Part shown: positions 1 through 64,000 of the stretch, piece by piece
Layout: each line of letters starts with the position of its first letter
How positions within the stretch are numbered: the first letter of the stretch is position 1
NCBI GenBank assembly: GCA_001931875.2
Contig: MSJH02000669.1
Location: 1-64,000, forward strand
Reading direction: 5' to 3'
DNA from: Byssochlamys sp. IMV 00236
Lineage: Eukaryota > Ascomycota > Eurotiomycetes > Eurotiales > Thermoascaceae
Length of the DNA stretch: 64,000 bases
Translations under genes and position numbers: made by a program
Notes under the pieces: generated by a model
Database searches by the model: none
Seen by the model: the letters and a program-made list of their open reading frames with translations, nothing else
Told to the model about the DNA's origin: nothing

Positions 1-222
1 CCCTCCTCGATACTCCTCGCGCTCTCCTCATCCCCTCCACAACGGATCCGACTTCCTGTCGGCTTTTGACGGCTAGAGTGGATTTATAAGAGTGTCCTCT
101 TGAGGTTCAAAGCGCTACTTTAGTTTTTTCTTCTGTCCATATATTATAATCCCCGTTCCCCCCTCTCCAGTCAGCAACTTGTATATCTCCATCCTTGGTC
201 AAGATAGTCCTCCAGAAGCAAA
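1..222 (+). promoter_or_regulatory. 5' region of the formaldehyde dehydrogenase gene
   Basis: No coding sequence seen. The stretch just upstream of the ATG at 223 is CT-rich, as is common in fungal leaders. I see no certain TATA box or factor-binding site. Confidence 0.4.
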
Positions 223-1738
<1,516 letters not shown>

Positions 1739-2689
1739 TCGGTTACGCCCTGGAATTCAAATAATATGGAAGTGATCCACATAACTGGATATTCCTCTTA
1801 AATGAAAGCTCCTGCCAGGCTTCCATCGGATGGAGAATAACGTGAATCTCATGAGAAGTCCGTGGCTCTTCGGTAGTGCAACTGATCCGTTGCACTGGGA
1901 TGGATCATCGGTGAAGGAGGTGCCGCTTTTGCGGAAGCCGCGAGCAAGCCATGGCCTCCTATATAATGATTCCTGTTGCCAAACAGCTTGTGTAACTAGG
2001 ATGAAAAGTCGACTCACTTGAATGGTGTCTGAAGTGAGATATTTAATGTTGACTAGAAATGAAAAAAATGAAGTTCGGTGCATCATGCAATGTCTTCTTT
2101 TGATGTAAAATTCTCCATCTTCTGACGGCGATACCCTTGTATGAAGTTTCCCTTGAAAGCAATTGCAGTAGATGTAACACGAAACTGGATGCAGACGGAG
2201 GATGAGCCCGCTTTTATGTCTGTCTGTCATCCCCAGGGTCCTCATGAGGTAACTGCAACCCTCCAACCTAGTGCATGGATCAGGCATTGCATACGCGCAG
2301 CAAGAGCGGATTTTTTTCTCTGTAGACAATATTAAAGAACTTCAAGATAACTCTATTCGTCGCATAGGAATCCTGTAAGCTCTAACCATGTAGAACGTGA
2401 TTTGCACTGTCGGGGTGGGTGGTAGAGGTAAGTAGGGGAAAAGCTACAATTTCCCCACTTCCAAGTTCGAAACTTCCGATATGGGACGTTCTTTTCTGTT
2501 GCTATCCTTCGACTCAGTGCTGACACAGTACTGCTAGAAATTGAATTTGGAAGGAGGATTGGTAGCAACCGGGGAGTATACGAGTAGTGTGAAGACGTAT
2601 ACCGCAATCAGCAAGTTCATTTTTACTTGTTATTATCATAGGCCCTGTTTAGTCCGAGAGGACCATCCGTTCTCGCAGAGTGCTATAAT
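1739..2689. other. intergenic, no gene supported
   Basis: This 0.95 kb lies between two genes whose 3' ends face each other. A minus-strand open frame of 190 codons at 1757-2329 has no recognisable domain and no coding-like composition, and I treat it as chance. The 3' untranslated regions of both neighbours must lie here. Confidence 0.5.
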
Positions 2690-3693
2690 TCAAGCGTTCT
2701 CTCTCCTCTTCTTCGCATCAGCCTGAATCCACTCCTCGGCCTTAACTTTCCAGCTATCCTCCCACCGTGACAGCGGGGGTCTATCTTCGATCACATCAGC
2801 AGCAGCCCATCTCATCCTAGCCTGGTCGAGAGCCCTATCCGTTTCTCCATCGGGACAGAGGATGTAGAAGGAATTCTTTTCAAAAGCCTTGCTGAAATAA
2901 TCAGCAACCTGGCTAGGGTACCAGGCACCTGCTGGTTTCTTGACCTCTTCGTCTTTCGTCGGGCCAACGTTCCCCATCAGGCCGGTGTATGCCCAGCCTG
3001 GGATTAGAAGGTGTACTGATATGTGAGATGTCTCTGGTGAAGATCGAAGGTCGTATGCGAGGTGTTCTGCGATGTGCTTCACGGTGGCTTTGGATGCGTT
3101 GTATGCAGGGTTGCCTGCGCCGGGAGGGTTGGTGATTCCCTGTTTGGAGCCGGTAAGGACGATGGACTTTGGTGATTTGTTCCCCGATGAGGTCATGATA
3201 GGAAGGAAGGCGGCAATTCCGTTCAGGTAGCCATAGACGTTGGTGTTCAGAGTCTTAAATGACGGTGTTAGTATTCGCTAGTGCAGTAGATATGAAAAGA
3301 CAAAAAAAAAAAAAAAAAAGGGCACTGTACCTTATTCCAGTAATCAAGATCTTCCCAAGCCTTTAATCTCCCTCCTTCCTGCTGACCAGCTGCTTTGAAA
3401 CTCTTCCCAGCATTCAAAATCAATAGATCCACTTCTCCAAATGTCCCGGTCACCTTCTTCACGAGGTCCGCCCAAGCAGCCTTATCGGTCACATCCATCG
3501 CATATATCTCCGTCTTCAGACTCGAATTCAAACCCACCAAGACATCCTTGGCTTTGTTCAAGCTGGTAGTATCAAGATCGACTAGAGCAAGGTTCAGACC
3601 CTTCTCCCGGAGAAGTTTAGCGATTGCGAAACCAACGCCAGAGGCGGCGCCGGTGATGACAGCGGTACTTCCTTGACGTAGTGCAGCAGGCAT
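2690..3693 (-). CDS. short-chain dehydrogenase/reductase (classical SDR)
   Basis: NAD(P)-dependent oxidoreductase of the classical SDR family; the substrate cannot be told from sequence. Two exons, 3693-3331 and 3253-2690, join in phase 0 to give 308 aa. The N-terminal Rossmann motif is TGAASGVG (about residues 14-21), followed by DVTD and NAG (about residue 95). The catalytic serine region reads VLTGSKQG and the YxxxK pair lies in PAYNASK. The linking segment TLNTNVYGYLNGIAAFLP exists only in the spliced frame and contains the usual N of the catalytic tetrad, which supports the splice. The intron carries an 18-nt A run on the plus strand (3302-3319). The C-terminal third, with WEDSW and many charged residues, is longer than in minimal 250-aa SDRs. 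Convergent with the formaldehyde dehydrogenase gene; no shared pathway evident. Confidence 0.88.
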
Positions 3694-4729
3694 TATGTCT
3701 CAATTAGCGGGTATCTGACTGAATGATTTTCTGTGTTGCTTTGAGCTGGTGATAAGCTCGACAAGTTCTTGTTATGATGATTGACGGAGTCGGGTCTGCT
3801 TGATACACTTATATCTCGGCGTTTAGCGGTGATAAGAGGTCTCTCAACCCCGCGCTGACTGTACGACTTAAGCGACTCTGACAAACACTCGAAGCCCTTC
3901 ACTGTGAGCTGTCGAACGCTCTGGATAAGACACTGTTGATTCTGAGCCTCTTAAGAGTGTTTGTTTTCTTTTTGTTGACACGCGGTTTCTCACAGTCTCA
4001 AAAGCTTGTAGCACCCTTCAGTGCCTCGGAGAGCTACAATACGCTTCCACCAACTGTTACAAAGCTAGACAACGGTCAAACTTCTGCCTTTTAATTGAAT
4101 ACCCAGCTTGTCTAACTATAGGGCTGATCAGTTCTTCGCTCAAGGAGCAGACATACTGATAACTAAGGGTGGCCTGGCGATAACTACCCACCAAGAGCAT
4201 AGTTGACCATTTTGGGTAATCCGTAAATAGATACCTTGACTATGCGGAGAACCAAAAAGACGATATCGAACGGCAAATCAGCATTTCCAGATCACCGCCT
4301 GGGCAACAGTGAGGAGAAATCCTCTTCTAGGTTATCTTGGAGATCTTATTCGTGGGATTATCCACTAAACGCCTATGATCTCATGTGCGGGCATTCCCCG
4401 GATATACCCCAAAAGGTCCACCACTCCATGCGGGGTAGAACCTTCGATTCAGACCTCCTTGGATCTTCCGGGGCATCCAGGTCAGATTGTCTTAACATTT
4501 GGAATCGGACCTTGCGATGTGAGGTTGAATTTATCCAGATTAGCCGTGCAGTCATGCCATTCGTTTGTCTAACATAGGTGCAATGCCAATACTTTGATGG
4601 AGAGATCAATTTAGGCAAACAATGTCAAAGAAGAGCAAATATAGTGAGTCCTGCTTGATCACGTATATAAGGTAGACTAGGGGAACCGGTTGTCTTTGGC
4701 AGATTAGAATCGGTCGTAGTATCTAGCAA
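3694..4729. other. divergent intergenic region, no gene supported
   Basis: About 1 kb separates the SDR gene (minus) from the SGNH hydrolase gene (plus), so it should hold both promoters. Small open frames here (for example 4236-4577) show no recognisable protein. No clear repeat or RNA gene was seen. Confidence 0.5.
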
Positions 4730-6290
4730 ATGCAACTCATAATGCTTATGAGCAACCTTCCTTCTCTATGCCGCACTGCTGCGGTCGGCGCCTTGATTCT
4801 TTCTAGAGTCGCGGAGGGATTTCCCCATGGCCTCTTTGACAGAGCAAATGATCATGCATCTCATAACTCGCATTGGGTGGATATCTGGACGTCTATGCCA
4901 CAGTTGACGGAACCAGCTAACTTGCCTGATCCTCCGTTTGTGAGTACTCGCCGTCTGATGATTAGCTCATGTGTTGACTTGAGGTATAGAATGGAACAAG
5001 CACTGTATTCTTCAACTCCACCATAAGACAAACCATTCATAGCTCCATTGGCGCGGATCTCATTCGCATACGCATCTCGAATGCTTTCGGCATAGACGAC
5101 CTTACAATAACCAATGTAACTGTGGGCTTGCCAGCGGGAGGTAGAGCAGGTAGCAGTGCCATTGAGCCCGAGACGCTCAAGATAGTCACTTTCGATGGGC
5201 AGCCGGGAATTATCATTCCAGATGCTGGTCTCGTCGTGTCAGATCCGCTGGAGTTCAGAGTCGAGCCGCAATCGATGCTTACTGTCAGCATGTACCTTGA
5301 ACAAGGGCAACAAGGAGGCCACATCACCTCGCATCCAGGTAGTCGCACGACTTCGTGGATGGCGTTCGGTAATCAGGTAGACGCCGCAAATATTACGGGC
5401 CCTTCAGTACAGAGTGTTGAGCACTGGTGAGGAGATATCCGTGATACTTGAGAAAATAATCTCTTTTAGCTGATGAAAAGAATCATCATCATCATAGGTA
5501 TTTCCTCAGTGCCATTGAGGGATGGGTTTCGCAAGAATCGAGCGGGTTTGCTATCATAGGAGACAGTATCACTGATGGTCGTGGTAGCGATACCAACATG
5601 AACAACCGGTACGCGTGTTTGTCTCCTCACTGGGATATTATTAATAGTTATCATGAATAACAAGATTGGCTGACCATACGCAGCTGGCCTGACCTTGTAC
5701 TCGCAAAGATGCAGAGTAACCCAAGTACATCGTCCATAGCAGTGCTCAACCAGGCAGCAGGAGGAAACCGCATCCTGCATGATGGCCTCGGACCAAACGT
5801 AATCAGCCGAGTCGACCGAGATGTCCTTGCGCAATCCGGTATCAAGTATGCGATGATCTTCGAAGGCGTCAACGACATCGGCGTCGCGGACGCGGACCCA
5901 GTCAATCAAACGCTCATTGGCGATCGGCTCATTGGCGCGTATGAACAAATCGCTGCTCGCGTCCATGTGTTCGAAATACCAATCTTCGCAGCCACAATCA
6001 CCCCTTTCGGAACACCCGCGAACTCATCCGTGGTACAGCCCTATTCGAGCCCGGTGCGCGAACAGACAAGGCAGCGCCTAAACGCATGGATCAGGAGCAG
6101 CGGCGTATTCGACGCGGTCATCGATTTCGATGAAATAGTACGAGATCCCAACAACCCCTCGCAGCTCGCTCCTTGGTATGACTCTGGAGACCACCTTCAT
6201 CCCAATGTCGCCGGATATCAAGCAATCGCAGATGCATTCCCTCTTTCTCTGTTTTCCCGCTTCGCGGACGGTGTGGATAGACTTACATAG
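4730..6290 (+). CDS. secreted SGNH/GDSL-family hydrolase (XynE-like)
   Basis: Extracellular esterase/lipase-type hydrolase of the SGNH superfamily, probably acting on esters in plant polysaccharides or lipids; the exact substrate is not known. Four exons (4730-4939, 4990-5426, 5498-5608, 5684-6290) join in phase and give 454 aa. A hydrophobic N-terminus (MQLIMLMSNLPSLCRTAAVG) fits a signal peptide. The four SGNH blocks are in order: GDSITDG with the nucleophile Ser, NQAAGG, GVNDIG, and DHLHPN with the catalytic Asp and His. A beta-rich region of about 200 residues precedes the catalytic domain, as in long fungal members. N-glycosylation sequons such as NGTS and NSTI fit secretion. A nearby in-frame ATG (MLMSNL) could be used instead. 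It converges on the repeat-protein gene, 230 bp away. Confidence 0.9.
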
Positions 6291-6519
6291 TCCCGCTATC
6301 TACTCCGTATGGTAGAGCTGACGATACACCTCACACTAAATATAGCTCTCATCGCCAAGCTTGCTATATTTACCCCTAGACTAGTGCCGGGAATCTCCGC
6401 ACTAAGATGAAGATCTACCCCTGGGCCGTACCAAGTTGCCTTAAAAGTTATAGCCATCCAGAGCACTTATGCGGGCATATTTTCGACATAACTATCCTAC
6501 TTTCGTATTAGCTATAGTT

Positions 6520-7307
6520 CTAAAGGTCATTTATTGAAAGGAGCTTGTTTTGTTTATTATTTGAAAATGATGTTCCTGCTTCATGCCGGGAAAAAGCTAA
6601 ACCAAAATAAGCCTGTCCATCATCACCGCGCTTGTTGGGGGGGTTCTTAGAAGGAGGGCTCTGAGGGGGCTGAGGCTTTGGTGGAGGGGCCTTTCCATCA
6701 TCGCCACGCTTCTCAGGGGGGTGATGAGGAGGAGGGCCCTGGGGAGGCGGCGGGTTTCCACCGTCACGCTTCTGAGGCGGCGCAGGCTTCTTTGGCTCAG
6801 GCTTCTTTGGTGGTGGAGGCGCCTTGTTGTCGTCACGCTTCTCAGGCGGGTGGTGAGGAGGTCCCTGAGGAGGAGGGCCCTGATGAGAAGGCGGGTTTCC
6901 ATCGTCACGCTTCTGAGGGGGCGCAGGCTTCTTCGGCTCAGGCTTCTTTGGTGGAGGCGCCTTGTTGTCATCACGCTTCTCAGGCGGGTGGTGAGGAGGA
7001 GGTCCCTGAGGAGGAGGCGGGTTTCCATCATCACGCTTCTGAGGGGGCGCAGGCTTCTTCGGCTCAGGCTTCTTTGGTGGAGGCGCCTTGTTGTCGTCAC
7101 GCTTCTCAGGCGGGTGGTGAGGAGGAGGTCCCTGAGGAGGAGGCGAGGGGCCATCACGCGTGATGAGGCCGTTGTCTGATACAGTCAGTAACTGGTTTTT
7201 CTTAAGATATGCATTCAGGAGAAGAACATACCGCTGTCGACCGGGAGAGCTGCTCCAACAGCCAGACCGGCCACCATAAAGCCGGAGATGAGGGCGGAGA
7301 CCTTCAT
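6520..7307 (-). CDS. secreted proline-rich precursor with kexin-site repeats (KEP-like)
   Basis: Two exons, 7307-7232 and 7175-6520, join in phase to give 243 aa. Residues 1-19 or so (MKVSALISGFMVAGLAVGA) form a clear signal peptide. Residues 33-208 are a run of short peptides, each ending in Lys-Arg, the site cut by the Golgi protease Kex2. I count eight KR sites, at about residues 50, 72, 92, 114, 138, 161, 181 and 207. Two unit types alternate: type A (about 22-23 aa, starts DDNKAPPPKKPEPKK, ends PPQKR, three copies) and type B (20-24 aa, starts DDGNPP or DGGN, ends HHPPEKR). Two diverged units beginning GDDG follow, and the tail after the last KR starts GDDGQAYFGLAF. The layout matches fungal kexin-processed repeat proteins, which include pheromone, repellent and RiPP precursors, but the unit sequences match none that I know. 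The last 20 codons are AT-rich, so the true 3' end is less certain. The function is unknown. Confidence 0.85.
6628..7155 (-). repeat. tandem repeats encoding alternating kexin peptides
   Basis: Direct repeats with a main period of 126 nt (42 codons, one type A plus one type B unit). For example, the same 'ttgttgtc' segment on the plus strand recurs at 6962 and 7088, and at 6824 with a 12-nt longer spacing. Copies are nearly identical at DNA level, which suggests recent unit expansion or gene conversion. The spacing differences are multiples of three, so the frame is kept. Confidence 0.85.
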
Positions 7308-7412
7308 TTTGAAACGAGTACTGGTGGTTGAATAGAACGATTGTCTTTTGCTCTTGAGCGAATGTTCTTGTCTGATGGAGAGAAGCAGAATTATGGAGGG
7401 ATTCGAGGCCCT

Positions 7413-7419
7413 CTTTATA
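7413..7419 (-). promoter_or_regulatory. TATA box of the repeat-protein gene
   Basis: The minus strand reads TATAAAG about 105 bp upstream of the ATG at 7307, a normal fungal distance. A strong TATA suggests a regulated, possibly highly expressed gene. Confidence 0.5.
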
Positions 7420-10046
7420 GCATCGATCTCGAGAGCTATCCCGTTTCAAGATCTCAAGTCCAGACTCAATTTCCCGCCTTTCCACGATATTGAATGCAGC
7501 TATGACACTCCAGAATCACCTCTACCGGGATGCTGTCGTCAGTGTTCCCACACCTGCGGGATCCGCATGGCATCCATGCCCTAAAGGTCTGGAAGCTCTC
7601 TCATACTTGACGGGATACAGCTTAGAAGGACCAATTTCTAGCATTGCGAAACTGTGGATTTCCACTCGCTGTCGATCCGGAGTTGACGTTCGTTCTTTTT
7701 GTCCCAAACATGGCTAAGCTCCGACAAGTTATCCATATTGGGGAGTCTCAGCCACAACTATAAATTCCTCCCCTGTTTTGTTTACCTGTATGTACAATGG
7801 TTAGCTCTAAAGCCCCGAGGTATATTCAGGTTTCTTCAGGGGAAAGAACTCAACATAGTATGGTCTCCGGCGTAATGAAAGCTTCCCATTTGACAACATG
7901 AATTCGCGCTCAACAGTGCTAGCTACTCATGAAGTGAGCATCTGAATAAGGCCCAGAGCTCTTTCAACGTCAGAGGGTGAAGAGTAGTCGGACTTTTGTA
8001 GATCCGACACTGATCTGGGTAGGTCAGAACGAGATGCCCGAGTTGGCAGTTCTGGAGATTCAATAACGTCCCCACGATGGAGATTGCGAAAGCTGTCCTA
8101 CAGAGCACGTCCATCTGGGGGTGTGTATGAGAGGCTGCCAGGGCGCTTCCCTCCACTTTCGCTGCTAACGTGCTGGATTCCGACACGCGGCTACTTGTCG
8201 ATCATTTCCCGCTCCCCCTTCTTAGAGTTATCTTAGTCTCCGTTTAAGCACTGTTAAGGTCTCGATAGCGCCGATCATTTCAGCCGAAGGATATCATGGT
8301 CACGACATTGGCAGACGCAAGCTGGGGATTTTGGATTACGCATCAATTGGGTCGCGACATCCCTCATGCTCCGAACGTGAGATGATGGCTTTCGGGACTG
8401 CGCAAATAGTCATTGTTTGAGCAGGTATTGTGTTGACACGTCCGAAAATAGACTGCTCCCAAGGTCACAGATGACGAGGCCCTCGCAATGATAGGTAGAG
8501 CTGCATTCCAGTTCCGTACAACGTCCTCCTGCATCGACCGTCTTCTCGTCTTCTTTGAGAACAGTCCGAGAAACAGGGGTCTGCAGTAGGAGCTAACCTT
8601 AGACAGCAAGTAGTGTCTCCATTGCTTGGGAAGCTCGTCTCAGAAGATCTTGGGCGTCAGTAACACTATCCTAGATCTGTAAGGAGAGCTCTCGAGAGAG
8701 ATGTGTTGATACTCCAACCTGGTTGGCCATCTCCAGCACACTGAGACAGTACGTGGAAGACATTATTAGCTCTCCTTGCTGATGCTGTTGCTGCCACTGC
8801 CCGTTTGGTGACACGAAGCAGTAAGCCTCTGCATACGAGCACGCTAAACTAGGACAATATCCGGATGGATGATGCTTTGGGTTATTGATTCGGTCAGGTC
8901 ACTGGTTCTAGGCCCGATAGCTATGTCAAAGAATTATGTCAAAGAAATGGTTCTTTGGCCAAACCATTTCTCCTTGCCATTATAATCTTGCCATTATTAT
9001 GTGCCGAATAGGTGACATGTCGTGATGACCCTCGTCAATCGCATGACCGGAAATTGACCGGTTGGCGCCTTGACCGAGATTTCGCACTTCTCCACAAACC
9101 TGTGTTTCTCTGTAAGAGTGCTCTTTTGTACTCGTACAGAAATTCCTCATCAAGTTCTCAATAGCATTTCCCCCTTACACAAGCTTCCGAAACACCCGAG
9201 GCAAACCCCAGCATAGGGCAGATCTCGAAGAGCTGGCTTTGATGGTCTCAAGCCTTCGAGACAGACATTTCGAAGACGAGTACCACTAGACCACGAGTCC
9301 ACGAGCACAAAGGGACTTGAATAGCTTGTTGTGGAAACAGACAACGATCTCAAGACACATGCAGAGGACACGGCGGAATCGGTGAGTGCCGGCCCGCGGG
9401 AACGAGTCCGCATTGTTTTCCCAAAAGTGCCTTTTCCGCGTTTTGAGGAATTCGACCCTTCAAGCGTCAGTCACCTTCCGGAAGCTCCTCTGCTTTTTGG
9501 GTGATGATAATTACTTACGACCAGAATCTATTTTCTGATATGGAACGGTACTTGCAGTTGTGATTGGCATCAAGGGTCCCTGATAATGAACAGCGGTTTG
9601 TGCAGTCAGTGACCTGTTGTCATGGAAGCTCGCACAGTATTGTCAGGCGCGCGATGTGGTATCATTTCTTTATCACCAGGATCTCGTTAACAGCATCTGT
9701 ATTCTATCGTTCCTGATACGGACTTATTGCCTCGTCGTTACTGTACGCTCGAGATACCGTTCCAAGTGAGAATCAAATATTTCCTGTGGCATTGAAGAAG
9801 CAGAGTTTATTATGTACTAACATAGACATAAAGTATAATATATATAGACACGATCAAAGAAATTATATCCTACTCCTCGTCGTATCCCATGATAGTCTAC
9901 CCGTAAACTCAGTGGCCACCCACTCGAGCTCCCTGTCGAATGTGGTGTTTAGGCGGTGACGGGCATCGAGAAGAAACGGTTTCCCCCATCGATCAATCCC
10001 AGGTTCGATAGTTACTGACGGTGATGCATGGACAAGGCTAGCCTTT
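7420..10046. other. long intergenic stretch with possible gene relics
   Basis: About 2.6 kb with no intact gene. On the minus strand between about 8900 and 7920, coding-like stretches (one ends with PLTLKELWALFRC) are broken by several stops and change frame; this could be a decayed gene, but I cannot name it. A tRNA-like fragment sits near 9241-9298 (see findings). A short inverted repeat with arms aaatggtt/aaccattt lies near 8946-8970. Nothing else is supported. Confidence 0.4.
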
Positions 10047-10508
10047 CTATCTTCTGAGGCCAGGCACGGCAGTGTTGCTTGCGTTTCGAGGAATGAGGTC
10101 GAATGTCTTCAAGAACTCGTCCAGCAGGTCGGTAGTGGTCAGAGCGAACCCTTCTCCCACGGTTTCCAGGAGACAGGCAGCGACGAAAGTTGCGTTGATT
10201 CCAATTCCCAAAAGGTCGGGCGCCCACTTGGATGGGTCACCCCACCAGATGACCTCCCAGTGGATTTCATCGATGAGCTTGTTGAAGCTGAGGTCGGACA
10301 ACCCTCCAAGCTCGCCGACGATGCGGTCGCTGACGGGCCAGAGACACTGGACGAAAGCGTCAATGGGTGAGTTGTCGTTGGCAATGGGTTCTGCAAGGTT
10401 TGGCTTGTGAGAGGTAGTAACCGTCGCGCTCGAGGTTGTCGTGGTGGCTTCTGGAGCGGCAAAGGACGAGGCGATGAGCCCCATAAGGGCAAAGGAGAAA
10501 AACTTCAT
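10047..10508 (-). CDS. small secreted protein of unknown function
   Basis: An intronless 153-aa protein. The N-terminus MKFFSFALMGLIASSFAAPE is a typical signal peptide with a cleavage site after AxA. A Thr/Ser-rich linker (about residues 20-34) suggests O-glycosylation. The remaining globular part, about 115 aa, holds only two cysteines (in QCLWP and AACLLE), which could form one disulfide, and two N-glycosylation sequons (NATF, NASN). I do not recognise the family. It is not a classical cysteine-rich effector or hydrophobin, since the cysteines are too few. The ATG at 10508 is the first in frame and a TATA box lies about 150 bp upstream. Its neighbours are a secreted repeat protein on one side and a P450 on the other, all on the minus strand but far apart. 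Confidence 0.75.
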   Translation of the reverse strand: MKFFSFALMGLIASSFAAPEATTTTSSATVTTSHKPNLAEPIANDNSPIDAFVQCLWPVSDRIVGELGGLSDLSFNKLIDEIHWEVIWWGDPSKWAPDLLGIGINATFVAACLLETVGEGFALTTTDLLDEFLKTFDLIPRNASNTAVPGLRR

Positions 10509-10621
10509 TTTGATGAACAGCTAGCTCGATGGCTTGATCGTCGAAACGAAGGAATTGACAGCTGTCAGCTGCCTGGTTTTGAGGAATGAGCGACTGAGCT
10601 GAGCTGAGCTGATCGGAGTGA

Positions 10622-10641
10622 GAAACGAAACGAAACGAAAC
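10622..10641. repeat. short tandem repeat (gaaac)n
   Basis: Four copies of the pentamer gaaac lie in the leader or core promoter of the small secreted protein gene. Just beside it is a (gagct)n-like run from about 10596. Possible slippage site. Confidence 0.6.
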
Positions 10642-10658
10642 TACGGATCAACAGCTCC

Positions 10659-10665
10659 CTTTATA
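10659..10665 (-). promoter_or_regulatory. TATA box of the small secreted protein gene
   Basis: The minus strand reads TATAAAG about 150 bp upstream of the ATG at 10508. The (gaaac)n repeat lies between it and the start. Confidence 0.45.
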
Positions 10666-12781
10666 TGCATTTCATCCAGAGAGGCACGAGAAATTGGGTG
10701 GGACATGGTTACATTGTGGTAAGCAGCCTTCCAGTAACGGAGATCTGCCCGAAGGGAACTACGCATGATATTGAGATCGGCACATACTAGATCACCAATT
10801 CTTTGCTGCAGTTATTGGGCTGTATGGCCGGCACCCGATAGCCTAATTCAAGTCTGAGAGATGGCCGAAGTATATTCCTTCAGGAACCAAGCATGTTGCA
10901 TGTGAAAGTCTACCTACAACAGACCATGATCAGTTCTTTTTTACCCGATGCATAATAGTCATTCATAAGATCTGGGATCTTCAAACAATCAAACCCTGAT
11001 TCTTTCGAGAAATAAGCATATACAATCGCAGAAGGTGTTATCTGTACGGTTATCAATCTCGGAATTTACCGGCACCTATCCATTCTTCGAAGCCTCAATT
11101 GCACTTCTCGGGTGTAGATATAGCGAGGAGAAAAGCACGGAATTCCTGCAGCCCATGAGACCTTTGGATATCGAGCTGCGTTTCCTCCGTTTTTCGGACG
11201 CAATCCTGCGGCGCAGTATACTTGATCCGGTCAAAGAGAACGTTCCATAGCGTGATATCTGCACTATGACAGGAAATGCATAGCGATTGCCTCCCTTTGC
11301 CCTTCGACTGAGCCGGAAATGACCTCCGCCCGTGGAGAGATGAATGGTCCAAAGGGACGGCAGTGTGCGGACGATGTTGTTAAGAACCCTGTCAACCTTG
11401 AACGGGCAGCTTTCTGGTTCGTCGGTACCTGTTCGATATCCCCACTGATCAACAGCACTGATTATCAGATAAAAATCGGCCCCATCCCATCCATGATGGA
11501 GAAAAAGGGTCAATAATTTCTCTCGTCCCGGAATCTTATCTGATCCAGTCCAGCCCCGGCAAGGAAGTTCCCCCGTCCAAGACGGTGGGCTCTAGTGGGA
11601 TGATCGTCTCTGTGAAAGACAAAAGGCTCTATTTTTCAGCCTGGGTCATTAACCGGGACGGGATTCCTGCATCGGAGCTGCGCTTAAACAGGTACAGTTC
11701 CAAGCTGTTCCTATGCGCGTGTCAACCATGAGCCGGTGGATCGTGACGGCAACTAAGAACGACAAGTCATACCATCATGAAATAACCTTCCAAAGACAAG
11801 GTAGAGTTGAATATCTTTCGTCCGTAAGCCAGGTGAATACGTGTCGGCTATCTATGTTAGCTGATTGAACTACATACTTGCATGGATCTACGAGAAGTTC
11901 CCTGATGCCAAAAAACCCAAGATACACAATCAAGGCCAATTCAGATACTGGAATGAGCAATGTCATCTAACCTCCACATACTCTACATACAGCGGACTCG
12001 CTTAGTTCTTAAAGGTCATTGCATGTCTTAAGCGACACTCCACCACCCCATATCTGCACAAGGTCCTTCATCACTAGAGCAGAGCAGCTCATTATTCGCA
12101 AAGATGCAGGTAAAATAAGCGATCGCGCCCACAATTTGCCAAGACACGGTGCAATATGGGATCCACGCCTTCCCTTGGCTTCCGCGAACGTGCTGCGAAC
12201 AAAACTCATGCTAACGGTTGATCAAGCCACGGCACGGGGAAGACCGAGCGGATCGTCACTATTTTCAACCATAATAAGACGCCATCCGACATCGAGATCC
12301 ACCGCTATTCATTTACTGTCATCCGCTTCGAGAAACTACTCCGAACCCGTTCTACACGTAGAGTATAGAGACGGTTCACAATAATTACATACCTGAGGGA
12401 ACTTTATCGACCCGAGCCGGAGAGACGCAGTGTGCACTGTTTCCGAGTACCTACACGGGAGACTCCGATTCCGGCTTTGGACCGAATATTCAGCTTTCTA
12501 TATAGCGATCATTTTTATGTAATTTTGTTAATTGGCGAATCTCTCTACCTAACGTTGCAGACGAGGGGAGTGGCAGCAGACCCAACGAAAAAAGATAGTA
12601 CACTGCCCGAAAGTGATACAGTTCGCATCATCTCCTGCCATTATTAAACCCTCGAGACTCATCTCAATCCAACCGACATATCCTAGATCCAAAGAAATCA
12701 TCCTCTTTTTCACCTTATCCCAAAAGGCATCATCATATATACATTGGTGCGTAAGAGTCGTTGCATGCGATATTCAGTGCT
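10666..12781. other. intergenic stretch, no gene supported
   Basis: About 2.1 kb. Several open frames of 60-145 codons overlap on both strands (for example 11076-11513 minus, and a plus-strand frame of about 80 codons ending near 11730), but none has a recognisable domain, start context or splice partners. A decayed gene is possible; no direct evidence. Confidence 0.4.
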
Positions 12782-14785
12782 CTACTCTTGCACTATCTTT
12801 CTCTGCCGGAACTCGACCACCTGTTCCGGCATACAAGTAAACCTATCTCTCTTGATGTGGGTGGCACCGTCACCAGTGTTCAGCTCGAAGTGCTGCATAA
12901 CAGCCACCAAGAACTGTTTTATGATCACGTTGGCGACGTTTTTGCCCAGGCACTTTCGCGGGCCCATTCCGTATCCCAGCATACTATAACGGGCCTCTCG
13001 GCTAGTGATTTTATCCCATCGCTCTGGACGGAAGGAATAACCATCCTCTCCCCAGATGGGAGACGTTTTGTTGAGTCGCTGGGTATCGATGATCACGGTA
13101 GTTCCGGCTGGAATGAGAAAGCCATCTATGCGTTTCTCTACGGCGGTTGTCTCGGGGAGAGAGAACCCTGAGGCGTCGATTATCAGCAGCGATTAGAATG
13201 GTACAGACTCCCAAGGTATACTCACAGACTGGCGGGTTATTACGGAGAATCTCGAGGTAAGTCTTGTGAAGGAACGTATCTTCTCTTCTGACAAACTCTG
13301 CGATCTTCGTCTCGTCGCTTTCGATGGCTTTCACCTCCTCGTATAGACGCTGCTGGGAGTTCGGTGTCCGCCCTATATTGATCAATGCGTACGCAAATTG
13401 AGCGGATGTGACATCAATGTTGGTGAAAAGGATCTCGTCCAGCGATTGTAGGAACTGACGACTAGTCAGTCGATGTCGGGAGACAAATCCATCGGTTTTG
13501 GCTTACCATATCTGTGGTCATCTCACCGCGCTCAACGGCTTGGAACATCCGTTCTGCACGACAAGGCGTACCCGACTTTATATGGAGTCAGCTGATAAGG
13601 CCCGGTGGTTGGAATCCGATGTTCATGCCTACCTTTCTTGCCTCCTCGATCACATCCAAGTTGAATTCTTTCCAACCATCCTCATACGCGTGCAGTGCTC
13701 GGTTGGCAGCTGTAGGCAGGTAACGGTAAAACCGCATGTTCTCCCAGGTTCCGAAGAAGGTATGAGCCGTCACTTTCTCATGGATCTTGTTCAAGTGCCA
13801 CAACCTCTCAAAGACCTACAATCGAAGGAGCATCAGCTACCGTACGAACTTTGATACTTCCCACTTCCCAGTTGTGAGTTTCTTACCTCGTCAGTAAGCA
13901 TGTCACCGTACAGAGACATGGAAATCATACGGAAGGGCAGTTTTCTGCACGCCGCAACACTGTCTGCGAGGAAGGTACTCGGAGAAGTAGGTGTGGCTGC
14001 GGAGTCGCCGGGCAGCTTTGTTGCCCAGTCCGTAAGGGCCTTCTGGAACTCAAGGATCATCGAAGCTGCTTCTCCAGCCGAAAAATGAGCTTCGAGATGT
14101 CTGCGAGTTTTGTGCCATCTCTCTCCGTTCTGGACGCCAACACACTGGCCGAGGCTCCTATGGATCAAGTGCGCGTCAGCTCCCTCCCGATCAGAGTATG
14201 AGAGGAAAGGACACGGTTTCTATACCTTAGGAAATACTGGCCCATATTGGCATCCTGTTTCTTCTCGTGGTCTTGGGGGAACAATCAGCACCCCGTATCT
14301 CCAGGCTACACTGAGAACTTACATCTAGCATCCTTTTCGAAGAAGTCGCGAACCTGATTAGGACTGAACAACACCAGTTCGATCTTCGATTTGTTCTTGA
14401 CAAGATACGGGTCTGGTCCGCTCTTTTGTTCTCCCTCTTGCGAGAGCTCCTTCCTGTGGGTCGAGAATAAGCTCACGATCCAGAGTGTCGGTACAACGCG
14501 GTCGGGATATACTTACCCATGAGTGAAACGGAGATACCTAGTATCTTTGTCAAGGATCTTCATCTTTCTGCCATCGATATGCTTGTAGTGGAACGCGTTT
14601 GCCCTTTTTCTTGAATGCAAAACTGCAATGGCTCCAAGAATCAGGAACAGCAGAGTGAACCGGATTTTCAAAATTGAGAAGATCAGAGTATACACGGGCG
14701 TCTGACTTGACAGTTCATCTTCATTTACTGTCGAATCTAGATAAGACACCACGGATACTCTGTCACTTGTTGATGTCAAATTCAT
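12782..14785 (-). CDS. cytochrome P450 monooxygenase
   Basis: Membrane-anchored heme-thiolate monooxygenase, probably in the endoplasmic reticulum; substrate unknown. Eight exons join in phase: 14785-14517, 14453-14323, 14271-14226, 14157-13887, 13815-13633, 13575-13507, 13454-13226, 13167-12782, giving 527 aa, a normal P450 length. A membrane segment lies at about residues 30-55 (VYTLIFSILKIRFTLLFLIL). The K-helix ExxR is in YLEILRNNPP, the PERF-type motif is SFRPERW, and the heme-binding loop is YGMGPRKCLG with the Cys ligand. This loop has Tyr where most P450s have Phe. LPETTAVEKRIDGFLIPAGT before the PERF region is typical. It is divergent from an O-methyltransferase with 1.1 kb between the starts, a layout common in fungal secondary metabolism. 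The exon 6 acceptor at 13576 is my best choice; the alternative at 13554 breaks the frame. Confidence 0.92.
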
Positions 14786-15888
14786 TTTCGAATTTTCTCG
14801 TCCAATGTCTGTTTAGAGCAAACGAAATTGGGTCTGCGAGTATGAACAGGAACGATCCCAGTCGAGGTTATAGAAAGCTGTATAATTCATGTAGGACAAG
14901 GATCTCCTGATACGGACCGTCAATATTAAGCACTAAATGCAGGGAATACCCTGCAGCTCATCAGAGAAGTGATCACTATGCTTACTGTTATTCCTAAGCA
15001 AGTATGGCTCCGCAATGCTGAAGATGGCCACTCCCAAGTATCCACGACAAAACATCACGTTGAGATATCGAGAAGTTTCCGTGACCCGGCTCTTGAGTAC
15101 CTAAAACCCTGTCGTGAGGCACACATACTAGGTAGATCCATTTAGCAGGACACATCTCCTCGGGGACCATCAAGGTTTGGTTGTGGCCTCAAAATGTGCT
15201 AGAATGGAACCCGCCATACTCTCCTAGTAATACGGTACCAATACAGGGGAGACGGGCTGTAGGCCTCCACTCCGCTATCTCAGGGCTGTCAACTTTAACA
15301 GAGAAACAAAAGAAGGAATCGACGTTGTGAAGCAGGGTGGCTGCATCGTGCAGTTGCCCGATTTCGGAGGATGTTAGAATAAGGTAAACATCAATGGTGA
15401 TCATTTTTCTTTTTTCGCCCGTGCAATCTATGAGCATGACACACGGCTGAGAATCTTCATGATGGAGAAAGATTGATTAGGGCATGTTGACAGGACTCTC
15501 AGCCCCAAGTCCCTCTTAGCACGATTTAGTTCCACCCACCGGCTATTTTTTCAGTCTTGCCAAGGTAGGCTCCGCCAAGGAGGGGAGGCTCTCTACATGA
15601 GACTTATTGCGTCCGGAGATCGCCAGTTGGAGAATCCCGATCGGTCTTGAGATCACCAGAATGTAAAATGTGTGCGGGTTCTGATCCGCTTCAATGGGTC
15701 GTACTGTTGGTCACAGTTTGACCGTGTGGTGATTTGAGTTGTAGCCGTACGAATGCTCAAGGGACCACGATATTGAGTAGCAGATTTCTAGATAAACCAA
15801 CGGAGTCGTCCTTTTGAGGGAGTTGAAGAGAAAAGCTTTCTTCCAGTCTTAAAATTCCTCCGTTGGTTGTTGATATCATTTCCGCATA
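14786..15888. promoter_or_regulatory. shared intergenic promoter region of the P450 and O-methyltransferase genes
   Basis: 1.1 kb between divergent start codons. No open frame here is supported as a gene. The sequence should hold both promoters, and co-regulation is an inference from layout. I could not single out a palindromic Zn2Cys6-type operator. Confidence 0.5.
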
Positions 15889-17486
15889 ATGGCAACCGAG
15901 AAGAATCCAGTTCAAGAGCTCGAGCAGCTTCGAGACCTCATCAATTCTTCTATAGATATTATCAAGAAGAACGTTACTGAGAATGGAGATCCTCCTCTGA
16001 CATTGAAGACCAACGAACCCCATCCGATCTACAGCAGGAATGACCCCCATTTGGCACAAGCTCTGAGGACTGTTTCGTCCTCGGCGCAGATGCTCAGGGC
16101 TCTCCTTGATCCGAACACCTTCCTCAACGATATCATATACGGAGTAAGATACTTGGCTTTCGTAGAATAGTGGTCATAGTCGAGACTAATATCTTTGATT
16201 CAGTATCATGATGAGACCGCTCTTCTGGTCGCCTGTCAAGCGGATGTCCCCAACTTGATCGGCGACACCGACCGTCATATAGACGAAATTGCTGCTCAGG
16301 CGGGTTTGAATGCTGACAAACTCGGCCGTTTCTTGAGGAACCTGTGCAACTCATACATCTTCGAAGAGACAGCACCGAACAGGTTTGCTAACAATGCACT
16401 CTCTGCGAGGTTCAAACCTGAAGGAAAGAGAGCAATTGTCGGGCATTGGTATGTCTGCCAGCGGGGATATAACCACAGGGGCGATACTGATAATGCTATT
16501 CCAGCGCCGACGAAGCTCGCGTTTCCTCATGCAAGTCATGGGAAGCACTTACCCTTCCTGAGTACAAGGACTCCACGGAAGCAAACAAGGCTCCTTTCAA
16601 CATTGCCTACAATACGTCGCTCACATACTTCCAGTATGTTGCGACTGAAAGACAGGATATAGGAATAAGGGCGAAGAAGGCCATGGCCGGGAAAGGATTC
16701 AATCTTGGTCAATACCTCAGCTGTAAGTCGACCTAGCGTCTCTTTACCGAAAAAAGAGACAATTGACGACGAGATTGCAGTGTACCCCTGGGGATCTCAG
16801 AAAGGCGCCAAAATCGTAGATGTCGGGGGTGGAATTGGGGCCGCGACGTTCCCCATCCTTCAAGCCAACCCGGACCTACGACTGACGGTGCAGGATATTC
16901 CGGATACTGGACCTGAGTTCCAAAAGGTAACTGCATGACTCCCGTGGACCTGGTATCCTTCCCTGCATGAGGACCAAATATTAACTTCGACTCGTTACTT
17001 TAGAACCTTGAACAAAACTTCCCTGACATCTTGAAGTCGGGTCGTGCGGAGTTCATGGAACTGGACTTCTTCAAGTCCGCCCCTGTTAAGGGTGCGGATA
17101 TCTACTTCCTGCGCCATGTCATTCACGACTGGCCGGACGCAGAAGCCATCAAGATCCTTAGTGGCTGTACTTCCTCGATGTCTGCACAGAGCAAGCTGCT
17201 AATTTGTGAGCACGTTGTCTGTCCCACATATCGGTCCGCAGATGACAGCACCACAGCCGAGAAAGGATCTAACAGCGAGCCACACTTCGTAGCACCTGAG
17301 CCGTTGTTGGCAAACTGGGGAGACGCACCCACCAGCAGGCTAGATCTGCAGGTATACACATGTTTGAACGCCAAGCAGCGGACGAAGCTTGAATATCAGG
17401 CTCTAGTCCAGCAGGCAGGCCTGAAACTGGTCAAAGTGTGGCGCAACTTGGGAGATGAGACCATCCTTGAATGTCTGCTTCGCTGA
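15889..17486 (+). CDS. SAM-dependent O-methyltransferase (family 2, COMT-like)
   Basis: Transfers a methyl group from S-adenosylmethionine to a hydroxyl on a small aromatic or polyketide-like substrate; the real substrate is unknown. Five exons (15889-16143, 16204-16448, 16505-16722, 16781-16926, 17004-17486) join in phase and give 448 aa, the usual size for fungal secondary-metabolite O-methyltransferases. The N-terminal part is a helical dimerisation domain. The SAM site is VDVGGGIGAATF (about residue 170), the second acidic site is VQDIP, and the catalytic His lies in RHVIHDWPD, followed by the ICEHV acidic segment. The ATG at 15889 is preceded by cataATGGC, a fair context. An insertion rich in Ser/Thr/Glu (about residues 345-375) is variable in the family. 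Divergent from the P450. Confidence 0.92.
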
Positions 17487-19944
17487 GGGTATTCTCAGTT
17501 AGAATGTCTAACGCACGTAAGGTGCCGTTCTAGTAGATTCAAGATATGCCGGATGCTTCTTTAGGCAGCCTCATCCGTCCCATACTTAGGGAATAGTAGT
17601 TCATCAGAAACTTCCCTTTTTTTTCTTTTCTTCGTTTAGCAGTAATTTTATATTGAATCGTCACCAAAGAGAATGATTGGACACCATACCATATGCAGAA
17701 CCCCCTCAAAGCACCAAGTAGGTCTCCCAGGATGAGAAATTTTGTGTGGTTAGACGTATCGTCCGGACAGATTCCCACAAGGACGGAAAGTGGCCGGCAT
17801 GGATCGAACCTAAGAGATGTCCTTGCAGATGACTCCAGGCTGACAGGACGTGTCGCTGGCCACCTCGATCGGGGGCCATGCTGATCATCCCTATTTACCG
17901 TGAATAATGATTTTTCAAGCACGCTGAGCGTGAAGTGGTTCGAACATGTGGCGTGCCGATCAGGCGGGAACAGATGTCTCGGCCGTGGAGAATTGGATCC
18001 TCTGCTGAGCTTGGGGTGGGACACGCGGGCCGAGTATAATAGCTAGTCGAGAAATTAGTTCATAATTCTTCAAGTACTATATACTCTTCGACAGTCAATA
18101 TCCCTGTCTCTGTCGGAAATGGGCCGGACCCTGCCGATAGTTTGTGCTCCTCGGTAAAACAAACCATCTTTTCCTTCGGACTTTTAGACAATTTCATTGA
18201 CTTCCTGAATGAATAACTATCCAGAAAACAAACTCCATGTTCTAATAGGGGACTTACCTCAAGGCTGACACTAGGTTAAGGGCTATAGCATATTTGCAGA
18301 TGCCCGACGACTGTATGATAGTTCCATGGTAGGCCATTATTTCTTGGCCCGATAGTTCGTTTACCGCCGTAGACGGATTCCATCAGTCATTCCATCATGG
18401 CGTCACTCTGTGGGAATTCGAGTGAATATCCCCATTGAACTGGTAGATCAGTCTGCCTAGCTCTCTTCTCTTTAGAGTCCAAAGCATCTTCGGATGGATA
18501 AGTTTCCCAGGATGTCCCTGTCGACATAAGCGTCAGAAGTGGATCCCGCTTAGTCCCACTCTAACGGCGATGCTGCCGTTATAGTTATCTGATAATCGCA
18601 TAACTTTGATCAGAGATCATCAGGCCCCTTCAAGCGAAGTTGAAGACCATGTTCTGCTCCACTAATGGGAGCAGATTCCAAGGAACGTACTGGAACCATG
18701 CGGCTATTATTGATGTCTCTTATTCCGAGGTTTTCCTGATCAATTGTGCTCGTGATACTCAACCTTCAGGAACAACACTTGGCATCCGCACAAGCCCGAG
18801 AGTGGAGTTATCATACAACCTTGAGCTAAAGCCGGACGATTGCCGTGAGCTGTAATGAAGTCCTGGGCAACGCTTTTGCGTTGATATCAGACGTTGGAGT
18901 AGTTCAAGCGGAGCGATTCAGACACCGATCTCCCGGCTATCTGTGCTGCTTCTTCAAAACCCGTATGGGGGATCCCTTTCACAAGGCCAAGGCCCTCAAG
19001 TTAGTCCGTCTGTGTGGATACGTCATTCCTCAATGAAGTGACTCCATCGGCAGGGTTTCGTAATTTACGTACACCACTGTCATGAATAACTAATGAAAAA
19101 GAAAGCACACAGGGCTGGAAAGGATTATTGGTGGCGTAGTCCCCGAAATATCAAACGATATTGCTCAATAATTCGTTCTTTTGTAGTTCTGAATCCCGAG
19201 TTCTTGGCCCATTGTCTCCGTACAGGTCCTGAAGACTTCGTCCCGCTGCTTGGACTTCCACTCGACAGCGTTCCGCAGAGCTTGCGAGACAACTTAACAC
19301 CAAGGCGAAAGGAGGATGATTTAGCCCCTGTGGATAGTGCCGTTCAGCTTGCACAGAAAATATGTCAATTGGAAACTCGAATTGAGTGTCGTTGAAACCT
19401 TTCTTTCTTCGTTACCGGGCTGCGATCAGTCCTCCATTGGCGGTTCTCGAGTATTCTGTCGCTTCGGGAAACTCCTCTCCAGCTAACAGATAACAACAAT
19501 TCTCATGAGAAATTATACTTCCTTGGTGAAAGCAAGCTTCTGCGCACTTCTTGTAGCACCTCGATTGGCCCGTGACATGTCAAGTTACGTACTCGAACCG
19601 GTGTGAGTGGAGATTATACCAAATCAGTTACCTGAGTGACAATCGACATAGATTACTTTCAGGGCTCCACTTACAGTCAGATTCAACCCGTCCCTTCGGG
19701 GACTTCTGTTCATTATAGGCCAGGCAGTCCTTTGCTCCGCAAAGTTCGGGTCAAAGAGATCTAGGTTTCCCGGGGCTCTGGATATTCCACGAAGTGATTG
19801 CTCAGGCAAGGAGGTATTTAGTAGAGGAATACTTACAGAATCAAGGTCTGAGCGGATATCAAAGACCCTATTTTCCATGATATCCTCTTCTATGTTTCCT
19901 TTGCGAGTCTTTCTGCTTCGTCCGTTAGCATTGATATCATTCAA
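17487..19944. other. long intergenic stretch, no gene supported
   Basis: About 2.5 kb. Plus-strand open frames at 18640-18855, 18845-19036 and 19093-19395 lie in a row, but I found no splice sites that connect them into a convincing protein and recognise no domain. A minus-strand frame of 161 codons (17539-18024) looks like chance. A relic or a gene with many small exons cannot be excluded. Confidence 0.35.
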
Positions 19945-21971
19945 ATGGCCGACTTCCTCTTTCCCGCGTTCGAGCAGCGGATTCGCTCTCACAGGAGGCT
20001 CCTCTACCCTGCATTCTTAACAGACTTGGTTCGAGGCGCTTCAGACGCTATTGAAGCACTCGAGTTGTTCCGCGGCCTTCTCCTGGGGACCAACAATGGT
20101 CCACAGTCAGTTGGTTTCATGGCCTTCGATGCACACGGAGGAGATACAGCATGTCATTTTCGAGCAGGGATGTTGCTTGAAGTCTTCTCGGTGCACCGCC
20201 AACTGATACTCGACCAAACTGTCGGGACACCAAGGATCCCCTTGTGGATCAACAAGTATATCCAATCGTTGGAAGAAACACGTGAGCGAGCAAAGAAACT
20301 CTGCGCAGCACTCACATATGACCGAGTTCATCCAACGAGGCTCGGTTTAGGGGCCAAAGAGGACACATCTGAACATATACTCGGCGTCTTGGGATGGACA
20401 GAGCCTTTCTTCCCGCGAAACCGCGAGGGTTTGTACGGCAGCATCGAGCCTTCCGGGGAGAGCCAGAAAGGCGTCCCTTTTATCACTGTCTTGAATAACG
20501 GGAACTTAACCCCCGCCTCTCTCGAGAGCCCCGAGAGCCCCGAGAACCCCGACCTCGAAGACCCTGGGCTTCTTAGCAATCAGCTCTCGTGCTTGAATCT
20601 GGCAGGACTCCCTCTTGAGCTCGACCACACAAAGCAAGATTGGCTCCATGGTGCTGGAAGACACGGTCCCCTCCATTCCGCCTATGAGTGGAACATTGGG
20701 GTTCCCCCTTCAAGTCCACCAAGGAGCCCCTCATCCGGAGCCACTCCTTCCATTGATGACTTCGAAAGCGATGTCTCCCCTCTTCAAACGCGATGGGACC
20801 TCCTCGATGGTAGGCTGGTGGTTCGATTCATTGTTTTTTCCTATATCCTCTCAAAGTACAAGACATTCTTTTGTTCCAGGGACGTCGTTGGCGCTCGTCT
20901 ATATCCGGAAGGTGCAGTCAGCCGCGGATATGAGTTGATGGAGCAGTCCTGGAATTTCAAAAACGTGGAATATAAGAAAGCAAAGCTTGAGAGAATGGCG
21001 CTGGAGCTCAGAGCTCTTCAGATGTGGCTATCCGATTTCAGCTGCGCCTGGCTGCAGTCCCTTTCGGTGAGATACTCTCCATCAAGTAACATGGCAAGGT
21101 GATCCATTCTGGTGTACTGTCTTGAAGCGAACACATCTAACGGTCCACTCAGACTACTGCTCGGAACAGTCCAAAAGTCTGCCAAAGGGTTGACAGCGGC
21201 GGCTTGCTATCCCGGTTATATCCTTCTCCGCAACGAACTTGCTCGAGAGGAACAGACCTTCGTCATGATTGACCGGCACTTCTGTCCACATGGTATGATA
21301 GTCTGTTTGCTATATAGCACCAAATGTTTTCAGACTGCTGACGAGTTACAGGAATCCATTTCAATGTGTTCCTAGCAGATCTCCACCATACAGGTAACAA
21401 GGAAGATCAAGAGACTCGCTTCGACACGCGGCTCGAGCCTGTCGATTGGAAGGTCAGACAAGTGACGCTTGACGACCTTTATAGTTTGCCGAATCAGTCA
21501 AGGCCTCATCCTGTCGTGATGGGTAATAGCATCCAGGGTGCGTCCGCAGATTACATCGCACGCTTATCATCTCACTACACTTCAGATCCTGTGGGAACAA
21601 GTCTTCATGAAGACTCCTCATGCGAAGAGAATGCGGCACATATAGAAGACTTCCTTGCTGCGGATCATGATAGGCTAGCTCTGTCCTTCTTTGCTGCCCA
21701 CAAAAGCTATTCCTTCCCTCTCGCAAATGCACAGGATGAAGTAGAATTTGTGGGTTCAAGAATGGATGAAGAATGGCCCGGTCTTCGCGAGCGATGGCTT
21801 GCGTCTCGAGAGGAGATTTCCACATTAGGGGGCGGCGAGCAAGGCCTCCATCTCTTCGGTTGGCAGCATATGTTCGTCGATACCAAAGAACGCTTGGCTC
21901 ATAAGTTGGATGTTTGGATCAAGAATGGGGAACTGATGCCGTTGTCTGCAGATGTCACGGCGAGGAATTAA
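19945..21971 (+). CDS. large uncharacterised protein
   Basis: I do not recognise the family. The model uses exons 19945-21066, 21178-21292 and 21352-21971, in phase, giving 618 aa. The segments KGLTAAACYPGYILLRNEL and GIHFNVFLADLHHTG appear only when these exons are joined and look coding. There is no signal peptide. The middle (residues about 190-290) is Pro/Ser/Glu-rich and likely disordered; the flanks are helical and hydrophilic (VEYKKAKLERMALELRALQ could be a coiled coil). A 70-nt segment at 20810-20879 has good donor and acceptor sites, but removing it would shift the frame and truncate the protein, so I keep it as coding. The first acceptor (21178) was chosen because it keeps the frame; the stronger-looking one at 21153 does not. 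Exon limits are therefore moderate. Confidence 0.6.
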
Positions 21972-22898
21972 TGTATTGGTTGGATCTCTGTGATGTTAAT
22001 GATATCCCACGTTTCATGTCCATCGGTTAGTCGATAGTAAATAATGGAGAAACTCAAATCGATACCCCGATCTGGCTTATTAACGTTGTCACGAGGTGCC
22101 ACGACTCCAAGATCGGGCAGTTTCTGGTAATTTGGGATACACCATTGCTACTGGAGGTATCGCAGGATAGGTAAGCTGCAGCATTTTTACTCCTGCCTTC
22201 CTGCATCCCTTCATCCCTTATATCCCGTGCCTCGCAAAGCTGAATTTCCAGGAAGATGGCGATACAAGCCGTTGCTGTGGGGTGAAGTCATTCAAAGTCA
22301 TTATTGATGCGCTTGGGGGCGCGGGGTTTCCCGTATTCGAGATAAGCTTGCTCCCTCGACCAGTTAGCCGTTCTTTTGGAAGTGGAAGCCCATTTCACCT
22401 TCGGTCTTTTGGTTATCTGGCTCTGGTGCCTTATCTGTTAAGATCTGCCTCGATAATCGCGACACAGAAGACCGACAGGGTTCAAAAGCATGGTTTAGGA
22501 ACATCAAAGGTCCCTCCCGGAACTGTCTCTTCGGGCTCTCTGTTTATTGTATGTAACACCAGCTCTGACATGCGGCGAGAGAAAGGTCATTATCCCACAA
22601 CAGTCTTCAGAAGGTGATCATCCCCAGAATTTCCTTACAGCGACGAGGATTCCCCGCGCCAATCATTCTTGCCGTTCGTGGTACTGGAATGCGGAGTTTC
22701 TGTCGGGATTCCAGATAATAATGTAACCCTATCGCCTTGTTATCTGGGCTTGGGCCTCTCTTGCTTCGCTCCTTGGCATGATAACAGCAGTCTAATCAGA
22801 CTGTTATATAGCCAAGCATTGAGATGTTCTCCCATCGTCGTACAGCTGACGCTGGAAGATTCCGTCCAGGATATCAACGAGATCATTCAGTCACGGCC
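21972..22898. other. intergenic, promoter of the MFS gene
   Basis: 0.9 kb without a supported gene. A TATA-like ttatatag lies at about 22803-22810, close to the transporter start. The open frame 22282-22617 is not convincing. Confidence 0.45.
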
Positions 22899-24496
22899 AT
22901 GGTCTCCAGTCAAGAAGATCATTCAGTGGCAGATGATGTCACAAAGGATGCGGTCTCTAAGACAAGCTACCATGGCATTGACAAGATCGATAGCGGTGTC
23001 GGCCAAGCAGGCATCATTCACGATGTCGCGCGTGTGATTGATCACCAGGCTGAGCGTTCTCTTTGCCGGAAGTTTGACATCAGACTATTGCCGATAATCG
23101 CTACCATGTATCTATTCAATGCGCTTGATAAAGGGAACCTCAGTAATGCTCAAACTGATGGACTCAGTGACGGTAAGCATCAAAGACACACTGCGCCTCT
23201 GATCACGACCCTTTGGTTCTGACTGGGATATCGATAGATCTAAACTTCAAACCTAATCAATATAACCTTATCCTGTCGATATTCTTTGTTCCTTATGTTG
23301 TCTTTGCGCCACCGATAGCAATGCTAGGAAAGCACTTTGGTGCTAACCGCACGCTTCCCATACTCATGTTTTCTTTTGGATCATTCACAATGTTGGGAGC
23401 AGCGACCAGGAATTTTGGTGGGATCTTCACGCTCCGATGGTTTCTGGGCATGTCAGAGGCGGCCTTTTTCCCGCTTGTGATTTACTACTTGACCACTTTC
23501 TATCGCCGTGGGGAACTTGCTCGACGCCTCGCCATCTTCTATGCGGCTTCGAACATCGCCAATGCATTCTCGGGTCTCTTGGCCTTCGGTGTATTTCAAA
23601 TCAGGGATACGAGGATTGAGGGCTGGCGGTACCTTTTTATCATTGAAGGAGCATCTTCGGTCCTCTTCTCCATTTTCGCCTTCTGGTATCTTCCACGCAG
23701 CGCTGCTGAGGCGAAATTCCTCAACGAAGATGAGAAGAGGTTGGCATATCATCGCATTCAGGTTGATTCGAGCTCTGTTGTCAACGAGAAGTTCAACTTG
23801 CGCGAAGCTCTCGTCATTTTCAAACATCCAACTACCTATGCGTTTCTGGCGATCGAGATCTGTTTGGGTGTTCCTCTGCAAGGAGTGTCATTGTTTATGC
23901 CTCAAATCGTGCAGCGGCTGGGATATCCGACCGTTAAGACTAACCTTTACACCGTGGCACCCAACATCACAGGCGCTGTCATGCTTCTTGTCCTAGCCTT
24001 TGCTTCGGATGCCACCCGAATCCGGTCCGTCTTCATAGTCCTCGGGTTCCTGTTCACTTTTGCAGGTTTTATGATCTATGCCTCAATCAACGACGTGCAA
24101 GCTCAGATCAGACTTGCGTATTATGCTACTTTCATGATGACATGGGGCACTTCCGCGCCATCGGTGCTCTTGAGTACTTGGTACAACAATAACGTCGCCC
24201 ACGAGGGCAGACGGGTCTTGCTGACGAGTATCGGTGTGCCTCTTGCCAATCTGATGGGGTTGGTAAGTAGCAACGTCTTCAGATCCAAGGATAAACCAAA
24301 ATACATGCCAGCACTCATCACGATTGCTGCGTTTGGGGCAACCGGTGCATTGTTAGCTGCATTACTCGGGATCTATATGTGGCTAGATAACAAGAGAAGA
24401 GATCGACAGGCTGGAGTGAAGATTGATGCTCGAGATGTACCGACAGAGAGGCTGAGAAACGGCCCCGATAGTCCAGAATTCCGCTGGTTTCTCTAA
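22899..24496 (+). CDS. MFS transporter, Dal5/anion:cation symporter type
   Basis: Plasma-membrane major facilitator of the family that takes up allantoate, nicotinate, pantothenate and similar organic anions by proton symport; the substrate is not predictable. Two exons, 22899-23172 and 23238-24496, give 510 aa with about twelve membrane segments. Family marks are FDIRLLPIIATMYLFNALDKGNLSNA at the first helix, FLGMSEAAFFP, and the ending SSNVFRSKDKPKYMPALI. An in-frame ATG at 22824 is 25 codons upstream, but it lies only about 15-20 bp past a TATA-like element, so I prefer 22899, which has G at -3 and G at +4. The GTAAGT-like sequence after LMGL (about 24262) is not used, because the following residues are conserved in the family. 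It could import a nutrient or export a product of its neighbours; neither is shown. Confidence 0.92.
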
Positions 24497-24817
24497 TTTT
24501 TCCTGGGACTAGGCGGCCTGAAGCACTGGGGATGTCTCTTCATTAATTTTTGTCCGCCCTTCATGCTTGGTATTTATTATCACGTTTTGAACAATCGTAC
24601 ATGGTTTCTTTGGGATTTGGGTCGTTACCCATTCTCTGGATAGGATAGGGATCGTAGCTCTCAATCCTGACTTAATGTTGCACTAGGAACTCCCAAGGTC
24701 TTATCAGTTGGAAGAGGATTTAAATTCTGCTGCACGTCAATTGGTGTGGTGTGATACGATCATACGATACTCAAGCAGTGACCAATAGGGCAGGATGTGC
24801 CTCGGCTTCCCCTCTTA

Positions 24818-24878
24818 CAGTAGTTACTTAACTAACTAGTTAGCAGGTAGTTAGTGAACTAATCACTTCAAACTACTG
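24818..24878. repeat. inverted repeat in the reductase promoter
   Basis: Arms CAGTAGTT and AACTACTG (8 bp, perfect) enclose a stretch made of taactaactagttag-like palindromic units. It lies about 135 bp upstream of the ATG at 25012. Similar TTAGTTAG/CTAACTAA clusters occur at 29203-29238 and about 51805-51840. Confidence 0.6.
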
Positions 24879-25011
24879 ATTACAAAACATGTCTTACATG
24901 GTTCCCCGCCAGCATGAAATGAACGACTCTACTTCTTAATCCCCTCCCTTTACTTATTCTCTTCAAGGTACCTGGATCTGTCATAGGTATTACTCCTTCA
25001 AAATCTTCACA

Positions 25012-26109
25012 ATGGTTCCCACAGTCCGCGCGCTCTTGTACAAAAAGATCCCCACCGGATTCCCCGTAGTAGGAGAGCATGTGGCCGTGGAAGATGTCCC
25101 TTTCGATATCTCGGCACCACCACCACCAGACGGTATCGTCGTCCAGGTTCTCTACTCGAGTCTTGATCCGTACATGCGCGGACGTATGCGACCTCCAGAA
25201 GTCGAGTCGTATTTCCCCGCGTTCAAGACGGGAGAGCCTATCACAAGCCGTTCTCTAGTAAAGGTGCTGCAATCGAGCAATAGCCAGTTCAAAGAGGGTG
25301 ATTTGGTTACTGGATTCTTCCCTATTCAGGAATATGCAAATGCTCCTGGCGATTCGTTCCAGGCCAGAACCATCAAGCTTCTCAGCAACCCGTTCGGCAT
25401 CGAGGATCTCCGGGTTTTCCTGGGTGCGCTGGGTTCATCTGGCTTAACAGCCTACTCGTCCCTGTATGAGATTGGAAAACCGAAGAAGGGAGAAACTATC
25501 TTTGTCTCTTCCGCTAGCGGCGCCGTTGGACAGATCGTGGGACAGCTTGCCAAGCACGAAGGTCTGAAGGTTATCGGCAGCGTAGGCTCCGACGACAAGC
25601 TGAACTATATCCTCAATGACCTGGGCTTCGATGGCGGGTTCAACTATAAGAAGGAGAAGCCACTGGATGCTTTGAAGCGCCTGGCTCCCGAAGGTATCGA
25701 TATCTACTATGATAACGTCGGAGGCGAGCAGCTGGAAGCGGCCCTTGATGCATTGAACAGCTTTGGCCGCATCGTAACATGCGGCATGATATCGCAATAT
25801 AACATACCACCTGAGAAACAGTATCCGCTCAAGAATCTCATCCACATCTTCCGAAAAAGACTCGAGATGCGAGGGTTTATCGTTTCGGATGCAAACATGG
25901 GTCCTAAGTGGGCAGAAGAGCATCAGATGAAACTAGGGCAGTGGATAAAAGACGGCACTTTCAAGGTTCGTATCGATGAAACAGCAGGAATCGACCACGC
26001 GGCCGAGGCGTTGGTTGGTATTTTCGAAGGCAAGAATTTCGGGAAGGCTATTCTACGGATCCAGAAGGTCGGTTTATCTCCTGTTCCTTCTAGTAACGGG
26101 GCGTACTGA
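25012..26109 (+). CDS. NADP-dependent medium-chain reductase (LTB4 12-hydroxydehydrogenase / double-bond reductase type)
   Basis: Zinc-free MDR-superfamily enzyme that reduces alpha,beta-unsaturated ketones and aldehydes with NADPH; cytosolic. Intronless, 365 aa. The family marks are YSSLDPYMRGRM near residue 50, the cofactor motif SSASGAVGQIVGQLAK at about 165-180, GFDGGFNYKK, YYDNVGGEQLEAAL, and the end GKNFGKAILRIQ. All are in the expected order. The protein ends about 13 residues after the usual family end, with a short Ser/Pro tail. The ATG at 25012 follows aaATGG-type context (tcacaATGGTT). It could detoxify reactive enals or take part in a pathway with its neighbours; there is no direct evidence for the latter. 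Confidence 0.92.
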   Translation: MVPTVRALLYKKIPTGFPVVGEHVAVEDVPFDISAPPPPDGIVVQVLYSSLDPYMRGRMRPPEVESYFPAFKTGEPITSRSLVKVLQSSNSQFKEGDLVTGFFPIQEYANAPGDSFQARTIKLLSNPFGIEDLRVFLGALGSSGLTAYSSLYEIGKPKKGETIFVSSASGAVGQIVGQLAKHEGLKVIGSVGSDDKLNYILNDLGFDGGFNYKKEKPLDALKRLAPEGIDIYYDNVGGEQLEAALDALNSFGRIVTCGMISQYNIPPEKQYPLKNLIHIFRKRLEMRGFIVSDANMGPKWAEEHQMKLGQWIKDGTFKVRIDETAGIDHAAEALVGIFEGKNFGKAILRIQKVGLSPVPSSNGAY

Positions 26110-26670
26110 CTGGGTGGTGATACAGTAAATGTCGAATGGGCCGGATCAGGCGCCAAATAGGCCAGTGCTCATAAGGTCTATGGGAACGATGGTGACCGTA
26201 ACATGGCTGGCATTTGGGTTTGTTCTTACGAACGTCGGGCACGTTTTTTGTCGGCCAGCGCAGTCCCATGCGGGCTTCAAGGTATGATGATGAGTTATGG
26301 ATTATGTCGCATGGAATCAGTTTCAATACCTATGTGTCACCGAAAGCTTGGTGATTCTGTCTATAAAGTGCATTCTATAGCATATTTACCTGTTACAGCG
26401 GAGCAACATATATATATATATCCATGCCCTACCCCCAGTAGAATAAAAGCAGAAAACTTCATCACAACAACGAGGCGAACATGCGGCCTTATTTCGCGCT
26501 AGGAGGAATAGAACTATCGGATATATAATATAGTCATCTGATGTACCGAACATATATACCTTAAAGTGTCTAGGTGAAAATACCAGTAATCTCAAATGGA
26601 TGCATATTTACTATCTTGTGCGGGTTGTGCAGGTCTTATATCATAGGTTCGGATCCACAATCACACAACA
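26110..26670. other. intergenic, 3' region of the reductase and upstream of tRNA-Glu
   Basis: No gene seen. Contains a short (ta)n run near 26408-26420. Confidence 0.5.
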
Positions 26671-26742
26671 TCCCAATTGGTGTAGTGGCTAACATCGCCG
26701 TCTTTCACACGGCAGCCCGGGGTTCGATTCCCCGATTGGGAG
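26671..26742 (+). tRNA. tRNA-Glu(UUC): tRNA-Glu (anticodon UUC)
   Basis: 72 nt. The acceptor stem TCCCAAT pairs with ATTGGGA. The A box is TGGTGTAGTGGCTA. The anticodon arm is GCCGT-CTTTCAC-ACGGC with anticodon TTC. The T arm CCGGG-GTTCGATTC-CCCG carries the B box GGTTCGATTCC. No intron. It matches the fungal tRNA-Glu pattern well. Confidence 0.96.
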
Positions 26743-26759
26743 AACATCATCTGGATTTC

Positions 26760-26765
26760 TTTTTT
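26760..26765 (+). terminator. RNA polymerase III T-run terminator
   Basis: Six T residues about 18 nt downstream of the tRNA-Glu gene. Confidence 0.8.
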
Positions 26766-27415
26766 GGTATTTCAATAATACCAATCTCTCCCCGATAGGA
26801 TCTTTTTTTTTTCTTCCCCTCTTAAATGCAGAGAATTTACCGACATGGTCTATGATAGTAATTTTGGAAGATCATGCGACATGAAGGTGCATATAAATCC
26901 ACGACGCGTAGCTACTGTAGATACAAGGTCGCGTACACATCCAAGGAGACAATGCGCGTTGAAGTTTCTGATACCACTAATTCATCCGTGGTGCTATTTT
27001 CAATATATATGAACAACCTAGCCATGATTCTCAGTATCTCTGCCTCTCTTTAGCAGTAGGTATGAGTTCGATCCTAGCTAGGGATGCCAGTTTCGAACGC
27101 AAGGAATAGGATACACGACAAGCGGAGAGCAAGTCACTCAGATTCGTGGACCACACACTAGAAATATAGGATATATTATGGGGTTCCATGCCAACCTAAT
27201 CCCTATAATGCCGAATCTCCGCGAAATAGATGAAAGTATAACATCCGTAGCGTGTTCCTGGTTGCCTGTTCTGCATAAATGTACTCAAATATCGTTAACG
27301 GAAGCAGAAGAAGAAGAAGAAAAAACCCTATCCCAGATGTCCACGTCGCCAGATGGTCAAAAATGAAAACCGTAGATGTCAGTATGGATAAGTCATTATA
27401 TGGCTCCCTGTCCGC
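26766..27415. other. intergenic, no gene supported
   Basis: 0.65 kb between the tRNA and the 3' end of the F-box-like gene. A GAGTTCGATCC sequence at about 27065-27075 resembles a B box, but no A box or tRNA fold goes with it. Confidence 0.45.
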
Positions 27416-28600
27416 TCATGGTATCCCGACTATCTGGGCCTCCACATCGGATAGTAGGTGCCAACAGTAATCCCATCCATTTTCGCCGCGGAAGCAACCA
27501 TATGGACATACCCAGTCCTCGTCCCAATCGAGCTCTTCCAGACATGTGTGCTCAGCATGTTCACGCGAGGGATTCGGATTCCGTTGTTGCACGTGTGCCC
27601 AGGTCTTCCCAAAGAGCCACTCGGGTTTGCTCTGGACGCCAATATTTACGTGAGGCCCACGTTTGACGATGACGAGCACTTCCTTCGTCCTCTCCGCTTC
27701 GGACATGATGTATAAGTCCTCCTCTTCACCATACTCGTCCCACTCGTCGTCGTCGGAGGGTACCTCCTGCTCAAAGGCTTGTCTCAAATTTCGCTTCATG
27801 ACTGTCCCCGGTGCGGGGTTTGGCGTGAGAGTACGATAGATGGTAACGGACCCTTCCGAGCATATGCCGTCCCGGCTCCTGAGAATGCTATTCCAGACCG
27901 CGGGCTGGGGCAGGCGCACGCAGGCATCTTCGAAATCTTCCTCCCCTTCGTATCCGAACATGGTCGAATCACGCGTGACGAAATACAATTCCCTCCATCC
28001 GGATCCCTCCTGGACGAGATCTTCGACTCCCTTATACGCAAGTTCACCAGTATAGGGCGTCAGAATAGTCAGTCGGCGGAGACGTAATGTTGGCAGAAGC
28101 TTCATTGCTAACGTGATGCTGCATTCCCACGGAAGTACCATTTCCGAGTTGCTGATGCTGACATCGTCGAATCCGTCGTCATTATGGTCATCGTGATCGA
28201 CTACCGGGGTATGGAGAATGGCGCTGTTTCCCAAGGTTCGAGCGTACCGGACTTGTGATAACGTTGCCTCCGGTAGCTTAGCTAGGGTCTCCATCATAAC
28301 ATCGATGCGCTCGAAATTGAACAGAGCGAGGCGCACCCATAGCGACCCGATCTCCGAATGGACCTGACGACAGGTGAGAAGAAGCGCTAATCTCTTGAAG
28401 GTCTCGTGTCTATTTGTATTTATTCTGAAGTAGAAATTCAGTATCGTTGAGGAGAAGACGAATTTATAAATCTCATATCGCAATTCCGGGGGCAGATTAA
28501 GGAAACGACTTGAAGACGCGGTCAGAAGACGGACATCCTTCTCGCCATCTTCTTCTTCTTCTTTTCTCAACCTGGGCCATTTCCCATTTTCAAGAGACAT
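27416..28600 (-). CDS. F-box-like / 2EXR-type fungal protein
   Basis: Single exon. I start at the ATG at 28600 (MSLENGKWPRL), because the open frame further upstream begins only with non-ATG codons; this gives 394 aa. Near the N-terminus, after an acidic run (KEEEEDGEKD), lies FLNLPPELRYEIYKFVF, the pattern of F-box-like domains in large fungal families, followed by LLLTCRQVHSEI. These proteins are thought to be substrate adaptors of SCF ubiquitin ligases, but most are untested. The rest has no known domain; two acidic stretches (DHDDHNDDGFDD and DDDEWDEYGEEEDL) are notable. The C-terminus, with several Cys and Trp (CPYGCFRGENGWDYCWH), could bind a metal, but this is a guess. Confidence 0.8.
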   Translation of the reverse strand: MSLENGKWPRLRKEEEEDGEKDVRLLTASSSRFLNLPPELRYEIYKFVFSSTILNFYFRINTNRHETFKRLALLLTCRQVHSEIGSLWVRLALFNFERIDVMMETLAKLPEATLSQVRYARTLGNSAILHTPVVDHDDHNDDGFDDVSISNSEMVLPWECSITLAMKLLPTLRLRRLTILTPYTGELAYKGVEDLVQEGSGWRELYFVTRDSTMFGYEGEEDFEDACVRLPQPAVWNSILRSRDGICSEGSVTIYRTLTPNPAPGTVMKRNLRQAFEQEVPSDDDEWDEYGEEEDLYIMSEAERTKEVLVIVKRGPHVNIGVQSKPEWLFGKTWAHVQQRNPNPSREHAEHTCLEELDWDEDWVCPYGCFRGENGWDYCWHLLSDVEAQIVGIP

Positions 28601-29523
28601 ACCAGCTACTTGATCAAAGCCGGACAAGCGAGAGCGACTGCATGGGATGGACGTGGGTTGATTTGAAGTCGTACAGTTAGGTAGGACATGCGATCAGAGA
28701 CTGACTGAGCAACTTCCGGGGTCGGTAATAATCATCATGCACAGCACTTGGAGGCGTAGCAAAGTAAAGTGGAACCCGGCGAGTTTTCTTTTTTTACACT
28801 AGAAACGGCCTAGAATCCTGACGACGGGGACCGAATATTAAATAATAATTCGCGGCATCTCCAGCATCGCCAGCAGCAATTAATACTCTAACCAACAGTG
28901 AGTCTAGCCGCCTAAATTCGAATTGCGCCCTTATATGTGAGTCGAGAAAACGCATAACGGAACCCAACAAAGACGACTTCATCCGATCAGTAACATCTTA
29001 AAACTGCACAGATCGAATGGAAACACGCAACAGGACCCTGAGATGAGATGAGATGAGAACAAAAAGCTCAATAGCCTAAGTTAACTATATATGGTATATG
29101 ATATCAGGTAAAACCTCGTATTTCTACATGTCCCCGAGCCCCGCCGTTATCTTATCTGGTTCCACAGACTCACTTGTAGTCTTAGAGAAGACAACGATGT
29201 AACTAACTAACTTAACTAATTAGTTATTAGTTAGTTAGCAACATCGGCCGTCCCGACCGGGGAATATTTGCGGTATGATATATCATTCATGTCTTGGAGA
29301 GGCGGGGTTAATTGTACAGTAATTACTTGGCATTGATAAATAGCCATTCTCTATATTACTCTTGTTGTTGTCTCTTGTTCCTCCTATCTGAGATTCTTCC
29401 CATTTCTCTCCTCCCGGAAAAACAACCTCCATTCATTTTAATTTAACGAAAGACAGACAGACCCCGCCACCTGAACACACCCCCGCAGAGCTCGACAGCA
29501 CCGCAATTCAACCATAACCAACC
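28601..29523. promoter_or_regulatory. divergent promoter region of the F-box-like and D-serine dehydratase genes
   Basis: 0.92 kb without a supported gene. It holds an inverted repeat at 29203-29238 and, closer to the plus-strand gene, a CT-rich leader at about 29362-29430. Confidence 0.5.
29203..29238. repeat. inverted repeat of TTAGTTAG-type units
   Basis: Arms CTAACTAACT (29203-29212) and AGTTAGTTAG (29229-29238) are perfectly complementary and enclose a second perfect palindrome, TAACTAATTAGTTA (29213-29226). It could form a cruciform or bind a dimeric factor. Confidence 0.7.
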
Positions 29524-31125
29524 ATGTCGGGGGTGACCAATTATCCCAATGCCTCGATTGAGGATCTCAGGACACAGTTCGTGGGAAAGCTGCTGGAGGA
29601 AGTCGAGCCTCCTGCTGCAGTCATAGACGTGGCAGTGGCACGACGAAACTGTCAGCTTATGCTCGATACGGCAGAGGCATTAGGCGTGCATTTTCGAAGC
29701 CATGTGAAGACTCATAAAGTGAGTTTTTTTTATCTGAATGTATCCGTCGACTGTTTTGATATATCCCCCCCGGACTATGAAACCAGCGTTGAACCATGAT
29801 TCTGGTTCCAGATACCCATCAGTAAGTATGCGTATGCGGATACTAACCTCTCGCAGACAACGGAGCTTACTCGACTACAAGTGGGAGAGAAATCAGAGAC
29901 GGTGCGTCTGGTGGTATCGACTTTGGCCGAGGCAGAGCAGCTGCGTCCATTCCTTGAAGAATGCAAGAACAAGGGCCGACCAGCCGATGTAAATGACAAA
30001 CAATCCATTGACAAGCAAAAAAAAAAAAAATCATCCAGTCTAACGGTTGTATAGTTGATCTATGGAGTCCCCGTGCGGCCCTCTTCCTTCGAGAGACTGG
30101 CCACGCTGGGAAAGGCTCTCGGAGCGAACAGCATCACTGTCATTATCGACAGTGTCGACATTCTCCCGTATCTTGACCGATACCATGAACTGACAGGATA
30201 TTCGCTTGGTGTCTTCATCAAACTGGATACTGGCTACAATCGCGCTGGACTATCGCCTGAGTCCCTGCAGCTGGAAACCCTACTGAAGGCCGTACAGGCC
30301 AAGGAGACAGAGAGCCCATCGCGTATTTTCCTTCGGGGTTTCTACAGTCATATGGGCAGCAGCTACGGTTCGGATACCACTTCAGAGGCTCTCGACTATC
30401 TGGCAAAAGAGATCGAGCGGTGCGAGACGGCTACTCAACAGGCTGCAAAGATATATTCCCAAGATTCGTCCAAGCGATTTACGATCTCAGTCGGTGCCAC
30501 TCCGACAGCGACTACTGCACAGAACCTCGTCTCTCCCGAAGCGGCGACTCCTGCAGTAATTAGAACCAAAGAACTAATTAACAAGGTCAAAGAGTCTCAC
30601 GACGTCGAACTCCATGCTGGCGCGTACGTCACACTTGATCTGCAACAGCTCGCTGCGCACGCGCGACCATCAACCTCGAACCTTTCATTCGACGACATCG
30701 CCCTGAGGATTCTAGCAGAAGTAGCCAGTCTGTACCCGCATCGCGCTCGCTACGAGGCTCTGATCGCATGTGGCTCGCTCTGTCTGGGTCGGGAACCATG
30801 CAGAAGCTACCCTGGATGGGGAGTGATAACTCCCTGGACGCACACAGACCAAGAGACAAGAGAACTGTCTTCATGGTACGAACCGGAAGGGAACAAGACC
30901 GGATGGATCGTTAACCGTGTGAGCCAGGAGCATGGTATCCTGTCTTGGGAAGGTCCAAAAGATAACATGCGGCCTTTGAAAGTAGGCGAAAAGCTCCTCA
31001 TCTGGCCTAATCACTGCTGCATTGCAGCGGCCGGCTTTGGCTTTTTCCTCGTGGTTGATTCGGAGAAGCCGGGAGTCGAGAAGGATAGGATTGTTGATAT
31101 CTATCCTCGTTGGAGGGGTTGGTGA
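29524..31125 (+). CDS. DSD1: D-serine dehydratase-like PLP enzyme (DSD1 / alanine racemase N-terminal fold)
   Basis: Predicted pyridoxal-phosphate and zinc enzyme that converts D-serine to pyruvate and ammonia; related D-threonine aldolases share the fold, so substrate is likely but not certain. Three exons (29524-29718, 29857-29988, 30055-31125) join in phase 0 and give 465 aa. The PLP lysine lies in FRSHVKTHKT, just across the first splice. LGVFIKLDTGYNRAG and FYSHMGSSYG belong to the barrel. The C-terminal zinc ligands His and Cys are in WPNHCCIAAAG. The protein is somewhat longer than yeast Dsd1, with an insertion around residues 240-290. Exon 3 begins with TTG ATC TAT and has no ATG of its own. 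Intron 2 holds a 14-nt A run (30017-30030). The 3' end converges on the MDR gene, 252 bp away. Confidence 0.9.
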
Positions 31126-31377
31126 AATAAAAGAAAAGATATCTGCATATGGGAATCATTGAATTTGTTGTTGTTGTTGCAGGCCTAGTATTACATGGAT
31201 TATTGCATAGCCCAGCTGGGTGGGAAGCGCGTTGGATGATAGTCGGAAGTCTGTATCTATAGGCTTTCCTTCGAAAGTTGACGAGAATCATTCCTATATA
31301 TGACGAGAGTATATAACCCCCACACCCTGGCCTCATAACCTATATACAAAAGTACCCCCCGCCAACCACCTTCAAAT

Positions 31378-32794
31378 TCACTTAACCCTAACAACAACCT
31401 TCCCAAAATGCCCACCACTATACAAAAACTTCAACGCCTCCTTCCCCTCCTCAAATCCAAACACCCGATTCACAACGGGTCGAATCTGATGCTTCTCATA
31501 AAACGACAACATTTCCTCGAACCGATCTTTCGGCCCATTAATAATCCCCTTCAGCGTGACGGTCCTTCGAAGCGCGAGGAGGTTGACATTCGTCCTGTCT
31601 CCTGGCTCGTCTTGCTTGCCGGATAAGTAGCCGATAGAGTTAATGAGACCTCCCCACGCGATACAGTCGAAGGATTTACGGAGCGTGCCTGCCCCGCCGG
31701 TCTCGAGGATGATGTCGGCGCCATGGTCGGAGGTGAGGTTCATGACTTCGTTCTCCCAGTCGGGTTGGGTACGGTAGTTGATTGTGTAGTCGGCGCCGAG
31801 GGATTTGGCTTGTGAGAGCTTGGAGTCGGAGGAGGAGAGGATTATTACTATTTCCCCCCCTCCGTCGTTCTTTTTGTTAGAGTTGTTTCTTAAGAATAAT
31901 GATTTTTTGAAAAAAAAAAGAAAAAAGAAAAAAAGAGAGAGAAAAAGAAGATTAACACACCTTTCGCACCACTCGCCTTTGCAATCTGCAATCCAGCAAT
32001 CGCCACCCCTCCCGTACCTTGCAACAGCACAATCTCTCTCTCTCCACCACTCTGCCCCATAGGCCTCATACCATTGATCGACATCCACGCCGTAACGGCC
32101 GCAATCGGCAGCGTACTCGCCTCCTCGTCACTCAGATACTCGGGCGCTTTCACGAGGCCGTATTCCGGAAAGACACGATGCGTAGTCAACACGCCCGGCA
32201 ACGGGAATCCCAGGCCGTACGGCATGTGCTTGGAGGTGATCTGGCCGGATAGATGGGTCTGGTTGAAGGTGGAAAGGACCCGGTCCCCGACTTTCCAGGC
32301 TGAGACGCCTGGTCCGATGGCGGTGATGATGCCGCACATGTCGGAGCAGGGGACGACGGTGGGTTTGTCCTTGATGTCGCGGTGGTGGTTGTATAGGCCC
32401 ATTGAGACTGTGGAGAGTGGTTAAGCGTGTTTTCCATATTATATCAAGACAAGAAATGCCATGCTGCATGATATAAAGAACGTTGTAAACATTGTAAAAA
32501 TAATAATAATAATAATAATCAAATATTATCCCTCCCCAACTTGTAACATGCCCAAGTAGTACTCCAAACATTCAATTGTAATCCTTATCAAGCGACATGC
32601 CAGAGAAAGAAAGAATCGGAACAAACACGAAGAAAAGCAAGCTACCAACCTTCAGTATCCCGATAATTGAGCGAAACGGCATGTATCTCTACCAGAACCT
32701 CCTTGTCTCCCGGAACGGGCATATCTGCCTCAGTCATTCGTAGATTGTCCAGTCCATCCTGGGCGGTCACCCACTGCTTGATCGTGGTGGGCAT
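31378..32794 (-). CDS. medium-chain alcohol dehydrogenase / quinone-oxidoreductase-like protein
   Basis: NAD(P)-dependent MDR-family enzyme; fungal relatives are annotated as zinc-type alcohol dehydrogenase-like, substrate unknown. Three exons, 32794-32650, 32407-31961 and 31847-31378, join in phase to give 353 aa. The start [20 protein letters not shown] comes from the ATG at 32794. The N-terminal GroES-like part has [18 protein letters not shown] and WKVGDRV are typical. The cofactor loop is [23 protein letters not shown], and the end is [14 protein letters not shown]. It lacks the four-cysteine structural-zinc lobe, which points to the zinc-poor branch. Intron 2 is a long purine-rich tract on the plus strand (about 31909-31950), read as pyrimidines in the transcript. 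Confidence 0.9.
31909..31950. repeat. low-complexity purine tract within an intron
   Basis: A-rich and (ga)n sequence on the plus strand, pyrimidine-rich in the transcribed sense. It fits inside intron 2 of the MDR gene. Confidence 0.7.
32499..32519. repeat. microsatellite (aat)n
   Basis: About seven copies of the trinucleotide, inside intron 1 of the MDR gene (32408-32649). Confidence 0.75.
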
Positions 32795-33306
32795 GATGAT
32801 ACGCGGATGGTTAACGTCTCCTTAACTTTATCGGTAGGCTGGATCTGCCGGATCAAAGTGGTATATATGCGAAAGCAAAAGGTCTATATTGGTTCAATTG
32901 CAAGTCAATATCACTCAGATGTATGGTAGGAGCATGGAGCGTCCCTGCACAAGCAGTCTACGTCAAGAAAATGAAAAGCATAGCCCCACTTCGGATAGAG
33001 TAATCGGATAAGCAGCGCAGAGGATGCCTGGATGTTTTACGACGTCGACTACAATACTACGCGCTTATTCTCACATTGCATAGAAAATCTTTCACTTCAC
33101 TTCCACAGGGATTACGGGGATCCATGATTGATTATAATTTCAGTAGCACATCACGACATCTCAAATCACTATCTCTGTGGCCACTAGCAATACCATTATA
33201 TATTAATTCAGCCAGACTCGACCGAGGCCTGAGAAAGCCAAAATAAGACCAGGAATCAAGGACCAGAAACAAAGGTTGATAATTCACCGATGAGACGCCA
33301 GCGCTT
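32795..33306. other. intergenic, promoter of the MDR gene and 3' region of the Aim21-like gene
   Basis: 0.5 kb, no gene supported. Two minus-strand genes lie on either side. Confidence 0.45.
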
Positions 33307-36300
33307 CTATTCGCTAGCATTTGCCTCAGCCGCCGACTCTTTCTTCTCGTCATCCGCAGTTGTAACGGACTCCTTCGTCTCAGCATCCGGGACTGCGTCA
33401 GTAGATGACTTGCCTTCAATGGAAGTCTCAGCAAGAGCGGCAGAAGCCGCTTCAGCCTCGTCTCGGTGTATTGACGGCTCCACGGCTGGTTCGGTTGAAA
33501 CAGCAGCAACCTCCTCACTCGAAGCGGGAGAAACACTAGTCTCCCCTACCAGAGGTAGATCTGGTTCAATTGGTTTCGAGACATCAGTGTATACCGGTAC
33601 TCGGTTGCTTGAAGTGACTTCAGGTTCGGGATGGGCCTTTTCTGGAGTCTCCTTCACCTCTCCTGCTCCAGGATCCGCTGGTTCTCCCGCCGTGTTTCTT
33701 GCAATGGGCGGTGCCATCGTTGTATCGGCGGACTCCGAGACATCAGGAGCTTTGGATGGAGTCTCCTCAGTCTTCTCTGCCTCGGGTTGACCCACAACCA
33801 GATTTCCGCTGTCGTCGGTTTGCCACACATTCCAGGTTGTAGTAATTCTAATTTCCGGTATTGAGGGCAACTTATTCTCTGTGCTGGCAGCTGCGGCCGG
33901 CTTCCTCCTTGCTGGCCCGCGGGCTCTTCCTTTCCGTGCGTCACTCAGAGGTCCTTTTGGAGCGGGAGCTTCCTCGTCTTTCTTTTCCTGAGGCTTTGGT
34001 GGCAGTTGCGGCCCTAATTGAAGGCGCGAGTTCAGGTCTGACAGGAAACCTGCCTTGAGTGCAGCAATCTTGCCTCCCACAGGTCGAGCCGGGATGGCGG
34101 GCTTGGCCTTTGGTACGGGCTGGGCACCGTTTTTAGACTCTTCAGTACTTCCATTAGAGCCGTTAGAGCCGGCGGAAGTCACCTTGGTCAGAGAGTCAGA
34201 TGATCCTCGTGCAAGAGGTCTTGCAGGCCGAGCTGGAATCTGTGGCTTAGGTTTGTCGGGGATGGCCGGGGGCTTTCGCGACAAGTCGACTGAGGGGGCC
34301 TGCTGCGGACGCTTCTGTGGACGCGGCGGGATGGACGGCTTAGACGAGACATCTGCTTCCTCTTCCTCGTGAGGCTCTATCGTCGCCACAAGTTGCTGGC
34401 TATCAGGCGCGTCTTCCCAGATATCCTGGCTGGGGAAACGTTGCTTGACCATAGCCGGTCGTGTGGCGGGGCTTTCGTGGCCTTTCTCCAAAATATGCGA
34501 TGCCACCTTGTGGGAGTCAATCTGTTCCGTTTGCTCCTTCCGAGCAGCCTCTTGCTCGGGAGTCTCAAAGGTGCTGGGTGACTCCTCCTTCGGAAGATCA
34601 GGAGTCGATACCGTTGCAGATAATTGCAGGCTGTTGGGTGTGTCCTCCCAGATATCTTCACTAGGAAACCTATGCTTCGAGACATCTGGACGGCGCTTGA
34701 AGCGGTCAGCAGTGGAAAGTGGTCTCTCTTGCTTGCTATCCTCTTCCGGAAAAAGAGGCTCGTACTCATCGACATCCTCGAGAGGAGTCGAAACATCTTC
34801 ACGGTCATAAGAGTTGAATCTGGAGAGACCGGGAATGGCACCGTGGAGGCTGGTTGGTCTGCTTCCCGGTCTGCTTCCGGGCCTGCTGTTCGGGGCGCTA
34901 GGAGTCCGACTTCTCTCAATCTCTGCACTTCCCCTCCTATCAACCGTGGGGGAAACGGCAGGATGCAAAAATGCGGAGTCCGGGCGAATTTCATCCGCAG
35001 CAAGGATGGGCTCATCGTACTCCTGATCCTCGCCTAGAGGAGTGCGACTTCGGTCCTCTGGGACGGGAGTGTGGGAATAACCATCCGGGTGGTGCAGTTG
35101 ATGATGCAGGTCATCGACATGGATGACACCGGCTTCACTGCCGGCTCTCGAGTGCGTACTGTCCTTCCGCTGCGACTCTGCATCGGACGGAGGCAGGCTC
35201 ATATCCCGTAGACCGGATTTGACAGAAGGCTGAGAGTCCCGCTGAGCTAGCGGCGGCGGAGATGCCAGGCGGGAGGTATATTCGTCTGTTGCAATGTACC
35301 CCAACTCTTCCTCTGGGGTTCCGGTTACTGCAGGGGAAGTGCCTAGGAGCGGTCAGTTCGCGTCCCAAAGATGACGGGTCGTCAGTATGTGTATGTATGT
35401 ATGTACTTACCAAGACCAGATCCCCTGACCGCGGAGCCGCGCACAATCTTATTCAAGTCGTCACTGCTCAGCGCCCAATCCGGACGCGGCTCCCCAATGC
35501 CGGGACCGTACTGGCCCTGCTCTTCACGAGCCAACTCGTCTGGGTGCTTCTCATACCAGGCTTTCTCAAACTTGTCACTTGGCGGCATGCCATGGCCGTG
35601 AAGGCCATAGCTTCCCGGCGGTGCAGAAAGCTCTCGGCCACTCTTGGTGCGCTGGTGGTTGCGGCCCGTACGTAGGGAACCACCAGACCCTACAGAAACG
35701 GCTGATCCTTGGCCAGCAGGGTAAATATATGGGCTTGGGGATGGTGCCTGCACATCACCCGCGTTGGGATACATCGGGACCCTCTGCCCGATTTCTGGGA
35801 TGCCCTGTTCATCCGTGACAGAGGAGCGACGTTCTGTCCCGTTGGATGCTGTCGATTGTGCGCGAGAACCGCTATTCTTTGAATATAGAGAACGGGGACG
35901 GCGATCTGAGTCGTCGTCAGACCTGCCAAAACCCGCTGCAGCAGCCTGCTGAGAATCGGTGCGAGTGACAGCCTGGACCTTGGCCTTGGCGCTAGATGTG
36001 GGCAAGGAGGGCTTGGGAGCATGCAGCTTGAGATCACTGCCGACGTTCCTCGTCTCCATTGCCGCCTGATGTTGCTGCTCTGCGGCCAGGTTATCCAACT
36101 CCGCATACTCAATGCCCTCCTGGCCAAGGGACGGTATTGTCACGCTCGGGGGACGATGAGAGTGGTCGCTTCCGACGCGACTCATGTTCGGCCCGTTGGG
36201 CATCTCGTTCAACGGTGAGGGAGCATAGCTATCTCGCGCGGGGGAAACGGATCGTTCGACGCGCCGATTTACAGGACGCGGTGGAATCTTTGGTATATTG

Positions 36301-36377
36301 GAGGTGGCAGAGATGGCATGAGCATTTGGTGACTTTGACGGTCGAGGCGGGATTACCGGTGCCGTTTGTGTAGTCAT
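33307..36377 (-). CDS. aim21: Aim21-like actin-patch protein
   Basis: Two exons, 36377-35411 and 35342-33307, join in phase to give 1000 aa. The protein is largely disordered and rich in Pro, Ser, Glu and Lys. Repeated proline motifs (VIPPRP, KIPPRP, SIPPRP, QIPARP, AIPARP) look like SH3-domain ligands. The conserved block AKPAIPARPVGGKIAALKAG (about residues 735-755) followed by FLSDLNSRLQLGP and the later ITTTWNVWQTDDSG fit the Aim21 family, which in yeast works with Tda2 at cortical actin patches to regulate barbed-end assembly during endocytosis. A 20-residue motif occurs twice, RFPSEDIWEDTP near residue 550 and RFPSQDIWEDAP near 625. The intron holds a (gtat)n repeat (about 35385-35406). 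The family call rests on motif resemblance; length and low complexity limit certainty. Confidence 0.8.
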
Positions 36378-39300
36378 GATGGCGGTATATGAGGTCGATT
36401 ATGAACGGTACTGGACCGTCAATAGCAAGGGGGAAAAGAGAAAAAACGCTATGGACAAGTATATATTAGTCACTTGAACGAGGGCTGATGTCAATCGAAC
36501 TTTGGCATTCAGCTGCTCCTCTTAGCTTCCCCCAGCAGGCTGGGGAGCCCGGATGTCGTCTGAAGGGTTGCTATAGCATGCTAGATCTACCATGCTTTCC
36601 TCGTCATCCCCGGCTTCTTGTTCGAATCCAATTGAAGGAACCCAACTTTTGATCTCACCTCCACTGTGATACGGTTGGTTGAGAATAAATATTCTGCCAT
36701 GTACAAGTCACGACAGGGCATCTTGCACCATGCAGGCAACGTGGGTTGGGCTAGGCGCCGGCAATGACCAACGGACAATGCAGGAGCCGCGCCAGCACTG
36801 TGCAAGGGCAGTTCTACTGCAGCACGGAGTCGACCGCGTTTGAGAACATCCCAGACCACCATAAAAGGGATTTGGAGAAACCCAGGGAATGCGAGCGTTC
36901 ATATGGGACGGCCATGCCAAGGAGGAGCAGATAACACGAAGCAGACTCATATGCTTACCTGGTCAACGGATGGTATTACAGTGGTAGTGGTAGGTAGAGC
37001 TACAATCACAAGCTCGAAGTGGACGTCAATTGGCCACGAGGACTCTTAGAAATGTGATGTTTTCCGAGGGGAAGAGGGAGGGGATGGTAAGAAAGCGGAA
37101 ATCGAGAGTGATGATTATAGATAAGGGAGGTGCAACTTCTTGTACGGAGTAGGCGGTGACTTGAAACCAAGTAGCAGCAGCAGCAGCCGGATAGAAATAT
37201 GATGTGACGGGGTTGTGGCTGTGGCAGTAAGCCCTGGTGCCCTTTGACCGCCTGCCGTCGGGTTGTTGCCACGGCCCACTGCGGGCACTTGCTTGACGCT
37301 CTCTGACGCACCTCCGCAGCGCCGGGGGAAGCCAACAAGAGGCCCGCCGTGGCATTAGAGAGCCGATTACCGTTGGCGTCCGGCCCATTGGCCCGCTGAA
37401 GTCATGATTGAGATTCTATCGAGCATTCTAGAGTACAACTGAACTATTGTCGACTTCCAGCGGTGACAACTTTTGAGAGCGCCCCTTTTTTTTTTCTCAC
37501 TGCGACATTTATCTCGTCGTATCGATTTTTTTTTTTTGCTTTCTTTCTTTTCTACTCCATCATACACCCTTGGGGCGTGGGAAAAGGGAGACACTGGAGA
37601 CGCTGCATCAAATCACGCAGCTCAATCCGGACGGGTCTGCTCGAATGAAAATCCTCTGTTGTTCATAAGGTTTACCTCCTGCACCGGACCCCTTTTTATC
37701 AGTCCTCACCACTGGGGCAACGTAGCCCGATCGAGTATCTATTCTGTCAGTCCAGACCATGGCCGAGATGATGGCAGATGAAGCAGCACAGCCGGTGCCT
37801 TCACGTGGCCATTCGATATCGTGACAACTGTTCGAGACTGTATCTAGTTAGATTTTTCAGGATCCTTACAGTTGGCGCGCGCACTTTGTACCGCCATGTT
37901 CCTGCTGATATGAGCCAGTCAGTAACTAATGCTAGCTAGCTAGGGATGGGGGATGTCCTGCTGGCGGTCAAGTTTGACCGGCATTAGCATTATTGTTAGG
38001 GACCTCCGCATGCGAACTTTCTATGTGTATCGAGAATTGGAGATACTTACCTGTTCCTTGAGGCATTCTTCTCTCACTGCTCAGCCTCCTTCCGGATCGT
38101 TTTTCTTTTTTCTTCCTCGTCAGCTGCTCCTTATCCGCCACGCCCTAAAAAAAGAGGAAACGCGAGCAATGAATCTGGTGGGCTGGAACCATCTTACAGA
38201 AAGAGTCACATCATCGATCTTCCCCACAGGAATGGCCTCCACCAACCAACCGCCGGCTGTAACCTCTCCCTCTGCAATTCTGCGACAGTAACCGCCAGTG
38301 GTGGATCGCTGAGCATGATATGGTACTTAGAACGGGCTGGGGCTTCAATTAACACCCATTATTGCCTCAGACCGTCGAACTTACGTTGTTTGTTTCGCAG
38401 CAGATTCTTGTTTTTCTTTTTACTCGGCTACAGTATGATTTCACAAATCCGCCCGAACTTGAGAAGGTCACAAACAGAGACAGATTTGTCCGAAAGGATC
38501 TTGAAATGGACTCGTACAGGATAGACAGGGGAACAGTTCCGCCGATTCCACTTCAATATTGCACGCATCTCTCCACAAGGCAATTGAGTGGAGTTCTCTC
38601 CTCACTGGATAGTCAAAGTATCACTCGATATTCTAGATACATCCCAACAATTACATACTGACACTCTCAGCAACTACCACGTCACAAGACTGTCCAAGAG
38701 GCCAAAACTTGAAAAAAAGAGCGTCCCCTTGTACCAATTACGTGGGAGATATCACCACTAGAAATATGCCCCGCGATAATAGGTTCCGCGGCGGCGTTGA
38801 ACAAAGCACACCAGCCTCAACCCCGCATTTTTACATCTGCAGCTTGTGGATGAAGTCCAAGCCATATAAACTGATACTACATTATCAAAACCCAGCACTA
38901 GTATTCACCAATTGAATCACTATACCCCCTCACTTCTAAAACGATATTCCCGAGCGCAAAAAGCCCCCCAAACATATCAAACCCATGTCAGGTACACATA
39001 CCCATCCCGATCGAGTAGTATCTCACGCGTCCTAATCACCGGATCTCGTCGTCACTCACTGACCACTCAGTCTGTAGTTAATTAACTTAATACCAACAAT
39101 CCTACAGCAATCTCGTATCGATCAATATTACCCCTCATCGTCCAATTCCTCTTCCGTGGACAATGCCCAAGATCTATCACCACGTAATACATGTATACTT
39201 ACTACCTACTTACCTCGCGCCGACCCAGGAACCACCTGACATCGAGTCTTAGCCTACGTCAGTTTTTCCCGAAGAAACTACTACTATAAACTAGCACTGG

Positions 39301-40461
39301 TTTTACATATTCCGACTTGGTTATTCTTGGATGACTGCGCCTCATGATGAAATAATACTCTACTCGTTCCTAGTCGACATAGTAGTAGGTATTCTGTCCA
39401 GCACGGTTGGCGCTGTAGTTATATTGCCCGTCATCTACCTAAGCAGTAGCTACTTACAAGAGTTCCCAATTTAACACGACGCAATGCGAAGAATACTTTT
39501 AGCATACATTATATAAAATAAAATAACTTTTCAAACTGAAACAATACAGTCATAACATTTCCAACAAGACAAAAAAAAGAAGAAATAAAGGGGAAAGGAA
39601 AGAACCCCCCCATCTTCTCATGGTTTAGACTAGACCTTGGAAGTTTTTCTATTATGACGTATGGTATATCGTTCATCGCCTAGCCTACCTACGGTCCTAC
39701 CATACTCTACTCTAAACTACCTTAGGTAACGAAGGCAAATGACTGACTAACTACTGACTGTAAATGTTTCGAAAAGGATTGTTTCTGCGAAGAAAAAGGA
39801 AAGTAGAAGGGAAATAAATGTTGGGTCTGATGTAACTTAATGCCTTTTTGTCCCGTTGGTCGTGGAGAGCCCTACTTTGATTTTATCAAGATGGTGAAAA
39901 GTACCACGCGCACACCAGTGTTCGTACTCTACATCGAGAATGGGTTAGCTCGGGAATATGCTACGAATGAATAATGCGCAATTGACATGGATGCTGATCT
40001 GAGCACTGCTTTTGAGAAAGAAGACTTGATAGGTTCGCATCGCATGGTGGATTGGCATACGGCGCGGAATCGATAATAACTGACTGAAGCGATCTGCGGC
40101 TATTAACTACACCAGAACAAAGCATTGATAAGATTGACACGAGACATAGAAATACAGAGGCCATCCACGCATCATCATAAGAAAAAAAAGACTAATGTAC
40201 CATACCTTTAGCAAGGCAAAACCGGCTGTCAACTAATTGAACAACTTTTCGCACCATTTGCAGTCGTTACCGACTTCATACCTACCAATTCCCACGAAAC
40301 TAAGCTTTAAGCTTCTCCTCATCGGTCGACATTTTCACTTCCTATGTAAAATGATTTCATCGTGGTATCGAGCGTTTTGCTCACTGCACCGATAGAATAG
40401 CGGAACCGGGAATTCAAAAGAACAAGCCTCGCCCATCACGTTTCTCACTCCCCGTTTCTCT
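36378..40461. other. 4 kb stretch without a supported gene
   Basis: Flanked by the 5' end of the Aim21-like gene and the 3' end of Tvp18, both on the minus strand, so it must hold one promoter and one 3' region. Only short open frames occur; several are driven by T runs (about 37487-37540). A 67-codon minus-strand frame at 39961-40164 starts with a signal-like sequence but stands alone. From about 38940 to 40200 the sequence is AT-richer. A long leader, a noncoding RNA or a lost gene is possible; I see no direct evidence. Confidence 0.4.
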
Positions 40462-41293
40462 TCAGACAATCATCTGCACAAGTCCCTGGCCCCCTAATGT
40501 CTTGCTGCCAACAAATTCTTGGCTCTTGAGTCCGGCCAGGGCGTAGAAAAGAGATGCTATGAGGAGGAACACGGCGGCTGCGATCAAGCTCGACGCGCCC
40601 GAGAAGAGACTCATCCACTGAACAATACTCATCGCCAAGTACACCACTGCGCGCATCCAAATCGTGGTGAATCGTCTGATAAAGGCGTCAAATTTAGAGG
40701 ACGTAGGACAGATCCTCAGCAAGAAGGGAATTTCGATGAAGATGATCAGGAATGAACAGATACTGAGTATCTCAATCTTAGCGAGCGAGACAGCGAACGC
40801 AGAGATCAAAAACTTACAGGCATACTATACTGAAAACGATTCGTAGCGCGTTGAAGGAGAAGATGTTGGCGATTCCAAGCGCAAAGCACAAGATAATGCA
40901 TAACACGCCGGTCCTGTATGGTTTATAATCAGTAAACTTGCAGATCCGTGAATGACGAGTAAGAAATAGTAAGGCTATCGCGTCCAGAGGAGAAAAATCC
41001 CGCTCAACTGGGGAATTAGGTCGCGACTCTTCCAGCGCAAAAGTCGACCAAAGGTTCCAGATTGTATGCCATGAACTGGGGCAATGGCAGCTCGAGCTGT
41101 TCGACCGATGCGCGCGAGGTCTGATATGGTATATAAAGGACGTAGGGAGAGGGGAGATATATATTCACGAACCATTGTCCATAGATGCCTAACAGATGGT
41201 ATTAGCTCCAATTCAATGCTGCTCAGCGAGCGATGCAGGCGCAAGTGGAAACTTACTGAAATTCCTGGAGCGGAACTCCTCAGCAAGCGTCAT
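40462..41293 (-). CDS. tvp18: Golgi membrane protein Tvp18
   Basis: Small four-helix membrane protein of Golgi vesicles in the Tvp18/Calcium channel flower-like family, involved in membrane traffic. Four exons join in phase: 41293-41257, 41188-41173 (16 nt), 40913-40818, 40762-40462, giving 149 aa. The start MTLAEEFRSRNFSIYGQW, then LCFALGIANIFSFNALRIVFS, IEIPFLLRICPTSSKFDAFIRRFTTIWMRA (shown here as joined segments) and the end GASSLIAAAVFLLIASLFYALAGLKSQ follow the family closely. The N-terminal half is carried by three short exons without useful ORFs of their own, so a naive reading would find only the last exon. Length and helices agree with the family. Confidence 0.93.
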
Positions 41294-41707
41294 TTTGAAT
41301 ACTGGATCACAGATCGCAGTACCAGATATAGGCTCCTGACCGTCTCTTCTAAACCAACAGCGCAGTCACTGTTGAACGACTCGCGTCCTACTGCGTGGAA
41401 AGGCACAGATGGCTTGCTCGTCGTTACTCTCGGGTGAGAATATGGGAGTCGTGACTGTCGTTAAATTTCGTGAAGTTCGATTTCGCAGGCAAATCTGCTG
41501 AAAAGCTGAATGCAGCACGCAGGGTTGTCTATGCGTGGTTGTGAATTGGAGAGGATTCACTGGCGTGGACCAGTCGTCAGCACCCAGAAGATAAACAACG
41601 TGGGAGGTTCGGCGGTTCGGAGTCTGGGCGTCAGTAAGGCGGCAGCGAGAAATAAGGCGTTGAGCCCCGGATTGGTATGTAGAGCAACAAAGAGCAACAG
41701 ACAGCAG
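41294..41707. other. intergenic, promoter of tvp18
   Basis: 0.4 kb with no supported gene. A 64-codon minus-strand frame (41366-41560) is not convincing. Confidence 0.45.
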
Positions 41708-42088
41708 CTATGTCGCACAGAGACGATCCTTGTCTTGATTAGAAGCTTTCGAAGATGATGCTCTGTCCTTGAGACTGATGGAGATCTTTTTTTCTTCTGA
41801 CGTGGAACGTTTGGAGTTGCTCTCTAGACTACGGACCTGTCAGCAGAAGCAGCTACTCGAAATCGGGACAAGCGGCACTCCCGGCAGGAACGGCGACACT
41901 GATTCGAGTCTCACTTGCAAGGACCTCTTCTTTGGGCGTCTTTGCTTCGCGCTTTTTTCTTGTCCAGAAGCTCCGGGGCGTCGGGGGTCGTATGTTTCGA
42001 GTTTGGCTGTTTTAGTGCGACTAGGGGGAACGGGGTTGCTTTTCATAAAACCACCACCACGCTGGTAAGCTGCTGAGAACTCTGGAGC
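41708..42088 (-). CDS. small basic hypothetical protein (5' end uncertain)
   Basis: Two minus-strand segments look coding and join in phase 0: 42088-41915 and 41836-41708, with donor CAA|GTGAGA and acceptor CTGACAG|GTC. The joined protein is rich in Lys, Arg, Ser and Pro (KTAKLETYDPRRPGASGQEK, then QRRPKKRSLQ | VRSLESNSKRSTSEEKK) and ends at a TAG at 41708. The first segment starts after an acceptor (ACTTTTAG|GCTCCAGAG) and continues to an internal ATG at 42046. Either the protein starts at that Met, giving about 86 aa, or an upstream exon exists that I could not find. I do not recognise the family; basic composition suggests a nuclear or nucleolar protein, which is a guess. It sits between tvp18 and ntf2 on the same strand. 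Confidence 0.4.
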
Positions 42089-42471
42089 CTAAAAGTGGAT
42101 CTTACGATAAAATTATTCTAGAGATCAATAATTACAGACTAGATGTGCTAGAGGACAATGGCGTTCTTGGTTAGAAAGTAAATTGGTCCCTGGTCGTCAT
42201 TTCTTGACTTTAGAAATAATAGCTCCTAGCGAAACAGATGCAGCGCAGTAGATCTTCAAGTATGTCCGTCAAGCCTCCGCCCCTTGATGTAAACCTAGAC
42301 CAGGACAGAGGCGAGGGGTGTAAGATGCAAGCCAGTCTCTTCTCACAAACACCCATGCTTTCAGAGGTCAGGGTGGTCGTTTTAATGATCGCAACCCCGG
42401 CATTTGCTAGGACTGTCCCTATAGTCTATCTCCAACCCTCTCAAGAAATTGGTATCATCGTAACCTAGTGT
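42089..42471. other. intergenic, 3' region of ntf2 and possible missing exon of the small basic gene
   Basis: 0.38 kb. I looked for a phase-0 donor on the minus strand and found none that keeps an open frame with an ATG. Confidence 0.4.
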
Positions 42472-43296
42472 CTATGCGGCGGAGTAAATAAGACGGAAGA
42501 TGTCATTGAAGACAAAGTAGCTGCCAGCGCCGTCGGGCAGGAGCTGGAAAGACTGGGTGTAGCTCATGGGCTTCTGCTCCTGGTCGACCTAACGTTTCCA
42601 ACCAACAGTAGTTAGTATACACGATGTGAACCGTCGGGTATATGAACCAGTGCAACCGGATTCTTGACGTACCAGCAGGGCACCAGTGACCATGACCAGG
42701 ATACCACCGGTCTCACTAGAGGGCTGGGCATCGAGGGTAGTCACTTGGTGAACGACCTTCTCGAAAGGCAAGCTCTGTAACCCGTTAGACTCTTGTCACT
42801 CTAAGCACTCGAAAGGAATACTTACGGTCAGCTTCTCGACGATACCAGCGGTACCCTGGACCGAGGACGTCTCGAAGGTGAGCATAGACTGGTCGCGCTG
42901 TATGCATATCCTCCGTCAGCAACTACCTAATACCATATCTCCTGGTTTGACTCACGTAGAGAGCCGCGAGACCCGCCCGGTTCTCATCGAACGTCTTGTA
43001 GTAGAACTGGACGAACTGCTCTGCGATGGAGACGGATATATGTTAGGAACATCAATGCGCTTCGATCGGGCCACAGATGCATGTCATCAATGACTGAGAG
43101 GACCTCGGATACATACGAGCGATAGAAACGAAGTCTGCACAACAGAGAAACATTAGCTTTCATCCTATATCAGAGTCCTCTCGAAGCGCAACATGCGCAG
43201 CCGGGCAGGGAGGGGCAGGACGGGCGTAGCAGCCCTGGTGGCCTGGGCGTCTGCAAGCCGTCTGATATATGAAAAGAGTGAGCACTTACCACCCAT
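42472..43296 (-). CDS. ntf2: nuclear transport factor 2
   Basis: Imports Ran-GDP into the nucleus by binding Ran and FG-nucleoporins. Six exons join in phase: 43296-43290 (only 7 nt, ATGGGTG), 43134-43117 (18 nt), 43020-42956, 42897-42826, 42774-42673, 42588-42472. The product is 126 aa, the usual length. Its start MGDFVSIAQQFVQFYYKTFD, then NRAGLAALYRDQSMLTFE, GIVEKLTSLPFEKVVHQV, TTLDAQPSS and GSYFVFNDIFRLIY follow the family along its whole length. The first two exons, 7 and 18 nt, would be missed by most ORF methods; they are accepted because they restore the family N-terminus and phase. Confidence 0.95.
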
Positions 43297-44193
43297 CTTG
43301 AATAGATATCTCCAGGAGACCGGGACGAACACAAAGTACCAGCGAGAGCTTGTCTGCACCGAGTCGAGAGCGATTGTTGATGTATTATTTCAACACTCGC
43401 GGCTGAGAGGAGGTTGTGGGGCAGTCGGGCGTGGTGGGGGATCTCATAGAGTGAGCCAGTTTGACCGCCGGCGCCTAAATTTTCTCTCCGAATTTCTCTT
43501 CCTTTCCACCACAGTAACTCTCTAATTTTTCTTCATCCTCCTCACTACTCCTCAGACAACAGGCTTGGGCTTTTCTTTTTGATGACCATACAGGACAGCA
43601 GCAGATATGGCAGTGCTATTCTCAGACCCTTGATTCTTACTGCTACGTTCAATGATGATGTTATGCTTGCTCTGAAGATGACCTATCTCCCTTGCAACGG
43701 AGAGAGCAGCAAACTCGATTCTGAACTAACACCCAGGGCTTACCTTAGCCAGATGATAACTAATTGTAATAGGTGAGTGATAACAAACAACAATCAGTGT
43801 TATGATTCTCTTTGCATGATGTTTAATTTTCTAAACGATAACTTCTGACTCACACACCCGTGGAGTTGTACCTTTTGTTCTCTGACTTGCAATCACTTTC
43901 GTACTTGTTATTTCGCATCTGTTCTGTTGACTGGACATTCATTAACAAGTATAATAGGTCTTTTGGCTAGCTCTGCGCTCTGCATGTGTCTTTCTATACA
44001 GGGGATTTGTGGTCTTGCCCCATGCCTTACTTTGATACATGTCCTGAACAGTACTTAGATAGATCTGGATAATAAACACTCGAGTTTGTCGGACCCATTT
44101 CATTTCATCGTTACAGCCTCCGTAGATTCTACTTATGTGGTAACGCGAGGCACAATATTTATAGTACAAGATAAGAAAGACCGCTGGTTCCGT
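43297..44193. other. intergenic, promoter of ntf2 and 3' region of the U2SURP-like gene
   Basis: 0.9 kb without a supported gene. Confidence 0.45.
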
Positions 44194-46665
44194 TCATTCG
44201 GAATCTGAGTCTGCAAACATATCCTCTGCCTTTGGGCGCGGTTTTCGCGTCGGAGGTTGAGCTTCTGGCCCAGGCTGCTTCTCAGGCGGTCTGTCAGACA
44301 TGGCTGGCTTTTCCTGCGCCTGAGAACCATCTCCCTCCATGGCCATGTCCTCTTCCATCTCGTCCCCGTCCGGATCCTCCAGATCACTATCTTCCATGGG
44401 CACACCGTCGATGTCACTCATAGGTTCGCCATCGAGGTTGCCATCTTGATTAGCCATGGGAGCGCCCCCTCGATCGATATCCATCTTAGTCCCCTCGGCC
44501 TCAACAGGCTTGGTCGGGTCGAATTTACCAGAAGAGACATCTTCCTCGACGGCCTTCCACCGACTCTTGCCCTTTGTTCCAGGAGCGCTGGAGGCTTTCT
44601 CTGCCTCTGCCTTCTCCCTCTCCTTGGCCAGCTCTTCCTCAGTGGGAGGCGGATTCTCAAAGACCTGGACAAAGTGCTCTTGGCTTGTTTGTGGGAAAAC
44701 ACACCATCCTTCCCACAGGTTCAGTATTATACCAACACTCCGCTTCCATTTTTCTGCCTTTAGTCGACCCCAACCAAGGTCTTTCTCCAGCCTTCCCAGA
44801 TGCTCAAAGACCTGGTGTGATCTGAGCGCAGATTCGAAAAGCTGTCGGTAACGCCACGCGTGGCGGACGCCGCTAGTAGACGAAGACGAAAGAATATCGG
44901 ATACCACGTAGAGCCCAACAAGTTTGGCGGCTGATGTGTCGAGTTTGTCTTTAGATGACGACCGGTTCTCCTGGGATGTGTTGTCATAAACCCTGCTGGC
45001 TTCAGCCTCGCCCTTTGCGGCGCCTCTCTCAGCGAGATGATCAGGATTCGCTCCGGTGTATGCCAAAGGATTCAGGACGTTGGTAACGATCATCTCCACA
45101 ACTTCATCTGCACCCGCGCCAGCATGCTCGATGGCAAAGGCGGTTACGCGAGCGATATCTCCTCTTCGTAGCTTGGCGTTCGTGGTGGGAAGCCTCGCTA
45201 GCAGGTGCGTTAGTTTAGCCTTCTGGAGAGGGTTCATGAAGCCCAATCCATCACTAGGACCTCCTAGACCATCAGCAGTATGTCGTTTGTCGTCTTCCGC
45301 ATCCGAGTACTCGTCTTCAGAGGAATTATAATCGTCATCGGAGACGAACTCGTCCATCTGCGTAGTATACTCGAAGCGAATCGCTTTCTCAGGGGGGACC
45401 CAGCTAGGACCGCCCTCGAAAAGCAGCGACGGCGGAGTCACTCCCATGACAGGGTGCCGACGAGCTCCCTTATTTCCAGAATTTGTTAGAATATCCCATA
45501 GCTTCCACCGATACCATATACCACCGGTGCTTCGGGGATTCCACAGCCAAGCCCACTTCTCGTTTTTCTGGACCTCGGGCCGGCTCATAAGCAGAGCTTC
45601 GAATTCGGGGCCGTAATTCAGCAGATTTTCCAACGTTTTGTGAATCAACCGAAGTTGCTTTAGGTCAGATGGAGGTTTAACGTCCACTTGTAGAGCCGGG
45701 CCACTTCTTCCGTAGGACGGACCGTACGACGCAGGAGGCGCAAATGCACCGCGGTGCGGCCCTGGAGGGGGAGCACGATTCAAACTTCCAACTTGGTTTT
45801 GATTGACCTGTTTCGCGCCAAAGGGGAGAGAGCTGGATGATGATAGACCAACAGTCACAGGCATGCCAGAGCTGATTGCGGCGGACGAGAGATGTCGCGA
45901 GATAGAGAGATAGAAGCCCCAGCCGAGATATTTATTTTGCAGTGTGCTCACAGTGGTATCTATATCGCTGGCAGCTGACTCCTTCGCAAGGGTGACGATA
46001 GCTGACCATGACTTCCGCTCCGTTGGAGTTTGGCCGGCCTGGGGCATGATTTTGACATTGTCGACGGCGAGAACTGATGGAATCAACGCCTTTACCACGG
46101 CCGGCGATGTTCCCGGTGGTAGCGAAGCTAGGTATAGTGTCGGTTTCGCAGCTGCCCTCTCAGCCTCCTTCGTTTCTGTGGTCCTCTCTTCCTCATCGTC
46201 GGATGTTCGAAAAGCAGCCGCCGCGTCCCGCGCGCCGGATCCTGAGTTTTCGAAAGCAAATAGCCCTTGGGCAGAATCGCGTTCCCTATGTAAGGGTTGA
46301 AAGCCTTCGTGATTGCGTTTCCTCGAAAGCGATGGCGGAGGCGGTCCCAGACTGCCTGGTCCACTGCTCCGTGGACCAGAGCTCGTAAAGTGCCGTTTCG
46401 CAGGACCTCCTCCGAACCCTCCTGGCCCCGGGTGTCCGAATGTATTCAGTCTTCCTCCTCCTGGAGGACGATTCGTGCTTGGCGTATCTGCATCTTCGTC
46501 GAAGGATTTCACAAAATCCTCCAGGACAGCGGCCGTCTCAGCTTGTTCTCGGGCGCGCTTTGCTTCCGCTTCGGCTTTCTGGCGTTCAAATAACGATTTC
46601 TTGCTGGGCGCCGAGAGTTTGGCCGAGAGCTCGGGGAAGACCTTTGTCTTCGAGTCGTCTGGCAT
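44194..46665 (-). CDS. U2 snRNP-associated SURP-domain protein (U2SURP/SR140-like)
   Basis: Nuclear pre-mRNA splicing factor associated with the U2 snRNP. Single exon; the open frame reaches upstream to a TTG at 46674, but the first ATG is at 46665, giving 823 aa starting MPDDSKTKVFPEL. Domain order fits the family: a charged N-terminus (KKSLFERQKAEAEAKRAREQ), an RRM around residues 175-265 (PTLYLASLPPGTSP), a SURP module (LRLIHKTLENLLNYGPEFEA, about 345), and an RPR/CID helical domain from about 480 (FMNPLQKAKLTHLLARLP ... LVGLYVVSDILSSSS). The acidic C-terminus replaces the RS-rich tail seen in animals. It starts 280 bp from the divergent gene at 46945. Confidence 0.92.
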   Translation of the reverse strand: MPDDSKTKVFPELSAKLSAPSKKSLFERQKAEAEAKRAREQAETAAVLEDFVKSFDEDADTPSTNRPPGGGRLNTFGHPGPGGFGGGPAKRHFTSSGPRSSGPGSLGPPPPSLSRKRNHEGFQPLHRERDSAQGLFAFENSGSGARDAAAAFRTSDDEEERTTETKEAERAAAKPTLYLASLPPGTSPAVVKALIPSVLAVDNVKIMPQAGQTPTERKSWSAIVTLAKESAASDIDTTVSTLQNKYLGWGFYLSISRHLSSAAISSGMPVTVGLSSSSSLPFGAKQVNQNQVGSLNRAPPPGPHRGAFAPPASYGPSYGRSGPALQVDVKPPSDLKQLRLIHKTLENLLNYGPEFEALLMSRPEVQKNEKWAWLWNPRSTGGIWYRWKLWDILTNSGNKGARRHPVMGVTPPSLLFEGGPSWVPPEKAIRFEYTTQMDEFVSDDDYNSSEDEYSDAEDDKRHTADGLGGPSDGLGFMNPLQKAKLTHLLARLPTTNAKLRRGDIARVTAFAIEHAGAGADEVVEMIVTNVLNPLAYTGANPDHLAERGAAKGEAEASRVYDNTSQENRSSSKDKLDTSAAKLVGLYVVSDILSSSSTSGVRHAWRYRQLFESALRSHQVFEHLGRLEKDLGWGRLKAEKWKRSVGIILNLWEGWCVFPQTSQEHFVQVFENPPPTEEELAKEREKAEAEKASSAPGTKGKSRWKAVEEDVSSGKFDPTKPVEAEGTKMDIDRGGAPMANQDGNLDGEPMSDIDGVPMEDSDLEDPDGDEMEEDMAMEGDGSQAQEKPAMSDRPPEKQPGPEAQPPTRKPRPKAEDMFADSDSE

Positions 46666-46944
46666 CGCGACCAAGCCGCAATAGCAACAACTGCTGTCGA
46701 AATAGCTTCGCGGGGGAAGTGGTGGTTAGTATGGGCGTTCTTTGAGCCTGGACGCGGAGGTCAGTTCGGGTGGAGATAGCGGACTTACTCGACACAGTCT
46801 AGGCGCTTACGGAGCACAGTATGAAGCAACGTCCCTTCAACAATAATCTCGCAACTTCGCCATCTACAACCTTGGGATTTTCCAGGCACAGGTTCGATCT
46901 GTTAATGCCGTGTATCTTATGAAAAGCTTTTGATAACTAAGAGG
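46666..46944. promoter_or_regulatory. short bidirectional promoter
   Basis: Only 279 bp lie between the start codons of the U2SURP-like gene (minus) and the conserved fungal gene (plus). Both leaders and core promoters must fit here, so the two are likely co-expressed to some degree. Confidence 0.6.
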
Positions 46945-48122
46945 ATGGCTGCCGTAGAACTGCAATTGTTATTACGATTCCTTTCCCAGGATGCAAAGGT
47001 ACCGCTGGCGGTGGCAATGAGCAAAGTGAAAGAGCTCCAGAAAGCCGGTCTCAGCAAGTAAAGAGCTCAACTTCCATATTGACGATAAACAAGTCTAACG
47101 CTCGCAGTCCTGATGAAATTGAGCGATCCGAACTACAGACACTCCAGACGATCTTCAAAGATGACAAAACAGCCAAGAAGGTGCTGAATGCTGCGAAACG
47201 CAACTCCAAGAAACGCGCAGCGCCAAGTAGCTCAGACACTACACCAACCAAGAAGGCAAAGAAAGATGATCCTGACGCTGAGACAACACCTTTTCAGACT
47301 GAATCTAACCTCTCTCTCCCGGACTCGTCGGCGACGGAAGAAGAGCTGTCAAAGACAGTAGTACTGACCAACAGAGCACCGCTTGTCCTTGCATTTGCAG
47401 TGACTGTGCTCAAGTATACAATGCCTGAGCAGCCCATCTCAAGCAGGCTGAGTCTCGCGCAAGCTGTGGTTAGTGCCAACAGTCGCAGCAAAGCCGTCAG
47501 TCTGGGCCTTGAGAGTGGGAACGGTGCAGAAGAAGAAGGCTGGGGAGAGGGGCTACCAGTGGTGAAAGTGCTGGGAAGAGCGATTAGAGTATTGAAGAGA
47601 TGGGACTATAATCCCATGGATGGAAAGCCGGAAGACGGAACTACTTCTGACTCTGACATCCGCCCATGCCCCAAAGATTCTCAAAACGCCGCCCGGGAAG
47701 ATTCCGGGGAGATGCCTCCTCTCTGGGGCGTGGACCTGGAAGCCATACGAAAATCCAATGCTCAGGGTAAAAGAGGGGATTCACAAATACATACGGCGGA
47801 TGCCGCACGAGCGTACCTCATGAAGGCGTTTTCTTTGCATAGGGAATCCAACGGTGAAAGGAAGGAGTCCTCAAGCAAGAAGTCCAATACTTCCCTGGCC
47901 AAAGAGAGAGAAGAGTCTCTTGGCCTCGTCCTACGTGCCATTAATCTCCTATGTGAGTCATGGGCTTCAATCCTCAGCACCGAGGAATTGGACAGACGTG
48001 CCTGGGCCTGGTACTTGCGCGTCAGGCCGGATGTCCAAAGTGGCACAGCTGGCTGGGGAGAGAAAGGTCAGGTCAGGCTCTCTGATATACTAAGGTTGCG
48101 CAGGGAAGTACCGAGCACCTGA
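46945..48122 (+). CDS. conserved fungal protein, function unknown
   Basis: Two exons, 46945-47057 and 47108-48122, join in phase (AA|T) to give 375 aa starting MAAVELQLLLRFLSQDAKVP. The N-terminal 65 residues form a helical module that resembles the start of fungal proteins annotated with an IMPACT/UPF0029 domain. A basic low-complexity linker follows (KRNSKKRAAPSSSD). The conserved-looking core is NRAPLVLAFAVTVLKYTMPE and QPISSRLSLAQAVVSANSR. I do not see a complete IMPACT catalytic-like domain, so the name is not secure. The C-terminus is helical and charged. Downstream it converges on the sugar transporter gene with only 80 bp between the stops. Confidence 0.75.
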
Positions 48123-48202
48123 ACATTTCTGTTCAAGAGTCTACATTGTGCTTGCATCAGCTATCTTTCCTGGGTTCTACTCCAGCCATGCATGCGAAAC
48201 TA

Positions 48203-49986
48203 TCAGCGGGATACATGCTCTGTATGCTCTACAGTCGAGGCCCCTTGTTTGTCTGCGATGCTGGCGCCTCGTTCCAGCTCAAGCGGTTTCTCAGCTGGAT
48301 GGTGGACGTTCAAATCGGTGTCCCGATGGAGATCCATGCTCTCTTTATTGAAGAAGTTCACATAGATGGGGAAGACCCAAGCCAAGATATAGCCCATCAT
48401 GGGAATAGCAAGGGCAACATGAGCATTACGGTTAGTCTGCAGGATAAGAGCAGTCAGCCGACGGCTTTGACGGGCAGGGTTGAATCAGGTCCTGTACTTA
48501 CAACCACAGCTCCCATCATAGGAGGAAAGACAGTACCTCCAGAGATTGCTGCCACGAGAAGCGAGCCTCCTCGTTTCGTGTGACGCCCAAGACCTCGCAG
48601 GGCCAACGTGAAAATCGTTGCGAAGCAGCACTGGGAAGATCCCAATCAGCATATTTTCATCAGAAGAGTTTGTGTTATGTGGCCCACTCACGGATTCAAA
48701 ACAGAACACCAGAATGAAGAGGGCAATAGACGTCGTTCCAGAGGTTTTCATCGCGGCTACCGAGAAAACGAAGCATAAGAAGAGGTATACCGCGAGCATA
48801 TAGCGAGGCTTGAATGCCTTCATCATCATCAACCCGCTGGCTAGGAAACGATTGAATGCATAGAGGCCCTGGGCGACGGCAAGAAGGTCCGCTAATCCCA
48901 ATCATCAACAAGGAGCCAAATTGCGCTTCACTCAGATGAAACACTTACCAGCTTCAGAGCTGGAACGTCCAGCTTCTTGGGCAAAGTTGATGAAGTATCC
49001 TGCAACTGCGACCTGGGCTCCCACATAGCAGAACTGGCTCCATACCCCTAAGAAAAGATTGTATTGCTTTTTGAAAGGGCCAGGATCCGCGATATGCTCT
49101 CCGATCTGCATTTCAACTGCCTGCTGGTCGGCGTCGGTGATTTCAGGGAAGGGGGCGAGAAGAAACAGGATAATCAGCAGTGCAACGAAGCAGGCTACTC
49201 CCAGATAGACCCATTGCACATTTTTGAGTCCAGCATTCGTATCCACGGTGTGTGCAAAGAAGACACGAGAAGCGAGAAGTGGCGCTACAAACGTTCCGAC
49301 CCCTTGGACGGCTTGGGCGAGGTTCAGTCTGATTTCGCTATATCGTGGTGGGCCGCAAATAGAGAGAAAGCTACATGGTCAACAAACTGATGCACTATGC
49401 CGACCTCTGTGTGCTGGACTTACGGATCTGCAGCTGTTTCAAGAGTTGACAGCCCGGCGCCAACTACCTTATCCATCATTAGATAGATCAACGCAGAGAG
49501 AGCCGATTTCCTAACACTCACAAACATGCTACCACAGAAACCCCCGAATGACTTTTTGACGCCGCTTGGCCAGAACAGAAGGCATCCAACCGCGAGGACC
49601 GCAAGACCGGTCATAAATGTGATGCGAAAGCCGAATCTTCTGACAATCCATCCCGAGATGGTCAACGGACAGATGAAGTACGCGCCGAAATAAGCCGCCT
49701 GGAGGCCACTGGACTTGCTAGCCGTAATGTTGAGGGTGCTTTGGAAATGGGAGTTCAAGACGTCCAGTAAGCCATAACCGAAGCCCCATAGGAAGAAGAG
49801 GATAGTAACTGGAAGCTCGATTTGATCAGTTTCGTCGTAAAGACGTGGTTATAGCTGTCAAGTGAACTCCATGAATGCTGTATCCCTACCTAGGAAATTG
49901 GGTATGAGGGACTGTCGTAGAGTAAGATGGACCGCAGACGTGACTGAATCATCTGCCACGGCGATTCTCCGCTTATATAGACCCAT
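48203..49986 (-). CDS. MFS sugar transporter, FucP (fucose permease)-like
   Basis: Membrane symporter of the FHS/FucP branch of the MFS, likely for a hexose or deoxyhexose. Seven exons join in phase: 49986-49890, 49808-49522, 49467-49424, 49370-48949, 48891-48692, 48630-48502, 48436-48203, giving 470 aa. The first helix LVTILFFLWGFGYGLLDVLN followed by HFQ is a hallmark of this branch and is seen only after splicing. AAYFGAYFICPLTISGWIVRRFGFRITFMTG (in two joined parts) and ETAADPFLSICGPPRYSEIR LNLAQAVQGVGTF also fit. The C-terminal tail (after VNFFNKESMD) is cytosolic and charged. The ATG at 49986 sits in caccATGGG, a good context. Two CreA-type sites upstream suggest carbon regulation. Confidence 0.9.
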
Positions 49987-50384
49987 GGTGACCGGCGATA
50001 CAAGTAAACGGGGGATGAAACCTTTTTGACGTCCGTTTCGCAGTAATTATTACTCTTGTTTGACCCTATCTACCACTGCAGAATAATCAGTCAACGGAAA
50101 TGATTCTCCATCTCTGGGATTGATATCTGGTATTATAGAACATGTAGCTAGCTGTATTTCGGGCCATTGTGAAGCGAAGACAGAAGTACCTGAAGGCAAT
50201 GGCATCCACTGGACGTACGAATGCATCTATGATGGCGTCTATTAGTCCCTGATGATTAAATCCTCAGCATTAGATATATTGGCCATTGACTCGACTCAAT
50301 TGGTGGAATCAAACCATGCTCTTCTAGTTTACACTCCCCTATGCAGGTCATTGGTTGCGTTTTGACCTCCCCCGCCGGAGGAGA

Positions 50385-50400
50385 CCCCAGCTTTGCGGGG
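50385..50400. promoter_or_regulatory. paired CreA-type (SYGGRG) sites
   Basis: ccccag (reverse CTGGGG, 50385-50390) and GCGGGG (50395-50400) both fit SYGGRG and lie four bases apart in opposite orientation, about 400 bp upstream of the FucP-like transporter. CreA binding to such pairs is established in Aspergillus; its use here is inference. Confidence 0.4.
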
Positions 50401-51450
50401 AATAAGTATTGGGGAAGAATATCTGATGGCGGTCGGGGAAATACCATGATAAAGTCAGTTAGACCATGGCGGCCACCCTGTTCGAGAATCACCGTGAAAG
50501 TGAGAGGTGTCTCTTGCACGTCACAAGTTTACCTGGTCGGGACTTATCTCCTTACTTAGTGGATGAGTTTCGGCCAGAATTGGGGATATCCTCCATTGAA
50601 CAACACTGGGACATCCATAACATCTGGGGTTTGGTTGGTTCCAGACCAGAGGTAAATTATCCGGTGGTTGTTTCTTCGCGAATAAATACCCCGAGAAATC
50701 CGGGGATCACATCTAGCAGCAGCAGATAGGAATCGGAAACAAAGATATAAGACAGAAAGAGTGAGAAGACTTTCTGTTCTGTTCTGTTTTGTTGATACTA
50801 TTTACACTGAATGAGGTGTGACTCGTACCATAACTATATGTGTGTAGTGCTGCTGTTATCCTGACAGACAGACAGAGATAGACAGATAGATATAATATGG
50901 ATCAGGTGGATATGCAAAGGTAGTTTTACATCCACTTCTCCTTAGTGCTTTTTCTTCTCATTTTCTTGGCTCGATATAAGAGTTAAAATTTACCATATCT
51001 CTGTTCTTTGGCGGCCTGGAGATAGAGGAAAAGAGTTGACTTGCGCGCGATTCAGTAGTAGTAGTATACTTAAGAGAGATGGTGAACATTCCGTTTTTGT
51101 TTCCGTTTATTCCGTCGGGGATTCGGAGGTCCGTCAAAAAAACTTGATTTTTTCTTTTCTTTTCTCTCTTTTTTAAATATTAGGAATAATATACACTACT
51201 ATATGGAAAGAATTATCTTCTGATTAAAAAGTAGAGATGTACAGGTTTTAGTATTATTGATTTTGATTTTGATTTTTTTTTTGTTGTCTTCATCCCGCTC
51301 GTTATAAATTGCCTGTTGAAGAACCAACGAGAGAGAGAGGATGAAAGAAGAAGCCCGGACAAATGAAGGTTAGCGGAAAGTGACAGGATCCAGGGAATGT
51401 TGGAAAGCTTCCCGGCGTCCGCACCAGAAGCGGAAAGTCTATCAAAAAAG

Positions 51451-51472
51451 ACAGAGAGAGAGAGAGAGAGAG
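51451..51472. repeat. microsatellite (ga)n
   Basis: About ten copies of the dinucleotide in an intergenic region. Confidence 0.75.
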
Positions 51473-52199
51473 CCAGAAGGGTCTGGGGGACGGACTAACT
51501 ATTTAATATTTTCCACTAATGCATCGGTCATGCCAGCGAGGAAACTAAAAAAAAAAAGGTAAAAATTTGAAAATCAAAAGAAAAAGAGAGAGAAAGGTCC
51601 AGATAGATAGATTCTCTAGTTGCAGGGCTGTATCTTGTCTTGACAGAGGACGAGCTCGACCTTTGACTGGCGCCCGGGTGGCTGATCCGTAGCGGCGGCG
51701 GCAGTGGGCAATATTAATGGGAGATGGCCAGGGGGGTTTGCGGATGATAGGAGCCATGTGGAAGACAGGTTTGTTTATACATACTACTCCAGACTGCATC
51801 ATAATTTACTTGGTTAGTTAGTCAGTTGATTAGTTAGTAGTACTTCCTCGTGCATCTCATCCTCCGCTTCCCTGATCGATAATCGATAAACTCTCCAGGG
51901 ACGGTTGGATGAGATGAATGTGAGCCTGTCGCAGAGATGGTCCGGGTGCACTAAGTCCTGCACTATCCTGCGAGGGGGCATAGTTTACTGAGTTAATGCC
52001 CTGTTAGCGTCGACTATCGACTATCTCGACTAGTTGAACTGTTGAAGTGACTGCGATATCCGTTCTTGGCGACCACTAAAAACCACCGCCATCTGTTTCA
52101 GGCTCTTCCCCCTCTCGTCACTACTGCTCCCCATCGATCTTCTCTGCCAGGACTCTCGATCCAGTCGAAAGGCAATCAGGAAACAACATTTAGATAATA

Positions 52200-52225
52200 C
52201 ATTATTATTATTATTATTATTATAT
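52200..52225. repeat. microsatellite (att)n
   Basis: Seven to eight copies of the trinucleotide, upstream of the membrane-protein gene. Confidence 0.75.
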
Positions 52226-52654
52226 TGAAAAGTGCTCCAGATCTTTCTTGCTGGACTGTTGGGTGGGGAGTAACCGAGTCCAGTTGGTCTGGCCCAGGAA
52301 CTGTTCATCAATTCTTTACTTTTAGTTCGTTCCCGTCGAGTCTGACACTCCGACCGGTCGGTCCGCCCTTCTCTCTCTCTCTCCCGACGACTCTCTTTTG
52401 CCCCAATCCTGCCCTTTCTCCTGCCCTTTGCCTTTGCTCTCCCTCCAAACCTCGTCCTGGTCGTTGTGCCAACTTCTGTCTCTCCCCTCCGTCTGTTGCC
52501 TCCTTCTCTCTCGCGACCCTGCTTCTCGATTCCACCCTCCGTGTCAGCTCGCTTCTCTCGCCTGGCCAGCGACTCGATCCATCGATCTCTCGACGTGGTC
52601 CTTGAGTGAGAGAGCAGAAGGGAAGGAGCAGGCCCGACAGGGCTGAGCAGCGCC

Positions 52655-54823
52655 ATGGCTGGGCGTGTACCATCGCGAGAACAGCGCGAGCGCTCTCGTT
52701 ATCGTTCCTCCCAGTCGTCCACCGGGACTCAGGACCATCGGGACTCCCTCTCGCGTCGATCGCTGTCCACCCGTTTCTCGAATCCCAATGTCTTCTCCGA
52801 CGAGTTCTCCCTCGATCCTCTCGATCCTCCCGACTCCGACCGGATCCACCGCAATCCCTCCATCTCCTCGCACGACTCCTCGATCACCCTCCGCTCCAAC
52901 AATTACGCGCCTCTACGCTCGAAGCCCTCGTTGACCACCGACGTTGCACCCCCGCCAGAAGTCAATCCCTTTGACGACAATGCCCGATCCTCCTTGGATG
53001 ATGTTCCCCATCGATCCAGCCTCCCCCAGAAGGGTGGCATGACGATGAACCGCAACTCGACAGCTACCGTGTCCTCCGGCGTCTCGACCCCGACAATTGC
53101 TAGACGCAGTCTCAGTACCTCTTCCCACTTCTCCATGCCTCGCGCTCAGAGCCCGTATACCGGGGCCACCGGGCCCAGCCACCCCTATGCGATGTATCCC
53201 CAGCTGGGTGTGAGTCGCTCCCCCAGTGTGACAACCGCGTCGACGGTACGAGGGGTAGATCGACCGTTGATTGGGGCCAATGCTCCTCAGCATCCCTATG
53301 CCATGTACCCGCAGAATATCTTGCCCGAGGAGGGCATGGACGCTGACATTCCCCCGGTCGGGTTTCCCGGCCATTCGCAGCCGTATCAACGTCCACCGGG
53401 ACGAGCAGATGACGATGTCGGTGATATAATCGGCCCCGATGGACATTTGGAACAGTTACCGCCGTATTCTCGTTATCCCGACGGAATCCCGCCTAAGATC
53501 GGTATGGGACCAGCCAGTATCGCCAGTGCCAATCGAGAACGAGACCTGCAGGATCATGATTGGGACCCGGCAGAGTTGGCAGTATCGGGAGTGTCGTCGT
53601 CCAGAACGCTGCTGCCAGGTGAGCCAGCTGCTCGACCACCACCACCGCCGCCGCCGCCCCCGTCGCCTCCGCCTCCAGCTGCCGTACAGAGCGAACCCCA
53701 AGTGGACAGTTTCGAGGAGAAAGTAAAGCGCAAGGGCACACAGAGGACGTGTTTTGGGGTCCCAATCTGGATGTTCGTTCTCATTGCGGCCGTTCTAATC
53801 ATTGGAGCTGCGATTGGCGGTGTCATCGGTGGTGTACTGGGTGCCAGAAAGGGTGAGCAGAGCGGGGCAGCCAGTGCAAGTTCTTCTCTAAGCCTGAAGC
53901 CCGCTTCGGTGGTGACGGTGACGGCTACATCGCAGATGGATGCGACTCCTCTGGCGACGGTCCCGGCCAACCTCTTACCGCTACCCACTGGCAAGTTCCA
54001 GATTCCGGCCAGCGTGAAGAATCAGTCCAAGTTCTGCATGCCAAGCTCCTCTTTCTGGCCCACCTGGGGCTGCATGAGCCAGGGCTCTCTAGAAGTCGAG
54101 GTGGACGGCAAGGTCTCACAGTCGTCCATCACCTTCCAGGAAGAACCCATCAGCGGGACTTTCACGTACGGGGCTCAAGCGCCCGTATTCTCTAACCCTG
54201 TCTTTCCTCTACATCTGATGCTGGACAAGGAGGACACCCAGCTTGGTCCAGCCTTGTTCTTCAACACGCAATTCGATAAACTGGTCATTGTCGACGAGAA
54301 TACGTTTCCCACGCCGACTGCCGCCTCGAAGCGCTCCGTTGCTGGAGCCGAACTGTTGGCTGCCCAGTGGTCTCGCAAGACGGTCGCGTCTGCGGGGGAT
54401 AAGCCGTGGTTCTGCTGGTGGAATGGCACGGCCATGGAGTTCTTCATGTATCTTAACCAGACCACTCAGGATGCCGCCTCGGACGCTACGTCGCTGGTTT
54501 CCACGCCCACAACAACAGCTTCCCCGACCAATTCCGGTAAAGCTAAGCTCAAGCGGGATTATGTCGGCGACTACCCGCGCAGAATCAAAATTGAAGAGAA
54601 GCGGGATAGCCCCAATGCACAGCAACCATACTGTGTACAGATGCAGGTGCTAGACGATGGAGAAGTTTCGGGCCCCATCAACCAATTCCAGATCGCGATC
54701 GACGAAGTTGAACCGGCACAGACGACGACAATAGCAGTTAAACGAGACGCCGCGGCATCGTCAACATCATCAGCGCAAGGTTCTTATCAGAGCACATGTT
54801 ATTGCGAATCACTGACCGACTAA
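52655..54823 (+). CDS. single-pass membrane protein with long disordered cytosolic part, function unknown
   Basis: Single exon, 722 aa, start ATG at 52655 in cgccATGGC, a strong context. Residues 1-365 are Ser/Pro/Arg-rich and look disordered; they contain the segment HPYAMYPQ twice (about residues 178 and 212) and a polyproline run at about 328-345. A membrane helix follows at about 369-394 (PIWMFVLIAAVLIIGAAIGG). With no signal peptide, the N-terminus is probably cytosolic and the 325-residue C-terminal part extracellular or lumenal. That part has several Cys (KFCMPSSSFWPTWGCMSQGS) and N-glycosylation sequons (NQSK, NGTA, NQTT) and contains possible dibasic sites. The layout recalls fungal wall-sensor or polarity proteins, but I do not recognise the family. 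Confidence 0.82.
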   Translation: MAGRVPSREQRERSRYRSSQSSTGTQDHRDSLSRRSLSTRFSNPNVFSDEFSLDPLDPPDSDRIHRNPSISSHDSSITLRSNNYAPLRSKPSLTTDVAPPPEVNPFDDNARSSLDDVPHRSSLPQKGGMTMNRNSTATVSSGVSTPTIARRSLSTSSHFSMPRAQSPYTGATGPSHPYAMYPQLGVSRSPSVTTASTVRGVDRPLIGANAPQHPYAMYPQNILPEEGMDADIPPVGFPGHSQPYQRPPGRADDDVGDIIGPDGHLEQLPPYSRYPDGIPPKIGMGPASIASANRERDLQDHDWDPAELAVSGVSSSRTLLPGEPAARPPPPPPPPPSPPPPAAVQSEPQVDSFEEKVKRKGTQRTCFGVPIWMFVLIAAVLIIGAAIGGVIGGVLGARKGEQSGAASASSSLSLKPASVVTVTATSQMDATPLATVPANLLPLPTGKFQIPASVKNQSKFCMPSSSFWPTWGCMSQGSLEVEVDGKVSQSSITFQEEPISGTFTYGAQAPVFSNPVFPLHLMLDKEDTQLGPALFFNTQFDKLVIVDENTFPTPTAASKRSVAGAELLAAQWSRKTVASAGDKPWFCWWNGTAMEFFMYLNQTTQDAASDATSLVSTPTTTASPTNSGKAKLKRDYVGDYPRRIKIEEKRDSPNAQQPYCVQMQVLDDGEVSGPINQFQIAIDEVEPAQTTTIAVKRDAAASSTSSAQGSYQSTCYCESLTD

Positions 54824-55936
54824 GTCTGCGATTTGATCTGGATTTACGACACTTGTTTCCAATTAGGGCATCGGCGTTTTTTTGAGGGTCCAAGGATCTC
54901 GTCTATCATGTGGATATGACTGCTTTTTTCTTCGTTGGCATCTGTTCTCTGTCTATACCACCAGCAAGCGCGTTCAGCTCTACGCGTCTTTGATTCTGTT
55001 GTCTTTCTGATCTTACAGGAGCTATTTATCTTGCAGATGGATTTTTTTCTCTCTTGAATCGTCTTCTGCTACCTTGTGTATATATTGCCATGGCGAATAT
55101 TCGGCGTTGTTATGGGAGAAAGGGGACCGTGGCATTATAACTAAACGTTGGCTTTGTTTTTCTCTTGTTTTGGCCAGACAGACGCATCCCGTTCTGCCTT
55201 GGGAATGATATTGGCCCAATGATTCCAGGAACGAAGATCTGAGAGATCAATATTCTTTTACGTTGCACTAGTACTTGGAAAAGCATTTAGGGAGTATAAT
55301 TTATTGGATCATTTCATCTTCACGAGAAATCTTCCCTTCATACGACAGCCCAGTTATTAATATTATTCTCAGCGTCCATGACCGCATTTTCCGTCCGACT
55401 GAAGAATGATTGGCAGAGACTCGAAAAGATCGTCAGGCATCTTTGCTTTGGCATCACGGCTTGCTCTCCCGAGTGATCGCGCAAAACAGTGATTTCCCGA
55501 TGACCGGCTTCAACGTCATCGTACCCTACCAACGAACCTGACCAACGCCAACGCCACCAGAACTGGGCAATGAAGTTGAAGTACTCAAGCATATCGCGGA
55601 CCCTCTAATGACGAGTTCTTGTTAAGGAAGAGTAGTTAAATTCGAAGTATCGCCATTGAACAATTCTTCGTACTTGACATCCATTTGATCAATCAATCCA
55701 TTTTCCATTAATTGATATCCGTCAAATACGCGACCATCTTTGAATAAGTATATAACTCTCACAAAGAAGGAGAGCATCTTTGGAAATCCATACATACTGG
55801 GAATCTCCCACATTTGCCACATCTCCCTCCGGACGCAATTCCGATCCCATACATATATACTACGAGCGAGGAGGGACCGTCACGCTCTCTCCTTTTCTTT
55901 CCCTTCTGAATCCTCTTCTACACGGAATCAAACATA
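54824..55936. other. intergenic, no gene supported
   Basis: 1.1 kb. Minus-strand frames at 55338-55592 and 55622-55822 look mildly coding but cannot be joined by good splice sites; I leave them out. The plus-strand gene at 55937 should have its promoter at the right end. Confidence 0.4.
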
Positions 55937-56619
55937 ATGAACCCTTTCCTCCGCACCGGCCCAGCTACCAGGGCTGCTAGCTCGACGACGAAGCTAGTCT
56001 CGAACCTCTTCCGAACTGCTGTCCCGCTGCCCTCGCAGAGATCGTATTCTCATGAAGCTTATGGCGGGGGTGACGAGCCACGAGGCCCGACGAAAACTGG
56101 CCAGGATCCGAGTCCGACGAGAAAATTGGAGCATCCGGGTATGTCTGTCATCTTAATCTAATATACAAACTCGAGAAAAAAAAAGAAAGAAAGGAAAGAC
56201 TAACTAAAAAAACCCCCCCAGGCCCACCACCACCCAACGTCTCCAAATCCACTTCTAGCAACAACAACAACACAGGATCCCCCTCCCCCTCTACACAACC
56301 ACGCCAGAAAACCACTGAATCCCAACCCGGCTCCGCACCCTCTCCCGAATCCGCCTCTTCTCAAAAACCCTCCCGCGAACCCGGCACCTCGACATCATCC
56401 ACGGCCCCGCCCATCCCCTCCAACAAAGCCCATCCGACACTGAACGACGGCAAGCAATCGCCCAATGTCGACGAGAGAGGTGAACTCAAGCCTGATGTTC
56501 CCGATGATGTGAAGAAGCATAATCAGGAGATGGATCAGAGGTATGATAAGTCGTATAATCGGATTGGGGATGGGGGGAAGGTAGAAAAGGGGTTTTGGAA
56601 GGAGGAGAGGCCGGAGTAG
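55937..56619 (+). CDS. short mitochondrial protein, function unknown
   Basis: Two exons, 55937-56138 and 56222-56619, join in phase (G|GC) to give 199 aa. The second exon has no ATG and is visible only through the splice. The N-terminus is rich in Arg, Ser, Thr and Leu and has no acidic residues (MNPFLRTGPATRAASSTTKL ... RSYSHEAYGGG), a typical mitochondrial presequence with likely cleavage near RSY|S. A Ser/Pro/Gln-rich linker, likely disordered, follows. The charged C-terminal 50 residues (NVDERGELKPDVPDDVKKHN, then QRYDKSYNRIGDGGKVEKGFW) appear to be the conserved part. I do not know its function. Intron 56139-56221 holds an A-rich stretch. Confidence 0.75.
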
Positions 56620-57249
56620 TGTATCAGTATTATTAGTACCAGTACTATTTTTTTTTTAATCTATCTCTTGAAGGGTGGTATGGGTTTCGTTTTCTGTTTT
56701 TGTTAGAATGTATATGGTACATACTCTAGTTACTAGTTACTGGTTATACATTACGTTAATATGTGTTGTATTGTGCATACAGAATGTGGACTTAAAAGGG
56801 TGTGGGATTGATATTAAGCTATTCTTCTTCTTATTTTTCATTTAAATCAACTAGTTTAGAAATACTTGGAGTATTATTAACTGAATAATTCGATAAAATG
56901 CAGATGCTGGTTTAAACAGTCATGACGTCATAAGCAGATATACTTCCTGTTCTCCCGATTCGGGTCCACTGGTGGATCCGCTATCTATGGTATATTTATC
57001 GTTCTATCCGTACTTTTAGGTAGTATTGGTATCTATCTATTATTGGTACGAACACGAAGAAAATGGAGATATGGGCGTGATATCCAGCTTGGGTTGTTTG
57101 GTAAGTTATTTGTGTACTGTAACTGGGTATGATTTTGGCGGTGGTATACTATACTAGTGCTGTAGAAGAAGATTGCCTGGTACAAGGTATAATCTATACT
57201 AAGTGATATTGTTCCTGATTTTTCTTGATGGGTATCCAAAAAGATACTA
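56620..57249. other. intergenic between convergent genes
   Basis: 0.63 kb, AT-rich, holds both 3' regions. No gene supported. Confidence 0.5.
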
Positions 57250-58299
57250 TTATGGGGATTCCAACAGTGGTGTTTCTTCTGAGGGTTCTGTTCCATGGTT
57301 GTGTGTACCGTCCGCGGCATCGGTCTGGGTTTGCTCTCCGTCATCTCGAGTCTCCTTGGGGGAGATGTACTCAAAGTACATTGCCATGAACAGCAACGAG
57401 CCCTGCAGCAGCGCTGTCACGATGTATAATCCCCACGTGCTCCAGCCGTCCATTCCATATCTGGCTGCAAGACTCGCCGCCCACACGAAGCTTCCAGGTG
57501 TCTGGATGCACATCATTGGTATACTGAGACTCCCCACGTGTCGCAGGCGGAGAGTCGTATAGATCTGGGGGAAGTATTGGAGGGAAGCGAGAATAGCGGC
57601 CAAGATGCCCATGATGTCGGCCCATGCTTGAAGGGCGGATGGTCGTGTGAATGAGAGTACGACCGAGACTATCGCAACAACGATGGCATGGTAGATGCAG
57701 ATAAATGCCACGATCTGGGCGGTGCGGTACGTCGGTTCTGCATTGAGCCCTGAGGCTTTTCGACGACGTGTCGGTGCTCTCTGGTCCGTCGCGGCGGAAT
57801 GAGTCGGTGAGGTTGCGGAGGTAGCGCGCGGGAAGTAGACTACAAATAAAACAAGGCTACATTCAGATAGTTAGCAATCTGGGATGTGTCCAGCGGTCTG
57901 CACGAGTGTCAATTTCTTACATGATGAAGAAACAGAGCCATTGAGCTCCAGCCTGGAAGATCCCCAACAGACCGGCGAAGCAGGCTATCCCACTAATTGC
58001 CTTGCAACAGGCCACATCCTGTGAACTCAATGGCAGTACCAGGATGTTGGCAAAAGCAAACGTCCCTGAAGTCGTACCCAGAAGGACAAAGTAGGGTGAG
58101 ATGCCAAAGGAGCTCCGCAGCGAGATGATACGGTAGTGCTGCGGAAGGTAGGAGACCAGGATCCCGACCAGGATCACCCTAGCAGCTGTCAGTCGATGCC
58201 ATCTGAGCCATATGGGGTGGTGTCGCCGTACACAGAGATGGTGAAATTGGTATAGCTGGGTGATGCCAGCTCCGCGCAACGCGACGGGAGCGGATCCAT
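57250..58299 (-). CDS. PQ-loop repeat membrane protein
   Basis: Seven-helix-type membrane protein of the PQ-loop family, whose members include vacuolar/lysosomal amino-acid exporters and sugar transporters. Three exons, 58299-58232, 58178-57921 and 57856-57250, join in phase and give 310 aa. Two PQ-loop units are plain: VSYLPQHYRIISLRSSFGIS (about residue 35) and LQYFPQIYTTLRLRHVGSLS (about 205). The start MDPLPSRCAELASPSYTNFT comes from the ATG at 58299; it was chosen because it is the only frame that joins to GTGATCCTG with matching phase. A longer upstream frame reads well but cannot be spliced in phase. The C-terminus ends ETPLLESP, a possible dileucine-type vacuolar sorting signal. The transported substrate is unknown. 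Confidence 0.85.
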
Positions 58300-59286
58300 C
58301 TTGGAAGGCAAAAGGATAACGGATAATCACCGACTATGCTCCGCTTGTCATCGATTGCCTGGACGCGTCTAGGTTTCGATGGCCCAAGCTAACCTGGAGC
58401 TGCTGGGATGCAGCTTGAGGAGGTTGATGGCGGTCTCCATGGATCGCTGATCTTATCTGGAGTCGCGGTCTCGTGATCTCGCTACTCTACTTTGGTCGCG
58501 TCTGACAACGCATTGCCAGTTCAACCGAGGTGACAAGTCGGTCTGGCGGACTTGGGAAGACGATAGACACGATAAAGGCCCAGCGAGGACCTGCACCTCC
58601 AATACAGCTAGAAAGTAGCGTCTCCTGCCAACTCTCGACTCTCGAGGGTCTGATATGGTAGTCTAATACTATATTGTGGCTGGAACGCTCAGCGGGCTAT
58701 GGGGCGCCAAGTCCCGGGGCGTGGCTTAAGCGCCCTACTATGATCTAAGATTCTACCATGAGATCCTCAGTGCTTGCTGGAACTAGCTGATATGACGCCA
58801 ATGATATGGGATGGCAGGCGATTTCCGTTGAAAATGAAGATCCCCTGGGTATTCTGGGGAATTCTGGCCGAGCCAAGACTGCTCAGCCGTCCAGCTCCGG
58901 GCAAAGGCTGAGATGTCGTTTGGCATGATCTGAATCTTGCTTGTTCTCTGGTCTTGTCTGGTCTGGTCTTGATGCGCCGATGAAAGCAGCAGGCCGAATA
59001 CGTCACCCGGCATCATCACCATCAGACCCGTATATTGACACTTCTGGCTCCCACTTGAGCTTCACCACGCCATTCAACTGAGACAACAGGCCTTTTTTTC
59101 TTTTCCCTTTCATTCTCCATTTCTCGGATCGTCTCTCTTGGTAAGTCTGAGCATTCCCCGCTGAAACCTTTGATAAAATCACCCCCTTGTTTCGATCTAG
59201 ACTGACCCCCCCCTTCTCTCTCTCTCACCACAGCTCAAACGGCATCCAGTCTTCAGAGCTCTAGGACACGACGAGGACAACAAAAG
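58300..59286. other. divergent intergenic region
   Basis: About 1 kb between the PQ-loop gene and the Ish1-repeat gene. An ATG at 58440 on the minus strand opens a short frame that I could not join to the PQ-loop exons; it could be an upstream ORF. A C/T-rich leader lies at about 59205-59230. Confidence 0.45.
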
Positions 59287-61126
59287 ATGAAGCTAAACTG
59301 GGCCACGGGCCTTGTGTTTGTGCTCGCGACCGCTGAGGCGGTTGGAGCAAGCAACTGGTTCAGCAAAGCTGGTAAGTCCGTGACGGTAGCAGCTGCGGAC
59401 GCGAACTCGTCTGAAGCGGGAGCTCCTGTCGCAGCTTGCATGGATATCCTGGCTGACACAAGTTACAGCATACAACAAATGGCACGAGACAGAATTGGAA
59501 CGATGGCTCTCGGATCACGGTATGCTTGAGATCGTTAATGGACAGTTGATAGATACGAACTAACCATGCGTAGACATCCCCTACCCGACTCCTGCGGACC
59601 GCAGGGATCTCGAGAACTTGGTCAAGTCCAATTGGGAATCTAAGGTTCAGATTCCTCTTGCACAAGCCTCAGCTCACACCGGATACCACGCTCACAACGT
59701 GAAGGAATGGATCTTTGACACGTACGACTGCCGCCCCTCTGCTCAGAAAAGTCGCGATGCTAACTATATCGCAGCTGGTCGGACTCACAACTGAAAGCGT
59801 TCCTGGACCGTCATGGAATCCCTGCTCCCCAGCCGCGGACTCGTGATGTTCTGATCAAAACGGCCCGTGAGAACTACGAGAAAATTGCGAAGAAGCTTGG
59901 TGAGACCGCCGCGTATCCGGGTAACTGGCTGTACGAACACTGGAGCGAGTCCGAACTCAAAGAATGGCTGGATGAGCGAGGATGGCCGGTTCCTCAGCCC
60001 ACCACTCGTGACAAGTTGATTGCCTCGGTCCGTCGCAACTCGCGTCTGGCAAGTCAGCAGGCGAAGAGCATTGCCTCTTCAGCTTCTGCTTCAGCCGAAG
60101 CCGCTCAGGCTACCCTGAGTGATGCTCTTTTCAACGCTTGGTCCGACTCTGACTTGAAGAAGTTCCTGGATGAGCACGGTGTCAAGGTTCCACAGGGCTC
60201 TAAGCGCAATGAGCTGATTGCCCTTGCCCGCAAGCACCGCGCTTCGCTGGTTAGCCAGGCATCTACTGCTTCCGCGACGGCTTCGTCCTCTGTTGCGAGC
60301 GTGATTGGTGCCGCCACGTCCAAGGCTGGAAACGAGTATGCTAGGGCAACTGAGGATGCCAAATTGAAGGCGGAAGACGCTTTCGATTCGGCTATCAAGA
60401 CCTGGTCTGACTCCCGTCTGAAGGCTTACCTGGATGCTCGAGGTGTCCCGGTTCCTCAGCGCGGCAAGCGGGACGAGCTCCTGGCTCAGGTGAGACTGCA
60501 CAAGCACAAGGCTTCCACTGGCTACAATGCCTGGACCTTCGACACTTGGACTACGGATAACTTGAAGTAGGTACTCTTTTGGTTCGTTTTATTGCGCAGA
60601 TTACTAACTCGCTGCCAGGAAATACTTGTCTTCAGTGAACAAGAAAGCCGCTGACCGTGCCGGCGTCACCCGTGATGAGCTCGTGAAGCAGGCGCAGGAG
60701 GCTTACGCCAGTGCTTCCAAGACCGGAGGTGATAGCTATGCCTCTGCAACCTCGTATCTCGCTCAAGCCACCGATGCGGTCAAGGACACCACTTTCGACA
60801 CTTGGTCCCGCTCAGAGCTCAAGGCCTACCTTGACTCTTATGGCATCCCAACCTACCAGGGCGCCAGCACAAACGAACTGCGCGCCGCTGCTAGACGTAA
60901 TGCCCAGTACTTCCGGTACGGAACTAGCTCCCCGCAGGGTACGATCTATGCCAGACTCCGTGAGACCGGCCAGTGGATCTTGGACCAGCTGAAGATTGGC
61001 GCTTCGAGCGGAAGAGCACAGGGTCAGGAAGCTGCTGAGAAAGCTGCTGAGAACGTGAAGGAGAAGGTCTCTGAGGCCAAGGACAAGGCTTATGAAGCCA
61101 GCGAGAAGGCGCATTCGGAACTCTAA
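59287..61126 (+). CDS. Ish1/Msc1-type protein with seven Ish1 repeats
   Basis: Nuclear-envelope/ER stress-response protein family; S. pombe Ish1 and S. cerevisiae Msc1 are members. Five exons (59287-59371, 59469-59519, 59574-59721, 59775-60566, 60619-61126) join in phase and give 527 aa. Residues 1-20 form a signal peptide (MKLNWATGLVFVLATAEAVG). Seven copies of the roughly 35-residue Ish1 motif, pattern W-x(4)-L-K-x-[FY]-L-D-x-x-G-I/V-P-x-P, start with KWHETELERWLSDHDIPYP, TWSDSQLKAFLDRHGIPAP, HWSESELKEWLDERGWPVP, AWSDSDLKKFLDEHGVKVP, TWSDSRLKAYLDARGVPVP, TWTTDNLKKYLSSVN and TWSRSELKAYLDSYGIPTY. The C-terminus is a charged Ala/Glu/Lys helix likely to coil. Expression under stress is expected from the family. 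Confidence 0.93.
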
Positions 61127-61498
61127 ACGTCTGCAAGACTATAGGTGATGGTGATACTACTCATTCAGAGGATGATATCCGGTGGTTGTGGTGGTTGATA
61201 AAATAGGGGATGGCAAGACGTGCTTGCCTTGTGATGATGACTACGATATTTCATGCTAATTTTGTCTTGGAGTGTTCCATCACGACCAAGTACCATCGCC
61301 TGTTATTCTGTTTCAACCTGTTTTCCTGTTAACTGTATCAAAAACTGAGAGATTTGATAATGCGCATTTCAAGGGACGTGAATCGTAAATCCGAGGTAGA
61401 AACAAAATATGAGATTCGAGAGCCCAAGCTACAGCCTCGCGGCCCTGGCCAATTGCTCAGCCCAATTCTGCATTGACTCCCTCAGAAGATTTTCGCAA
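61127..61498. other. intergenic between convergent genes
   Basis: 0.37 kb; holds both 3' regions. No gene supported. Confidence 0.5.
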
Positions 61499-62238
61499 TC
61501 AAGAAGAGGGCGCTTCGGGATCACCCTCAGCAACCAGCTTGCCGACCACTAGGTACTTCTCAAGGAACCGCTCCTCCCAACTACGCAGATTCTCGAGCTG
61601 CTCCTCATTCAAGTCCGCAAGGTCATCCAAGGGTCCCTTCAGATCCTGGGTGAGCATCTCCTCATCAAAGCTCTGGCAGGCCAGTCCACGAGAGGCATCA
61701 CGTCCAGCAAAGTTCTCGTACGGGCCACCCTACATACATCATCGGTGTCTTGTCAGCAATCTTTGTGGTTCCCTCTCCAGTAACTAACGGGACAGTGTCA
61801 GAGGGGGGATTTCCCATACCGGTCCGTAGAAGTTCTTTCCGGGCGTCACGTCAAACACGCGGCCTCGCACAGCTAGATATACTGGCGCGCCATCTACACC
61901 GTTGAAAGGCAGCAGCGTAGAAGGAGTGAAGGTGCGGAAAACAACGGGAGGCGGGCCTTTGGGTAGCGTCACTTGGGACTTGGGGCGGAAGTGATAGTAG
62001 AGAACGAGGATGAAGAGGGAAAGGAGGACCAGGTTAATCGGAGAAGCTATAGACATGCTGTTGTATATTGGTTCGATGTCAGCTTCGAGAGCCTTGTGAT
62101 GGTGGTATAGTATGTTATCGGCTGATAGACACTTACGCTTCCGCTGGAGGTGGTGGGACTTGCTCTTCTGGATATATCCTGTCAGTATAGACGAGCCAAA
62201 TAGCTGTATATATCATCAAAGTTCTCACCTGTGGCCAT
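61499..62238 (-). CDS. dap1: Dap1-like membrane-associated heme-binding protein (MAPR family)
   Basis: Cytochrome b5-like heme/steroid-binding domain protein of the MAPR family; Dap1 binds heme and supports P450 enzymes of ergosterol synthesis such as Erg11. Four exons join in phase: 62238-62229 (10 nt), 62167-62137 (31 nt), 62057-61820, 61729-61499, giving 169 aa starting MATEEQVPPPPAEAMSIASP. One membrane helix (INLVLLSLFILVLYYHF) is followed by the domain with PVYLAVRGRVFDVTPGKNFY, GPGGPYENFAGRDASRGLA and the heme-ligand Tyr region. The first two exons carry only 14 codons, and the third contains an internal ATG, so a shorter start at MSIAS is also possible. Confidence 0.93.
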
Positions 62239-63103
62239 TTCGAATGCTGTTAGACCTAGCTGAACAGTTCAGCTGTGGTTGTAGGTGAGATATCTGGAAA
62301 GCAATAATAAGCTACTGCTGCGGAGGTCAGCTTATGCTCCCCGCCATTGGACGTCTGGACTCTGATCAGGAACCACGTGATGCGGTCAGGCAAGACTCAA
62401 AGAGCCATCCTTTTCTGCCATACTTTTAGGGCCGCAATCTGAAACGGTCCGGCGTCAATCTAGTTAATCAATGATGGAGGGATCTCCCTGGAGGCTGTGC
62501 TCCCCGAGATGAATATCAGCCCAGCTTGCGGTCTTTGCGCTTGCGCCTGATTATTATGCGCTGGTCTGTGACCAGTTAATATCCCCTCCATTCTCTTTCC
62601 AGCTGGTTGATCTTGTTCTCTCCTTTCGACACTAGATATTCTGTCTGTATCTTGCAGTGGGTTGCAGTCAGTCGTCGTCGAGCAACCAACTAATTAACTA
62701 TCTTAGTCCTGTTGTCATAGCGATAACTAACGCGACCCTCCTTCGCTTGTCGTCTTGTTGCTGGCGCCCTCCTGAAATGAGCTGACACCCTTGTCATTTT
62801 AACTGCCTGCAGTCGATTAATTAGCAGTCACTGTTTTTTATGAGCTTCTCTCTCTTCGTTCCCCTGCTTCGCAGCATAATGAATAATTGACCTCTGCAGA
62901 ATCTTGCAGTCTTGCTTCTGATTTTATTTTGGGGTACGTGATATACAGTTATACTCTAGTCCTTGCTCTTGTAATTCACCTTGTATTTTTTTTTATCTCT
63001 TCTCGACCACGAGGTTGCTTATCGCCCCCTTTCTCTCCAGGACGCGACCATAGTTATTATTACAGATTAACACCAAACCCACACGTTGTTTTCATAGCGC
63101 ATC
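62239..63103. other. divergent intergenic region
   Basis: 0.87 kb between dap1 and the gene at the right edge. C/T-rich stretches at about 62585-62640 and 63000-63040 could be leaders. No gene supported. Confidence 0.45.
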
Positions 63104-64000
63104 ATGTGGAAAAAGGCTTTCAGCCGCCCACGGGAACCAGTTATTGGAAGTCCCAAACTCATAGGAACGACTCTGAATCAACAGAGTCTGAAGGCTATGC
63201 CGCGCATTCCGGGAGCTTTGCATGATAACTCGACCAACAAGAGCCTGAAGAGTCTTCCGCCACTACCAGTGTAAGTCATAACTGGGAAAGGGGAAAAATA
63301 AGTGGCTTGGTGTAAGCTGACATCCTGACTAGTGAGGAGGAGGATCCAGATGCATGGACGCCCTATCCCGATCATCCCGCATACAGGAACTACGACTCCG
63401 AAGACCTGGAGAGGGATGTGGCAGGGCATCATTCGCGCCAGCAGTCCGCTTATAGCGATATACGCTATTCCAGTGGATATTCCGAGGCAAATGGAACACC
63501 AGAGATCTCACCTCCCGATTCTCCTGCCCAGGGAGCCGCCAACCAGAGACGACCAGATTCTGACGTATCCTCTCTGGAAGAGGAAGCAAGACAGCCGGTG
63601 GAGCCTCCACAGAAGGGAACCAGGTTCAGTAGTCAAATACCTATCCTGCGCAAGACGACAAGACAAGCGCCGGAAAAGACAAAGTCGGATATCTACGCGG
63701 GAGGCGCCATGGCGAGGGAGATTGGCAATTCCGAACAAGCGTCTCCGGCGATGCATCACCACAGCTTCTTTGGAAGAAACAAGGATCCAAACCGAGCGGC
63801 GGAGAAACGCAATGATCACCAGAAGGATAGCAAGTCAACGGACCGTCACTTCTCGGCTAGTCTTGGATTCGAACCACGCACAGTCACTACTATTACAAGC
63901 GGGGGAATGCCCAAGAAGCTCAAGAAAACCCATGTGCCTTTTAAGTCCGATAAACAGAAGACACAAACTGCCGGGGGAGGGTTGGAAGCCCAGGCTTCTA
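63104..64000 (+). CDS. hypothetical protein, 5' part only
   Basis: Exon 1 at 63104-63270 (ATG in catcATGTGG) and exon 2 from 63333 join in phase (GT|T) and stay open to the window end, so the 3' part is missing. About 278 codons are visible. The N-terminus is basic (MWKKAFSRPREPVIGSPKLI), followed by a Ser/Pro/Arg/Glu-rich, likely disordered region with acidic patches (EEEDPDAW, VSSLEEEARQ) and several basic motifs (PKKLKKTHVPFK). No signal peptide or membrane helix. I do not recognise the family. The minus-strand open frames in the same stretch are shadows. The composition suggests a regulatory or scaffolding protein, which is only a guess. Confidence 0.7.

What the first reader, a model, noticed from the sequence alone, without database searches (positions are those of the whole stretch)
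6520..7307. Kexin-processed repeat precursor with two alternating proline-rich peptides and no known match
Directly seen: a signal peptide, eight Lys-Arg sites, and alternating type A (DDNKAPPPKKPEPKK...) and type B (DDGNPP...HHPPEKR) units, then two diverged GDDG units. Established: fungal proteins with this layout are cut by Kex2 and give pheromones, repellents, or RiPP cores. Inference: this gene releases at least two different Pro-rich peptides. Type A is basic and Pro/Lys-rich; type B is rich in His and Pro and could bind metal. Neither resembles a core that I know. The units begin with acidic residues right after each KR, which is characteristic of kexin-cut repeats.
Basis: partly seen in the sequence, partly recalled or inferred. 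Interest (0 to 1): 0.78.

Follow-up and report, generated by a model that had tools for sequence, protein, structure and literature searches.

The report
Proline-rich kexin-cut repeat peptide precursor
A mold closely related to Paecilomyces variotii carries a gene for a secreted protein that looks built to be chopped into two alternating kinds of proline-rich peptide; the layout is a well-known fungal type, but no relative of these peptides was found and their job is unknown.

Summary
On the minus strand, 7307-6520, two exons joined by a 56-base intron encode 243 residues: a signal-peptide-like start, LPVDSDNGLITR, then B-A-B-A-B-A-B units, one GDDG unit (C) and a Pro-free tail. All eight Lys-Arg sites are followed by Asp or Gly; all six Lys-Lys pairs by Pro. 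Copies differ mostly at third codon positions. The layout fits a Kex2-processed repeat protein (KEP), and the assembly encodes a kexin. Best reading: kexin frees linear Pro-rich peptides, basic A and His/Pro-rich B. A cyclised RiPP is less likely: no Tyr, Trp or Cys in A, B or C, and none of 12 UstYa matches is on this contig, though its left end is only 6.5 kb away. Two protein-database searches, Pfam and PDB gave no relative. The organism is a Paecilomyces variotii relative, not Aspergillus. Verdict: new member of a known kind; processing likely but not shown, function open. A tannin-binding role like that of salivary proline-rich proteins is the boldest reading and is untested.

The parts
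7232..7307 (-). Exon 1: start codon, signal-peptide-like N terminus (residues 1-20 MKVSALISGFMVAGLAVGAA, 7307-7248; cleavage point judged by eye) and the start of the propeptide
   Evidence: no signal-peptide predictor was available
7176..7231 (-). 56-base intron with GTATGT donor, CTGAC branch-like word and CAG acceptor
   Evidence: one donor matched the pattern used; among acceptors 40-120 bases away it was the only pair giving over 150 aa; no transcript data
6520..7175 (-). Exon 2: end of propeptide, repeat array, tail, stop codon
7099..7155 (-). B1 unit DGPSPPPQGPPPHHPPEKR, preceded by the single Arg of LITR
7033..7098 (-). A1 unit DDNKAPPPKKPEPKKPAPPQKR
6973..7032 (-). B2 unit DDGNPPPPQGPPPHHPPEKR
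6907..6972 (-). A2 unit, protein identical to A1
6835..6906 (-). B3 unit DDGNPPSHQGPPPQGPPHHPPEKR
6766..6834 (-). A3 unit, one extra Pro
6706..6765 (-). B4 unit DGGNPPPPQGPPPHHPPEKR
6628..6705 (-). C unit GDDGKAPPPKPQPPQSPPSKNPPNKR (diverged)
6523..6627 (-). C-terminal tail GDDGQAYFGLAF... (35 aa, no Pro, the protein's only Tyr; GC 0.36 against 0.64 for the array). It holds two AATAAA words (starting 6558 and 6535), so the true 3' end is uncertain
7414..7419 (-). TATAAA word 112 bases upstream of the ATG, promoter-like
   Evidence: consensus match only

Best explanation
The gene encodes a Kex2-processed repeat protein. The signal peptide takes it into the ER (inferred). In the Golgi, kexin cuts after each Lys-Arg, and probably after the single Arg of LITR (inferred). 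A Kex1-type carboxypeptidase then trims the KR (inferred, recalled). The cell secretes linear, unmodified peptides: three copies of basic A (DDNKAPPPKKPEPKKPAPPQ), four of His/Pro-rich B (DDGNPPPPQGPPPHHPPE and variants) and one C. The internal Lys-Lys pairs are followed by Pro, which should protect them (recalled enzymology). A and B are released in a fixed ratio near 3:4 and most likely act outside the cell as extended polyproline ligands for a surface or small molecule, rather than as a mating pheromone or cyclic toxin. The confidence given is for the processing claim; the extracellular binding role is much less certain, about 0.3.
For: Layout and coordinates. Third-position bias: 3 of 3 variable columns among A units and 10 of 16 among A plus B units lie at codon position 3 (P = 0.016 against 1/3); 25 of 40 codon differences are silent in this frame, against 2 of 36, 4 of 35, 9 of 40, 15 of 35 and 3 of 36 in the other five. 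KR is followed by D in 6 of 8 and G in 2 of 8, and P2' is acidic in 7 of 8 (sequence); cleaved Kex2 sites over-represent acidic P1' and P2' (PMC2515848 abstract and section 9). The assembly holds a kexin on C809 (PDB kexin 2id4, E 1.3e-154). Two further KEP-like ORFs lie beside UstYa matches in the same assembly. In Coprinopsis cinerea linear KEP peptides, one of them DDDPEGPPAPSW, were found in culture supernatant by mass spectrometry, and KEP 490115 expressed in Pichia gave peptides apparently from the stretch between signal peptide and a single Arg (PMC9769878 passages). No UstYa match on this contig.
Against: No transcript, protein or peptide evidence. No ortholog found, so conservation of KR spacing cannot be tested. 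P4' is acidic in 0 of 8 sites and is Lys at the three sites before A units, while positive residues are under-represented at cleaved sites. In that study 12 predicted substrates are listed as cut and 8 as uncut. The codon test uses few, related copies, leaves out B3's inserted stretch and places gaps in this frame; B alone is 7 of 13 at position 3. A mechanical scan scores an opposite-strand frame of the array higher (6 similar dibasic pieces) than this one (4). The contig's left end is 6.5 kb away, so a UstYa gene beyond it is not excluded. The assembly may be mixed, so the kexin and the other KEP-like ORFs may not all belong to this organism.
Confidence: 0.76

Rival explanations
1. Uncut secreted proline-rich protein (wall or matrix component) in which KR is part of a basic, extensin-like repeat and is not used by kexin.
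For: Pro makes up 72 of 243 residues. Low-complexity Pro/Lys-rich wall proteins are common (recalled). In PMC2515848 8 of 20 listed predicted Kex2 substrates were not cut in vitro.
Against: KR falls only at unit borders, each followed by D or G, while the six KK pairs inside units are all followed by Pro. No Pfam domain of any kind.
Confidence: 0.13
2. Precursor of a modified or cyclised RiPP with B (HHPP) as the core, as in the di-His KEP types that usually sit beside DUF3328/UstYa genes.
For: KEP types G-3 and G-8 have di-His with Pro; 57 of 64 and 45 of 49 of them have a DUF3328 neighbour (PMC7329392 section 7 and Table 2). The contig's left end is only 6.5 kb away.
Against: None of 12 UstYa matches in the assembly is on this contig. 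A, B and C have no Tyr, Trp or Cys. The KEP-like ORFs found near UstYa on 2 of 7 contigs do contain Tyr.
Confidence: 0.07
3. Alpha-type mating pheromone precursor.
For: Same precursor logic: signal peptide and KR-bounded repeats.
Against: The protein has no Trp or Cys, whereas Eurotiales alpha-pheromones have a W-C...G-Q-x-C form (recalled). A separate ORF with an apparent signal peptide and WCRRPGQPC lies on C677. The pattern search by itself is weak: 2 hits against 3 in its control.
Confidence: 0.02
4. Not a gene: a low-complexity tandem array that happens to be open in several frames.
For: The 126-base period keeps other frames open. In a mechanical scan an opposite-strand frame gives more similar dibasic pieces (6) than this frame (4). 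No relative was found.
Against: Signal-peptide-like exon and consensus intron; silent differences are commonest in this frame, 25 of 40, the next best being 15 of 35.
Confidence: 0.04

Closest known systems
Kex2-processed repeat proteins (KEPs; Le Marquer 2019 PMC6339444; Umemura 2020 PMC7329392)
   Same: Signal-peptide-like start, at least three similar pieces between dibasic sites, units of 19-26 aa with KR, repeats filling most of the protein.
   Different: Two strictly alternating unit kinds: 79 of 1193 KEPs in PMC6339444 had two or three motif kinds (section 24). No homolog found here; 2560 of 7878 KEPs in PMC7329392 had none either, so that alone is common.
Di-His plus Pro KEP types G-3 and G-8 (PMC7329392)
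   Same: HH accompanied by P in the repeated core.
   Different: Most of those have a DUF3328 neighbour (57 of 64, 45 of 49); no UstYa match on this contig. Their logos are in a figure that could not be seen, so sequences were not compared.
Coprinopsis cinerea KEP 447393 and its peptide DDDPEGPPAPSW (PMC9769878)
   Same: Linear KEP peptide with acidic N terminus and Pro-containing body, found in culture supernatant.
   Different: From a non-repetitive C terminus; ends in Trp; no sequence relation claimed.
Basic salivary proline-rich proteins PRB1-PRB4 (PMC3235478)
   Same: Secreted tandem-repeat precursors cut at furin-like sites (furin being a kexin relative); repeats with P-Q-G-P-P, a word also in the B units (PQGPPP in B1, B2 and B4).
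   Different: No homology shown; cut at R-S-x-R, not KR. PQGPPP was picked after the fact and arises in 1116 of 200000 shuffles of B2.
Dikaritins (ustiloxin, asperipin-2a, phomopsin)
   Same: Dibasic-bounded repeats in a secreted precursor.
   Different: No UstYa match on the contig (left flank short); no Tyr in A, B or C.

Membership tests
KEP | N-terminal signal peptide | tested here: inconclusive
   Hydrophobic stretch ending AVGAA read by eye in exon 1; no SignalP available
KEP | At least 3 repeats of at least 8 aa, none over 100 aa, between Kex2 sites (PMC7329392 section 13) | tested here: met
   A x3 and B x4 between KR sites (B1 entered by a single Arg), 19-24 aa. The papers' own pipelines (40-residue seed scoring, FIMO, TMHMM) were not run
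KEP | Repeats fill at least 15% of the protein (PMC6339444 section 24) | tested here: met
   By that rule A alone gives 22 x 3 of 243; units span residues 33-208
KEP | Kexin present in the organism | tested here: met
   C809 matches PDB kexin at E 1.3e-154. Met for the assembly; that C809 and this contig share one organism is assumed
KEP | Peptides actually released | not testable with these tools
   Needs mass spectrometry
Dikaritin RiPP precursor | UstYa/DUF3328 gene nearby | tested here: inconclusive
   12 UstYa matches in the assembly (a lower bound), none on C666, but the left flank is only 6.5 kb
Dikaritin RiPP precursor | Tyr-containing repeated core | tested here: not met
   No Tyr in A, B or C; the one Tyr is in the tail
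Alpha-pheromone precursor | W-C...G-Q-x-C type core (recalled form) | tested here: not met
   No Trp or Cys in the protein; a candidate lies on C677
Salivary PRP | Homology to PRB proteins | tested here: inconclusive
   Pfam at E up to 10: 0 families; PDB: 0. Whether either library holds PRB sequences was not checked, and no direct comparison was made

The most novel reading that the evidence does not exclude
The gene is a fungal counterpart of the salivary proline-rich proteins: a convertase-cut precursor that floods the surroundings with two complementary polyproline peptides (basic A, His/Pro-rich B) that bind plant polyphenols and so shield the mold's secreted enzymes while its tannases work. 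[quoted passage not shown] None of this tests binding, and tannase genes are common in related molds (recalled).
Probability: 0.07. Interest if true: 0.72.

Novelty: new member of a known kind. Interest (0 to 1): 0.38.

Why it matters
[quoted passage not shown] This gene predicts two chemically distinct, exactly defined peptides from one precursor, in a fungus for which transformation and reverse genetics are published (PMC6300479 abstract), so processing and function can be tested directly. If the peptides bind polyphenols it would be a striking convergence with animal saliva.

Tried and rejected
Relatives by sequence: the full-length search scored 7991 candidates, none at E up to 0.001; region 1-60 gave 8 candidates, none at E up to 10. 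Power check: 25 randomly mutated versions (10-50% of positions redrawn) all scored E 1.7e-48 or better, 5 reshuffled-unit versions 2.1e-81 or better, and none of 5 shuffled controls appeared. That holds only if a relative shares enough 5-residue words to be scored, which a half-changed one may not. P. variotii proteins are in that database, so in those records this gene is absent, unannotated, or annotated with a length outside about 134-425 aa; which was not resolved. Pfam at E up to 10: 0 families. PDB at E up to 10: 0. Other copies in the assembly: none. No structure prediction was run: a Pro-rich, probably disordered protein was not expected to give a meaningful model.

Mixed assembly: the kexin-like gene on C459/C710 differs from that on C809 (46 and 69% identity over two stretches; locus GC 0.41 against 0.54), and C459 and C710 are identical over the 3258 bases compared. 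G000 may be redundant or hold a second organism. I rely on C809; that it belongs to the same organism as this contig is not proven, nor is it for the UstYa, pheromone-like and tannase loci.

Literature searches: (one search listed 8 of 51 papers and 8 of 14; the others listed all). No paper naming this protein was noticed in those listings, but supplementary tables of the KEP surveys could not be opened; Paecilomyces and Byssochlamys do not occur in the two surveys' main texts. So 'unpublished' is not claimed. What was seen: PMC7329392 abstract, sections 6 (part 1 of 2), 7, 13 and passages; PMC6339444 abstract, sections 4 (part 1 of 2), 10, 24 and passages; PMC9769878 and PMC3235478 passages; PMC10055108 passages, not used; PMC6300479 abstract and passages; PMC2515848 abstract and section 9.

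Full report
WHAT IS THERE. On the minus strand of the window, 7307 to 6520, lies a two-exon gene. Exon 1 (7307-7232) starts with ATG and encodes a hydrophobic, signal-peptide-like N terminus. A 56-base intron (7231-7176) has a GTATGT donor, a CTGAC branch-like word and a CAG acceptor. Exon 2 (7175-6520) encodes the rest. The protein is 243 aa, 72 of them Pro. Its order is: signal (1-20), LPVDSDNGLITR (21-32), B1, A1, B2, A2, B3, A3, B4, C, tail (209-243).

CHANCE AND FRAME. In 100000 shuffles of residues 21-243, 0 reached eight KR (mean 1.26, maximum 7). Since the units are copies, the independent information is less than that suggests. The array repeats with a 126-base period, so several frames are open. 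A mechanical scan for repeated dibasic pieces even scores an opposite-strand frame higher (6 similar pieces) than this one (4), with a further minus-strand frame at 3. So the frame is decided by three other things: exon 1, the intron, and where the copies differ. Three of 3 variable columns among A units, and 10 of 16 among A plus B units, are at codon position 3 (P = 0.016 against one third; B alone is 7 of 13). In this frame 25 of 40 pairwise codon differences are silent, against 2 of 36, 4 of 35, 9 of 40, 15 of 35 and 3 of 36 in the other five. For this count B3's inserted stretch was left out and gaps were placed in this frame, which favours it somewhat. Copies of one kind differ in length by 3 bases, or by 12 to 15 for B3.

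ORGANISM AND PLACE. An 843-aa ORF on the same contig (44194-46725, SR140-like) is 99% identical to a Paecilomyces variotii protein, 89% to P. lecythidis and at most 71% to the named Aspergillus proteins among the 120 rows listed. The window is the left end of contig C666, which reaches at least 312 kb. The assembly is 47.4 Mb in 840 contigs and may be redundant or mixed: contigs C459 and C710 are identical over the 3258 bases compared, and two clearly different kexin-like genes are present. The gene itself has one copy.

CUTTING. Each KR is followed by D (6 of 8) or G (2 of 8), and P2' is acidic in 7 of 8. Cleaved Kex2 sites over-represent acidic residues at P1', P2' and, moderately, P4' (PMC2515848 abstract and section 9). 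Against this, P4' is acidic in 0 of 8 and is Lys before the three A units, and in that study 12 predicted substrates are listed as cut and 8 as uncut. All six KK pairs are followed by Pro, which should block kexin (recalled; I found no passage on it). The assembly encodes a kexin on C809 (PDB kexin 2id4, E 1.3e-154) and DPPIV-type matches, but the DD, DG and GD starts are not the XA/XP dipeptides of a Ste13 signature (PMC6339444 section 24). Cutting at the single Arg is plausible: C. cinerea KEP 490115 expressed in Pichia gave peptides apparently from between the signal peptide and a single Arg (PMC9769878 passage).

WHAT KIND. The protein meets the countable criteria of a KEP (PMC7329392 section 13; PMC6339444 section 24); the signal peptide was judged by eye and the papers' pipelines were not run. 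Two motif kinds in one precursor are uncommon but known (79 of 1193 with two or three), and lack of homologs is common (2560 of 7878). Di-His with Pro is described for KEP types G-3 and G-8, where 57 of 64 and 45 of 49 have a DUF3328 neighbour. In this assembly none of 12 UstYa matches is on C666 (such counts are lower bounds). I fetched 14 stretches, about 20 kb around the UstYa matches on each of the 7 contigs that hold one. A scan of single-frame ORFs of 60 aa or more found KEP-like ORFs on 2 of the 7: SADDEAIPFYPKR, 11 similar pieces (L027), and RAEDTAEYAYFALDSDTEVKR-like, 3 pieces (L025). Precursors split by introns or by the cut between stretches would be missed. Both contain Tyr, and their acidic residues stand at P3' and P4'; A, B and C here have no Tyr, Trp or Cys and start with the acidic residues. 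So the linear reading is favoured, with the reservation that the left flank is only 6.5 kb. A pheromone role is unlikely: the protein has no Trp or Cys, and an ORF with WCRRPGQPC, a KR and an apparent signal peptide lies on C677; the pattern search alone found 2 places against 3 in its control, so the context carries that inference.

RELATIVES. None found: full-length (7991 candidates scored), region 1-60 (8 candidates), Pfam, PDB. P. variotii proteins are in that database, so in those records the gene is absent, unannotated or annotated at a length outside the search range.

HOW IT MOST LIKELY WORKS. Inferred chain: secretion, kexin cutting after KR, trimming of KR, release of A, B and C at about 3:4:1. 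Computed net charge at pH 7 is +1.8 for A and -2.1 to -3.1 for B; at pH 5 it is +2.5 for A and -0.4 to +0.5 for B. Polyproline peptides of this kind are extended ligands (recalled). I hold an extracellular binding role as most likely (about 0.3), antimicrobial activity of A as possible and metal binding by B as possible; none was tested. The salivary-PRP comparison rests on shared layout (PMC3235478 passages), on the PQGPPP word, which was picked after the fact and arises in 1116 of 200000 shuffles of B2, and on tannase-family matches at five places. It is a lead, not a result.

On re-reading the calls I mended several statements (acidic positions in the other KEP-like ORFs, P4' count, cut and uncut substrates, strand-scan scores, the UstYa and PRP membership rows, the third way a P. 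variotii ortholog could have been missed).

VERDICT. A real gene (about 0.95) and most likely a KEP that frees two kinds of Pro-rich peptide (0.76). New member of a known kind, function open.

Noticed in passing
L027 (G000 C827, UstYa match at 106840-107409): Repeat ORF with 11 similar SADDEAIPFYPKR pieces within a few kb of a UstYa match: a likely dikaritin-type precursor in the same assembly.
   Followed up: partly
L025 (G000 C802, UstYa matches at 81911-84314): ORF with three RAEDTAEYAYFALDSDTEVKR-like pieces within a few kb of UstYa: another likely RiPP precursor.
   Followed up: partly
L019 (G000 C677:65103-65129 and flanks): ORF with MKLSPIFLVILLLAISLKTTA and then WCRRPGQPC followed by ARIKR: looks like a single-copy alpha-pheromone precursor.
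   Followed up: partly
L012, L013, L014 (G000 C459, C710, C809): Two clearly different kexin-like genes (46 and 69% identity over two stretches, locus GC 0.41 against 0.54), the first on two contigs identical over 3258 bases: the assembly may be redundant or contain a second fungus.
   Followed up: partly
window 10047-10520 (minus): 157-aa ORF with an apparent signal peptide and no Pfam match at E up to 0.001.
   Followed up: no
window 5661-6290 (plus): GDSL-type lipase exon ending 230 bases past the end of the KEP gene, tail to tail on the opposite strand.
   Followed up: no
window 13011-24496: P450, O-methyltransferase and MFS transporter pieces within about 11 kb, which could be a small secondary-metabolism cluster.
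   Followed up: no
window 9517-9615 and G000 C666:311964-312062: 99-base stretch repeated at 88% identity on the same contig.
   Followed up: no
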